Positions 1 to 64,000 of a stretch of 64,000 nucleotides of DNA are shown in pieces. The stretch lies in assembly GCA_002803225.1 (NCBI GenBank), contig NXFV01000148.1, positions 1-64,000 of the forward strand, read 5' to 3'. Below the pieces are notes generated by a model, which had not been told where the DNA came from, searched no databases, and saw only the letters and a list, made by a program, of their open reading frames with translations. The position numbers were made by a program, and so were the translations under genes. Within the stretch, counting starts at the first letter, position 1. Every line of letters begins with the position of its first letter. Source of the DNA: Gamarada debralockiae (lineage: Eukaryota > Ascomycota > Leotiomycetes > Helotiales > Hyphodiscaceae).

Positions 1-349
1 CCCGGTGAGTTTCTTGGTCGTGCCCCAGGATTTTCCTGATTTTCGTATGCTACGTATTACAGGGCGTTCAGACGTCTTCCAGTTGCACCTTATCTTATGC
101 TCACGCAAGGGAGATAAGAAGAATAGAGATAACCATTTTTAACGCGACTACAAAATTTGTATACAAGTTAATAAGTGTGTTGTGAGGCGTCAAGGTAGGG
201 CCTAGCGGAGGTGTGCGGCGAGTAATGCCGCAAGCTCTTACCATTGCTTCTTTGGTCCCCAACACTAGTATCAATTTTTTTCATTGCTCAGCGCTGGTCG
301 CGCTTGATTCAGTTTTTATTGGCAATTCGCTGACTTTCTATTCTTGCTG

Positions 350-1660
350 CGCAAAGTGGGTTGACGTCTACGCGAAGCTTGATCCTATGGGCGTGGCTGG
401 TGCTGGTGCTAGAGCTAGGGACCGGTGTGGATGGCTTTTTGACTGGTGGTAAGTTCTCTTCGTTCCGAGTTCTTTGCTATGTCGTGGATTGGTATTTTGC
501 CAATTTGAGAGGATAATTGCCGATGATTGTTGACGGAGTCTCGTTCTTTGCTGCTCAGGCTGGCTTCAGTTGTGACAACGTCATTCAGTATGAAGTTGTG
601 CTTGGCAATGGCACGATTTCCAATGTTTCTACTATGCAGAATGGCGATTGGTTCATGGCTTTGAATGGTGTAAGTAAACAAACATAACCTTACCATGACT
701 GACTTTGACGGACACGCCAACAACTTTGGCATCGTCACACAGTTCGCTATGAAAACTATGAACGTTAGAGCACTCTGGGGCAGCATGGTTATTACGACGC
801 CGGCGAGGCTGGTAAGACGAGACTGCTCTTCTTGACACGATGTACTCGTTTGGCGAGGCTGCTGGTAATGACGAGGATGTTCATTCTTCAGGTACGCCCA
901 GGTTGCTTTCCTTTCTCTACTTCACCTATCTTTGATATACCTCCTGAAGCCCTATCTAATACCTACCTCACACTAATATATATCGCCAGTCATCTAATGC
1001 CACTGCACTATGGCCGATGGAAACAGCAACAACCTCATCAGCTTCTACGTCAACACCGCCAACATCGCCAACCCAGCCATCCTAGGCAACTTTACCGCCG
1101 TCCCTTCTAACGGTCTTTATACACTCGCCTCCTCCCGCATTCTACAATCCCTCATCACCGAGCTCGGTACCTTTCCTAATAATGGTTATCGCGAACTCAT
1201 GGGTGTCGCTGCGTTTAAGAACAACCTCGAGATGATTAAGCTGACTCCACTGATCCACGAAAAGGCTTTCATTCAGAGACTTTTGGCTAAGATTGCGGCT
1301 GTCGAAGGTCTGCTTCAATCTGCAGCCTATTCACAAGGGTATTGTGCAGACTAGTTGGAATGCTGGTGGCAACAGGTCCTAATCTCCCTTTCTGCGTTTC
1401 TCCTTCTTCACCACAGCATTAGAAACAATTTTAGTACTCTGACTTTTGCTGATTAACAGTACACAGTCTTGGCTTGAGCCCCGCGGAGGGAAACTTGGTT
1501 ATGGCTAACATTGCCATTATCTGGAACGATGCTGCCTCCGATGCTTCCGTCGAGGAGAACGCAGGGGAGCAGAACTTCGTCTTGAGGCTCCTCTTAGAGA
1601 GATTGCAGGTCGTGGTTCCATAGCTATGGGAGGATAGTTACCTTGTCAATGATGACGATG
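350..1660 (+). pseudogene. decayed FAD-linked (PCMH/BBE-type) oxidoreductase
   Basis: Pieces in several frames read like a berberine-bridge-type FAD oxidoreductase. About 395-447 gives ELGTGVDGFLTGG. About 525-670 gives a block with AGFSCDNVIQYEVVLGNGT, and about 718-760 gives NNFGIVTQFAMKT after a short intron-like gap. About 1010-1354 holds an open stretch ending SAAYSQGYCAD, and about 1460-1560 gives LSPAEGNLVMANIAIIWNDA, a C-terminal block typical of the family. These enzymes oxidise small molecules with covalently bound FAD and are usually secreted. The pieces need frame changes, no good N-terminus or signal peptide is visible, and the C-terminus stops early. I read it as a pseudogene, though some gaps may be introns. 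Confidence 0.6.
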
Positions 1661-1931
1661 TGTTGGCTTTATAGTCATCCATATTTTTTTCATCGTATCG
1701 AGAAATTTTGCTTCGATTTAGGTCCTAGGTCTAATCATTGGTTCTCACTAGCCCTCCCTCCCTCCATCCTCGCGAAAAGGAGGTTTGACTCGGCTAATTA
1801 ACCCAGTTCGTCATTGGAGAATCCCTGTCTTCAGCTGAGCGCCACAATCTTCAACCTCCATTCTTCCTTTTCCTCTCCGCTCTTCTATAGAAACACTCCC
1901 AATTATTCCAACAGAAGCCCATAACTTGCTT

Positions 1932-2906
1932 ATGATGATGGTTTCCATCTACGACTCCGTAAGGCTCAAAGACTCTTCAAAAGAGATTCGTCTCGTGACC
2001 ATCCAGCCGGGGCACGAAACGGCTGATATTGATTGCACCCTCGAAGTCGTCACATTTGAGACTACTACTGCGCACTCAGCTCTACGGTACCTTGCATTAT
2101 CATATAGATGGGGAGATCCGAGCATCAGGGTTTCAATCAAACTTCAAGGACAGCCTTTTCCGGTGACGACTAATCTCGAAGCCGCTCTTCGGCAGCTGCG
2201 GCATGTACAAGCTAGGAAGAGGATGTGGATTGATGCGCTTTGCATCAATCAAGCCAGCGAAAGGGAACGCAGCGCACAAGTCAATTTCATGGGATCGATT
2301 TATCGCAAAGCGTCACGAGTCAATGTTTGGCTGGGACCAGAAGCTCCTGGAAGTGACAGTGCCATGGCATTCCTTTCGGACCTGAACACCCATATTCGCA
2401 AAGACAACTCCATGAGCGATATTCGTAAAGTACCTAGTCTATTCTCGGGAATTTGGAAACAGATCCCAGCAGGACAATGGATTTTTCAGACTTTGTCAAG
2501 AGACACCAAACTCACGGAAAATTTAAAAGAGCTATTCCGCCGGGAATACTGGGAGAGGATATGGGTCATGCAAGAGATATCTCTAGCGACATCTATTTCT
2601 CTTCAATGCGGTCGCACAAAAATCACAGAATTCGAACTTGCAAGAGCGATCGATTTACTTCATCGTGTGCAGGTTGATTTGCCACGAGAGTGTGCGCGCA
2701 TACCGCATTCGCCGTTTGGAATGGCCAATTCTAGGATATGGATCAATTCGGGACTACCAACCCCTCTTTACCGCTTCTTGATCTTTGGACAAACGATGTT
2801 CGCTCATGATACACGGGATAGGATATTTGCTGTTCTTGGTCTTGTCGCTGATCCGGAGGCACCACAGTATAAGGTCGATTACTCGAAATCTGCGGTGGTA
2901 GTTTAA
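1932..2906 (+). pseudogene. HET-domain protein, 5' part (split by insertion)
   Basis: N-terminal part of a heterokaryon-incompatibility (HET) protein, a family that mediates non-self recognition and cell death after hyphal fusion. It carries LALSYRWG, then MWIDALCINQ near residue 100, YRKASRVNVWLG, the ERIWVMQEI block and DTRDRIFAVLGL. I start at ATG 1932. The frame ends at TAA 2904-2906, and the last A of that stop is the first base after the direct repeat GTGGTAGTTTA (2895-2905). The same repeat occurs at 11351-11361, where the missing part of the protein continues in the correct frame. This is therefore an interrupted gene rather than a short protein. Confidence 0.85.
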
Positions 2907-3006
2907 CTCTAATCCTTCAATTTTCCTCCTACATTCGGTTAGTAGGCATGGCCGCTTCTACTCAGGCGCTAATTACCCTCGGCTCACCCTCGGCTCAGCC
3001 AGCTCA

Positions 3007-3212
3007 CCTGAGCTGTCTGAGCAACCTGAGCAGTCCCTGAGCAGTCCCTGAGCACTCCCTGAGCACTCCCTGAGCAGTCCCTGAGCAACCTGAGCACTCC
3101 CTGAGTAGTCCCTGAGTAGTCCCTGAGTAGTCCCTGAGCAGTCCCTGAGCACTCCCTGAGCAACCTGAGCAGTCCCTGACCAGCCCCTGAGCAGTCCCTG
3201 AGTAACCTGAGT
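3007..3212. repeat. tandem array of CCTGAGCA-type units (left)
   Basis: About 18 imperfect 9-12 bp units built on CCTGAGCA, with spacers AGTCC, ACTCC or none and several CA-to-TA variants (GAGTAGTC). It is GC-rich against the surroundings. The matching array at 11030-11280 is the reverse complement type, so the two form a long, loose inverted pair just inside the ends of the insertion. Confidence 0.85.
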
Positions 3213-3485
3213 AGTATTGTCACGTGACGCAGGGAAATCCCTGTGTCAGGTGACCACGCATCGGAGCATCTGGGCGGGACGGGATGTAGCTCGGGTGGGC
3301 AGATCACGTGCGCACTTGTATTTAAGTCAAGGTCTCCTTACAAACCTCCTTCTCTCCTTAGCTTAGTATTCTCGTCTTCGCAGGCAGCTAGCTAGAGAAT
3401 AGAGGTTGATCCCTTGACTCTCGTCCGCTGTCGTGACAATTTCTATCCTTATTTTTGAACCTTGAATATTTCTGTCGGGAGGTTG

Positions 3486-3510
3486 ATCACATGATCAGAG
3501 ATCATGTGAT
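3486..3510. promoter_or_regulatory. perfect 11 bp palindrome upstream of HET gene
   Basis: ATCACATGATC, a 3 nt spacer (AGA), then its exact reverse complement. It sits about 255 bp upstream of the ATG at 3765 and contains two CACATG/CATGTG half-sites. This could bind a dimeric regulator; function is inferred only. Confidence 0.4.
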
Positions 3511-3764
3511 GTACTAGTCCTAATTAGGTTGGACTATAACGAGCGGAAACCTTGAGCGGAGCTCAGGCTTCCACTTTGAACCATCAACACCAACGCAACC
3601 AGCATATCACGATTCTACACGTGCCGTGTTACGCGTTACTGATGGACCGACAGTTTCCCTCTTAAAATCATTAGCGCAGCAGCTAAAAGCACAATTAATG
3701 ATATTTAGCCTGATTCTATACGTTAACAAGGATCGAACCAGTTAGGCGAGACAACAGGCCAGCC

Positions 3765-5891
3765 ATGCTCTGTCAAAAGTGCGCATTTATTACTAATCTC
3801 CTTGAAGATGTCAGATCGACTCAGAGTATAGAACACCACTTAAGCTTCGATAACGTCATAATCTCTGCTAAAGAGGGCTGTGAGATGTGCAAAGCAATTG
3901 TAGAAGAGGTAAATCTACAAGGAGACGTTATGTGTGGCGATGCACCAATATATTTCCAGCTTTGCCATGGAAGGGTCATAAGGCCTACTAATGATCCACA
4001 AACTGTGAGCGGGATACGGTTTTGGCAAAGGGGGCCCGCCGGGAACAGGTTTGGCGTTATTGTGGCCCCTGGGAAAGGTCGTCATAGCATTGATTTCGAA
4101 TTCTTTGTAAGAAATGGTATGTCTTCGCCTCCGGGGAGGATTAAGCACTGACTGGTAACTATAGGGTGTTCTGAGAAACTATCACAAGCGTTTGGGGGAC
4201 GCGAGGTCAACCTCAGCCCGGAATCGGACGCTTGTTTTGATCTTTGCACGCAATGGATCGCAGAGTGCCTTACCAGCCACGCAGGGTCATGCCTGCGACG
4301 TCCAGCAACATTTCCAACGAGACTCCTGGATGTTAGTTCCGATAGACTTTCAGGACGGCACCTACGGCTCCGAGCGATGGATTCGGATAGCAAGGGGATT
4401 TGGGTAACTTTGAGTCATTGTTGGGGAACTAATAGCCGGTTCAAAACGACAATGGACAACATTCAAGACAAAATGGACAATATCAAATTTGTCGATCTCC
4501 CTCCCACATTTCGGGATGCCGTTATAGTCACAAGACGACTTGGGTTTCGATATCTTTGGATCGACTCACTGTGTATTATTCAAGACGCACACGAAGACTG
4601 GCTACGGGAATCTTCTCGCATGCATCAATACTATAAGAATTCTGCATTAACAATAGCTGTGGCTTGCAGTGCCGGTGACAACGAGGGTTTTCTACACAGG
4701 ACACGACCGCCGGTTGAAGAACCTCTGGCACTCTTTCCTTTCTATACCCCAGCTCTATCGAACTCAACTGCCGGGGCCTCTGAGAAAAATCTAGAGTGTG
4801 TGTTCATCAGGGCGATTAGTAGGAGCTATCCGACAGAGCCGCTCTATGAGCGTGCATGGACACTTCAAGAGAGCCTCTTATCTCCTCGTACTATCAGTTA
4901 TACTACTCGAGAACTAAAATGGCAATGCCAACATCAGATATCGTTCGAGTCCAATCTCGATCCTTCGGGTATAGATGCGCACAAATTCTTGATGCCCTCC
5001 AGGGAAAGCGATATACCATACAATGAGGACCCATCGAGCCATTTTACAAAATGGAACACTGCCATTAGCGGTTACGTTAGGCGTAGACTCACTCTCGCCT
5101 CAGACAAGCTGCCGGCTATCTCTGGTGTGGCTAGAGAGGTACACTTGCGAACGAAAGCAACGTATAGAGCCGGTATCTGGCTAGAGGACATTTATCGTGC
5201 GCTTTCTTGGTCCTTTGCTGGGGTTGGACAACAGCCAGACGAGTATCGAGCTCCGTCATGGAGCTGGGCAGCCCTTGATATGGCGACTGAGCCCTCAGGA
5301 CCATATGAATGGAACCTAGAGCATGACTTTTTCACGCTGTTCGTTTGGAACCTTGGGTGGACTGATACTCGTGATCAGTTACAAGCACAGGTCTTAGACT
5401 GCCAGGTTTCTCTAGGAGGGGATGATCTGTATGGTCAAGTAACCGGTGGGACTCTGATACTAAGGTCGTTCTGGACGATGTGGAAACGAGTTGCAGAGGA
5501 AGGCGAAAGTAGTATATGGAATATTGCCCCTGTCATAAATCGTTATGACCGGCCATTTGTGGGCGCAATAGAGCCAGGGGAAAAGTTCGAGGAAGGCTTA
5601 ATTTGCACTTTCGATATGTTCATTGAGCTGGACGAGATGGATGACTACTTCGCGGATCTCAGTCTAGTGCAACTAGTTACCCGCCCAGTGATAAACCTAG
5701 CTGTTTGTCTCGGCTTATTACCTCGTCGTAACGAAGACGATGATTTCGGCCGACAATATGTCATGCTTCTTAAACCGGCCGGTGTTGAGGGAGAGTTCCG
5801 TCGGGTCGGGATAGGGGAAATCCCCTACACTTATCGAGAAGCCAAATTTGAGGATGATGGGTGGGAGATAACAACAGTGGCAATTATTTAA
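3765..5891 (+). CDS. HET-domain protein (intact, inside the insertion)
   Basis: Two exons, 3765-4116 and 4165-5891, with a 48 bp intron (GTATGT to TATAG), give 692 residues. The N-terminus MLCQKCAFITNLLEDV with a later CEMC is the cysteine-bearing start common in this HET group. After the splice come CLRRPATFPTRLLDV, then the HET core IWVTLSHCWGTN (about residue 195) and YLWIDSLCIIQD. Further on are YERAWTLQESLLSPRTI and the C-terminal RAPSWSWAALD. HET proteins are cytoplasmic regulators or executors of vegetative incompatibility. The frame is intact, unlike the decayed material around it. It lies wholly inside the insertion that disrupts another, different HET gene. The downstream 600 bp is non-coding. 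Confidence 0.9.
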
Positions 5892-6523
5892 TAGATGTGC
5901 GTCAGAATTACGGCTAGGGGTTAGTGTGAGATGGAGAATGCATTAATAACATCAGCGGCCCCCGTTGTATTGATTGCTACGTCCAATATAAAGCTGCATA
6001 AGTTAATTTCTCGAAGCCTAACACTCCCAGATAGACAAGCGAGGGCAACAGAGTTAGATAAGGCGAGATAAATAAGGAATAAAGCAAATATCTTCATTTT
6101 GGCACGTGAGAGAACTAGGATACAACAACAAAGGCGTTATTGAACTGAGGAATAACAATAACATTTATACTCGACTTGGGTTCCACGTGAAAATTTTGCA
6201 TAGTGAGATAATGTATGCAATAGGGCTGCTTGAATAGGCTTCAGTTACTTAGTGGTTGCCTAGGGAATCATTAGACTAACGTGATTTGGAAGCCCGTTTT
6301 GGTCCTTAATAGGTGCCAAGTGGCCACTGCTTATAGCGACACCAATTTCAATATCTGATTCAGAGAGCTAAAACAGGAGCTTATTTGCTTTATTAGATAA
6401 TAGCTCAGGCACAAAAGGCATTTATAAATGAAAGTCTCTATTAAGCCTGCTAGAGTGTTTCTTGAGCTCGTAACTATGAATTTTCTTTTGGCGATGTTAT
6501 GATAATGCTCTAAGAGCTTGTTA
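5892..6523. other. non-coding, AT-rich spacer
   Basis: No coding pattern seen. Sequence becomes increasingly AT-rich toward the pogo-type end at 6524. Confidence 0.5.
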
Positions 6524-6598
6524 CAGTAGAACCCCGATATAAGAATGTGCTCGGGACCAGCTAAAAATAAGAATATAACGGGGTTATTCTTATAACGG

Positions 6599-8633
6599 CA
6601 AATGACTCGCATAACACCTAAAATATTTTTTTTGACTCGCATAACACCCAAATTAGTTTTTGTGACCCGTATAATACCCTGAATATCTATACTGCTCTTT
6701 TACTACTCTAGCCCTCCCTAGCCCTCTACATATTAATTTTGAAGCTATAGGATATATAACTTTACTATCAATATTATACTTACTATTAGTGATTAGTTTC
6801 TAACTATAGAAGACGCCCGTGAGGCTATCTATTATTATATGCTTGATAAAGGAGAATCTTATAAGGTCTATCAATTAGACTGTTCCCGCCATATTATTAT
6901 CTGTAAAGATCCTACTTGCAAATTCAGAATCCGAGCTTCTTTACTTAAAAAAAAGAGCACTATTATTACTATTCTTATTCCTTATTCTTGTAGCCCTATC
7001 AATCACTACAAGAATAAGCAATCCTCTGCTCTCTAGTTCTTAAAAAGCTATTATAGGGCTTCTCTTATTAATAATAGAACTTTGATACTAAGCTAAATTT
7101 AGTCTGATGAGCGTTTACGGTTCAGTAATACTATCAGCTATCGGCAAGCTTATCGTCTCAAACAAGTATTGTTAGATGAAATCGAAGGCAAAGAAGCTGA
7201 TTACTTTGTATAATTCCTAGTATATATATAACGATTAGAAGATTCAGATCCTTAGAACTAGTGTCTCCTTGTTATAGACGATAATAATAGCTTTCAAGCT
7301 ACTGCTTTTACTCCAGTAGTTATAAAAAGAGCCTGCCGGTGGCTTAGGAAGTTTGTAGCTTTGGATGCTTACTACACAAGATTAAAGTTTCGAATGATAC
7401 TTATAATAGCTATAGGAATTGATACTAATAATAATATCTTACTATTATCATGGGCACTTGTTCCTACAGAGAGCGAGGAGTAGTAGATATAGTATTATAA
7501 GTTCTTAAAAGATTGCTTTTAATAGATAGATAGCGAGGCCTTTATCTTTATATCTGATAGAGATAAGGGCCTTACTATAGTGCTTCAGACTATATTCCCG
7601 AAGGCTGCAGCAGCTTATTATTGCCAGCATATTGCCGACAATGTATAATAGCGATATAGGGTCAAATACCGACCCTTGTTCTGGCGATATACCTGGGCAA
7701 AGATAAAGTAACTATTTAAGGAGGCTTTAGAAGTATTAAAGGAAGAAAACAAAGCTACTATAGCGTATATAGATGATATCCCTCATAAGTCTTGGACCCG
7801 GTATACCTTTCTATATCTATAGTTTAGCTATAATACATCAAATATTATAGAATCTTTAAACTTAGTTTAGAATCTACTTTAGTCTCTTCCTCTACTAAAG
7901 ATAGTTGATACTATCTGGTCTACTACTATAAAGATAATATATAACAGATACTATCGTCTATAACAAAGCATATAACTTGCAGATATTCCTCTTGCTAAGT
8001 TTAAGGACCGTCTTAAATCTAGCCACTAGTATCGTGTCTTTGAGTCAGGAAATAGGGTATATCAGGTATAAGTTCCTGATTCTAGTTCCAAGTTTACTGT
8101 GAATCTTCAGGAAGGGACTTGTACTTATATGAACTTCTATGAGTACTTAGGGCCTTATACTTATGTAATTACAGCTTGCCGATTTAAGGCAGAGGATCCA
8201 TATACTTATTTTCACTAGGCATATACTATTAGGTCTTACTAGAAGACTTATTATACTCCTATAAAGCTAATTTCTATTAAAGACTTATCTTCAGACTCTA
8301 ATATACTTCCTCCTAAGCTTATTAAGCTTCGTAGACGACCAAAGACTAAGAGAATTAGGAAAGGAGCTTGGAATCGTTAGCCTAGACAGTGTACTAACTA
8401 TCAGCAGATAGGCTATAATACAAGGAGTTATATAGGCGTCCCTATGGCAAAAAATGGACGAGGAGAGAGGGCACGTGATTGGCAGGCAATAGAGGTAGAT
8501 GAAGATAGCAGTAGTAATATGATTGTGGTAGATATACGGGGTTAAATATTCAGGGTGTTATACTGGTCACAAAAACTAATTTGGGTGTTATGCAAGTCAA
8601 AAAAAATATTTTAGGTGTTATGCGAGTCATTTG
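6599..8633 (+). mobile_element. Mutator-like (MULE) transposon, RIP-degraded
   Basis: Terminal inverted repeats of about 95 bp start CAAATGACTCGCATAACACC at 6599 and end with the reverse complement at 8633. Within each TIR a unit of about 30 bp (TGACTCGCATAACACC plus a T-rich run) recurs three times, as in transposase-binding subterminal repeats. Internally about 6805-7035 reads EDAREAIYYYMLDKGESYKVYQLDCSRHIIICKDPTCKFRIRAS in successive blocks, the MuDR N-terminal DNA-binding pattern. Later pieces (FVALDACYTR, VKYRPLFWRYTWAK, DIPHKSWTRYTF) follow MULE order. About 20 in-frame stops, many TAG or TAA where Q or W is expected, indicate CpA-to-TpA (RIP) mutation. It is dead. Confidence 0.85.
6797..8520 (+). 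pseudogene. MULE transposase relic
   Basis: Coding remnant inside the MULE, readable almost in one frame once stops are ignored. The N-terminal zinc-like block has C-x4-C spacing (CKDPTC). The middle has ESEE, AFIFISDRDKGL (an acidic residue of the DDE core is plausible) and AAAYYCQHIADNV, where C-x2-H resembles the MULE signature. The C-terminal part is basic (KLRRRPKTKRIRKGAW). A family-length protein would be about 550-600 residues, which fits the space. No functional product is possible. Confidence 0.75.
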
Positions 8634-8760
8634 CCGTTCTTATAATTTTGGTGGGCTACACTAAAAATACCACTTTGGGACCATGATATTTGCTAAGAAT
8701 ATCGGGGTTTTTGTTAGGATATTCTTATAGAGGGGATTCTTATATCGGGGTTTTACTGTA

Positions 8761-9461
8761 TAGTAAGTGGGTTGGTATCTTTAATTGTATTGAAAGATTA
8801 ATTTCCTGTTTTACCTGAGTAGTAGTAATACTTGATCCTAATTTGATTCTATGTTGTTTCACAAGCTGTTAGGTTAAAGAATTTAGACTCTAGTGTTAAA
8901 CAAACCTGAAGCCACTTATTGGATTAATCTCAGATAAACTTAAATCTTGAATCCCATCAAAAACTAGATATTAACTAATCAACACTAACGCTATTCTCTC
9001 ACCTATCACAATCTCTACTATAGCGGCCCTCGTGAAATTAGTTAATGCGAAGATTCGGGCGCAAACCTATACTTAACTATATCTGCTCAACACGTACGTT
9101 CCCCTCCCAATTTCCCTAGGACTCCCCTACTTGTCCTCGCGTACGCAAGCAGGACTTTACTTCTAGCGGCTGGCAGCAAACAAGGGCGATTGATGCGGAC
9201 TGATACTAATAAGATACAGATTTCTAAGGGCCGGTATCGAATTTCGGTGTCTTGATTGCGGTGGTAATAGATACGCAGAAGAGCCTTGAGTTGTAAGTAC
9301 ACGTCTCTTCTATTGACTCAGAGTTCCCCTCTTAACTATTAAAGCCTTTCGTTAGCACGAGCCATTCTCCTATTCCCGGGAAGGCATCCTCTATCTATTT
9401 ATACTTGTATTTATATTAGGAATAGGGAATAGAGAGCTAATTAGAATGTCCACTTCACAGA
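8761..9461. other. non-coding stretch in the insertion
   Basis: AT-rich and unfeatured. A short open stretch on the minus strand (9087-9302) has no recognisable motif, and I do not call it a gene. Confidence 0.4.
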
Positions 9462-9735
9462 ATCTCCGGCAAGATAACAGGTGCCTTAGTTATCTACTCC
9501 GTAACCTTTATACGCTACGCGCTCGCCATCTAGCCAAAGAACTACCTCCTCTTATTCTACTACTTCGTCAACGAAGGCGCACAGCTCACGTAAGGATACC
9601 GGTGCTTGTAGTATTATAAAATAGGCGGCAAGGAGGAGACGTTGAAGCAGCAGGCGGAGAGCGGGGTTAAGAATGCAGTTGGGAAGGTTGAGAGAGGTTA
9701 GCAAGGCTGTTGAGAAAGCGAAGGATGTGGTTAGT
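9462..9735 (+). pseudogene. decayed mitochondrial pyruvate carrier (MPC1-type) fragment
   Basis: One frame reads ISGKITGALVIYSVTFIRYALAI, a stop, PKNYLLLFYYFVNEGAQLT, a stop, GYRCL, a stop and YYKIGGKEETLKQQAE. This follows the MPC1/UPF0041 order: ISG-MT-AL, YS-FMRY-LAV-P-NYLL, N--AQL-QGYR and GG-E. MPC1 with MPC2 forms the pyruvate importer of the inner mitochondrial membrane. Several stops sit where Q is expected (LT-Q-GYR), consistent with RIP. The N-terminal third is missing. It was probably captured by the surrounding element, because it lies between that element's ends. Confidence 0.72.
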
Positions 9736-9903
9736 AAATAAAGGATGGATCGCGGTTAAAATTAATAGTTGATTAGGGTAGTATAGCGACGGAGGGTAGA
9801 GTAGAGATTTACACGGTTTGGGGAGATTTGCTTGCATGCAGGGATAAATTACTTGCCTGTGTATAGTAGAGGGGAGATGCTCGCATGGCTCTTCACTAAG
9901 GTC

Positions 9904-10194
9904 CACAATACAATGGAGGCCAAGAAAGTATTACTGTTGTCATGGGGATTGGGTTCTGAAAGGTTTTTTAAGGCCGTTAGTATTTTCCCTACCGCCTATT
10001 ACGCGGATCTCGTCTGCAAGAGGGCCAGGTGCTATTTAAGCAAGTTATTTGGTGCCATACCTGGAACCACACCAGCGGGCAGCGTGGTGTCAGGAGCAGG
10101 TGGCGGAGGCGAACAAGTGGCAGATCTGAATGATGTGCAAATACACAAAAATGTGCGTGATACGATGTTCCTACATCTGATGCGGGAAAGGTGA
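9904..10194 (+). CDS. unrecognised short ORF
   Basis: An open frame of about 95-120 codons with no family I recognise. It includes a glycine-rich stretch (GAIPGTTPAGSVVSGAGGGG) followed by a charged tail ending HLMRER. It lies between the MPC1 relic and the right CCTGAGC array and may be a fragment of another captured gene. It could equally be chance. Confidence 0.2.
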   Translation, partial: HNTMEAKKVLLLSWGLGSERFFKAVSIFPTAYYADLVCKRARCYLSKLFGAIPGTTPAGSVVSGAGGGGEQVADLNDVQIHKNVRDTMFLHLMRER

Positions 10195-10341
10195 ATGCTT
10201 GATTGTATTCTTGAACTTACTAACCTATGCGAAGCACAAAAGAGAAAGAGTTAATTAATCATAGTACTGTAATTCTTCCTAGGTAGCAAATAATCCCCCT
10301 AGACCAACTATAACAAGCTTCCCTCCTCTAATGGGTTTCCC

Positions 10342-10830
10342 TCAAAGTCCTAATTTGATAGCCATATCCTCAATCATCTCCTCCAACTCTTTCTCCTTCT
10401 CATCCAGTCCCCCCCTCTTCCTCTTGAACTCGTTCCCTCTCACAATCCAGTACATAACTCCCTCCAAAAAAGCACCCACCAAAATATCCACACGCCTATT
10501 CTCCAGCGACTCTCTCTCCTCCTCTAGCTTCCGCCTCAACTACTTACTCTGCTCCTGAAACCCCACAACCTGCCATAAGAACTCACTGTCGCATAACTAA
10601 AAATCATATCACCCAATCTCAACCCCATCCAAAACGGGTTCCCCAATACTTATCCACACGAACTCCTACCTCCCCAGCCAGCATGCTCGTAATCTCGAAG
10701 ACAGCCGCCCTAGCACTAAAACACTTCGCTATGCCTGCAAAATACAAAACCCTTATCAAGCACCTCCTTCCCCTTAACCCGCTATCTCATCACCTCCCGC
10801 AACTCTTTTGTGTGCTCAAAATCATTACCG
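10342..10830 (-). pseudogene. unidentified decayed coding remnant
   Basis: Minus-strand pieces look coding in amino-acid make-up but are broken by stops. About 10342-10539 gives a charged, coiled-coil-like end (RRVDILVGAFLEGVMYWIV, then RGGLDEKEKELEEMIEDMA). The order of a hydrophobic helix then a charged coiled coil loosely recalls the OPA3 C-terminus, but the match is too weak to assign. Confidence 0.25.
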
Positions 10831-11029
10831 ATATATTTTTCTAAACCGCGATCAAGCAGTGTCTGTAAGGATAGTAGCTTTCTCAGGGGCATTAGGACTA
10901 GAGCGCTGGGACTGCCGCGGGGGGCACTGTAAGGGAGCAGAAATAGATTCCCGGGCAAAACTCGGCAAGGAAACTGTAGCCGGGGCACACAAGAGGCCAA
11001 AATGGGATCCACATTATGGTGCGCAGGCT

Positions 11030-11280
11030 GACTCAGGGCGTGCTCAGGATGCTCAGGCCATGGCTCAGGATGGCTTAGGCTGTGCTCAGGCATACTCAGG
11101 CTCTGCTCAGGCATGCTCAGGCATGCTCAGGCTCTGCTCAGGTTCTGCTCAGGCTCTACTCAGGCTCTGCTCAGGCATGCTCAGGCTCTGATCAGGTACT
11201 TCACCCTGGGCTCAGGAATACTCACCCTGGGCTCAGGAATGCTCACCCTCAGCTCAGGTATGCTCACCCTCAGCTCGGGT
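11030..11280. repeat. tandem array of GCTCAGG-type units (right)
   Basis: About 22 units of GCTCAGG with spacers CTCT or CATG, then longer 20 bp units around CTCACCCTGGGCTCAGG. This is the inverted counterpart of the array at 3007-3212 and lies just inside the right end of the 8.4 kb insertion. GCTCACCCTC is also found near 2985 on the same strand, so the symmetry is imperfect. Confidence 0.85.
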
Positions 11281-11361
11281 TAAAGCAGCAGCAGCTCACG
11301 TCCAGAGACTAAAACGGAAGCGGCGGAGATGAGATTAGAGTTAAACTTTAGTGGTAGTTTA

Positions 11362-12220
11362 TGCCGAAGTTGCGAAGTTGATTATGGACCGAAGAGATAA
11401 GGATTATTTGAGTCTTGTATTAAGTCGACCGCGAGGTCTGAAGAGGCCTGAATTACATCTTCCATCTTGTGAGTTTCTCGAGCTACGAGGCATCGTATGC
11501 TAAGTTATTTCAGGGGTACCAGACTGGTGTACATCATATCCAACTCCACTCCTCTCAGATGCACACAATAAGGAGGTCTACCGGACGGCCGGGACAACTA
11601 TTCCAGAGTACACAATTGATAAGAGTTTGAGTGTATTAACGATCAAAGGTTTTGTAGTAGATACCATAAAAACTCTAAGTGGCGGCCTTCCCAACAAAGC
11701 ACTTCCTCCTCTCAACGGCTCCGTGATCCCCGCACAGTGGTGGAGCTTCTGCGAAAAAATTATGAGCGAATCATCAACAGATATTCGCATTCCCATCCAA
11801 GATCGGTCCATCGCACTCTCACGTACTGTGATTGCAGACCGCAATTTCGACGAGATCACCAAAACAGGAAGATCTACAGAAGCCTTTTATTCAGACTTGT
11901 CTAGTGTCAAATACAACGCACGGTACGGCACACCTGAAGCTCATCGAAGCCAAAATTGCCGAAGAACCGTTTTTCGCACAGCCTTTGGACGGCAACTCAT
12001 AGTTTCCAACACAGGCTATATTGCACTAGGTCCAGCAGATGCGAGGGGAGGAGATATCATATGTGTTCTATTTGGAGTTCGAGTGCCACTTGTGCTGAGG
12101 AAAGTAGATGATCACTGTGTGATTATTGGGGATTGTTATGTTGATGGAATTATGGATGGGGAGCTTGTTGAAGGGATGGAAAGTGGAAAGTACAAAGTGG
12201 AGACGTTAAACGTTCAATGA
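11362..12220 (+). pseudogene. HET-domain protein, 3' part of the split gene
   Basis: Continuation of the HET gene begun at 1932. Reading on from the right-hand direct repeat gives YAEVAKLIMDRRDKDYLSL. A 45 bp intron follows (11468-11512, GTGAGT to TTTCAG), and splicing creates the family hallmark LPSWVPDW. The rest matches HET C-termini: EVYRTAGTTIPEY, VLTIKGFVVDTI, LIVSNTGYIALGPADARGGD and CVLFGVRVPLVLR, then DCYVDGIMDGELVEG. Lengths of 974, 106 and 708 nt sum to 596 codons without a stop. The intact frame argues that the interruption is recent. Translation from an internal ATG could give a C-terminal fragment, but nothing suggests it is functional. Confidence 0.82.
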
Positions 12221-13105
12221 TACCCAGAAAACAAATAGTAGCCGCCCCTATCACTGAAGATTGGACCTCCTTGATGAACAACTCCGCTCAGTTCCTGGGC
12301 GTTTCTCATCCTTTGTGAGTCTCCACTACCCTGTTGGTTCAAGCAATTTCAGGGATTTATACTAACCTTTGCATAGCATCTACCTCAACTACGTTGTGTT
12401 GCCAACCCAAAAATCCAATTGCCTCATACGGAGCGGCTAGCAGTGCGGCCCTTAATCCGGATCAGGTCTTCCAGAAGCTTGTTCCAGGTAGATTCAAGCT
12501 TTGGGCTTAATCAATCAATCACACTTCGTAAACAGTTCTGAGACAGGTGTGTCGGTGGATGCTGGGTTGTCATTTGCTCATTTCGGTTATTGACTAGGTT
12601 TGCTTAGAGGCTTGCATGCTAGACACTGATGCGTATCTCGGGATAGAATTCAATTGCTCATATTGAATTGGCGAATTAGAAAGCAGATAGAGAAATCGGA
12701 AGTGATTGCTATCCATGCATGAATTTCAAATTGCCGAATACTTGAAGGGATATAGATTTAGCAGTGACTTGCCTCTCGCATCAAGTCTGCTCTCATAAAA
12801 GAAATAAACAGCTTCCAACATTCGTTGACGTGAAGCACTTGAATTGCTCCGTAGGAAGAAGCGGTTATATGGTTAAGGTGACGAACTCGCTCAAGGGGCC
12901 TTCTCACTTGGTGTAATATGAGCCTAGACCCTAAAGGGATAGTCTAGGTTACAGGGACCTTGAAGATCCTGAAGGGTTCAGAAATGCTTGCGCACAGTCA
13001 GCTGTACAGTCAGGAACAGTCAGCAGTACAGTTAGCAGTTAGTACAGCTAGCATGTGAAGATAGTAGCTGGAAGTGAAGCGTAAGTATAGCATGCGAACC
13101 CTACT
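12221..13105. other. intergenic, with decayed repeat
   Basis: No convincing gene. From about 12905 the strand carries a CTAGACC-CTAAAGGG-TAGTCTAGG block. In reverse orientation it resembles the repeat blocks at 34575-34760 and 59625-59830. Runs of CAGTCAGCAGTACAGT follow. Confidence 0.4.
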
Positions 13106-13260
13106 TGTGGAAAGGCAAGCTTGAGTTTATCATTTAGAGAATACGAATACTCGAGAACCCTACTATCAATACAACAACTTCTTCTTCTTTCACTGAACTG
13201 CTGCTTCTCTGATATACTGTGACCCCTCCTGTTACCCTCCAGCCACCTGTGGCTGTTACA
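13106..13260 (+). repeat. LTR-like repeat copy 1
   Basis: Shares GGCAAGCTTGAGTTT, CTTCTCTGATATACTGTG, CCTCCTGTTACCCTCC and a GCTGTTACA end with copies at 34398-34565, 59304-59480 (reverse) and 60511-60890 (reverse). TG...CA ends suggest a solo LTR. Confidence 0.6.
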
Positions 13261-13532
13261 CTCGGCGTTTACTTCGATGATTTCTTATGGCATACAAGGC
13301 GTGGAAGTAATTGGTTGAATTATACGGCTCTTATATATCTACCAATCAGTACGAGGATCGGCGGAGTGAGCCACGTGATGTAGGCCAGAGTTTAGCCTAG
13401 AGGTGGGGCCTAAGGTGGGGTACAAAAGATAACGACGTCCTACCCAAGAGCGATCTTCTCTCCGTCTTATGAGCATGCAGCTCCTCATCTAATCGTCTAT
13501 TGTGTTTCAAGATTAAAGCAGCTCAACCCAAT

Positions 13533-15503
13533 ATGTCGACCCCAGCTCCTTACGCAACACTCCCCTCTCACACATTCGACGAGCTACCTGGTTCACTGCC
13601 GCTGGACCTGGTACCACAAGACGTAGACCTTGCTCAATTTCCACTTCTGGCCAAAGAAGCTTTAGAAAACTTAGGAGCAGCACCACTCAATTCCGATGCG
13701 CTTTGGAGAGACTTCTTTGCTATCACAGGGCGTGTCCGCACCTTCAGCGGTTCTCAGTCCATTGTGGAACAATGGGCATCCTACACGACTCATCGCCAGC
13801 CAGGAGATTTCCAGATGAACGAAGCAAGGGTATCGAGACTTACCCCAACTACCTCATGGATTGATGTGACATTTACGTTTGTGATAGAGCAGGAGGGCGG
13901 GTTGGTGGGGAATTGTTTTGGGATCGTGAGTTTTGTACCATGCCAGTGTGAGGGGAAAGATGGGCAGGGGTGGAAAGTGTGGATGTTGCGGACTATGTTG
14001 GAGAATTTTGAGGGGTGCGGACATCCTGATGATCCGTCTCCAATCTTCGCATCCCCTCTTCCATTAACGAATCCCAGCCCCAGCTCTAGTACGGGGGAGA
14101 ATGCTTTCGATGTCGTGATCATCGGTGCAGGGCAAAACGGATTGTCGTTAGCGGGAAGACTTGGTGCATTGGGAATCAAGTACTTGTTGTTGGAGAAAGA
14201 GGGAGAGATTGGGTATTCCTGGACTGGAAAGTATGATTCTGTGCGCCAGCATACTGTTAAGGAGATGAATAATCTGCCGTTTGAGAGAACGTATCGTGCG
14301 GATGATCCGATCCTTTTACCAGCTGTGACTGTGGCGGAGGGGTTTAAGGATTATGTTGAGAGGTACAAGATCAATGTGTGGTTGGCATCTGAGACGAACA
14401 AGTGCACTAGGAGGAAAGACGGTGGGTGGAATTTAAGTGTGCGTGTTGGGAATGGGGATTTGCTGGTGGTAAATGCGGCGCATTTGGTCCTTTCGATGGG
14501 CGGAGGTGTTTCTGTCCCTAACCCTCCGCATATTCCAGGTATAGGGACCTTCAAAGGAGATGTACTGCATATTGGGAAGTACAAGAACAGTCACCCGTGG
14601 AAGGGCAAGAAAGGGATTGTCATTGGTTCAGCAACAACCGCACATGATGTTGCGCAGGATATGCTTGATGCAGGGCTACTTTCAGTCACGATGGTGCAGA
14701 GGGAAAAGACACCGGTCTATCCAGTTGAGTGGATTGTTCATGGGCAATCCAGTAAGTACTACTCCGCTCTTATTCTATCTTTACCGCGTAACTGAGGGAG
14801 ATGGAATATCATGGCTTACATGATGGGTCAGTGATTTATAATACAGACATACCACCACCGATGGCAGATCGTCTAGTCAGCCTAATACCTCTGAAAATTG
14901 AACACGAAATTATGAAGATAAATCTCGGGGGTCTGGCGGCCGCCGAGTCAGCCCGGTTTGACGCTCTTGAGAAAGCTGGATTTCGTGTCGATAGAGATGC
15001 TGTACTGACGGATTTGATTCTCTTACGAGGAGGGGGCTATTATATCGATGTCGGGACGTCTAAGCGGATTGCAGATGGAGATATCAAGGTCAAGTCCGGT
15101 TTCAGAATTGAGCGATTCACGGAGAAGGGGTTAGTATTCGAGGATGGAGAGGAAGTAGATGCGGATGTGGTAGTGTTTGCGACTGGATATCAAAGGGATG
15201 CGAGACTTCAGGCGGCTAGTATTGTTGGGGATGAGGTTGCGGGATCTTTGCCCCATTTTAGAGGATTAGGTCTGGATGGGGAGATAAGAGGGATTATGAG
15301 ACCTTCTGGTGAGTTCAGAATCCAATAATTCGGTGATAAATGGAGGAAGGGCTAACTTTTGCACAGACGAGGGTTTGTGGTTGATGCGTGGTGCCGTGAA
15401 CGATGCTAGATTCCAATCGAGATTCGTTGCGCTGCAGATCCAGGCTGAGTTGCTGGGAAAGCCGTTTCCGGATTGTCAGTGGGGGGGAAATAAAAGGAGG
15501 TAA
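13533..15503 (+). CDS. flavin-dependent monooxygenase (FMO/YUCCA-like)
   Basis: Three exons: 13533-14751, 14847-15308 and 15367-15503. The N-terminal 190 residues resemble a SnoaL/NTF2-like module. Then comes an FAD site VVIIGAGQNGLSLAGRLG (about residue 192), the DSVRQHTVKEMNNLPF block, an NADPH-type site GIVIGSATTAHDVAQD and the late VVVFATGYQ motif. These enzymes hydroxylate small organic substrates with FAD, NADPH and O2 in the cytosol. The second intron (GTGAGT to GCACAG) is clear. The first is less so: GTAAGT to TACAG keeps frame at 95 bp but removes codons that look family-like, so a small lesion there is possible. It is tail to tail with the beta-glucosidase. CACGTG at about 13372 lies upstream. 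Confidence 0.82.
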
Positions 15504-15703
15504 TGAAGTCAGGACGAAGCTATGAGTTATGTTTTGGGAGAGTTTTATTCACCAAGTATGCCTCGGCGGTTATGAGGAGGCCCTATAAGCCTATTTCAGC
15601 TCGGTATAAACTGGGTATTTGTCCTGGTATCAAGACTAAGATGAGATACATGGAGGTGTAGTGTAAAGGAGAGTTTTAGCAGAAATGCATGGTATTCTTC
15701 CCA

Positions 15704-18297
15704 TCACAACAACTTTACTTTCTTCGCTTCTTTCAAGTCACTGGAGCTAAAGCCTACGCTTACCCCAATATCACCCTTCGGAATCCTCCAGTTCTGCGCC
15801 ACGACATCCCAAAAACTGACATCTCTTCTCACCAACTGGAACTCCACCTCCTTAATTTCTCCCGGATCCAGAAGCACTTTCTCAAACCCGCGCAAGACCT
15901 TAACCGGCGTACCAGTCGGCGTGGAGTTCTGCGGCAGCGAAACATAAAGCTGGACAACAGCCGCCCCCGCCACATTTCCAGTGTTGGAGACAGCTGTCGA
16001 AGCATTGAGAAGGGGCGTGAAGAGGTCCACATTTCCACCAGGTGCTATTGGAGATGAGGGTCTAGGGAGGGGTGAAAGGTTGTTTGAGCTGGGAAGGTGA
16101 GTGATGGTGAGTGGCGAAGAGAGAGAGAATGTTGTGTAGCTAAGCCCGTACCCAAATTCGTACAAAGGTGTGATATTCAACGCATCGAAATGGCGGTAAT
16201 CAATCATCAGTCCCTCGGTAAAATTCGATTGCCAGGCATTTGTGTCCGTCACATCTGTGAGGTTCACGATCGGGATATCGTAGTCTGCTTCATCGGCGGG
16301 GATGGTGTATGGCAGCTTCCCGGATGGATTTACGTCACCCCATAAGATGTCCACAATTGCGTTCCCGCTTTCTTCGCCTGGGTAATGGGCAGCGAGGATA
16401 GCCGTCACATTTGGGTTCGTAGCCCAAGGCATGGTATTTATACCTGCCGAGTGCGTGATGACGATGGTATTTGGACAGCGTGCTGCGATATTGTTGACTA
16501 CTAGTGCAGAATCCCAGTCTGCTTCAAAGGACAAACGATCATACCCTTCTTGCGAGAAGGTCTTGAGGAACACCAAACAAACTTCCGGGGTCGGGTAGAT
16601 GCTTCTGAAGTCATGTGCAGCGATGATTGTGTTCGAGGTGAGGTATTGCACTCGTGCTCCACTGAGCGCGGCGCGAGCTTTGATAGCCTCGAGAGGAGAA
16701 ATGAGGGCCGTGTGCCGTCCTGAGCCGGAACCGCCCCCGACGTCGAGTGTACCGAACTCGAAGCCTGTTTGGGCTTCAGGGTCGGGCCATGTGAGGCCAT
16801 CAGTATGATCTGGGGCGTCGTTTCCAAAGACTCCGATGTCCATAGGAGCCTTGAGGGGAAGTATGGAGTTGGTATTTTTGAGAAGCACAGTACCGGCTGC
16901 GCCGAGGGCGCGGATAAAGGCAGAGTGATTGCCGCGAACGTTACGAGCGGGTACTTCGTTCGGAAGTGAAATGCCGTAGGTGGTGGCGAGGACGAAATAG
17001 GCTGATGGATCAACGGTCGGGTAGTCTTTGTCTTGTCCCAAGAGAAAGTACGGGGTCATGATTCGTCGAATCATATCGTCTAGTCTCTCCATCGAGACGC
17101 TGCCGTTGGTTACTGCTTCTGTAACATTTCTTCCAAAATAACTTTCTCCAGTTGCAATATTGTTAGCATCTAAAGATCCAGGCATGTCCATATCCAGTCC
17201 CGCGTTGATGGATTTGACCCCGGAATGTGTGGCAAAGAAGTCACTCATGACATAGCCCTCAAACCCGAGCTCATTTTTCAGAATCCCGGTCAACAGCTCG
17301 GAGTTCTCACAAGAATATGTTTCATTGACTCGATTGTACGCGCACATCACAGATGTGGTGCCAGCTTTGACTGCGTCGGCAAATGGCCAGAGGTAAAGCT
17401 CGTGTAAAGTTCGGTCATCGATGTTCGAGGAGATTGCCTCAATGTTGGCCCCATCAGGGAGAAGGGTGTTGCTTCTTTGAGTCTCTTGCTCGTTTCCGAT
17501 GAAGTGCTTCGAACATGACTGTACGCCCGCGTCTTGAATACCGTGGATGGTGAAGTTCATTGCGATTCCGGTGAGGTATGGGTCAGGGGAGAAACTTTCC
17601 CAGTTGCGACCTCCAAGGGGATGGCGACCAAGTGGCCCGGCAACAGGTCTTCCAAATAATTAATCACCATTACAACTCTCAAGACACTTAAAAATATTCT
17701 TTGAACGTACCCCAAGCCCACATGTGTCCCTTTCGCCTTGAATTCTGCTCCCAAGAGCAACCCGCGCCGGTACATGAGACCTCGATCCCAGCTAGCTGCT
17801 GCGGTCATACCAACCGGGAAGACACTGACTAGATCGTATCTGTTGACTGCAGTAGGGCCGTCTGAAATGCAAAGTCCAGGAAAGTCTAGCCTCTCGATTG
17901 GTGCGATGTTGCCGACACATGCTCCTGCAAGAGAACTGCCGGTGACCATGCTGGCTTTTTCCGTGAGGTTAAGCTGAGCTACAAACACTGAGGCTTTTTG
18001 AATTGCGACTTCCCAGTCTCCAGGTCCAGCTTCATTTCAATAGAAAATTTTAGTTAGCAAATTTCGAATAATTGAAATGCTCGTCGAAACGTCCTAGTTG
18101 GCCGAGAAAAGGAATTGCTCACTTGGAAGGGACGCATTGCTACTACGCTCGTTCCTTTGAGCAAAGATTACCCGAAAGAGATTTACAAAAAAAACTGCCC
18201 TGAACAAAGAACCAAAAGCTGGAAATGGGTACATGGTATAAGCTGTAGCCAAGCTTTGTGATGAGAGGACGGAAGTGGAATTCAAAAACATCTTCAT
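15704..18297 (-). CDS. secreted GH3 beta-glucosidase
   Basis: Three exons on the minus strand: 18297-18123, 18029-17711 and 17648-15704, with introns of 93 bp (branch GCTAAC) and 62 bp. The product is about 812 residues, normal for GH3. The order fits the family: TGPGDWEVAIQKAS, AQLNLTEKASMVTG, FPGLCISDGP, CSKHFIGNEQETQR, the nucleophile region YVMSDFFATHSG (Asp), AGLDMDMPG, and a C-terminal fibronectin-III-like domain. It hydrolyses cellobiose and other beta-glucosides outside the cell. A hydrophobic stretch near LFRAVFFVNLFRVIFA is probably the signal peptide; a later ATG at 18234 would put it at the N-terminus, so the start is uncertain. Confidence 0.9.
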
Positions 18298-18312
18298 CTT
18301 GTCACTCGGCAC

Positions 18313-19674
18313 TCCCGACTATTTGTAGAAATCGACCTCGCTCTATCTCAACCCGAGAATGAGAAGCCTTGATAGCGGGGTAATGAACAAGATTAAGAGA
18401 AGAAACCGAGTTCAGTCTTGACTTGGTTGAGTCCATTACCCGAGCAGAGGGAATTGTGGGTTAGATCCTTTCCCTAGCTTCCTCTGGCCCGAATAGTTCC
18501 AAGGCCATTAGTAACCTGTACTTTGTGAAGGGCCGATTGAAAGAAGAAGTTGATCACTTATATGGCGAAGCACTGGCTCGTTTAAGGTTGGTAACTAGAC
18601 TTCTCATGCACAATGGCTGTCTTACGATAAACGAGTTCGTATTCGGTCTCAGAGACGTATTCGTCTAAGTATTCGCATTCATATTACAAGTACCCCCTTT
18701 AATAACATCATGCAGAGGCACATTACACAACTGACCGTTTTACCAATGGAACTAGATATATGGGAAATTTTCTTACATTATTGTTGGCACATAGTTATTA
18801 CTTACCTGCAGCAATCGGGAACCCCTTCATCTCGATCACGAACTCGCGTCCGGTTTTGGATTCGTCGTACTCCGGGAATTCTTTCGTCTTCGTGTGTGGC
18901 TGATCGGAAGTCTCGCCGCGGATTCTGGCAGATTTGCACCGCGCACATCGTTCTTGATCGGAAGCTTCTTCTCAGATATCTTCTCTTCTGTGTTATTTGA
19001 AGAGTAATGCATGATGTGTGGGGGTGTGACGATGCACTGGCTTCTTCAATCCCCAGGCCAGAATATCAACATATATTTATCGAATGATGCTTTTCCCCTC
19101 TATTGTCGAAAACTGTCCAGAAGTCTGAGCCACTAATACCTCTCTACGGACTTTTCCCGATGGAAGGTTGTTGGTGGAGCAGGAACTCGTATAGCGAACA
19201 GAAGAATAAACAAGCTAATTGTTCTAGGTAGAAGAAAGAGGCTCTTTGTGTAGTGGATCCAAAGGCTTTCTGTTTAGGAAAGGGGGTTGTTGTTGGATCG
19301 TTGGTAGAAGAAATGGGCTTTGCTATCTCATTCTTCTCCAATCTTCAACTTAAGACCTGAAAGCAGTAGTAACGATTGCTCCCTGCGACGTATTTGGTGG
19401 ATACGTCCAAGCATATAGAGTTGATGATCAAGAAGTTTCTGAGTTCATTGCTAAGTTTCACCAGTCAAACACATGACCAATCAACCCCCTGGCGACGACC
19501 CTCACAAGCACGCCCCCTGGTGTCACACCTCCATCGAAGGCTCCCTCAACTTCTCAACTATCTTATCTCGTCAAACTATGCTTCTTCTTTGGAAACTATT
19601 TTCTTCAAAGCTAACAAATAAATGGCAACGACAGACTCGACTGTTTTTATCAAGGTTAGCCTGAATGATCTTTC
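18313..19674. other. intergenic; possible orphan exon
   Basis: Mostly unfeatured. On the minus strand about 18806-19000 one frame reads TKTKEFPEYDESKTGREFVI followed by EMKGFPIAAG and a good GTAAGT donor, so an exon of an unknown gene may lie here. I could not extend it. The 3' remains of the methyltransferase copy may reach down to about 19400. Confidence 0.3.
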
Positions 19675-20772
19675 CTAAGCTGGAGGTAGAATAGTCGACG
19701 GAAATGAACGTGTTCTTTTGTACACACTAGAGTTGAGATACCAATCACATGCAACATCCCTCGTTTTCTCAGTCATATCTTGAGTTCCCAAACTGTCCGT
19801 CAAATACATCCCGGCATCTGTCATTCCCCAACCTTTACAAAGCTTTTGAACGGTGTGAAACATCTCGAGATCAAAGACGTTGAGTCGGCAAAAGTCAAGT
19901 GTATCCAGGCAGGTTTGATCTGCGAGAGAGTTGAAAGGACTGGTGTGTAGTTTCATTAAATCCCATTCTTCCCACAAAATGCAACCTCTTGGTCCTGCTC
20001 ATAGTTAATTAGCCTCACGTTTGGTGGCGATTTCCTTCTTTCTCTCAAGCTAATCGTCTCGAATGAAGAAAATGGGGTCTACACTAAGAAGTTGGAGGAT
20101 ATTCTCGACTGCCATAGCAACATCGCGTTTCTTCAGTGCAACCATTAGGAACCTGACATGTAAATATTTCTCTGGGAAAGATCGTAGTAGGTCATGCTCT
20201 ACGAAGGTCGTATTACTGGGATAGGAGGTCGGTATTCGCGAGAGTGTCATATCGAATTCCGTATATTGCCGTGGGACTCCATCTTTAGATAGCTCTTGGG
20301 AGAGTTTTAGGAGCCAAATACTAGAATCGTTATAGATGAGCGTGGATCTTGGAAGAGAAGAGAATGCAAAGTATGAAGAAGCAAAAGAACAGGTGATGAA
20401 AGATAAAGGAAGAGAACGAGACAATGAAAAGAGTACTGAAGTAACAAAGGGGCAAAAGGCGAAGGAAATAAATGACATGAAATGAAATCCCAGGAATAAA
20501 AGAAAAAAAAAAAATGAAGATAGAAATTGGTGAATCCAATGCCGGTAGCTAAGTCGGCGATGTTCTTCACTCCTGCGAGGGGCCCAGGTGTTCAGGATAT
20601 TGATAAATTTATGCTGAGGGTCAAGTCTAGGATGCAAATTAGGTCTCTTTCTCAGATATTTTTCCTAACAAATTTTCGTGGACTGACGTCTCGAGGGTAA
20701 GAGGACGTGGACAGACCTTTGAGCTTCCTCGGTGTAAGTTTTCAGCACGTAATCCGATTCAAATTTGGCCAT
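19675..20772 (-). pseudogene. SAM-dependent methyltransferase copy A (decayed)
   Basis: Reading the minus strand: MAKFESDYVLKTYTEEAQRS (ATG 20772), RLDPQHKFI and VKNIADLATGIGF (SAM-binding motif I). A T/A-rich intron follows, then SSIWLLKLSQELSKDGVPRQ, TFVEHDLLRSFPEKYL, AVENILQLL, and after a further intron GCILWEEWDLMKL and a C-terminal helix region. This is the fungal methyltransferase family with (I)ADVGTGTG and LQWEE motifs, often found in secondary-metabolite loci. A one-base shift separates QHKFINILNT from GVKNIADLATG, so the copy is probably dead unless an unseen splice repairs it. Confidence 0.65.
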
Positions 20773-20905
20773 TTTCTGTAAATTTGCAAAGTTCCGACGG
20801 ATACGAAAACTTCAAAGCTTCTGTAGTAGCTCAAACTTAGACGTGGATAGTGACGAAAATCCATTAGGCTTGGGTCTTGTGATGCGACTCTGTACAACAA
20901 TCTCA

Positions 20906-21001
20906 GAGGACATTGAGGGTACAGATATAGGATCGACACACTTTGACCTTCCTTGGCGCCTTCTTTATCCTTGAACGCGAAGTTGATTCAAATTTTGTCA
21001 T
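20906..21001 (-). pseudogene. orphan N-terminal methyltransferase fragment
   Basis: ATG at 21001 gives MTKFESTSRSRIKKAPRKVK and stops after about 32 codons. It parallels the starts MAKFESDY (20772) and MSRFESSY (22982) of the two larger copies. It is followed within 230 bp by the next start, so it is a truncated tandem copy of the 5' end. Confidence 0.5.
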
Positions 21002-21879
21002 TTCCCGAACGCTTCCAACGACCATAGACTGAAAATGAATAAATAATCCTAATGAAGGGAAAGTCGGGATATTTGAAAGAGACAGAGGCCAGAGCCCTGC
21101 TAACAAGCCATAGATACGACTCATCCGAAGAACTAACACGTCTACAGAGACCACTTTTCACTACTAATTAAGCGAGTCAGAGCTAGAATTAGATTATAGG
21201 AGATGATAATTCTGGTTGAGCATTTAATTTGGTAAGAGACCTATTTGAGTCTATACAACAGTGCACGAGGCCGAGTCTAAATCAGCCAAAGAAGGGGTCG
21301 GACATCGAACTCGCCTGCCTTAGTTTGCTGTATCAGTAAACATAAATACTGTACGAGTAAACATAGAGCAGGAAATGCCATTAATATCTCGCACTCGGAC
21401 GCGGAAAAAATCTAACGCCAGAGCTTGGATCGACTAAAGTAGTGCTTCGTCTACCAACTGCCGACGAATTAGCTAGAGCAGAGATTGGTTATATTGATTA
21501 GAGAATAGAAGTATCTTGCTCTGAAATCATGTTTTTGTTTCGAAGGGTCCTACCCACCGGTAAACACATTTTGAATGCGCCCTCAAGCGGCTCCTGTCCC
21601 TAAGTGCCGAACGACGAAGCTTTCTACTCTTCTTCTAAGACATACTATAAAAGATTCATCGCTGAGTTCGTTGAGTTGCTCTCACGGCTGAGTCAAAATT
21701 TCCTCCCTAAAATCCCTCACAATAGTAACCCCAGAGAGGTTCACACCTCCCTCGCAGATCTTTTATAACTTCTCAATCAACTTCTTCCCTACTGCTTAGT
21801 CTTATCTTTACTTTCCATCTTTCCCAGGGTCATCAAGTAGATGGGCCGCATAACTTTGACTATGGAAGCATTGACATCA

Positions 21880-22982
21880 ACGTTGCTCAACAAAAGAAGC
21901 TTCCTACCCTTCTCTACAGCTTTTGGCTGGAGGTTTTTTCTTTAGAGCAGGATCTGAAGCCAAAACCTGTCATTCTTGGAAACAAAACGAAATAAACGCC
22001 AAACCAGAAACGTACCCCCATCCAGATGCCAGAGACATCCAATATCTCTCGTTTTCACTTTCTCCTGTGTCCCAAGGCCATCCGTTGCAAACGCCTCGAC
22101 TTGCATCCCAAGATCTACACTGTTTTAGATTGTGTACGGAATTTTTATTATCAAGACCGACGACCTTGCCGACTTGTAGGATGTTTTCGCAGGTTTTGAC
22201 AACAAGATCATTTGATGGGGTACCGCGCATAGTTGTGATATCGTATTCGTCCCAGAACAGAGAGCTTTCTGGTTCTGCTCATTCTTAGTCAAATTTTAAC
22301 TATCCTATTTGTATTAACAAAATTAAATTTAGTTGCAAAAGAAATGCCAGTAGAGAGAACGGAAGTAAAACGGGAACTAAAAGGAGCGCAATACATATTA
22401 TGGAGCCTAAAAACATTTTCCGCAGCCCCTGGTGCATGTAATGCTTCTTTAGACCTCCAAAAGTAGCATTGCACCACATCAGAAACACCGAGGTGCTGCT
22501 TTGGGAATGTCTCTAGTATTTTATGCTGTACGAAGCGTATACTGGGGTGAGAATTGGGTGTTTCGTCGAGCGTGACGACGAAGCCTGTCTATTGTCTTGC
22601 CACTCTATCTTTTGATAACTCCTCGAAGAGTCCTTGGAGCTAGATCCTAAAGTTGAAGGGGCTAACTGGGAATAAATCAGAGGAAGAGAAGGGCATGAAT
22701 GAGGTCTGAAGGGAGGCGAGGAGATCAGCCGAGATGCCAGGGATACGCGAACCCAGTGCCAGTAGCTACATCCGCGGTGTTCTTCAGACCTTCGAGAGGA
22801 ATAGAGGGTGGATGTATTCGCGATTAATGGCAGTGCTGAGGAATTTGTGCTGTCTGTCCAGTCTGTGCTGGCTTCAGTTGACTGGGGTGTTTCCGTGGGG
22901 ATACGGCGAACCTCTGTCGTTCTTCTTGGATCTCTTTGTCATTTTCGCCTTTGAAGGTGTATGATGATTCAAATCTTGACAT
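21880..22982 (-). pseudogene. SAM-dependent methyltransferase copy B (decayed)
   Basis: ATG 22982 begins MSRFESSYTFKGENDKEIQE. A frame-shifted segment gives LDRQHKFLSTAINREYIHP, then IPLEGLKNTADVATGTGFAY (SAM motif I). Next come ELSKDRVARQ, a stop, TGFVVTLDETPNSHPS, FVQHKILETFPKQHL and AAENVFRL. After an intron ending in GAG it reads ESSLFWDEYDITTM. The order and intron sites are those of copy A. At least one frameshift before motif I and one in-frame stop make it a pseudogene. The DNA between 21002 and 21880 shows nothing. Confidence 0.65.
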
Positions 22983-24737
22983 TTTTCCTTCTAGACATGA
23001 TCCAAGCCTCACATTTAGACGGAAAATCAAGACTGTACTCCAAGTCAAAGATGTGTATAGTAGAATGTAAGAAGTGGCCTGAATCACTGGGCTTGGGTGG
23101 GTGATGGGTTTGGTGTGTTCAGCCTAACTGTAAGTGGATGCATGCATGGTCCGATGACAACAGAAACCAGAAACACCCCCAAACAGAAGGCGGTTTTGAA
23201 CAATAGCTATTGGAGAGCAAAAAAGTGACCTTTGTAAAACGCCAACAATAACCTATACGTCGAGTTTTCGTCCAACAAACTACACTTTGGTGCTTCCAAA
23301 GATGTGTTGAGGATAACCTCCATTGCAGGTACGAAGAATTGATACCAAGTTTATCCAAATCCAGAGAAGGTGAAATTAAATACTAGCTAATGAGGCTAGA
23401 ATTGAGGCTGGTGCTGAGCTGCAATGATGAGGGCATTTTAATGTCGAATGTTAGTCGAAAAAAGTCGCCTAAAACTTGGTAACTGCGATCCTGTGCATGT
23501 GAAGCTGATTAAATCCTTAACTTTGAAGATCACAATAGATCAAGGATAGTCGAACGCCTGTCAAATTAATGACGTTGTGGGGAAACCGTCCCGCCGCCAT
23601 CTGAATTTTTCTAAAACAAAGACAAACTGCGCGGAGATCGAGAGCAATATCTCGTGAGGCTTAGGGTACGAATCCAACAATATTCCCGAGAAATTGATTC
23701 CATTAACTGCTAGCACCCTCAAATAAATTGCGGACTTGGGGGCTCGAATGAGGCTCCAATCGCCAGTAAACACCGTCAGATGCCAGGCACTATGAGCCAA
23801 TATGCCCTACCATGAAGCACAAACGTCGACCTGCAGCAGAATAAACGACCTGTAATGGGACATGAAGCTAGAGTTATTTTTCTTCGTCCAAAAGTGGACT
23901 GAAGCTTGTATGCATAGTTGACAACGACACAGCATGTAGCAAGTCCGCTGGGACAAAGGAACAAAAAAGGCGAGGAGCTAGAAGTATCGAAATATTCTGT
24001 TAAAGCGTATATATGATTGAAGACGGACGTACGGACTTTAATATCTGCTCGGAAATATTTGAAATTGGAAAGATGCACCCGCAAGATAGGAGACTGGTCG
24101 TTTGGGTTCAAGAGTTGACCCTAATGAAGTTATTACTCACTAGAGTCAACTTGTCAGAAAAAGGTTTACTTTTAGCGACCACCCGAAGCTAAAGGCTTGC
24201 TTGCGGATGGTCCCATTACAATTTGGGTGCGAATCCCTCGATCAATAGCAGTGATAATCACGTGACACGGACTTTGAATACAGAGCCGCCTTTCTTCGTC
24301 TTGCAAAGTCTCACCTTCCAAAAGCAAAAGATTTGATAAAGAAGTCGTTTGTACAAGTATATTTGCACGTCAGACGGATCACCAAATGCCATCAGTTACA
24401 GAGCTATCTCAAAAATAGATTTCTAAGGGTCAGATTGTCAGACGCAAATCTCTGCACCCTGTCATTGGCCAATGGAAACACGTGCACAAGCCGCCCCACT
24501 ATCAGACGCTACATCTCGCTATCGAATGCGTGCTTTTACTGCAACGCTCTTCTGTCCAAGACAAACTGCAGCGAAATATCGGCCTATATTTAAAGCCCTT
24601 TGTTGGGTGGCTTATCGCACATCGAATCGGTACCAGTACATCAGATCGGACTGCGGTATTTGGGCAGTCAGCGCATTCACATAATCGACACTTCACACTC
24701 CATCCTCCCCTGCTCGCACGAAATTAAAACCATCGCC
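22983..24737. other. long upstream/intergenic region
   Basis: No supported gene; minus-strand open stretches at 23119-23358, 23561-23800 and 23776-24111 resemble nothing I know. The right half is the likely promoter of the bZIP gene. Confidence 0.4.
24207..24265. promoter_or_regulatory. possible CYS3/Cbf1-type sites upstream of bZIP gene
   Basis: ATGGTCCCAT (24207-24216) matches the CYS3 consensus ATGRYRYCAT at 9 of 10 positions. TCACGTGA (24258-24265) is a Cbf1/bHLH-type site. Both lie about 470-530 bp upstream of the bZIP ATG and could allow autoregulation. This rests on pattern only; CACGTG also occurs elsewhere in the window. Confidence 0.3.
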
Positions 24738-26160
24738 ATGTCGCACCTGCACGACTCTTCTGATGACAAAGAAACTGTACCTGCACCTCACAGAGCGCTG
24801 AACATGCCTCCGCTTGAGGAGCAGCAGCCGCAGCCCGCCTCGTCAGCCTTCCCAGCCATGGAACTCTACGAAATGGAAGGCTATGTGCTCCAAAGTCTTG
24901 AACTCCTTGCGACTACTCCTATCAACCAATATTATGGCCCTGAAATTGCTTACAGCGAGCTCGAGCCTTGGACACGCAGTGCCAATCGGAGCCCTCAAAG
25001 CGATACTGTTCCTCCTTGTAAGCTACCAAATCCATTCATATTTTGAAATACTCCCGTCGGTACTTTACCCAGTCGGTCTTTTCATCGAAAGTCATATCAT
25101 ATACTAGTCGATACCTCGTCGAAGCAAAATAGATGCAAGCCCAAATTCTTCAAGCTAGCGTGCTGCAGTACCATAGGAGCATTCGTGCATAGGGCTCGTC
25201 GATTGGTGTCGTTGTGGCCAAGTTGCCAGCATTTATGCACGGAGACTCTTCCTTCTTCTTAAATCCAACCTGATGCATATTTTTCGAGGTATTTATTTAG
25301 TCTCGGAAAGCCAAGAATCGGTGAAAGCACCAGTGTGCTCTTATCGAACGCTGCAAAGTGCAAGAGGTGCATGGATCGTATCATTTCACGTGACCTGGGG
25401 ATGCCCCCTTTTTTTCCTTCTCTTTCCAATCCCCGTTCCAAAGTCCTCAAGTTTCTATCAACCATCGCCTACAACTCGAAATTACCCAAGGGGACCGTGG
25501 CTGGAATCTTGCCACAAATTGGCATACATCTCCTTTGTTGAAGTTATGAATCAATTTAGTGTCGCGTACAGATGTCCCCTAAGATGACAACAGCAAGCTG
25601 ACATACTACTGTGCTAATCAGCTCTCCTTACAACGGTCCCAACTCCACGCTACGATCCTTGGGATGGAAGATCTTCCTTTCAGCAAGTCCATCAGAGAGC
25701 GATTGAGCCTCAGGAACAACTGCAACAAAACGACCCTTGCTTCATCCTCTCCTCGTCATCAGGATCCCAATCCCCTGGTGCTTTGGTGCCTATCTACACC
25801 CAATCCAGTCACTATCACAACAACACAATGTCACAACATCCTTCTTCGCTTGAAAGTACCGACTCGCAAACTAATGTCGAAGAACCCACATTGAAACGGA
25901 AGCGCAACACCGCGGCCAGTGCGCGTTTCCGTGCTAAGAAGAAGCGACAGGAACAATTGATGGCGCAGACTGCGAGAGAAAACGAAGCAACTCTCAACAG
26001 GCTGGAGAACAGGATTGTAGAGCTGGAGACTGAGAATCGTTGGTTGAAGAATCTGCTTATAGACAAGGCTGAGGTGACTACGAGGAACGAAGCCAAAGCT
26101 GTTGCCAGCGAGAGAAAGGGCTATGAACATAAAGATGGTGTGGGCACTTCAAGCCAATGA
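24738..26160 (+). CDS. cys-3: bZIP transcription factor, CYS3/MET4-like
   Basis: Exon 1 is 24738-25017 and exon 2 is 25622-26160. The 604 bp intron (GTAAGC donor, GCTAATCAG acceptor) keeps frame and creates VPPSLLTTVPTPRYDPWD. The product is 272 residues. The basic region KRKRNTAASARFRAKKK (about residues 184-200) and a leucine zipper with L/I/L at heptads (NRLENRIVELETENRWLKNL) match the CYS3/MetR branch, which activates sulfur-acquisition genes in the nucleus. The N-terminal half is low in structure and rich in Q, P and S, like an activation region. An internal ATG at 25827 would give a short form with only the DNA-binding part. The ortholog name is inferred from the zipper; the long intron is unusual for this genome. 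Confidence 0.8.
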
Positions 26161-27336
26161 AGGTGCGCATGTGCACTTACCTAAGCTGCAATCATGTCGC
26201 AGCAAGTCAGGGAAGCGAGGAGGCAAAAGAAGGGGAAACGACAATTCAAGTGAATGAAGATGCAACGGGGTTCTGGCTTTGTTTGGCGTTATACTTGAAG
26301 ACTTGAATATTTCATTGAGATGGTATGCATGACGGAACGCATATTGTAGTGCGAAAGCACGGCTACACCGCATGCGTCGGCGCACCTGCAACCATTTGCA
26401 GCGAGAATGCCACTGCCAAAGGGAATACTTGGACATAATCAGGTTGAAGAATTTGGGTTAAGATGTCACAAAAGTTCGTATGCTCAGTACACGCTAACCA
26501 TGATCTGGTGCAGTCTTACTCCCGAGTGTTTGTGTGGATTGTGCGAGTGCTTCTTTTGACTGAGACTTGCCCCTGAAAACTGTCTTCGGAGCCATCTCCT
26601 TCCAGACCGAAAAAGCATTCAAGTACGACAAGCGGTCGCACGAGCGTTCATCCAATAATAGGAAGGCCATTGTCAGGCCCCTGTCCTCCCTCCGTACAAC
26701 GTTTGCTCGGTCCAATCCGGAGTCCACGATATAACCGTGGGCTGTTGCGTGCATAAGAAACCTTCGACCACTGTTTATCTTAACGATCTTCATGCACCTC
26801 AACAATCAACGTGATAGAGGGATTTAGATGAGGTTTTGGACACATAGTCTAATTGAAGAAAAAGTAATGGAAAGGCGGTATTGCAAACTGCAAACCTCTA
26901 TGAAGGTCGCACGTTCAAGGGTATTTCTGGTTTCCAGAATGTAAAACTTCTTCTCCTTGGAACAGGCGGCATTGTCCAAAATCCTCTGGCAAAAGCCCCC
27001 TCGACCTTCGGCTGGGCAAAAGGCAGAACCCACGCCCCTCTTGAGGCTACAAGTGAACTGCAGAAAGTGACCCTCGGAATACAGTTCTTCTTACACGATA
27101 GGGGCAATAGTGCCCTCATATCTCGGTCCAAACACTCCGGATAAATTGGACACTATACCCACCTTCGCATCATTACTTATTGGCATTCTACTACTGAAAA
27201 TTCTTGAAGAAGTTTTCATAAGAGGGCATGGAATGTATAATAAAGCTCTAAAATATCGGCCCACCTGGTCCACCATCCTGAGTTGAATTTCATCGATTCT
27301 TTTACTGCCGGATTTTTCCAAAAAGTTTGGTAGACA
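26161..27336. other. intergenic, no gene seen
   Basis: Several short open stretches overlap on both strands without recognisable motifs. It holds the 3' flank of the bZIP gene and the 5' flank of the broken transporter. Confidence 0.4.
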
Positions 27337-29643
27337 TGAACTTCTCAGCATCAAACATTACCAATGGCATTAATTACTACCAGAATGAGTCTATAACTGA
27401 CCAATCAACTCCCGTGAGCGCTGAAGTTGTTCCTATCAATTATGCGGCACAAGGGTCGTGGCTGTCGCTCTCGATGACGAGGAGGTTCAGTGCCTAACAG
27501 CCTTTCCCGATAAAGTATCCACAACAAGACTTACCCAGAAACGTCGCAGGGTCCATTTCGATTCTCCTTTTAGGTACAGACATTTAGTGTTTGAAAAGGC
27601 GATGGGGCTTAAGACTGCATGCGCGACGAAGTTTAAATCACAGGTATTGAACTTTCAACTCGTTATATACTCTAACGAACACTGAAACCGACTGCATCAT
27701 GAGTAGGTGTATTTATCGCAAATGCAGTCGGGTCTCCTGTTGTGACCACCAGCGAACCATCAGCAGCGACTTTGATGATCTGGGAATTGCAGGATGGCTG
27801 ATTGTTTCCTTACACGCTGGCAATGTGTACCACGCAATCTCTGGTGAGTGTCTATTAAGTTAAGTCTGCTTTCTGAGTGTCATTAAACTTGTATACTGAC
27901 TGTGCTTTCTAATATGGCAAGTTGAGCGATATCTACGGGCGTGAGAGTACGATTTTGACGTCGTATGTTTCTTCACGGTGGGATGTGGTATATGGTTCGT
28001 GCTTTTGATTTTCCTTGCCAGTCGCTAACCTCCCGGACCCCTTTGCAGCAGAATGCGTCTTTGGTTCTAGCTAATTGCTCGAACAGTGGACTACTAAACC
28101 AGACTCTTCTCCAGATTGTTTTCGGAAGGCTCATTGCAAGGGTTGGAGGAGCGGGTATCAACTGCCTGGCTCCATTATCATTGTAGGTAAGCAAGAGGAT
28201 CTCAACTATCACATCTGCTCTACTGTGCTAAATTTAATCCGCGCTAGATATACTCTCCATACGAGAAGTAGCATCCTGGACAAGCTACGTAAACATCGCT
28301 GCAACGACCAGCCGGAGTCTTGGCGGGCCAATTGGAGCTTACCTTACCGATACTATTGGAACATCACCCATAACACCGCTAAGCTCATAAGTACGCTTGC
28401 TGACAGATGAAGATAGGTCATTTTTAGGACAGTGTCCCTTAACAGTACTAGCACTCTGTTTAGTGTCCGGGAAGCTTCAGATCTCTTCACAGGACGGAGA
28501 CGAGAATCAATCTCATTTCTCGAAATTACGCCGCATTGACTTCCTCGGGGCGATTCTTCTTTCAGTTTCAATCGTCTGCAGTCTACTAGTTCTCGATCTT
28601 GACGGACAGAGGATGCCGTGGTCCGATCCACTCTTTTTGGCATTACTTGGGGCATCCGTAGTGACTGGAAACCTGCTCCTGCTAGTGGAAGGATTTTGGG
28701 CAAAGGAATCGATATTTCCTTGCGGTTGATCACAAATTGGGATGTCGTTACTTCCTATGTGAATCTTGCCTTTCAGATTGGTGCACAGATGGCCGTGGGT
28801 ATTTTCTTTCTCGGAATTTACGTGAAGTCGGAGTATTACATGTTCTAGGTGATGTTGTCAGTTCCAATCTATTTCCAGGTCTCGACCTATGCTTCTGTGA
28901 CTAATGCTGGCGCTCATCCAATGCCATCTGTTATCGGCAATACTTTCGGTGTCCTCCTCTCTGGCTTCGTTATTAGAAGGTTCGCAAGTCGACACTGCTT
29001 ATAATTTGTGATGATTACTGACACACTAAATAGGACTGAACGATACAAATAATTTCCATAATCGGGCCAACATTATCAGTGACTTCATATCTAATCATGA
29101 TACTCACCTGGCGCGGACGCACCTCGTCTCTCGAATCTCTCTTCATAATACCAGGCGGATTCGGCAACGGAATAGCTCTATCTACAACTTTTATTGTGCT
29201 CACCGCGGACGTGGATCCTTGCCAGGCAGCAATTGCCAGTTCTGGGTTGTATCTAAGTTCCAATATTGGACAGGTTGGAGGTCTTCTGAGTATTGCCGCC
29301 ACTGTTCTGCAAAATGCACCTAAGAAGCAGTTGAGGATATCGTTGGAAGGGATGGATGATAGAGAGAAGTTGCGTCAAACAAGAGGATATCAATGCTGAT
29401 TCGCTTCTCAGATCATAGAAGGGCTCTCTCGGATATTGGGTACGTCACTTCGCTACAAAGGCGCCTCGGGAAAATTGTCACCGAAGCTTATGTGAAATGT
29501 TTAACATATACTCACGGTAAGATGAACTCCGTCGATGTCTTCTGGTGTCAAAATGCTGATTGAACTTCTGCACAAGTGTTTCTCTTCTCGGAGCAGTGGT
29601 TGCGCTCACTGCCGCTTTATGCATCAGGGAACATAAACTTTAG
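27337..29643 (+). pseudogene. broken MFS multidrug transporter (DHA2-like)
   Basis: Ordered MFS blocks lie in shifting frames. FIANAVGSPVVTT is followed by FDDLGIAGWLIVS and, after a frame change, TLAMCTTQSL. After an intron, LSDIYGRES is the loop 2-3 signature. Then REVASWTSYVNIAATTSRSL and GGPIGAYLTDTIGTS, IDFLGAILLSVSIVCSLLVL, VPIYFQVSTYASVTNAGAHP, IIPGGFGNGIALSTTFIVLT, ADSLLRS followed by a stop, and finally LLGAVVALTAALCIREHKL at the end. Members of this 14-helix family export toxic compounds across the plasma membrane. Frameshifts near 27790 and elsewhere, and stops near 27818 and 29413, show it is not functional. The N-terminus near 27337 is uncertain. Confidence 0.72.
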
Positions 29644-29811
29644 TGGAAAAGACAAAGGTGCAACTCTCCAGCATAATAACTAAACCAAAACTTTACTCAA
29701 TCGTTCACTTCGATGAAACACAAAACAACCTATCGCAACAGTATAGGCTCAAAAGCAGTCTTTTTGGAGGGCTAAAAACAATCGATTCATAACATAGTTA
29801 TAAAGTGAAGA

Positions 29812-31028
29812 TCATGGCTTGTCCTTCCACACATTGCTGAGGAAATCCTCGATGCTCGTGAGCTTGACATGAGGTAAAAGCTTGTTCCACTCGTCAGAGA
29901 CATCGTATGCACCTCGCTCCGCTCCAAGAAGCGTTCCAATGACAACCGCTTTCGCAAATGTCTCATGCTGCTCTTTTGGGACACTAGGGTGATTGAATGC
30001 TGGGACCCAAGACGTATTGAGATTCCCTGCCTCGAGGTCTTCAACCTTTACTCTGTCGATGGTGAAAGGTTTGCCTGCCAAGAAGCGGTTTAGCGATCGA
30101 TTAAGGAAATATTTTTCAGGCCAGATTCAAAATATGAACTTACCGCGAATCTCTCCTCCGAGCCCAAGGAGTTTGGCTGTAGTGATTTGTCCACCTCTGA
30201 TGCCTCCTACCTCAGGCCATTCTCCTTCATACTCAACCGCAGCAGCGACAACCTTGGCTAGATCTTGGACTGTCGTGAGAGTCAACTGAGCTTCTCCCTC
30301 ACCGACCACAATTGCTCGCCGATGTTCGAAGTCAATTTGAAGAGGAGCAATATTAAGATGTTTGGTGGATGGGTACGGGTAGCTGAAGTAATTCGTGAAG
30401 AGCCCTGGTTGGAACAGACAATATTCCAGTACCTGGTTGAAAGTCAGAATTTCATGAAAGATTTGTTGAGTAGAAGTATAACCTTTCTTTCAGAGTTCAC
30501 TTGCTGAAGATATCGATGGGTCACATCCTTTCCGACGTACCATGGTATTCCACTGTCGCTGCGACTGTCCTCGTTAGCTTGGTGCGCAGACACTGTCAGG
30601 AAACCTACGTTGACCACTCACTAGGAGCAAATCTCCTCACTCCCGCCTCAATACTTGCGTCAATGAGGGTTTTCTCTGCAGAGGTGCTTGCATCGGATGC
30701 ATCGAAGACGAAGGAGAGAACTGTATGGATGCCGAGCAACGCCTTAACTAGGTTGACTTTATCTTTGTAGTCAACTTTTATGGAATAGACGCCTTGCTCA
30801 GATAAGCCCGAGATATCCTTCGAAGGAAATTTAGTAATTGTTACCTTGCAGTGTCAATGACTGGGACTCACCTTCCGGGTGAGGACAGTGATGTCGTGCT
30901 TCTTTTCGGCCACAAGCACGTCAATGATTTCTCTGGCGACATCTAATCAACCGTCAATCTCCACATCTGCTAGAAGTAGCAATGCGATTCTTACTTCCTG
31001 CGCCTCCGGCAAGAGCAATTTTCACCAT
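29812..31028 (-). CDS. NmrA-like / isoflavone-reductase-like NAD(P)-binding protein
   Basis: Six exons on the minus strand: 31028-30995, 30942-30872, 30817-30609, 30564-30483, 30432-30144 and 30074-29812. They sum to 948 nt with every junction in frame (315 residues). MVKIALAGGAGNVAREIIDV is the dinucleotide-binding start (GGAGNVA). Then VLTRK, HTVLSFVFDASDAST, RRFAPSEWST, KVLEYCLFQPGLFTNY, IDFEHRRAIVV, LTLTTVQDLAKVVAAAVE, GEWPEVGGIRG and YDVSDEWNKLLPHVK follow the family in order. Members are cytosolic reductases or redox-sensing regulators; the substrate is unknown. Introns are 44-69 bp. The 30433-30482 intron has a weak GTTATA donor. It is a neighbour of the dead transporter but itself appears intact. 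Confidence 0.85.
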
Positions 31029-33207
31029 ACTGCAATAGCTAGATCTTTAGCGCTGTCTATGATTTCGAAATTTCTTTTCCGCTTATCAAGTATAAGAACG
31101 CTTTTGAATACAGAAAGTTTTATGTTTTTATTGAATAACATCATAAAAGTGTATTAGTAATTGGATTATAAATATCGCGAGTCTCACATAAGAATCGGAG
31201 GGATAGTTGACCGTCAACCCGACCCTAGAGCCTGAAGATGTCCGCGAGGTCAAGCACCAAGAGTTACGCTAATGATGGACGAACTGACCCACTAATTTTA
31301 TGGCTGCGCCAATTAGTGGGCTTCAGCAATACGGTCGTTTTTCATCGATACGGTTTGATTTTTCTGACGCGATAACTCCATTATAGATTGTCTCAACATA
31401 CGATTATTTTTTTTAATAGTGTGAGTACTATATAAAAATAGAATAATAAAGACGTAATATAAGAAATTATTAGGCCTATAGGACAAAAGGGAAGTCCTAA
31501 TATTTTAATTAAACCTCATTATCAACTCTCAAAAATTAATCACCTTACACAAAACCTCAATAACTTTTCAACTAGTAAACTAAATTGAATATCGAAAGCT
31601 GTGATTGAATCTTTATACTTTATTATATTAATATAGTGCAAGTTGTTATATAGAAATATTATTGTGATTTAATATATAATAAACAAGTGAATTTTACATA
31701 TAGTTATAGTAGCATGTGACTATAGTTCAAGTTGGGCGCACTGAATTAAACTCCAAAAATCAAGTTTATTATTAACATTAAATAAAATCTAGTAAGTTAA
31801 AGCATATTTCAATTAAGAAGCATTTAGACTATTATTCTTTATTATCTAAATTATAATCTAAGGTTGCATTGTGCTCTTTTTTATATTCTGAATAGTTTTA
31901 CAAATAAATCATATATAGAAACCCGTTATTATTTTTATAGATTGATTTGATTGATATTCTTACACTGATCTATAGGAGTAGGATTTTATATTTACGTTAA
32001 AAAATATTATGGAGTATAAAATAATATCTGGTTTTAAAACTTTAACTTTACACAAATATTGTAAGGTTGTCTAAGGATTTAAATGTGAATTGTGTTTTTC
32101 TCACTTTAAAATTCGCGAATAATTTTGCTAAGTTCAATATTTAAAAAAATTTCTTACGGACCAACTTGCTAAATCAACTTTTCGGGAGTATACTATCAAC
32201 CTCGCTTATTAATAGTAGTTTCTATCGCGACGCAAGGAGCGTCAATATCCAAAATCAATTCCTATATTAAGTACTCTCATGGATCGCCCTATACGCTGGC
32301 CTTTGCGGCCTCCGCCTCCTACAGCGGTTTACCCTAATATATCTACTGCTTTTACTGCTCTCCAAAGCCCCGCAAAAGCCCACAGATATGCCTTTTTCAG
32401 GAAAGATTCCTAGCCTCCGAAATCTGAACCTACCAAGATAATATATGCTTGTAATAGGAAGGAAAGCCTCAAACTAGGGCTAAAGACCCTACAGTTCATA
32501 AAATAAACCACAAACGTGTCTTGTATTCACATACTAATAACTACTACAGCGCAAGGTTGATAGGTGTATTCTGGAAAGTGGTGGCTGGCAAATTGATTTA
32601 GCTGGTCCCATTTCTTATAGAGATAATAGAGTATTTTTGAAAGAAAACTTTAAAACGACTTACTTATATTATTTATAATTGTGAGATTTAGAGTACTTGG
32701 ATTGAAGTTGGTTTTGTTATTAATTTATAAAGTGGGTGAATTCTACACCACGCACTAACGGCCTCTGCTTGGCAAGAGCCATAAGAGAGCACAACACCGT
32801 CTGCTGGGCATCTGCCTTTGGATAGTGCAGAACTCTAAGCAAGGGGGGAGAGACCTAACCAATACCAAACATTCAAACCCTGTTTAATGAGACCTTGCAA
32901 TTCTTCGAGAATTCCCGGCTTTCGTAGAGTTTCACTTCGGCCCGTGTCTTGTCGGTTAGTCTGAAAATAATCGCCGCATTGGATACATGCCACTCGGCAC
33001 GCCGTACTCTAATTCCACGTCGCACGAGCGCAACGGCCAACTCCAAATATTTCAACGTTAAGCAAGTCTGCTACCAGAAACTTTATTCGGTTCTCTCGCG
33101 TGACGCTCATGCGCTAAGTAGCAGCAAACGGATATTTGGCACAGAAAAGATTCTGTCTCTCAGCCCGGTACGCTGATCCGGCAATTTACAAGTGAAGCTT
33201 GCCGTGC
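31029..33207. other. gene-free, mostly AT-rich
   Basis: From about 31380 to 32280, and in patches to 32760, the sequence is extremely AT-rich with TpA-rich, CpA-poor composition and no ORF of note. The rest (32760-33207) is unfeatured. Confidence 0.6.
31380..32280. repeat. AT-rich, RIP-like block
   Basis: Around 900 bp of nearly pure A/T with scattered CG remnants, no long ORF, and sharp borders against normal-GC DNA. This is typical of a transposon remnant mutated by RIP. The original element can no longer be recognised. Confidence 0.6.
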
Positions 33208-33673
33208 CTACGCGCGCTGCATGACCGCCCAGCTACTCTCGCTCCAGGTGACCTCGACAACCCACGTCTTCACCTTCCATTGCCCGTTAGCTTCCTTCAC
33301 AACCTGAATGTCATAGGTGGATCCCGCCAGCATGCGCTCAGCATTGGGATCTTGGCCTTGACCCGCGCGGTAGGGCTGAGCTAGAGCATTGGCGGTCATA
33401 TGTGCCATATTGGCACCCTCTTTGACGTCAATGCGAACTAGTGAGCAGCTGCTAAGTGTCCATTGGGCCAATGCCGTCGAAGCAGTTCTTGTTGATGTTT
33501 TCTAAGCCCGTCATGACGTTGCCGTTGATGTCCAGGGTGATATCGGGGTCTGTTGCCCAAGCCGACTCCCAGAGAGCCCTGTTGTTGCTGTCGAGGCCCA
33601 GACAAGCGCGGACGATGGTGTCGGCAATCTCCTCACGCGTGCTAAGGCCACTGAGAGACTGTGGGTAGGCCAT
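33208..33673 (-). pseudogene. SnoaL-like (NTF2-fold) protein with a frameshift
   Basis: ATG 33673 starts MAYPQSLSGLSTREEIADTI, then ALWESAWATDPDITLDINGN and NINKNCFDGIGPMDT. There the frame hits TAG, but the next frame continues at once: CSLVRIDVKEGANMAHMTAN, AQPYRAGQGQDP, GSTYDIQVVKE, GQWKVKTWVVEVTWSE. This is the order of fungal SnoaL-like proteins of about 155 residues, small alpha/beta barrels that include cyclases and dehydratases. A single one-base shift near 33455 separates the halves and no intron fits. Otherwise the sequence is well preserved, so the lesion is recent or a sequencing error. Confidence 0.7.
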
Positions 33674-33711
33674 GTGGATATTTGAGTTGTGGTAAACGTT
33701 TATTATGTGGT

Positions 33712-33929
33712 CACCAGGGGTTGACAAGTCTGTCCGGACACTCGAATAATTTGCACCCGTATTTTCTCTACCAGCCACATCAATTAAATAGTTGAAAGTA
33801 GATGGAAGTGTAGAGCAAATTGCAATGAATAATTCTCTCGATTCAGAATTTTTAATTTGTGTTGTGCTGAAAAGTTAAAAACAGGGCTGTACTTTTTAGG
33901 TGTCCGGGCAGACTTGTCAACCCCTGGTG
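33712..33929. mobile_element. fold-back MITE, possibly hAT-like
   Basis: CACCAGGGGTTGACAAGTCT and onward (33712-33741) is repeated inverted at 33900-33929 with about 1 mismatch in 30, enclosing 158 AT-rich bp. The inner ends CAGGGGT...ACCCCTG resemble hAT termini. An 8 bp target duplication is not clear. It sits 39 bp upstream of the ATG of the SnoaL-like gene. Confidence 0.6.
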
Positions 33930-34397
33930 GGTGGATGCCTCTCCAGCGGTGGAAGTCTGGTCTGGAGGATAATGAGTGTGAGATCTTGGACTGGATAGAG
34001 CTGAATGGTTTTTCTTTCAATTGCTGTATCGTGACTGATGCTCCTGACGACAGCCGGGCTACTTATCTATACGGGTGGAAGTAGCCTTAGGCAGACCCGC
34101 GCGTTCTGCTTGCAAAGACGCTATCTCGTAAGTCTGATTTACCGCCGGGTGCCTACGCAAGGGGTGCTACCAGGTTCCCCCACTGATCAACACTTGACGT
34201 AGCCCATGACTTACCCCTCTGCTTACCTTGATTTTTATATCAAAAGCATCATCCAAATCATAGTCTGACCTCAGCTGGGTCCAATAGCAGTAATAAGTAA
34301 TGCGATAACTTAATTTGAGTTCTAATTAATATAGGACGTACGAAGTGGTAGTTCTTAGTCCGGGCACCTAATTTCTAATAAGGGTTGTCGACCTTAC

Positions 34398-34565
34398 TTG
34401 AAGGGAGGCAAGCTTGAGTTTTTATCATTCACAAGCGTACAAGTACTACAGAACCTATTTCTAACTACTACAGATACGACCACTATTGTCTCTCTTCCTC
34501 TATTGCTACTTCTCTGATATACTGTGGTCCCTCCTGTTGCCCTCCCGCTACCTGTAGCTGTTACA
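34398..34565 (+). repeat. LTR-like repeat copy 2
   Basis: Starts near GGGAGGCAAGCTTGAG and ends CTGTAGCTGTTACA; collinear with the copy at 13106-13260. Confidence 0.6.
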
Positions 34566-34574
34566 TTGTACCCT

Positions 34575-34760
34575 GTGGTCCCCTAGGTCTTCAGGGCTTT
34601 CGCAGGTCCAGATCAGCCATACGGGCCTAGACTACTCCTTCAGGGCCTAGGCCTTATTCCAGTCCTTCGGGGCTTCCGTAGTCCCAAATCACTCCCTACG
34701 GTCCTTGTAAATGCAGACCTCTATTCCAAGGGCTCTCCTTCAGGGCTCCCCGACACATAG
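34575..34760. repeat. CCTTCAGGGC-rich repeat block
   Basis: Shares GTCCCCTAGGTCTTCAGGGC and GGCCTAGACTACTCCTTCAG with 59625-59830, with the motif CCTTCRGGGCTTCC recurring internally. Probably the inner part of the same retroelement family. Confidence 0.55.
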
Positions 34761-35194
34761 ACCTAGGCCTGTTATAATAGCTAGTCTCTATAGTAAGCTA
34801 ATTTACAAGCTTTTTCTATTGTAATGGGGGATATGTTTAATTGGACTTTTAAGTTATAAGTTAATCGGTATTAATAAGAGCTCTCTAATTGTGACGGGTT
34901 GCACCCGATGTTATGCTTGGCGCTGAAGCGCCCTGCGCTGTCATGTGAACAGGCGCACAGTTTGTGCCACTGCCACTAGCGGCCACCCCCTTAATTTCTA
35001 CGAAGCAGATTCTTCTTCACTTTTCTTCTTCAGCTAATTCTTCTTGTAATACAAACGAGCTTTTGCACTGCACACTTTGCATTCGCCCCATGACACTAAT
35101 ACTTCTTTTCCTCTATTTTAATAGTATTTATAGCTGTAGCAATATAATTATAAAAAATATCAAGGTATAATTAAGTGAGATCTTAAGGTTGAAG

Positions 35195-35327
35195 GGCCTA
35201 ATTATCTAAGAATATTCTTATAAAGAGATATTCTTATTGGCTGGCCTAAAAAAATGGGGCCCAAGAACCGATTCTTATAGGTCAGGTATTCTTATGTAGA
35301 GGATTCTTATACCCAGGTTCTACTGTA
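35195..35327. mobile_element. pogo-type element end
   Basis: Repeated ATTCTTAT motifs end in ATTCTTATACCCAGGTTCTA followed by CTG and TA (35303-35327). This is the same terminal design as 8736-8760. No matching left end was found within about 1 kb, so it is a truncated copy. Confidence 0.5.
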
Positions 35328-35901
35328 CTTCAGGTGAAGTATAAGAGGGAATCGGCTGCAAAGAGATGGGAACCGAGACCTCTCTGCTTCGGATCTTCGG
35401 GTAAGACAAACCCTCTCCTGCTGGTAAATCCAGAGCAAATCCACTGGGGTAAGACTGAAGCTTCCCATTGTCTCATACTAATGGGAATTTCTATTTTATC
35501 CGTCGCCACATGTGAGTGCAAGTATTTACATGTAAAAATCCTTATTCTTCTTCCCCTATATGTCATCTTGGTCTTCCATATGGTAATATTTGAGATAATC
35601 CCTCTCTAAAATTCTACTCCTGGAGAGACAAAAGAAGTGGACTCGAGAAGGATGGGACCGACAACAGGTTCACATTCTCCGGTAACAATGCAAACCCTTT
35701 TTATCAATGTTCTACTAAATCCTGCATGGTGTTAACAAAGAAACTCGCAAGTCACGGGTAGATCATGTAAGGCCATAAATACAGTCCTTACCCCTGTCCC
35801 CTGTTTTTCTTCGTTTTCAATCAACCGTTTCTAAACAACCCCGCCATCAACTTCGAGCAATAAGAACATAATTCTTCCTCCGTCTGCTACAATATCAAGT
35901 C
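35328..35901. other. intergenic, promoter of hydrophobin-like gene
   Basis: No gene seen. CT-rich and CAA-rich leader-like sequence directly precedes the ATG at 35902. Confidence 0.4.
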
Positions 35902-36280
35902 ATGTCTCCCACCTCTAAGTTCCTCGCGTCAATTATACTTCTTCCCGGTTTGTTCTCTCCACTAGCTCTTGCACAATGCGGCTCGTGCCCTATTTCCTGT
36001 TACGAATCGATATCAAGTTCATCAACCCCGTCTACAAAGGCTCTCTTAGAGGTTCTTGAAATCCCAGTCCAAGGTATCGACGACCTGGTTGGCTTCAATT
36101 GTACGTGGCCAATATTTTCTTCCAATTGCTCCGTTATTTAAGTTACAATGGGAATTGTATACCAATTGTTGTTTCGTACATGTAGGCAGGGCTGTGTCTG
36201 TCACCGAGCCCGATGCCTCCTATCCTTTCAAACCTGTTTGCTGCTCAGATAAAACTTATATAAGTCTGAAAGTCCTTTAA
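35902..36280 (+). CDS. small secreted hydrophobin-like protein
   Basis: MSPTSKFLASIILLPGLFSP with a following ALA-Q is a good signal peptide. Exon 1 (35902-36100) ends in LLEVLEIPVQGIDDLVGFN, which matches the class I hydrophobin core before the fourth cysteine. An intron (36101-36185, GTACGT to TGTAG) restores C and leads to KPVCCSDKTY, the paired-cysteine block. The stop is at 36278-36280. Hydrophobins coat aerial surfaces as amphipathic films. The cysteine pattern is imperfect: C-x2-C-x3-C near the start rather than C...CC, and the last cysteine is absent unless one more exon near 36304 is used. It may be decaying or a diverged relative. Confidence 0.5.
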
Positions 36281-36650
36281 CCTCCTACTTCTTTCGGTTT
36301 ACAGACGCAGACACCAATGGGCGTGCTTAACAATCCGCAATCCGCAAGCATGGCTCGTCCCCAAAACACAAGGCGCGTAACAGAAACGTCTGCTCAACCT
36401 ATGCGTGTTCACCCCCTCAACAATCATCCTCCTCGTATCGCGATCAGCCAAATTCCCAATCGATTGATTGGGTTTGAGTATAGTTGGGCCACAGGAAAGG
36501 CTGGGTGCTTGACGAGAAGTACTCGAATGTGTGGTCGCACCTGACACCCCACGCGCTGTGACCGACACCCGGTTGATGTGGTGGAATTCGCACAACGTCC
36601 TAGCCCGGAGTTTCACCCAAAGTATCTGCCGATGAACCTACAAGAGATGT
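36281..36650. other. intergenic
   Basis: 3' flank of the hydrophobin-like gene and of the GTPase gene; no independent feature. Confidence 0.4.
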
Positions 36651-39600
36651 TCAGAGACCAACCGCAGCCTGGATTCGTCGGATATTGTCCTTCGCAGTTC
36701 CAATCTCTGCTTCCACACGGCCACGGAATTCTGGGTCTTGCTCGCTCTCCGATGCAGCATTCTCGCTCCTTATAATGTCCAGCGTCCTCCGGAAAACATC
36801 GAGATGTGTCCCAACCGCGGTTTCTAGGTCACTTTGAAGATCATTAGCCAGGACGTTGAACCTGTTCCTGAACTTTTTCATAAGGTCTTCGAAGAGGTTT
36901 TCACTCTCTAGTTTATCATTTATGATCTCTTTTCGTCGGCTATCACTACCTCTACCTAGTGTACTTTTAGCAATCTAGAGTAGGTATTCTCAGTGAGAGC
37001 TTCCACCTACCTCCCTGGTTATTGCAAGCTTTGTAGGAGCCCTCCATGGCTTGTCCAATCAAAGAGGTACGAATGCCGGAGAGCGCGTCCGTTCTGAGAG
37101 TACTGATGAATGTCAGCCCGTGAAATTTCTTCTGCCGAGTGGGAACTCACGAAAGACCGGATTCGAACTTCTCGCAAACTTCCTCGACATCTGCAATAAG
37201 AAGGTGCTGGCGTGACGTCAATGCTTGGCTGAGAGTGGCAGTGGAATCCGAAACATCCTGTAACTCGGTACCTGAACTATGATTAGCACCTGAGCGCGGC
37301 GGAAGTCTTCTCCATCTTGCCGATTGGACAGGCTCCTAAGCATAGGCTTTTAGTCCTCTCATAGCCTACCTAGATACTGAATCGCCCAATCCATCAAATC
37401 CTCGATCGATATTGAGATGCTTTCATGCCGGTTCTGGAGCGTTGAGCGCAAGCTCTGCCATGGGGCTGCCAGGTCTCCGATCATTCTTTCTATTGCCTCT
37501 TCGTTCCAGTTATGTGACCCGGCCGCCGGGGTATTGTAGTCGCCGTAGTTACGACAAAAAGCAGCATAACTTGCTGCAGTACGGTTAGCAACCACCGGCA
37601 CGGAATATTTTGGACCTTGGACGCTTACCGTGATGCCACTACGCAGACTCGGTTAGTTGTTTAGAATATCAGGAAAGGGCAGTGATGATCATGCTTACTC
37701 CAGACCACTCGTGCGCCGCATTTCTCGCGGCTTGACTCCAGTCGTAGATACGTTGTCCTTCAAAGAATTAGGTGGCCATGACGTGTAATGGGCTGACTAG
37801 GAGTACATACTTTCATACAATTGTGTTTTGAACTCCCGCTTGATTGATCTTGCAATGTCATAGACCTGAGAAGAACTTCCATTTAAGTCCTAGGCACTCA
37901 ATCAGCTTACTCTCGGCATACACCTAGATGCCGACAAATTTACCCTCCTCAGTCGAGCCTCGAGTGCATTAAGAGTCTCGCGAACAGCCTGCTTTCGCTC
38001 CGCGCTTACACTTCCTGCACCAGATTGGACCCATAACGCAATGTCACCAAGGATGGCTGGTATAGAGTCTCGGATATACTTCGTAGCAATGCGAAGTTGA
38101 CTATTTGCCACCATGGAGATACAGTGCCTACGGATTGCGATTATCCCACTCAGCTGGAGGAGAGGAAGGGCATAGTCCTTCGGCAGATCTCGATGCTCCC
38201 AGTAGTCCGTGTTGCTGACACAGAACACTCTCAATCCACCACCAGGCACTTTACTCCCGTAGAGATCGTTGAGTTTTTCCACAACGCTAGCGTTGCGGGT
38301 GTTGACGAGATACTGCTTCAGTCTAGAATGTGTTCATTAGTGATCGAGGTGTTTCATCATCCTTCCTAGAGTTAAGTGCACTTACTCAAATCCATGATCA
38401 TCCATTAGTTTCCTGTAAGGGTCAACTATGTCTATACCTAATGCACATAGATATTTCTGCACTTACTTAGCTTTTCTAAAGCGTCGATTAAGTTCTCGCT
38501 CGTAATCCTTTTCCCCTTCTGATAAATCATCATCAGCATAGTCTGCTAACTGCGCCTCGACATTTTCTAAGTCTAGTCGATCTCTGGCCACAGCGTCAAT
38601 AAGTCGTTGAATATCTTCAGCTCTTTTGCCTTTCCAGTCTTTCTTGGCTTCTTCAGCTCGAATATCCTGAAAATTTATCAGCAGACATGTCATCCATTAG
38701 GACCCAGAAGTCATTAGCTCACATCAGACTTTGTGCAAATGATGCCCACATTCGATAGCTTGGCTTGCCTGGCAAGCTCAAACACGCTCATGACTCCGGC
38801 ATCAGTGGTGGCTCGGCCGATATAGCAGATGGCAAAGATCTCATCGCATTGAAGCAGGTAACGCTCGGTGATATTTCGTCGGGCAGAGTTCAAATCGCGA
38901 AGTCCTGGACGAGGATGTGTCAGAAAATAGTCTCATCTTTCATGGATAAACGACGAGTTGACCTACCAGGAAGATCTACAAGCACGAGTCCTTTGCTCAG
39001 GATATGTGCCTTCAAGAATACTCTGTAGTTGTCAGCATCTAGAATATGAAGACACAATCAATTATATCACGGTCACACGAACTTGATCTTTCGGACGTAG
39101 GGCCAAACTGCTGGCTCCTGGGCTGAAGTCTGCTCTGAAGTGAGCCGCATTAAGAGAGCAGAGCAATCTGATAGCGTGAGTCTGACTTCTCTTCCGCCAA
39201 TCGCTGAGGGACCCAGGTCCTGCGCCCAGGAGCGCATAGTCCCTAGCACGGAATCTTCTGGCTCATCGGTGAGGAATTGCTCGCTGTCAAGTCGTCCTCG
39301 GAACATAGCCCGGAAAGTGTCTTGAGCTATTTTTGCCTTTTCTTCAAAGTCCCTCTTTTCATCGCGGTCCATGTCCATGTGGTGCAAATGGTAGTGCCGA
39401 TAAGACTGGAGGAATTCCGTTATTTGTTCCGTGATCTCGTCCATACTGAACAATTCTATATCGATGGTAAAATTGTCACTATCATGGTAGTGATACTCTG
39501 TGACGACACATGTGCATGCTGCTCCACTGTTGCTCTGTATAACCGTGAATTAATAAGTGCAACCATGGCCGCTGGGACCCACTCACAGTTCTAGCAAGCC

Positions 39601-40532
39601 CACGGAAATCTAACAGCGAGTTGAGGAGACTACTTTTGCCTGGATACAATTGACTTTAGATTAGCCAGGTCAACCTCCTTGATGATGTAACGTACCAACG
39701 CCCGAGTCGCCAACAAAACCTACAGTCCGAGATGATGGGCATTGGAAGTGGGCTAGATCTACAGCTTCCCTATGTAGCCGCTGCATTGTAGAATCAGGAT
39801 CAACATGCAGGGAACTGCTTCCAAGCACATCCGCCAACTCGGACATAAGCCCCTTGGCATCTCTGAAGGCCTGCTGGAAGGCCGGCTCGTGGAAGAGATC
39901 CTGTGGAGGCTCCTCATCTCGGACGTCATGTGGCGTTATATTGACCCGCGAACTGGATCGCCTTCGTCGACTGGAGGAGCTGTCTTCTATACCTGGATAT
40001 CTAGGGTCGAGCAGTGCGGCTTGGTTGCCAGAGCCGCTCGCCACCCCTTCAATGGCGGCAGCCACATCAGACATGCCTAGTCTTGAGTCTGGACTGGATA
40101 TGCGCATGTTTTCTAGGCGAGCATCTATGCTATCAGTTCCATGCCCTTCACGTAGCACGGCTTTCCCTTTGGCATTCGCGGCACGTGAAGCGTTACGGCT
40201 CGGCCGAGTGGTGGAAGGGGGCCGCGTAGTCGTCGCATAGTTATCGTCAGATGAACCATCTAAGTTCCTTTCAATTGAAGGGATCGCTTGGTCTGCAGAA
40301 GAGCCAGCCGGGATATCATCCTCAGACCGTCCTTGAAAGTGAGAAGTGTTCCCATCGGTGGGCTCAAAAGAGAAGCTTGCGGTACTATCGCTCCGTGGAG
40401 TGAAAGCCCCAGCTGAGCTATCTCCCGTAGACTCCGTGGCAACGGATGCAGTTGCGAGGTGCTGTGTTCCGGTTAGAGCGTCTCGGATGGTGGACTACAG
40501 GTTATCAAGTGGACACATACGGATTTCGCCAT
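36651..40532 (-). CDS. dynamin-type large GTPase (nuclear GTPase SLIP-GC-like)
   Basis: Multi-exon gene on the minus strand, ending at 36651. After a disordered, serine-rich N-terminus comes the P-loop GDSGVGKSSLLNSLL, split by an intron near 39694. Then GAACTCVVTEY (G2 threonine), LVLVDLPGLRDLNSARRN (G3, DLPG) and CTKSDDI (G4). Long helical, coiled-coil-prone exons follow (YLVNTRNASVVEKLNDLYGS; DLMDWAIQYLG; KKFRNRFNVLANDL). Such fungal P-loop proteins bind and hydrolyse GTP; the role is unknown. Donor/acceptor pairs are visible at about 39600, 39460, 39020, 38690 and 38460, and more in 36900-37900. The start is uncertain: ATG 40532 requires a 12 nt exon and a 26 nt intron. Confidence 0.75.
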
Positions 40533-42136
40533 GGCCTGAGAATTAAGCTGCTATAAGCAAGAACAATTTCGGAATGGAAGGGGTTAGGGTAGATGACAAG
40601 AAAATCAAGGCAGAAAATACACAGGAAAGGTGCTTTTAAGCTGGGCAATACAAGTCATTTCATACAGCTACTACTGCATGTATGTCTGTCCGAAACGGTT
40701 CACCCGTCCGCTTCTTGGTGGTGAATGAGAGGCACAGTTGTTCCAGGGGCTGGCGGGGTAGCCTCGGCAGCCACCAGTCGGATGCTTTCCGGGATTGGGC
40801 GTGCGACAAAAACCTGCATATGACAACGGGCTGTGGTTGGTGTTCTAACCGCAGCCTTTGGCTAGTGTATCAGTTCGGGCTTGGCACTACCTTCAGTGTG
40901 CATTGGTGCGGAAGAGGGTAGAAGGAAGGCAGTGTCCTTAGTTTGAAATAATGGATGTTAAGGTTGGGGGTTTGTTAGTTTGACTAGTAAAGACGTGAAG
41001 AGCTAGATACGGGACATAGGATGGGCCACCTTGTGAGGCGTCTGAAGCTTGCCTTGTATCAACGAAGGTCGTCCGAATCCTGGACGAACCCTGACTCAAA
41101 GACATTCTGGCCGAAAGGTTTCCTCCTGTGCAATATTCTTGAGGCACATGTGCTTACTTTTAGGCGCAATAACTCCGGCCAAGCAAGGTGTACGCGACGT
41201 TTGTTCCTCCAAATGCAATGACAGTAGCGCCAGGGAAATGCACTGGACAGGGATAAAAATGATGCCCCGCTTTGAAAAATGGCTCTGCATGATCTTGGAC
41301 GCGTCACGCGTTAGTTTTAACTAGCGCCGTTGTACATCCCGGATAGAAACTCAAAGCGGCGGCTGGTGCGCGAGGGCCATAAATCCCGGGAGCAGAGCAT
41401 TACTGAGATGATATGTTTTTTAAGCAAAGTTTTATACTTACTAATTAAGAATATTATACGTAAAGTTTTTCTAAAGTTCGATACTTTTAATTAGAAATCA
41501 CTTATTATATATAGTAAATATACTAGACCTAGTTGAGACATAGTAAACCCAGGTTAGGACGAGTCAAGTATTAAAGAACTAATTCAGCCCAGAGTATTTC
41601 TTTCAGGTGCACCGAGGGCATGGTATGTTAATGTGTACTCCACATTATACACAGCCAGAACTCCAGCGCACCCCCATGTATGTACGCTTGCTGCAAGGGT
41701 GAAAATTTTGTAAGTCGACGCGGGCTTTAGGTGGGGACTTCAGTGTGCGGAATTTAATGAGTCGTTACAGCAGGTCATTACTCTGAACTGCAAAGCTCTC
41801 AACCAATAAGCATTCGTACCCGCTCGATCACTCTCTACACTATACCAATGACTCGGATGGCTAGATTTGAGGGAAGTGTGGATCGATAAAGTGGCATTTT
41901 AGGGTTGGGAGGGGAAGGACATGATAAATAGTCTTTTATATCTGGATTTCTGGTGAGCTTGTTGTACTTGCAAGTGGTTCAATTGAGGATGATGGAAATC
42001 AATTTCTACATATTCTTTCCTATGAGCGATTATAAATCCTGCAGAACATGCATCAAAGCATTTTATGGATACTGGTATCATTACTTACAATCACACCTAT
42101 CCTTCTTCTCCCTCGTCTGAGTCCCGCACAACAATC
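40533..42136. other. intergenic with AT-rich patch
   Basis: No gene supported. 41400-41580 is AT-rich and TpA-rich like the RIP-like block at 31.4-32.3 kb, so probably a small transposon relic. Confidence 0.4.
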
Positions 42137-43988
42137 TCACAAGTACTCCAACTTCGTCCTCCCAAACGCCCTGGGCTTAATACCACTCTCAAAAAGCCTA
42201 TCAATCTCCCCAAAAGTCCTACCTTTAGTCTCCGGGTACCACCACCAAACTCCCACACAACAAACCGCCAAAATGCCCCCATAAACAAACCCAATCTTGC
42301 CCCCCAAATTCCCCTGATTCGGGTTAACCGCAAACGGCAACAAGACCCCGGATACCGCTCCCACGACGCCAGTTGTGACGGTGGCTAGAGATTGGGTGTG
42401 TGAGCGGAGCTTGGAGGAGGAGACTTCGGTGATGATGGGCCAGGCGACGGAGCCGATGGTTGATTGGTAGGTGAAGGACCAGACGGCCATGAGGGAGACT
42501 TGGGCCCAAATTGCGGATTTGGAGGGGATTAGGGCTGTTATGCCTATTAGGAAGAGAGTTGCCGCTAGGATTATTGAGCCTGGGTTTCAGTTAGCTTCCA
42601 AAATCGAAGAGCCAGAGTGGAAGAGGCGTGCCATAGAGAGCGGTATCACGACGACCAAATCTCTCGACGAAGACCCAGCCAACCATGTTCCCAGCCAGCA
42701 TTAGGAACGACAGTCCAACCGTAGCATTAAATGCGTTTGCCGTACTCAAACCGCCTAGCTCGAGGAAATACGCCATATACCTAAATGCATTAGAAGGTCT
42801 TCAGCACCATCGAGAAAGGTAGGGAGAGAATTACCCAATAATCCATGCAATACCACAACTCCCCTGAATAAAGAACGTACTCATAGCAATCAAAGTCCTC
42901 ACAGTATTCGTTCCCCGAAAACACTCCCTGAAACTCGCTTCTCCCTCCATCTTCCCCTTCGTCTCCAAGTCAATTTTCACACTCGCCAGAAGCCCCTCCA
43001 CATCGCATCTACCACCAAACAATCTCCCCGCATTAGCCCGCGCTTTCTCCTCTCTTCCTTGAGCTATCAACAAATAAGGACTTTCGGGGAACCAAGGTAA
43101 CAACATTAAAGCGACACCAGCGAATATCCATTGCACAGCAAATAAAATACGGTATGAGCTGGAGTTGGCAGAGTATTGAGTTTGCCGCATAACACCGTAC
43201 GCGAGACATTGCCCGAACACTATACTCCAGTTTACGGCGGCCGTGACAGCGCCTCTTAAGGCCAAAGGAGCGACTTCGGAACAATAGGTTGGAGCGATAG
43301 TTATGAAGACGCCGAGTGGGATGCCGGTTAGGACTTTGCCGCCGAAGAGCATTGGGAGGTTTCCATGGGAGGTGGGTGAGGACGGGGAGGAGAAGTATTG
43401 GAGGAAGACGCCTGCAATGGTGAATACTGCTTTTTGTTAGTTTGGTTATGATTGAGAGAGGGGAGGGAAATGGAGAAAGGAGGAAGGAGATGTACAGTAG
43501 GATAGGAACATGCAGAGCTGACGACCCCAGCGCTTCGAGAGGTATCCTGCGCCGACTCCACCGAAGAGAAGGCCGAAAAGACTGGCGCCTCCAAGACCCA
43601 GTTGCCAGATTGCAGGGACGACGAATTGGCCGTTGAATGAGGTGCCGTAGTCTTGTCTGAATTGGGCGATTGCGAGCACGATCTGAGGAGGTTAGAAATG
43701 TAGGGGTGGGAGACGAAGAACTGACAGAAGATGCCAAACCATCGTATCCCCACATGATACAGGTGAATAATGCGTATGAACCTATTCTCTCAATCAGCAG
43801 CTTTCTATTTTACTGGAAGGGAAAACTTTACACCACAGCAAAGCCTTAGGACTATTCCTCATTGCCTCCGGCCATGACTGCTTATGTTGTTCCTCATTAA
43901 ACCTTCGAGCCAGCTCATCCTGGACATCATTAGCACCACTTGTCTTCTTCTCGATTTCCTCCTGATTGTACGTTTTGGTCTCCATCAT
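42137..43988 (-). CDS. MFS sugar transporter (alpha-glucoside/hexose type)
   Basis: Starts METKTYNQEEIEKK (ATG 43988 or 43985) and spans about six exons. Family signatures are in order: FTCIMWGYDGLASS, QFVVPAIWQLGLGGASLFGL, GYLSKRWGRQ, FGGKVLTGIPLGVF, YCSEVAPLALRGAVTA, WFPESPYLLIAQGR, VERFGRRDTALYG, FTYQSTIGSVAWPIITEVSS and the end PETKGRTFGEIDRLFE. These are the sugar-porter loops of the maltose/alpha-glucoside group; 12 helices import sugar with protons at the plasma membrane. The last intron (42580-42631) appears to use GC-AG: TAT-G/GCACGC to CCCAG, with branch GCTAAC. No lesion seen. Confidence 0.87.
42580..42631 (-). other. probable GC-AG intron of the sugar transporter
   Basis: No GT donor joins ALYG to SIILAATLFLIG in frame. 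Using GC at 42631-42630 and AG at 42581-42580 gives a 52 bp intron with a GCTAAC branch site and the expected protein. Confidence 0.6.
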
Positions 43989-44554
43989 AGTGGAGAAGGG
44001 TATGAAAATAGAAATTGCCCCGCAATTGTGAGATGGGGGTGAAAGTAAAGTGCGTGGGGATTCCACATTTTAATGCCCTGAGAAAATCAATGCAGCATTC
44101 CTAACCGCGTTCCGAGTCAAACACGGCTGAAACCGCGGGAAGGATGGTTCGGGCCTCCTTGCTTCCGAAAGGGCTGAAAGGAGATGAGGCTGAGAAGTCT
44201 CGTGAATGTCTGGCTTTAATTAAATGTTCCAGCAAATCAAGTTGTATTTTGCTTTGGCAGAGTTGAACGCACTTGGTTTAGCCAGAAGGATAGGAATAGA
44301 ACGGTAGAAATTATTATATTTTATCTAGAGAGACTTTGTGTGGTCTGGTTCCTCGCACCTTGCGAGTTTCAGAGTTTTCGGGAAAAGTAACGGCTGGCTT
44401 GAATGGCTTCCAGGTCACGCGTACGAGGAACGACGAGGTTAGAGTCGTTACAGTAAAGCCTCAGATTGAAGAGTACTGAAATCAACATACCACGATCAGA
44501 GTTAGCCAAAGCAAGAATTTTATGTTGTGATTCTTCTCGACCCAGAAATAGACA
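43989..44554. other. intergenic between transporter and cdc23
   Basis: Promoter of the transporter and 3' flank of cdc23; no other feature. Confidence 0.5.
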
Positions 44555-46790
44555 TTATGGGCTTTCTTCGCCAATAACATCCAGCCTCACTCGGACCTCC
44601 CTCACCAAAGCCTTCGCTTCTTCTACCTCAACACCATCCTGACATAGCTCCGTCGCTAATTGCATCGCTCGTGTATAATCCCCAGTCCTCATTGCATGTT
44701 TGGCAAGCCACATTCGTGCTTTCGAAGTCGCAGCCGTCACTCCGGTCCCAGTATTATCACCCCCTCCTCCACCAATCGCCACCCCAGGTCTTGATTCATC
44801 ATCCGACGATTGCGAATCAGCGTGTATGTTGATGACTGAAGCCTCAAGATTATCGCCGGCTCCCTCCTCCTGCGCAACACACATCTCCATATATGCCTTC
44901 GCTTCTCCTTCGTCTTCCAGTCGCTCATACATCCCCGCAATCTGCAGCAGAATCTCGGGATCCATGGTCCCACCTCTTTCCCGACCTCCGCTCCCAAAGG
45001 AACTTTCCACACCCGCATCGTAGTAGCTGTCAGCCAACAATGCCCTCTTTAGAGCTTTGATGCCTTCTAGATCTCTGCCCATCTTCTGAAGACATGATCC
45101 GACTGCCATCCACATCTTTCCATCCCATGGCCTAAGCCCGGCTGCTCGTTTGTAATACCAAAGAGAATATGCGTGCATTTCCAGCACTTCGTAGGTTTGT
45201 CCCAGACCATACCATGCCCGGTAGTCTCTTCTATTGACATCGACGGCCCTGCGATATGATTCGATGGCCGCATGAGTATTCTTCAATTCCACGTATTCGT
45301 GACCCATGAGTGTCCATGCGCTTAAACAAGATCGATCGAGGGTTAGGGCTCGTCGGAAATATTGCACAGCTTTTTCGTGTTGAGATAGTAAGGAATAGTA
45401 ATTTCCTATGACCACGCAAGATTCTGGTCGGAATTTATCGACCGAAGAGCAAAGATGGGCCAGGAATGAGAGCTTCGGGCGTAAATTCATGACGTATAGG
45501 ATGTTGGAATAGTGGTCGAGGGAGTCGAGTCTATGCGGGTGTAGAGCGAGGAGGTGGCTGAAGTGGTTGTCAGCCGTGACAAAATCTTTCGTGTGGTAGG
45601 CGAAGAGAGCGAGACATGTGAGGAGGAAAGGACTCGTTGGGAATATAGAGAGTAGCTGGTCCAGGGAGTTGGAGAGGTTTGGTGACGATTGGTAGAGTTC
45701 GAGGGAGGTGTGGAGATGGAAGATGAATGTGAGGATGTTTTGGGGGAGGTGCGGAGATATTCGGTTGAGCTACATAGCTTTTAGCCCAATATCCAACCTG
45801 ACGGATTCTTTAATCCAGTTTCCTTGGGACCTAGATGGGACACTTACATCTTCGACTTGAGCAATCAAAGAGGTCATCTCAAGCCAGCACCCCCAGTTCA
45901 TGGGATACAGATGGACACTTCTTATGAGCCACTTCATAGCTTCTTCCTCGCTCTTGTCTTTCGCTAGGACCATGCCGTAACTATGTCCATTAGCCATGAT
46001 TCTTCAATCCATTGGAACACATACAGATATTCAAGCCATCCCTGGCTCCCTACAACTTCCCCAGTTGTAGTCATTCGTTCATGAAACCAGCTCTCCAGGA
46101 ATCGGCTTATGACTACCAATTGCTTGTTCACGACATTCCCTCCATCATGTGGTCCCATAACCATCTCACTATCCTCATCCTTCTTCTTCTCTCCAGACAT
46201 GAACTTCGCATACAAGGCCAAAAACAGGCTCTTCTGGCTCAACTTTGGCATACTTGGCGGGATGATGGAGTTTGTTCGACTAGTCGTGGCTTTCGCTTTG
46301 CCCTTTCCTTTGGGCGACGTCGCGTTCTGGCTGCCTTTCGATGACACCGAGAGGATCCCAGATAGGACTGTATCTGGCAGAAATACGGCTGCGCACCGAT
46401 CGTATTCTCGGCAGTCGAACAGGGACTTCGCGAACAAGTATCGATTTATTTCCTTGGCTTCTAGTTGTGCTTCTTCGGGGTCCAGGTTTCCCGTGACAAC
46501 AATGGGTGGTAGGCCCTCCAAAGGTACTTCGGTCATCTGCGAGTCTTCTGGTTCCAATATATCTTCGTTTGTAGGAATCGATGTGAGGAGTTCTGCCGCC
46601 CTGCCCCATTGTCAGCCTTGGCCACAAGAGTCTTCAGAAAGTGACTGTACCATTTCGCAGACTGGTATAAACATCGTTCCGAGCACTTGACCACAGCTTC
46701 TTGTAGTGTAGCTCGCAGCTGCGAGGTATCATGTTCGTTGAGCGGCATTTCCAAAACTTCTAGCCGGCTAAGAGCCAGGAACAAGTTCAT
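44555..46790 (-). CDS. cdc23: anaphase-promoting complex subunit 8 (Cdc23/Cut23), TPR protein
   Basis: N-terminal MPLNEHDTSQLRATLQEAVV and CSERCLYQSAKW, then after a short intron AAELLTSIPTNEDI, is the conserved APC8 start. TPR repeats follow: YGMVLAKDKSEEEAMKWL, NYYSLLSQHEKAVQYFRRAL, TLMGHEYVELKNTHAAIESY, YGLGQTYEVLEMHAYSLWYY, MWMAVGSCLQKMGRDLEGI. The scaffold subunit Cdc23 belongs to the APC/C ubiquitin ligase, which drives anaphase and mitotic exit in the nucleus. Introns lie near 46595-46645, 45980-46010 and 45780-45850. ATG 46748 (MPLNEH) is as likely a start as 46790. It is head to head with ERG20, 411 bp apart. Confidence 0.9.
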
Positions 46791-47201
46791 GTAGCAGCGT
46801 CGTCGAAATAAATTGTTGATAGAATCGCTATTGTTTATCGTTCGTTGCGGACAGGTACAAATGGACGCGTCGATGAACAGGAATTATCGACACTTTAACA
46901 GATTATCTGAGGACGGTAAATCCAAATTCCATTCGTGCGCAACGTGGGATCGTAGAATGATAAGGTTTGGACAACTTTGAGGTGTAAGTGCATTTCCATC
47001 GCTCACTTGGAAATCGCGACGCTGACCCCTGTCGCGTCACCACCAATTCTGCCGCCAAAAAGGAACCCCACGTTCTTCACCGCTGTTGCCCCTGATCTTC
47101 TTTCAGGCACAACTCACACTAACCACCTCTTTGTTCAACATAGAATCATAGAATTAATCAATTGTTCTTCCCATCTACCTCACTCCACAATTGACATCAA
47201 C
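46791..47201. promoter_or_regulatory. shared divergent promoter cdc23-ERG20
   Basis: 411 bp separates the two start codons. Pyrimidine-rich stretches and a CAA-rich leader (CTCACTCCACAATTGACATC) precede the ERG20 ATG. Confidence 0.6.
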
Positions 47202-48299
47202 ATGGCGAAAACTACCACGCTCAAGGAGTTCGAATCCGTCTTCCCAAAGCTCGTCGAGGACATTCTCGATCACGCAAAGCAGTACAATCTGCCAGAAGAG
47301 TTCGTCCAGTGGTACAAAGCTGTAGGCTACCCTTTTTGAAGCTTTGCAGGCTTTCCTATGCTGATTCCATGATAGTCCCTCTATGCTAACGCGATCGGAG
47401 GAAAATGCAATCGCGGCATGTCCGTCCCAGACTCCGTCTCCATGATCCTCGAAGCCCCACTATCCGAACAGCAATACTTCGAAGCCGCAACACTGGGATG
47501 GATGACCGAGCTCCTACAAGCCTTCTTCTTGGTATCAGACGATATCATGGACAGCAGCATCACTCGTCGCGGTGCGCCGTGCTGGTACCGCCAACCTCAC
47601 GTCGGAATGGTTGCCATCAACGATGCCTTCATGCTCGAAGCTGCCATCTACGGCCTCCTCAAGAAATACTTCCGCAAGCACCCCTCATACATCGATATCG
47701 TCGAGCTGTTCCACGAAGTCACCTTTCAGACCGAACTCGGCCAATTGTGCGACCTGCTCACTGCGCCAGAGGACAAGGTTGATCTGGATAACTTCTCTAT
47801 GGCCAAGTACCAGTTCATTGTCATCTACAAGACCGCATACTACTCCTTCTACCTCCCAGTTGCCCTTGCCCTCTACCACCAAAACATCGCGACACCAAAG
47901 AACCTCAAGCAAGCCGAACAAATCCTCATCCCTCTCGGCGAATACTTCCAGATCCAGGACGATTACCTCGACAATTTCGGCCTCCCAGAACACATTGGCA
48001 AGATCGGTACGGATATTCTGGACAACAAGTGCTCTTGGCTCGTCAACCAGGCTCTGGCAATTGCCACTCCTGAGCAAAGGAAAGTCTTAGAGGAGAACTA
48101 CGGACAAAAGGACAAGACCAAGGAGGCTGCGGTGAAGAAGCTCTACGATGAGTTGAAGTTGGAGCAGATTTACAAGGATTACGAGGAGAAGCGCGTTGGT
48201 GAGATCAGAAAGATGATTGCGGAGATTGATGAATCGGAGGGCTTGAAGAAGACTGTCTTTGAGAGCTTCTTGGCCAAGATCTACAAACGCAGCAAGTAG
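47202..48299 (+). CDS. ERG20: farnesyl diphosphate synthase
   Basis: Two exons, 47202-47321 and 47376-48299, with a 54 bp intron, give 347 residues, the normal length. [20 protein letters not shown] and [12 protein letters not shown] join to [17 protein letters not shown]. The first aspartate-rich motif is [10 protein letters not shown] (with RRGAPCWYR after it) and the second is [11 protein letters not shown]; both bind Mg2+ and diphosphate. The C-terminus KIYKRSK matches the usual fungal YKR-K end. The enzyme condenses DMAPP/IPP to GPP and FPP in the cytosol for ergosterol, dolichol, ubiquinone and prenylation. The sequence is complete with no lesions. Confidence 0.97.
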
Positions 48300-48648
48300 A
48301 CTGTTAGTACTCCCTGGGACCTTCACACAAAGTATTGCGAGGTGTTCATGATTACATGGATGGATGGCACAAAATGGTCGGTTTACACTAGAGCTGGATG
48401 GGCTTGCTATACCCTCTTTCAAGCTTTACATGCTCAATTGCTTTAATACCATACTGAATAGCATGATTCTCAACTTGCCTACCCGCATATCAAGTGTGCC
48501 GAGCGTCAAACAATTCCCACCGTTTTTTAGGCCTCTCGACTTCATTACGTCGTCTTACGGTAGTCCCGATCAGTTGTAATTCAATAGTTTCATTTCTCAT
48601 AACTCGTTTCAAGGCTATCTAAAAACACTCAATTCTCCATCCCCTTAA
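48300..48648. other. 3' flank between convergent genes
   Basis: ERG20 3' UTR and the 3' flank of the membrane protein gene; nothing else seen. Confidence 0.5.
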
Positions 48649-49583
48649 TCAACCCACACTCTCCTCCTCTCTCTCAGCATCAACTCCATGTCCCTCACTC
48701 CCCACGCCATTCTCCTCACCTCTAACCCCCATCCCCTCCATCTCAGCCTCAACCTCCTCCACCTTCCTCAACTCCCCAATCTCCACCTCATCCTCCTCAT
48801 CAACCAACGCATCACCACAAAACCTCTTCTGACACGCCTGCACCGCCATAATCGCGCACGTCCCCACCACGAGAAATGACAAAGTAACAACGATAACTAT
48901 CGCTGTTTCCTCCCACTTATTCTTCTCCCTCGCCTTCTTTCCCCCAAGATCCCGTACAAGCATAGCCCAACAGACTACTCCGCAGCTGACAAAGAGGCCG
49001 GGGATGAGGAAGAATAGCCAGGAGAAGGACTTGTGCCGTGGCGGAGGAGGGCGACCAGGACTGGTAAAATGTTAGCCATTGGATTGAGAGCTCTAGACAG
49101 AGGATGTTGAAGAGGAAGGGGAGGAAGAAGGCTGTTCCGAGGACGAATTGCGTCGCTGAAGAGCGCTTGATTTTGGATTTTGCTGGCTCTTCAGGCGCAG
49201 CTGGTGCTGCTGGAACGAATGTTGGTGCGGAGGTTGGGGATGCGTATGGAGGTGGGTCCTCCCCGTGTACTTCTCCCCCGGCCTCGAGATCGGTTGGAGG
49301 GTTCGCGGGGCAGGGAGTAGCTGTGCTTTCAACATCTCCTGTCGTCGTAGTTGTAGTAGTAGCGGGAATGGGAGTGGGAGTCTTGGGCGTCTTGGGCTTG
49401 TATCCCACGCCGGGCGTGATGTAGCGGATACACTGCGTGAGAATCGCGGAGAAGATGGCAAAGAAGAGGGCCAGAGGAAGAGGGGGCCGTTGGGGAGGGA
49501 ATGGAGGAAGAGTGCGAGAGGCACATGGGTGTGTGGTTATAGTCTTGTGTTTGCGCTGGGGATGGTCTGACTGGAGGTGCCAC
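48649..49583 (-). CDS. integral membrane protein of unknown function
   Basis: Hydrophobic helices: ALFFAIFSAILTQCI, FVLGTAFFLPFLFNILCL, SWLFFLIPGLFVSCGVVCWA and TAIVIVVTLSFLVVGTCAIM, thus about four membrane spans. The first loop is Pro/Thr/Ala-rich and acidic (TGDVESTATPCPANPPTDLE, EDPPPYASP). The tail is very acidic (VDEEDEVEIGEL). An intron with CTAAC branch and TACCAG acceptor near 49060 joins the third helix. No family recognised. No ATG heads the long 5' frame, so the start (perhaps near 49583 in another exon) is unresolved. It is convergent with ERG20. Confidence 0.55.
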
Positions 49584-49681
49584 CTTGGCGGTAGGTTTGC
49601 GCGAGGCTGAGGCTGTGGGGGCGACTTCTGTGGGGTACAGTAGTCGCGACTCTTCGATCCACTCTCAACTTCGAAATACAA

Positions 49682-51059
49682 GTTGGCTTTGTAATGAGAG
49701 AAGAGATTGAAGAAGAATTAAATGGTATGATAAATATGAGGAGAATCGAGTGGAGTGATATATTTGATTTTCGAGGTCACGAGGCTGTGCCGATGGAGAT
49801 CTGCGAGGCAGAGCTGGCAGATTTTATGTTTAGTCAGCAAGGGTTGCAAGAGCGCCTCCAAGATGCTAGAAGTTTTCCGAAATAAAGTCCTTCTCAGCCT
49901 CAAATCTTCACTGAGAAACAAATCACTGCGGCTCAAAGTCATTGAATAGTGTTGCTGTACAAGATACTTGTGCCATTCAATCCGGCGCTTGATAGGCCTG
50001 ATATGCTATTTTATTACCGAAGCGTGCTCAGGTGCTCTGCCGTTGTGTCAATTGCCGGCATCAATTAGACTGTTGAAGAAGTATCTTCAGTCTCATTTTT
50101 ACGGCGCTTTCGCCCTTAATCTAGCATCAGTTTTGAGCCCTCGGCCAGGAAGTCAATCTATGGACGTTTCTCACGCGGTGGCCAACCAAAAACACTCGAG
50201 TCTGCAGAGCAAGCAGCAAACCCCCGGCCCCCTGGGGGTATGGAGCTCTCGATTGTTTCACCTAGCATCTGAGGTCCTACGTCCTCAAATGGCTGTTTAT
50301 TGATTTCAATTGACCGAGTGGACCGCAGGTTACGCCGATTGCAATGGATACTGAGTTAACGAGCTGCAGATGGCCTAATCAAACTCCGCCAGTAAACGCA
50401 GTCTAATGAACGTCTGGGAACGACATCTTTACCGTATTTTAATTTTTTTCGACTTAAGATTTCCTTCCGATTTCTTTCACGCCAGCTTGCTTACCTATAT
50501 AACATGTATTGACTATTTCGTGTTTCTATCAAAATCAGTCTAACTTGTCCAAAAGTAATAAAGACAAGTCTTTTCAGCACGAACTTCAAAAATCGAACAT
50601 GAAGCAATTCGTTCAAAACAAGGGTCCAGGGTTCCTATGAATAATTCAATTTATTTCGCTGATGGTGCGTTCGTCTTCATCCCCCACGCTCTGAAAAGGC
50701 GTGGGTGATTAAGGCCGAATGATTCGCCTGAGTTGAAAGCGTGGGGGTGCAACCATCAGTTGAGCCGCGAAAGGAAAACCTTTATCTTCACATGAAATGA
50801 ATATTTTCTTTTGCAAGTCAAACTTTTGTTGCCCAAGGAGCCTCCTGGTTTTTGTTCGCCCGATTTATTAGCTCCCGCATACATGCGCTGAGACCCCTTT
50901 TGTCCACGTTAACGCTAGTGCTTGGCAAAGGAACTGGGCACTCTCTTGCGACATATTTATTGGGATCATTCGCCCTTTCTTCAATACCGAGAATTTTTAC
51001 TTTGAAGTGCGGTTTCCAGCTCTTTGAAATCCCGCGCACCAACTTGAAAGTCTATCAAA
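49682..51059. other. intergenic
   Basis: No gene seen; contains the palindromic element at 50659-50759 and the promoter of the next gene. Confidence 0.4.
50659..50759. repeat. 101 bp palindromic element (MITE-like)
   Basis: Ends CTGATGGT and ACCATCAG are inverted repeats. Internally CCCCCACGCT (50681-50690) pairs with AGCGTGGGGG near 50738-50747, and a second GCGTGGGTG lies near the left arm. It could fold into a long hairpin. No clear target duplication. Confidence 0.5.
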
Positions 51060-51875
51060 ATGGCCGTGTCAAGATATCTTCGGGATGAAATGGACACTGG
51101 ATTTATCACCGAAGCAGCCAAAAGGAACGTCATAGACGAAACATACAGTGAGGCTGTCGATGTGTTTCTGAAGGAAGAACTGGACAGCATTGGCGGGTGG
51201 GATTATAACGAAGGTGTCGGTGTAGCTGGATCGATCCTCGACATCAGCAAAAAGGATCTACCTGAAATGCGCAACAACCGAAACCATGCTCTCCTAGCAA
51301 TAATGTGGCGCCTCCGGGTACAATCTGTTGTCTTCGAGGTTTTCATGGATCTTTATGACGCTCGGCTTATCGACATCGCCGCTATAGAGTACGTTGTCGA
51401 TTTGAACGGCCAGAACGGTGCAGTATGGGAGGTGAACCGGGCGCTTTTCAGTTCTTTCGACTTCAGGAATGAGATGAATGACACACCAGAGGTAGCTTTT
51501 TGCTTCTCCTACATGGTTCCCGAACTTTGGTTAGCATGTATGATTGTTCGAGGTGCCCTGGTTCCACTTGAGACAGTCTTCGAATTCATCGCCAAACGAG
51601 GAACACTTGGCTCTTTCGATGTTAAAACCTTCCGCGACTGCTGGCCGGAAGGAAAGAAGTTGGAAATCGACCCGATGGCTATGGCTATGATTCCGGCCCA
51701 ACCCCAAGGCTTCATAGGTCTGCATCTTCCGATGGGCATGAGCCTTCCTTTGAAGCTCGAAGATGTTTACTACGCAATCGACGAACCTCTGAGGAGATGC
51801 GAAGAATTATTTGCGAAGTACTTCAAGATTCCTGAGACGATTTTTGTGCCTGCTGGCAGAATATGGATGCCATAA
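51060..51875 (+). CDS. hypothetical protein, intronless
   Basis: Single open frame of 271 residues from ATG 51060 (context AAAATGG, favourable). MAVSRYLRDEMDTGFITEAA, RNNRNHALLAIMWRLRVQSV, SYMVPELWLACMIVRGALVP and VYYAIDEPLRRCEELFAKYF suggest a soluble, mainly helical protein with no signal peptide. I recognise no domain. Codon use and composition look coding, and no shadow frame is as good. It lies at the border between the core-like region and the HET-rich accessory region. Confidence 0.65.
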   Translation: MAVSRYLRDEMDTGFITEAAKRNVIDETYSEAVDVFLKEELDSIGGWDYNEGVGVAGSILDISKKDLPEMRNNRNHALLAIMWRLRVQSVVFEVFMDLYDARLIDIAAIEYVVDLNGQNGAVWEVNRALFSSFDFRNEMNDTPEVAFCFSYMVPELWLACMIVRGALVPLETVFEFIAKRGTLGSFDVKTFRDCWPEGKKLEIDPMAMAMIPAQPQGFIGLHLPMGMSLPLKLEDVYYAIDEPLRRCEELFAKYFKIPETIFVPAGRIWMP

Positions 51876-52059
51876 TTAATGGTGATACCTGGACAAGTGG
51901 TTCGATATGTGCTTGAAGAGGCATTTGAGCATTTTCTTTGCGTACTGACTCGGACCTAGTTGTGGATGCCTCGCTTTGTTGTTATATTTCGATAACCCCT
52001 CAGGTTTCCTCCATCATTCCAACACTGTGGATATGTTTCTATTTATTAGGCTAGGATGA

Positions 52060-53660
52060 TATCTCTTTCTTTAAATCTACAATCGTCAAAAGCCGCGCAT
52101 CATTCAAATCATGCACGTAGCATTCGCCGATCAGTCTAAACCTTCCTTTCCCAAAAAGGTCTTTAGGTCCGGTGTTCCTCACTAGGATGGTGTATTCACT
52201 CCATTGATGATACAAACAAGGTCCCCAGCCCCAACCCCACGAGGAACAAGCCCCAATGTTCCGTTCTTCCTACTACCAGCGTCGCTTTCAGTACGACACA
52301 TCCTCCGCCCAAGGGTTGCAACGGATTCCGAAACGCTTGAGCTTTGTCAACTTCAACGCTGTTGTATCGCTGCTCATCGACAGGCAGCGCGCTATCATAA
52401 ACTTGCTGGGAGATATCTGTGAAGTAATTGTAACATTCGAAAAACCAGCCTTCTTCTAGATATGGATGAGGATCTTTGGGGTACGGAACTGAATTTCCAC
52501 CAAGGTTCGCCAGAATTCGATCCCATTGTCAGGCTCCCGGAAACCCTCCGCTGTTTCGAGATGCCAAGAGAAGAAACTTGTCTGTTTGGTCAGTTTAACT
52601 TCGGCTACTTCATAAAGAGGTCCAAGTTCGCGGACTGGGCGTATGATACGGCCTTTGACACGGAGCTGTCTCAAATCCTTAAAATGGGTATGAAAACTGA
52701 AAGAGTATTTCGAAGCACCACCAGCATCACCATCTCGAAGAGGCGGGGCGCCGGTATGGCGAGAATAATCCGGAACCCAACTTGATAACCCTTGGATTTC
52801 TCTGGTGCAACGATACCACCCACCCCCAACCAAAATGGACAACAACTCCAAGTTCCCTTCTTTTTACATCAACCTTTCTGTTACTTCTTCATACACTTTG
52901 TACGTGGGTTTCCGATAGTCAGGCTCCCATGCCTCATCATCCTTGTCCTAAATCTTGTCCCGCGGATCCGTCGCTTTATGCGTAGTAAAGATACTGAGAG
53001 TCTGTCCCAGACTCAAAGCTTTTCTTTTTGACAGTATTTCTCACCATAACGAATGCTAGCACGAGAGGCAGGGGCCACCTCCTGTACTGTACAACCCAAA
53101 TACGATTGAACCACGGTCTTTCTATCAACTTCCCAAATGCGCGCCATTCGCTGGTTCGCTGGAGAAATTTGGACACCGTGTCGGGTGATATCAGGAAGCT
53201 GAAAGTGTTGACTAAGTGCTCTTCTAGCTCCTCGATAAAGTCCATTGCTTTGTCGGTATCCTCTGTTACTTCTCCAAGCCAGATTTGAACTAAGACGGCT
53301 TTCGAGTAGATTTCGCGCATCAGCTTCACTTGCTCAGCACATTCTGCAAGATTGCTTTGATCAATACATATTGCGTCGATCCAGAATGGATAGTCTTCGG
53401 CAGATTTACTCATGCGGATCAGGAATTCGAACAGAGTCTTCGTGATGCCGAAGAGTGAGCCGTTCACTCTGGTGTTGTGCATCGGCTTGGGGTCACCCCA
53501 TGCGTAGGAGACTGCGATGTATGCGGTTACTGAGTCTTATGACAGACTCATTTGACGACATGTTACTGAGATAATCGAGTTCGAGTTCGGATCTGATTGT
53601 AACTGGAGCGGCCTTATCTCTCCAGGCCCAAGGCTATCGTACCAGAAGGCTGGAGAACTG
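52060..53660 (-). pseudogene. HET-domain protein pseudogene
   Basis: Minus strand in order: YDSLGPGEIRPLQLQSDPNS, a stop, DSVTAYIAVSYAWGDPKPM, YPFWIDAICIDQSNLAECA, VLVQIWLGEVTEDTDKAMDF and FGKLIERPWFNRIWVVQ. Then a frame change to EVAPASRASIRYGEKYC, KATDPRDKI, a stop, EPDYRKPTYKVYEEVTERLM, a stop, GLSSWVPDYSR, TLGLVPRGVGAGDLVCIING and FRLIGECYVHDLNDARLL. The whole HET plan is present, including the late GD-(L)VC and GE-YVH blocks. At least three in-frame stops and two frame changes show it is dead. It is a different paralog from the two HET genes at the other end. Confidence 0.85.
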
Positions 53661-55537
53661 CTCGAGTCAGGTGCGGGGAGGAGACGTAGGGGACTCGGAG
53701 CCAAGCCGGTTCTTAAACTTGTCTTTTGAGTGTCCGAAAGAAAGACGTAATTGTTCCATGCTAGATTTGGAGCCTGGGGTTGTTGAGGCTAGAAGGCTAG
53801 AGTTGATTTTCAGCTGAAGCATCATGAAGTCCGAGTAGCTTGTCGCGGAGACCTGCATAAACGAGCGCCACAACAAGCTTATGGTAACTCGTCGAGGGTT
53901 CCATAATCCCTATCCATTCCTGATTTTGTTTAAATTTTCGGGATTCGTTAAAGAAGAATGACAGGAATAAGCTCCTGAGTGGATTCCATAGTATTACCCC
54001 GGTCGAGAGGAATACTTCAAAGTGTTCCTTTCGAAGAAGTTCTAGATTCCGTGGGGTCGACACTTGCCTCCAAAGACTTGAAGAGAAAGTTGACGGAGTT
54101 CGCTATTACTCGGGGGTACTTTGAGATGGGATTCCTGGGTCACCTGGGCTTCGATCTCCTGTGCTCGCTGCACATAAGATTGAGTATGACTACCAACGGA
54201 GAGCGCTCGGATTCCAGGTTTCAATAGCTGGATACATGATGCAGTGGTAATAGAGTCCGCATCAAACAACTGATCTATGGGTAGAAAGAACGGTTTCTTG
54301 GTGGAGACTCAGCGATTTAAATGCGCTGAAGACAAACAAACTCTCGAAGTGGAGGAGACTATCAGGAAGACAAAAGGAGAGGAATAAGATAAACCATTTT
54401 CGAGAGTGTAGAAGGTTCATGTACATTCTTTCCCAGAAACCACCAGGTAATCCAGAAACGGAAGATCGTGATGGGTGGTTCGAGGATCCCATACAGGCAC
54501 CGTTTGATTGATTTCCTCATGCACTGTCCTACGAAGAGTAAGATCTTTGTATAAACTCTACACAGCTATTTTCTACCAATTTCAAATTGTAGCCCGTTGT
54601 TTTTTAATAGAATTTCTTTCCATCAAGTCATTTGAACCCATACTTTATCTGGGGTAATGTAAGACCGTTGAATTGGCTGAAGGGTCGCAGATTTTCCCGA
54701 CGCAAAATAGCCATCGAACGCTCTTTTGGTGGGAACATTATCATAGGCGTAAGATCTGGGCCCTACCACGCCTCTTTTCACAGGTATCATGAGTAAGGTA
54801 AAAGCTACCAACGGAGCAGCTCTTACGCCTGGGGCCCATATTTTGGTAGCTCAAGTCCAAGATTCAAGTGTTGCGGGTTTCCCGGTTCACCTGGTGCTAT
54901 TGGAAGGAGAAAGAAGTGCTCAGACTCCCCATAGTCAAGCTCTGACGCCATTCTCTTTCTTTTTCGGGTAATTCCGGCCTTAGAATACTGAAAATTTGAA
55001 AGCCGAAGGCAAGATGAAAGCATTGGCGCAGGCATAGTCACGGAGTCGTCCGTAATGAGTGCCTGTTGAGTATGAGCCGGGTGGGCAGAACTCCAATTTT
55101 CGAGAATAAATGTGTCTCAGAACTCCAACTTTAGCCAGTCTATAATCACTGTAGAGTTTCTATGTTCCATAGGGAGTATATCCTTTTTTTATCTGAGATA
55201 CTCACTTGCTGGCAAATATTAGCTAATATTCCATGGTAATTCCATGGAATCAAGGAACCAGATGCAAGTTAGAATCAATTCCAGTCCAAAATAGCTCTAA
55301 CTAACAGAATATAGAATGGAATCATAGAACTTCCATGGAAAGTCGTTCCAGATGTCGAACATTGTGTGAAAGGTTCGCTTGTGTGAGACGTTGAGACGTA
55401 AAGATTTCTCAGTTCAGGGCATACCTGTCCCATTATCTTCGAGTTTTCGGTCGCTTCGCCAAGAAACCTGTGATGAATCGATATGCAAACACCAGCAACT
55501 GATCCAGAAAACATAACCGCGGCCAGAAGACGATGGG
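53661..55537. other. no supported gene
   Basis: Minus-strand open stretches at 53797-54063, 54042-54269 and 54262-54492 have no recognisable motifs and may be remnants; I assign nothing. Confidence 0.35.
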
Positions 55538-56249
55538 CTACGTTACTTTCTTGCGTTTGTAAGTCCAGAAGGAAAAGAAAAGCGCGGACGCGGTAACTAT
55601 AAAACTTGGGATTCCATAGTACATCCCAACTTTGGCATCAGTGCTTAACCCTGTTTCATTTGTAAGCCAGGCGGTATATGAAGATGAGAAACATCGAGCT
55701 GTTGAGACTGGTTTCAATGCTTACCACTTTCTTGCTTATATCCTACATCGTGCAGAATCCAATCCGTGAGGATAACTCCACCCTCGGAGGAGCAAAACTC
55801 TGTAATCATTTGGCCCATGCTCTCGAAATCCGGCGAGGGTGCACCAACAGCTGGCATGCTGACATCGCAGACATATTTAGCTTGATCGAATAGATGTTGG
55901 AAAGAATCAAAGAAGTCTGACGTGTTGCAGACGCATTCTACGGTTGTGCATTGCAAGTCGACTCCGAGACCCATCCATTTTTGAGTGTGATCGTAGATGT
56001 TGGAAGGGCGGCATGTGACATTGGTTTTTGGATCCGAGCAACCGACGACGTAACAGTTTGTAGAGTTGTCTGCTGGAGTACTGCAGCCGTTGAAAACAAA
56101 TCTTAGGCAAGGGCTTAGTGATTGGTACATCTGAGTTGGTTTGTTGATCTCGACGGCATCCTCAGCTACAGAGAAAGTCAGAAATCATTATTAAAACATA
56201 AAAACTAAAAAAAATTATATATATATATATATAATATATATATTATTAC

Positions 56250-56283
<34 letters not shown>

Positions 56284-56813
56284 TTCTGCCATGTAGCTCA
56301 TTTAGATAGCGTTTGGTTTCGGAGAAACTTGATATTTTGATGGAATATTGGATGCGTACCTTTGAAAGTTGGTACAGCTGATGGAGGCGAAGTCGCGATC
56401 TGACCAGTTGTGACTGTTATCAGCACAGGAGTTGCATTCACCGCTGAAGTCCCTGTTGCTGTAGCAGTTGAAACGACTTCATTGACGTAGTATGTTTGGC
56501 AAAGCTGTTGGAAGGCATCGGTCGCTGACGCAACAGCGGCATTGCCACCATCATTGGTACAATTGGCAGTAGCGCAGGATGCGATATTGCTGAGACTTGT
56601 GTTGTAATTGGTGCCAAGAGTATGTTCAGAGCAAACACAACCGTAACTCCAACAGTTTATTTGGTTGTTCACTTCAAGTACACAGGATTTTGCGCAGCCT
56701 GGAACCTGTTGATAGTTGGGAGAGTTTGCAATATCGCTCCATCGGTCTCCTGTGACTATAGCTTGAGCCAAGCAACACCCGAGAGCCAATAGTGCTGCAA
56801 GATGATTCAACAT
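55538..56813 (-). CDS. CFEM-like cysteine-rich type I membrane protein
   Basis: Exons 56813-56360, 56165-55725 and 55650-55538 (335 residues, all phases match). MLNHLAALLALGCCLAQAIV is a signal peptide. A CFEM-like domain follows: VPGCAKSCVLEV, NCWSYGCVCSEH, NIASCATANCTN, FQQLCQTYY. A second cysteine-rich module (CLRFVFNGCS, NCYVVGCSDP, CTTVECVCNTSDFF, YVCDV) comes next, then a membrane helix IPSFIVTASALFFSFWTY and a basic KRKK tail. CFEM proteins sit at the cell surface and may bind haem or act as receptors or effectors; cysteine spacing deviates from the classic eight. The 194 bp intron 56166-56359 contains long (TA)n and (TTA/ATT)n runs. It is divergent from the next membrane protein. Confidence 0.7.
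56217..56284. repeat. TA and ATT microsatellite in an intron
   Basis: About 18 bp of TA repeats, then about 13 ATT units, inside the first intron of the CFEM-like gene. Confidence 0.9.
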
Positions 56814-57346
56814 ATGGAACTCTTCATAAAGAAACAAAAAGTAATTCAGTAGTGATAGAAGTTCTCACCGAGAAGACATTCTGGGAACGGGGTTGCATTT
56901 ATCTGCCCGGGTTCAAAACGAGCCAGCCTCGCGACATAAGACGTTCAAATCTGCCATCACAGTGTGCCCAGTCCTCGTATTAACATTGTGCCGACGTTCA
57001 GCTCATGCAATAAGATCCAACTTGCTGTCCCTTCTCGACTGGTATTCGTCGAGTTTTAGGCTCGCCGCCGCCAAGACGGCTCACCACCAGCACCGCCTCA
57101 GCCTCGTAAAATGATTCAGAAGAACATCTGGGCCGGTCAGGCTGAGCGAAAAGCCCGCGGTCCCTTTGGCAGTTCAACTCTCAATAATCTTACAGGTTCG
57201 GGCTTATGCCGAATGCGGGCCATCAGAGCGCCGCGGCCGCACATTCTCTCAGGAAAATGATCAGGCTGTCACACTTTCCCAATATTTAATAAGGGTGCAA
57301 GCCCCGCCGAAGAATAGGCCAGAGCAAAGTTTACTCGTTGACCAGT

Positions 57347-57944
57347 ATGAAGGCGATTCACAATTCGAATACACTAATTTGCGCACTCGCGCTGGTACAT
57401 TTAGTATTCGTTGTTTCTGCCCTTCAACTGACAACAGCAACCTACTCAGGCAATATTGCAACATCGACAGCTACTCCGACATCAATCTATTCAGGGAGCG
57501 CTTCAGCGCCCACAAGTACTCTGACTGATGAGTATCAATTTCTTCTACCCACTGTACTACCCCAGAAAAAAGGTACTGTACAGCAAAAAAGGTTCAATCA
57601 TCTGAACCCAGGACATAACCTGACAATTGCATAGATGTCCCGACACCCCCCGAGAAAGGTAAGTGAACACTGTGCTCTAAATGAGGATAGGACAACAAGC
57701 AGCTCACCACTCTACAGTCCGCAAGCCAATAAACAAGCGTTACTTCTTGTTCTTCCTAGTTCCACCTGGCTTGGCCATCTTGATTACGCTGGTCATGTGG
57801 CAGTACAGAGTTGCTCAGGAGGCACGGCAACGCAGAAGGTGGTCAGAATACAACTCGGCGATCCGAACCTTGATAGCTCAAACATCACGGATAAGTCTCC
57901 CGTTTGTTTCTTCAGGACGCCGACGCCACAACTCGCGGAGATGA
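57347..57944 (+). CDS. small single-pass membrane protein with signal peptide
   Basis: Exons 57347-57572, 57635-57658 (24 nt) and 57718-57944 give 158 residues with all phases matching. MKAIHNSNTLICALALVHLV begins a signal peptide. A Thr/Ser-rich extracellular stretch follows (TTATYSGNIATSTATPTS), then KPINKRYFLFFLVPPGLAIL with ITLVMW as the membrane span, and a basic cytoplasmic tail (QEARQRRRW...SSGRRRHNSRR). No family recognised. The micro-exon is supported by good sites on both sides (GCATAG before, GTAAGT after). It is divergent from the CFEM-like gene, and they may share regulation. Confidence 0.55.
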
Positions 57945-59303
57945 GTAAAACATGAAAGGTGTTGTGTTGACAAGTGGCTCGACGCAAGACGGAAACCGTC
58001 TACCAACTTAGACTGTAGCGCTGGGTTGGTTGTCTCGAGAGGCGTTTGGGTTTCCAGGACGTTCTCATCTTTGCAAATACCGGCTTCTGGGGAATATTTG
58101 AGCTCTCGAATAGTGGACGTGGAGCAGTAACTTGAAGAATTAATGTGACTGGAGCCTTTGAATGTTTCGGGTATGTTTCGACGTAGAGAAAGCATGGAGA
58201 ATGTTGACAGCTCGCTGGTAACCGTGACTTGCGCGTATTAGGATGGTAATGTAATTTGATTCGCTCCATCTCGTCCATTCCTGGCTTGCCTTCCATTCCT
58301 CCAATCTTTGCCCAGAACTTGTCAAAGTCCACTCCTTGAGCTTCAAACATTGCCTGAGCCTTGGCCATCCTTGAGCATCCCTGATGAACCACTCTTGCGA
58401 CTCCAATGCCGTCTGCTTGTTCGGGGGCTCGACGATACGTGTCCGGTCGTTGAAATCGATTATCCCTAGATCAAGGGATTTTTATCTCGTACACGGACAA
58501 CACGATGGATTATGACGTGAGGAACTACTTGTTGAAATCCAGATGGATTTTTGCCTGCACATGTACGTTCTAATCGCATCTCGATCCTCTCCTAGCATTG
58601 CTGACCAACTGGCCGATTCGATAGGCCCGAAATGCCTTGAATGCCCCGTCAACTGGGTGACCGCATGACGCGCGAATTAAGTCGCAGTTGTCACGCATCG
58701 CGGTCTCTACAGATAGCTCCTTAAACCCGAAGAAGGCGAGGCTGCCATCTCCAAATTTGCGGCTTGACATCTTGGGAGGAGGTGTGGCCGGCACATATTC
58801 AACCACTGCCGCACCTACGATTCAACCTCGCTCATGGCTATTTTGCTAATGGGAACTGGATTGACTCTGATCCTCGGTTATTATTCTTTCTGTTAGACTA
58901 GACAAGGGGTTCTCGTTTGGAGCAATCATCAAACCCCTACTAGCGCCATTCTTTTTATTCGTCCTCGATCATCATTGACAGTGTTCCCAGTAGTGGGAAG
59001 TAATAATATATTGCCAGTTTAAAGATGTTGATTTATTACTGCAGTGGAGACTTTTTAGCATTGTATTTGTTGGAACGTGACACCCCACTTGACCGTGTTG
59101 CTTAGGGTATGAGTCACTACGCTGTATATATAGCCCTTGGGTCACTACTCTCTAATGTCAAGCTGCTTTCACATTCTACAATTATGAACTGGCAACAGTA
59201 TTATATGACGTTAGGGTTTCTTATATCTACTGTAATTTTAAGTAATATATCATATATTACCAAGGAACTACTCTCAAAATCACTCCTTCTCCGCCTTAAC
59301 AAG
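57945..59303. other. mostly unassigned; possible minus-strand remnant
   Basis: About 58230-58440 on the minus strand one frame reads VARVVHQGCSRMAKAQAMFE, then FDKFWAKIGGMEGKPGMDEM, which looks coding. It has no family match and no clear ends. The rest is non-coding. Confidence 0.25.
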
Positions 59304-59480
59304 TGTAACAGCTGCAGGTAGCTGGAGGGCAACAGAGGGATCACAGTATATCAGAGAAGTAGCAGTGGGATAAAAGAGACAATAGTGGTCGTATTTGTAG
59401 TGGTTGAAATGAGATTCCGAAGTACTTGTGTACTTGTAAATAAGAAAACTCAAGCTTGCCCTTCTCCAAGTAAGGTCGAC
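59304..59480 (-). repeat. LTR-like repeat copy 3
   Basis: Begins TGTAACAGCTGCAGGTAGCT, contains CACAGTATATCAGAGAAG and AACTCAAGCTTGCC; reverse of copies 1 and 2. Confidence 0.6.
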
Positions 59481-59624
59481 AGCCCTTACTTATACTCCAT
59501 TCATAGCTCCTAGCTCTAGTAGCAGCTATACTAGCTATTAGCCTCATACAAGCTAGTATCGGTATTTCCGGTCCCTTCAGAGGTCACTGAGGTCTAGACC
59601 TCTAGTTCCCAGGTCACCTTATAC

Positions 59625-59830
59625 CCTATGGCCCCTTAGGTCTTCGGGGCTTCCATAGGTTCAGATCAACCCCCCCACATAGAGTCCCCGCGAGCCTAGA
59701 CTACCCCTTCAAGGCCTAGGCCTTATTCCAATCCTTCAAGGCTTCCGATCTTAGAGCTTCCGCGAGTCTAGATTTACCCCTTCAAATCCTTCAAGGCCTG
59801 GGCCCTAGCCTAGTCCTTCGAGGCTTCTGA
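59625..59830. repeat. CCTTCAAGGC-rich repeat block
   Basis: Matches 34575-34760 (GGCCCCTTAGGTCTTCGGGG, GAGCCTAGACTACCCCTTCA), with the 12-14 bp motif repeated several times. Confidence 0.55.
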
Positions 59831-60510
59831 TCTCCCACGAGTCTAGATCGACCCCACGCCTGATATTTCGCCCTAATTGCAAGATCTTTTCAGACCTTTT
59901 CCAACTACGCCACAAAGTACTCAGCAGCGCGATTCTATATCCGGTCTCAGAAAGGGACAGATCGCAAATGCCAAGGGGTTCTTGTACTCTCATTACAACA
60001 AGAGAGCTAGCTACCTTTGTCTCCTCCCTTATTGCCTTCATTAGCTTTGCCTCTTGGTCTCTTATTCCTAAATGAGAACGTAGACCTCTAATGCCTCAAT
60101 TGTATTGCTCCCAAGTCGATTTCGTCAGTCTGTAATTGTGATATTCGCGTGAAAGAAGAGCCTCTCTAGTTTAGCTAACATTCCAGGGGCAGACAAGAAA
60201 CCTCGGGCTATTTTACTAAGGTTAGGGTAAGTCTTGCTGTGTTTCCTCCCACTACTATTCGATAGCGTCATTAATAAAATACAAGTAGTGTTTGACAATA
60301 CTAAGTATATTTGTCTGCAAGAGCTTACTCTGCTAGTCTGTTAATATCTAATTCAAGCTAAAAGGAGTTTATAGAAGGGGAAAAGAGGCTTTAAGTTAGT
60401 ATTAGTATATTAGTCGGTTTGTACTCCTCTTATGCCTTTTGTATTATATCTTTGCATCCTAGTGCTAATCAACAGGCCAATGCTTGTGAATATACTGCCA
60501 TTTGCACTAG

Positions 60511-60890
60511 TGTAACAGCTACAGGTAGCTGGAGGGTGTGACAGCGCTACACCCTGGAGGCTCACGCATTGAAGACTCAGTGCAGAAGGTGCTGTATTGA
60601 CGAAGATACTAAGGTAAAGAGAGAAGGAGAAGGTTCTGTAAGTACACGAAGTCTAATATAACTCTGGGACGCGCTAGCTTGGCTAGCGCGTGACTCACGC
60701 GTATGCAGCACGATCAGGTGACATTCGCCAGAACTGTCACAGAGGGCAGCAGGAGGGATCATATTATATCAGAGACGTAGCAATAGCAGAAGGGAGACAA
60801 TAGTAGTTGTATTTGTAGTACTTGAGAAGAGGATTTATAGTACTTATATGCTTGTGAATTATAAAACCCAAGCTTGCTTTTCACAAGTAG
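60511..60890 (-). repeat. LTR-like repeat copy 4, interrupted
   Basis: TGTAACAGCTACAGGTAGCT (60511) continues after a 205 bp insertion as CAGCAGGAGGGATC (from 60747) and on to ACCCAAGCTTGC near 60865. Alignment to copy 3 shows the insertion exactly. Confidence 0.65.
60537..60741. mobile_element. 205 bp solo LTR with 5 bp target duplication
   Basis: Begins TGTGACAG and ends CTGTCACA (inverted ends, TG...CA), flanked by GAGGG on both sides (60532-60536 and 60742-60746). The related copy at 59304 shows the empty site. A diverged relative begins TGTGACGGCG near 61115. Confidence 0.85.
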
Positions 60891-62134
60891 AGTCACTAGG
60901 CCTTACTTATCCTTCATTCTTAGCTCTGGACTTTATATACTGGCTGTACTAGCTGCTGACTCTGTAACTGACTATATATTGACTAACCACTGACTAATCG
61001 CTGACTATCTTGACTATATAGCTGACTGTATAATATTAAGCCTGGCTCAAGTAATAATCACCCATATGAAACCGCCTATATGAAACCGCCTATGTACTGT
61101 ACCTTCAGGGGCAAGGCTCTTGTTGTGACGGCGGGATCGATGCAAAGTTCTGAAGCGCGGAGTTCAAAGATCACGGTGTATTGTAGAATACTAAGCTACA
61201 GAAAGAAGGAAAGGAAAGGAAGAGGGTAAGCCTCGACTTTTATGGTACTGGGGTCGACCCCTGCACGACCGTCCACCGGTTCCAGCCGCAAACAGGTCAG
61301 GTGATGGTGCCAGCCATCACACTTGTCCGTAAAGAGCCTATCACTTAAGGCTGCCTTTATTTGCTTTTCTGGATTTAATCCTCTCCAATATTCCAATATA
61401 GCGTGTAGAGTTGTGCATTCACTGATGTGAATATCAGGAGTGGAAACGAGAAAAGAAGGTCTTGCTAGAGAGGGATTAAAGAGAGAGGAGAAGAGAGGGA
61501 GGGAGGATAGGAGAGAAAAAAATGTAAAGGGAAGAGGGAAACGGCTATTTATAGTGTACGAAGCCTTAGGCAAAATGTAGAGGACGACGTAAAGCACCCT
61601 GAAGTATGACGTAGAAAAAGTCCCTACGTCTGGGCATTTTCGCATTTTATATGAAGACAGGCAGACAGGGATAACTGTCTGGGAATGAGTTCTGGTTATA
61701 AATATATAGTGGGAATAGATTTGGGACCCCTGGCTAGGGAAGGGGGCTTTTTGGGCCCTTCGTTAATGTTAACGATTTCTGGGGAGATGGGTAAGCAGAC
61801 CTGAGCCAAAGCTGAGCTGGGCCTGAGCAAAGGCGGCGTGTGGTCATGTGAGCCTGAAGGCTAGGAGGTGTCGAGATTCCAGTCAAGAAACACTGAGGCT
61901 AGTTCACAACTAGAGAGCAACTTGTGTATCAAGGGTCGCCAAGTAAAAGACTTTGAGAGAGCTATCTGGGAGGTTTAGCAATGAGATTGACAGTCGTCCT
62001 GACAAAGTCTTCATGTCTAGGACTATTAACCACTTGCAGTGATGCTTAACACAAGGAAGTCGCTCAAGAGACTAACCGACTTCTGTATCCAGTGATCTTA
62101 ACAATGAACATCAAAGAGGTCTGGCCGAAATGAA
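60891..62134. other. repeat-rich, no intact gene
   Basis: Includes the diverged LTR-like sequence from about 61115. GA-rich tracts lie at 61196-61220 and 61480-61520. A short run of CCTGAGC-type motifs at about 61799-61830 recalls the arrays near 3 and 11 kb. Confidence 0.4.
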
Positions 62135-62506
62135 TTGTCAAAAAGACCGAGGTACGTTTGGACAGGGGTAGAGACTCAGTCCTACATACGACAACGACAT
62201 AGGGCTGAAACAAAACAGAACGGTGGACAGCTGATTCGATTGAAAAGTTCAGCTAGTCGGAAAGAGTGCCATTACGGCCCCTTTCCCAGTTGCTGTACAC
62301 AATGTCATGGTACTCACACACTATGGTTGCAACGATGCGGTATCTGTGGGCACATTCTGTGCCAATACTGCAGGCGGCAAGAATTAGGCAAAGTTGAATA
62401 CCGGCAGTCGCGGCCAAGAAGATCAACAAGGACGAAGAAAGGATTATTGACTTTTATAGCTAACACTAGGCTTATGGTAAGAGTTGAAAAAAAAAACCCC
62501 CCTTGA
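62135..62506 (+). CDS. cysteine-rich putative zinc-binding protein (fragment?)
   Basis: The open frame contains ECHYGPFPSCCTQCHGTHTL and LQRCGICGHILCQYCRRQEL, i.e. several C-x2-C pairs spaced as in a RING or zinc-ribbon, followed by a basic stretch (RPRRSTRTKK). No ATG starts this frame; the upstream part is unclear. A GTAAGAG donor near 62476 may end an exon. It may be part of a gene cut by repeats. No family named. Confidence 0.4.
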   Translation: MSKRPRYVWTGVETQSYIRQRHRAETKQNGGQLIRLKSSASRKECHYGPFPSCCTQCHGTHTLWLQRCGICGHILCQYCRRQELGKVEYRQSRPRRSTRTKKGLLTFIANTRLMVRVEKKNPP

Positions 62507-62552
62507 AGTTCACCAACATAGATATTTCGAAATCTTCATCCACGCTCATTCT

Positions 62553-63605
62553 TCAGGCGGTATCCGGGAAGGCAATCAGAATCCTGACTGCCGGCGTATT
62601 CTTCTCCAAAACACCAAGAATCTCACCCCACACTTTCCCCCGGAGTTTGACACCCTCACCACTCGTGACAAATTCCCCAGGCCTACCATTTAGGTATGTG
62701 AGCTTCTGATACCTGAGAAAAGTGATTTTAAGACTTACGGGTACACCTTCTGATGATTCAGATATTTCCCCTGACTTTCCACCCCTTATAAGCAGCATCG
62801 ACATAGCACAACGCTCCATACTCGGGTGTCCTAGCAAGTAGCCGTTCTAGGATCCTCAAAACCAATGGAGTCCGCTCTTGCAAAAACCCGGCGTGACGTA
62901 ATTGACAATAACAGCAGGCTTCCCATCGATTTCAGGGACCAGATTCGCGAGTTCAATAGCGATGTAAGCATCGAATAACTTACTTACACAATATCGATCG
63001 AACGGAGCTGCATCAAAGCTCGCTTTAGTGTTCAAACTCTCCAGAATATCGGTTTGATTCGCTCAGCGAATTTGGATTGTAGATGCACATCGCTGCTGAC
63101 AATTGACAAATGGAGCGAACTTTCTGGGTAGGCCTTCGCGGATTTCACCAGCTGCGGCAGCAACAAACAACTCAACAAAGCTGTAGACAGAACATCGGAC
63201 CTGCAGCAACCCCTCCCATCTATCGGGACTGACTTCACCCTTCGACATAGCCAAACCGGCATTCATGATCGCGACATCCAGTTTAGGGAGCTCCTTCTCG
63301 CATTTTGCCGCAAAAGCCTTCACGCTAGCGAAGTTATCCAAATCTACTTCCCATAAATTGGTCCTTATAGCTGGTGACGTGGAATTGATGACATCTCTGG
63401 CCGCTTGGCCGTTTTCGAGGGAGCGAACTCCAAGAATTATGTGCGAGGCTCCGAGGTGTGCAAAGTGCTTGGCAGCCTCAAACCCAACGCCTGCGTTGGC
63501 GCCAGTGATGAGGATAGTCTGCTCTTTGAATGTATCTGGAGGTGGAGTGGATAGGTGGATGAACGGGAGCTTGAAAAGTCTAAGGAGTCCAATGAGTGAA
63601 GCCAT
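62553..63605 (-). pseudogene. short-chain dehydrogenase/reductase pseudogene
   Basis: ATG 63605: MASLIGLLRLFKLPFIHLST, then the Rossmann motif ILITGANAGVGFEAAKHFAH (TG-x3-G-x-G), VRSLENGQAAR, WEVDLDNFASVKAF and LDVAIMNAGLA. After EGLLQV the frame must change to continue VLSTALLSCLLLPQLVKSAK and LSIVSSDVHLQSKF, again before DILESLNTKASFDAAPFDRY (active-site Y-x3-K: YCVSK), and again after GFCKSGLHW. C-terminal GEFVTSGEGVKLRGKVWGEI ends at 62553. SDRs oxidise or reduce alcohols and ketones with NAD(P)H. Three or more frameshifts make it a pseudogene. Confidence 0.75.
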
Positions 63606-64000
63606 GACTGTAGAAGACTCAATGTGTATCAGCTTAGGTGATAGAATTGTGTTTAATCGTGACAGACGATAATGAAGAGATGGAGTTCGGCAACTTTGGC
63701 TTCTCCCGTTTTTCTCTATTCCCTTTCACTTTACAGGACTTTTCAATCACAGAAGCTCATCGGGTGCTGCAACCGAGCACCGCCCCGGCTTCAACCACCA
63801 GTTGAAACGACTGATAAACAGACATTTACATGCGCGATTTAAATCCCCGCTCGGACCAAAAAAAGGATGTCGTATCACGGCGTTGTGTAATCGTCGATCC
63901 ACCCAATTGAAAGGATGTGCTTCAAGCTCGTGGGCAGCGACGGCGACGAATTCCCCAAATGACAATGGCGTCCCAAGAAAGTTCTGCCGTCTTATGCGCC
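63606..64000. other. window edge, no gene seen
   Basis: 5' flank of the dehydrogenase copy. A short minus-strand open frame (63747-63965) shows no motif. Confidence 0.35.

Follow-up and report, generated by a model that had tools for sequence, protein, structure and literature searches.

A family of small captain-less cargo elements in Gamarada debralockiae, one of which splits a HET gene, is probably moved by a tyrosine recombinase

Background

Allorecognition genes occur as cargo of Starships, and we know of no host-gene cargo for Cryptons. MULEs and Pack-MULEs make a target duplication of roughly 9 bp whose sequence varies. The elements described here, from Gamarada debralockiae, are like Pack-MULEs and Pack-TIR elements in having conserved ends around exchangeable host-gene cargo and in appearing non-autonomous. 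They differ from Pack-MULEs in that a core of 4-5 bp stays the same from copy to copy, where Pack-MULEs have a 9-bp duplication of varying sequence, and tandem copies of the family share that core.

The family is also like the Starships of Pezizomycotina, which have a DUF3435 captain. As far as the excerpts of PMC12153272 and PMC12134995 describe them, the likeness covers short direct repeats, terminal inverted repeats (TIRs), a fungal host, a sequence-preferring target and variable host-gene cargo. The excerpt of PMC12153272 reports mostly 2-12-bp direct repeats and TIRs for Starships of A. fumigatus (TIRs in 18 of 20), and the (T)GGTA core of the family, with its single core-like copy at uninterrupted sites, resembles these direct repeats. 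The same excerpt gives a Starship size of about 20-700 kb, whereas the family spans about 3-15 kb. Starships have the captain at the 5' end, but no counterpart was found in the 14 family elements read. Subterminal arrays, dozens of copies and differing interiors also set the family apart. Cryptons (in fungi CryptonF, with GCR1_C) have terminal direct repeats of 4-6 bp that are the likely recombination substrate, and non-autonomous derivatives are reported in animals, according to the portion of PMC3212892 cited here. The family shares short terminal direct repeats and non-autonomous forms with them. However, Cryptons are without terminal inverted repeats and the family has inverted arms at both ends.

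Results and Discussion

The insertion in a HET gene

The window is the whole stretch of DNA analysed, 64 kb long, and no RNA family in it reached the gathering threshold. Read directly, its HET gene at 1932-12220 is interrupted by a net insert of 8,456 bp (2906-11361). The left half (1932..2903, forward strand) has the HET domain (PF06985, 110.8 bits), and its frame is closed by a TAA at 2904-2906 whose final base is base 1 of the insert. The right half (11362..12220, forward strand) is supported by frame continuity and has a 45-bp GT...AG intron at 11468-11512. Joining 1932-2905 to 11362-12220 without this intron gives 596 codons including the stop. The rejoined product aligns to five homologues (P0001-P0005) with no gap at the junction, at 55-59% identity over 90-92% of the left ORF. 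The predicted frames of P0001, P0002, P0004 and P0005 end where the intron would start, which matches the end of exon 1, and P0003 continues. A sequence-only reading had proposed a mobile element in an otherwise intact HET gene, the in-frame join with this intron, and a stop made by the first base of the insert. All three proposals stand, and the halves were not seen as always-separate genes in relatives, all five homologues being continuous.

It could be objected that these are two distinct neighbouring HET-like genes, or that the contig is chimeric, with no insertion at all. It is true that the evidence comes from a single assembly. Against this, the HET halves continue each other exactly in frame, the homologues run across the junction, and both ends of the insert are common to dozens of other loci. 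We find this explanation hardly credible.

The same reading had described a direct repeat at both junctions and inverted ends, correctly: GTGGTAGTTTA is present at 2895-2905 and again at 11351-11361, and AGTTTAACTCTAATC at 2900-2914 is exactly inverted over 15 bp as GATTAGAGTTAAACT at 11333-11347. Features of the insert are on the forward strand except where noted. The TGGTA cores are at 2896..2900 (left) and 11352..11356 (right). The left inverted arm is AGTTTAACTCTAATC (2900..2914; family consensus after the core, GTTNAACTCTAATC). The right arm is GATTAGAGTTAAACT (11333..11347, reverse strand; family consensus, GATTAGAGTCTGAC), and it is followed by a spacer, TTAG, at 11348-11351 and then by the core. 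The termini that are conserved in the family cover 2896..3000 and 11242..11356. A left subterminal array (3003..3216) consists of units of about 11 bp with CCTGAGC or CCTGAGT, and its inverse, an array of GCTCAGG units, is at 11020..11287 on the reverse strand.

Between the arrays is a cargo HET gene (3765..5891), recognized by its HET domain and frame. It is open throughout, with 692 codons plus stop and a proposed intron at 4117-4164, and by comparison it is not a close relative of the interrupted gene. A passenger transposon (6522..8760, with no strand assigned) with inverted TACAGTARAACCCCGATATAAGAAT ends and TA at both edges holds a second, decayed AT-rich transposon (6596..8636), which we take from a protein motif to be MULE-like and which is bordered on each side by a 9-bp direct repeat, TTCTTATAA (6587-6595 and 8637-8645). 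The TpA/ApT ratio is 1.33 in the decayed passenger, compared with 0.49 and 0.72 in the HET halves. Since the passenger has decayed yet the HET halves are open and without the signature of decay, the window copy probably moved after its passenger had decayed.

A family with shared ends and differing interiors

The insert belongs to a multicopy family; the earlier reading had proposed a search for other copies, and it came out in favour. Across 54.3 Mb, 38 sites fit the left-end pattern with no more than 1 mismatch and 40 fit the right-end pattern with no more than 2. Each reversed control gave 0 sites, so the numbers are far above chance. Allowing up to 2 mismatches at the left end raised the count to 101, but the reversed control then gave 27, so the additional sites are made up of chance matches, reversed right ends and other repeats. 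A sister family hinted at by repeated GGTAGTCAGAATATAATC sites was rejected because the sequence on either side is conserved among the copies.

Both ends were found for 17 elements. Fourteen were read through (2,974-15,399 bp), and 3 more were sized from their end positions at about 4.3, 5.8 and 10.3 kb. BLAST first found 11 elements, which were bounded at up to 4 and 6 mismatches. The family left end is TGGTA-GTTNAACTCTAATC, with CCTGAGY units inside it, and the right end is GATTAGAGTCTGACTTTNN-TGGTA, with RCTCAGG units inside it. The inverted arms are exact over 15 bp in the window copy, and their family consensus is 14 bp and imperfect. The left and the right arm lie at unequal distances from their cores, and a spacer of about 10 bp separates the arms once the ends are joined.

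The interiors differ. In an all-against-all BLAST of 12 elements the terminal 130-560 bp are alike, and further inside there are only scattered matches of 53-538 bp. HET genes are part of the cargo in 7 of the 14 elements read; others have NACHT, DUF6594 or MFS genes. The domain scan covered a chosen 60 of the 110 ORFs of at least 130 codons, together with 7 window ORFs and 7 more, so a domain missing from it is not proof of absence. It found the retroelement domains Pol_BBD and Retrotrans_gag and aspartyl proteases among the 60 cargo ORFs. A leftover right end lies inside the C679 element (3553-3647) and a leftover left end inside the C287 element (11165-11224), and both fit composite capture.

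These elements might instead be the debris of large Starships, which once had captains and have since decayed, shrunk and become immobile. Starships carry accessory genes and can lose the captain, according to the part of PMC12134995 used here, and DUF3435 genes are present in this genome. However, debris does not agree with 17 elements whose two ends lie about 3-15 kb apart, with both ends placed to the base in 11 of the 14 read through, or with a window copy that probably moved after its passenger decayed. We regard the debris explanation as quite improbable.

The core and the choice of target

The conserved core is (T)GGTA, 4-5 bp and non-palindromic. TGGTA was read at 28 of 39 left ends and 30 of 40 right ends, counts that are partly selected because the search patterns include the core. 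Before counting, 16 of 55 "left" rows were removed as right ends read backwards. From the first core base, the run shared by the two junctions is 10 bp in the window copy (11 with the preceding base). Of the other 11 of the 12 elements compared, two have a run of 8 bp, four have 5 and one has 3; the remaining four, which differ in the first core base, have 0. The earlier expectation of a 9-11-bp target duplication across the family must therefore be given up, as the shared run varies from 0 to 11 bp around a fixed GGTA. Judged from the sequence, the GTT after the left core is the element's own, and the 11-bp match in the window is the core plus a HET target that happens to continue GTTTA like the element's left end.

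Paired junctions have 7 core mismatches over 14 elements, and 5 of the 7 are at the first base, as expected if the target supplies that base at one junction and the element supplies it at the other. After the right core there is a G at 23 of 35 junctions and then a T at 22 of 35, when tandem copies are excluded (40 right ends less 4 tandem rows and C500). Tandem copies have a single common core in C592, C1007 and C226. C500 is also a tandem with a common core, and its second left end is degenerate. HET genes as a preferred target were considered and rejected. Leaving tandem neighbours aside, the window copy alone among 14 elements has HET-like flanks (the HET match in the C592 flank sits in the second, tandem element), so chance may explain why it landed in a HET gene.

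A different candidate is a cut-and-paste DDE transposon, MULE- or hAT-type in the style of Pack-TIR elements, with TIRs, an 8-11-bp target duplication and captured host genes. Such elements are known to capture genes, and the window copy would suit them in its subterminal arrays, its ends inverted over 15 bp and its direct repeat of 11 bp. But the shared run ranges from 0 to 11 bp over 12 elements, around a GGTA that is constant and not palindromic, and this does not suit such a transposon, nor do the unequal arm-to-core distances or the tandem copies with one common core. The two cores of C980 are not both target-like, judged from three paralogues. None of the 60 scanned cargo ORFs has a DDE domain, and the decayed MULE-like passenger of the window, which was outside that scan, has its own ends and 9-bp repeat. 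We consider a DDE transposon unlikely.

Uninterrupted paralogous sites

An empty allele of the interrupted HET gene had been proposed as a check. The search for paralogous empty sites gave nothing for 8 of 12 elements, including the copy in the HET gene, but such sites exist for three other insertions. In C1032, C980 and C648 the joined flanks match uninterrupted paralogous stretches that hold one core-like copy. In C980 three paralogous sites have CGGTA, versus TGGTA at the filled right junction. Exact TGGTA is present in 3 of 8 paralogues of C1032 and 0 of 4 of C648. The sites are only 70-97% alike overall (88-93% for C980), so arguments from a single core base are weak. C287 has one weak paralogue, with flanks about 30 bp apart and no clear core.

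The recombinase

The core shared by tandem copies, the inverted arms at joined ends, the non-palindromic core and the left-end-like targets point to a tyrosine recombinase, the kind of enzyme of Starships and Cryptons, which here would act in trans. We argue that this is quite probably a small, non-autonomous, captain-less cargo family moved by such an enzyme. When the ends are joined, a short asymmetric core is flanked by inverted arms of 14 bp that match imperfectly. The usual site of a tyrosine recombinase, according to PMC3212892, has a centre of 6-8 bp between inverted repeats of 11-13 bp. It must be noted that the arm spacer of about 10 bp exceeds the usual 6-8, which speaks against this reading.

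No recombinase was found in the 14 elements read, and genome-wide searches with DUF3435, GCR1_C, Phage_integrase and NDC10_II found no autonomous copy among the elements. DUF3435 (PF11917) has 23 matches in the genome, 0 of them on the contigs listed with family ends. There was none among the 60 scanned cargo ORFs, though unread copies or a decayed gene could escape. End look-alikes near DUF3435 matches in C302 and C297 are at chance level; the C297 site was read as a possible left end and proved a chance match with no left end. End profiles at E 0.05 had no match at loci L037-L059 and L106, near captain and Crypton genes, and a fuzzy end scan of the captain and Crypton loci gave one chance-level match, in L057. 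Phage_integrase has no match in the genome. Crypton-type domains have 21 GCR1_C and 19 NDC10_II matches, and of these only a decayed, stop-riddled Crypton in C417 could sit within an element. It is about 3.5-5 kb inside a genuine right end (71.9 bits); the stretch C417:6900-10900 showed no left end. Candidate recombinases elsewhere in this genome include the DUF3435 genes of C586 and C952 and the Cryptons of C642 and C589.

In the mechanism we propose, a Starship captain or Crypton-type tyrosine recombinase from elsewhere would bind the inverted arms. With the two ends joined, these arms make up an imperfect palindrome that has the core in its middle. The enzyme would excise the element, perhaps as a circular intermediate, and integrate it at a genomic (T)GGTA, preferably one followed by GT, to leave one core per junction. 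For the window copy the target would be the GTG GTA GTT TAT stretch of the HET gene, and insertion there would give the premature TAA. A copy might acquire new cargo if the recombinase paired ends of two neighbouring copies, the left end of one and the right end of the other.

Conclusions

How incompatibility genes are gained and lost in fungi has long been asked. A single movement here shows gain and loss together, as an element with an open HET gene disabled another HET gene. We suggest, tentatively and as a possibility only, that a distinct captain-less, site-specific lineage forms a gene-ferrying system in this helotialean fungus. Its dozens of pairs of short ends, set in motion by an enzyme supplied in trans, would gather and rearrange genes that are mostly of allorecognition type (HET, NACHT, DUF6594). 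Now and then an insertion would inactivate a HET gene already present, so that a single mobile family might both add and remove self/non-self recognition loci. With the (T)GGTA core, the defined ends and the uninterrupted paralogous sites at hand, other isolates would offer a direct test of the idea. If small elements without a captain can be mobilised in trans, giant captain-bearing elements would not be needed for host-gene cargo to travel. Giant elements are sought by way of their captain gene, and part of the gene traffic may then have escaped notice.

The interrupted HET gene

The first observation, that an element has inserted into a HET gene (1932-12220), is right. What the sequence-only reading described is present when the sequence is read directly: two gene halves, an intron of 45 bp, a direct repeat (11 bp), an inverted repeat (15 bp), and a left-half stop codon that is completed by the first base of the 8,456-bp insert (2906-11361). 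The halves join in frame to give 596 codons including the stop. The HET domain lies in the left half (110.8 bits). Five predicted homologues are 55-59% identical to the gene over the left frame, and all five cross the junction position without a gap. In four of them the frame closes at the intron start; P0003 continues past it.

The insert carries a passenger. An outer transposon (6522-8760; TA edges, TACAGTARAACCCC ends) contains an inner one (6596-8636; 9-bp repeats TTCTTATAA), which is AT-rich and RIP-like and which we take to be MULE-like. TpA/ApT is 0.49 and 0.72 in the HET halves, so neither is RIP-like. Since the inner transposon is RIP-like and the halves are not, the element probably entered the gene after its passenger had decayed.

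The contig (C1108) is from an assembly of 54.3 Mb in 1,112 contigs. It also holds a beta-glucosidase frame (15704-17659, minus strand) with protein similarity to Hyaloscypha variabilis, its best-ranked match at 86% identity, an APC8-like TPR protein (44555-45769) and a polyprenyl synthetase (47376-48299). Going by this one beta-glucosidase gene, the host is most likely a helotialean fungus related closely to Hyaloscypha. The AT-rich stretch 31000-32600 (GC about 0.30-0.33, TpA/ApT 1.07) is perhaps another decayed TE.

A family of small cargo elements

The insert is one of a family of small cargo elements that have no captain, the DUF3435 tyrosine recombinase. Searches with the two ends match at least 41 places (left) and at least 51 places (right), the window's own included; these are lower bounds because scoring covered 40 candidates out of 88 for the one end and 40 out of 106 for the other. 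Some copies are counted as several pieces. The left-end pattern, with at most one mismatch, occurs at 38 sites in the genome and the right-end pattern, with at most two, at 40. Both reversed-pattern controls give 0. Other copies, which the sequence-only reading proposed to search for, do exist.

Fourteen elements with both ends, named here by contig, were read through, and in 11 of them both ends are placed to the base. The right end of C226 is partly degenerate, as are one or both ends of C857 and C134. Three further elements (C637, C648, C669) were read at their junctions alone. The 14 are 2,974-15,399 bp long and sum to 126,415 bp. Among 12 compared, the terminal 130-560 bp are similar. Between their interiors there are only dispersed matches (53-538 bp), of which the longest joins HET genes (64% identity). 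In 11 elements CCTGAGY units are concentrated in the first 700 bp, which hold 1-18 of them, and RCTCAGG units in the last 700 bp, which hold 3-17. The window copy is the richest of these, with 18 and 17. A separate sequence, GGTAGTCAGAATATAATC (one variant GGTAGTTAGAATATAATC; loci L118-L123), recurs in several contigs, and we assign it to another repeat family since the sequence on either side of it is conserved.

Starships are described as about 20-700 kb long, with the captain at their 5' end; among 20 high-confidence examples in A. fumigatus, direct repeats of 2-12 bp are present in 19 and TIRs in 18 (PMC12153272). Captain loss is given as possible (PMC12134995) and derelict Starships are also described (PMC11623301). 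Cryptons have 4-6-bp direct repeats without TIRs (PMC3212892). A literature search of titles and abstract starts, with subscription papers and preprints mostly outside it, found no description of such a family, which may nevertheless have been published already.

Junctions and uninterrupted sites

The left-end sequence is TGGTA-GTTNAACTCTAATC and that of the right end GATTAGAGTCTGACTTTNN-TGGTA. Of 39 left ends, 28 have TGGTA as their core, 5 CGGTA, 4 AGGTA and 2 something else; of 40 right ends, 30 have TGGTA, 4 CGGTA, 4 TGGCA and 2 something else. These counts are partly selected, since the search patterns included the core. Past the core, element sequence continues on the left side and host sequence on the right. 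In the window copy, the 11-bp repeat therefore consists of the core plus target similarity. The expected duplication of 9-11 bp does not hold for the family: the paired junctions of 12 elements share runs of 11, 8, 8, 5, 5, 5, 5, 3, 0, 0, 0 and 0 bp, and the first core base differs in all four with none. After the right core the host base is G in 24 of 36 cases and the next T in 23 of 36 (23 and 22 of 35 without C500), which makes the targets similar to the left end of the element itself. A single core separates the element from a directly adjoining second left end in C592, C1007 and C226. C500 is a fourth such tandem, its second left end degenerate (E 1.7e-19); C654 is possibly a degenerate case in the opposite order.

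For 12 elements the two flanks were joined and used as queries against the same genome. For C1032, nine contigs match across the junction, from 97% (C533) down to 70%, the others being C1062, C391, C45, C798, C786, C618, C179 and C802. C980 has three such matches (C564, C532, C888; 93-88%), and C648 has several (C1093 91%, C14 89%, C671 85%, C606 77%, plus weaker ones). Every paralogue read (8, 3 and 4, respectively) has one core-like stretch, whereas filled sites have two. These cores are imperfect: TGGTA is exact in 3 of 8 for C1032 and 0 of 4 for C648, and all three for C980 have CGGTA, its filled junctions being CCGTA (left) and TGGTA (right). C287 has one weak paralogue (C118, 70%) with flanks about 30 bp apart and neither an element nor a clear core between them. 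The search thus found uninterrupted paralogous sites for C1032, C980 and C648; it found none for 8 of the 12 elements, the HET copy among them.

Mechanism

We argue that the family probably moves by site-specific recombination by a tyrosine recombinase. The core is fixed and non-palindromic, tandem copies share cores, and targets resemble the left end. The inverted-repeat arms lie at unequal distances from the core and form an imperfect palindrome round it once the ends are joined. Reciprocal recombination by such an enzyme would leave this pattern. Had a DDE enzyme moved the elements, two target copies would be expected. Recombination by a tyrosine recombinase also agrees with the paired cores of 14 elements (the 11 placed to the base plus C637, C648 and C669; two are tandem copies). 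They show 7 differences, 5 at the first base, which is consistent with a crossover to the right of that base.

The enzyme would be supplied in trans, since profile searches did not find a recombinase with the elements. None of the 23 DUF3435 matches in the genome is on a contig listed with family ends, and a Phage_integrase profile search of the genome gave no match. GCR1_C or NDC10_II matches on C589, C200 and C573 are outside an element or some 37 kb away from an end. C417 has a genuine right end of the family, with a decayed Crypton (GCR1_C, NDC10_II; loci L106, L133, L135) about 3.5-5 kb to its inner side. A left end was sought in C417:6900-10900 and not found, so this Crypton may be a passenger, a mere neighbour or what remains of the enzyme source. 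Elsewhere, the captain gene at C586:60623-61953, whose frames are largely open, is a candidate for the recombinase acting in trans.

Cargo

To survey the cargo, 60 ORFs out of 110 listed and the window ORFs were scanned with Pfam, and HET proteins were compared by tblastn. HET domains occur in 7 of the 14 elements (C592, C565, C679, C980, C287, C429, C1108). Other cargo includes NACHT/NPHP3_N domains (C429, C857), DUF6594 (C635, C226, C134), a P450 (C287), MFS, ELO and ADH_N (C1007), NmrA with a transcription factor (C1032), ankyrin repeats (C1048) and nested retroelement domains (C592, C134). The cargo HET of the window copy has an open frame of 692 codons, for which a single intron of 48 bp is proposed; it is at most 46% identical to its best listed matches, and comparison with the interrupted HET gene found no close relationship. 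A first look at the whole genome gives 770 HET candidates (150 of these scored), which would be a very large repertoire. If all 770 are real, 1.79 HET genes are expected in 126 kb and the Poisson P(>=7) is 0.0025, assuming unclustered genes. HET enrichment is suggestive only, because this estimate ignores HET gene clustering.

The C679 element (L021) contains a leftover right end, and the C287 element (L028, L029) a leftover left end. These hint at composite elements. Where copies are neighbours, skipping one end could take up the DNA between them, as the leftover ends suggest.
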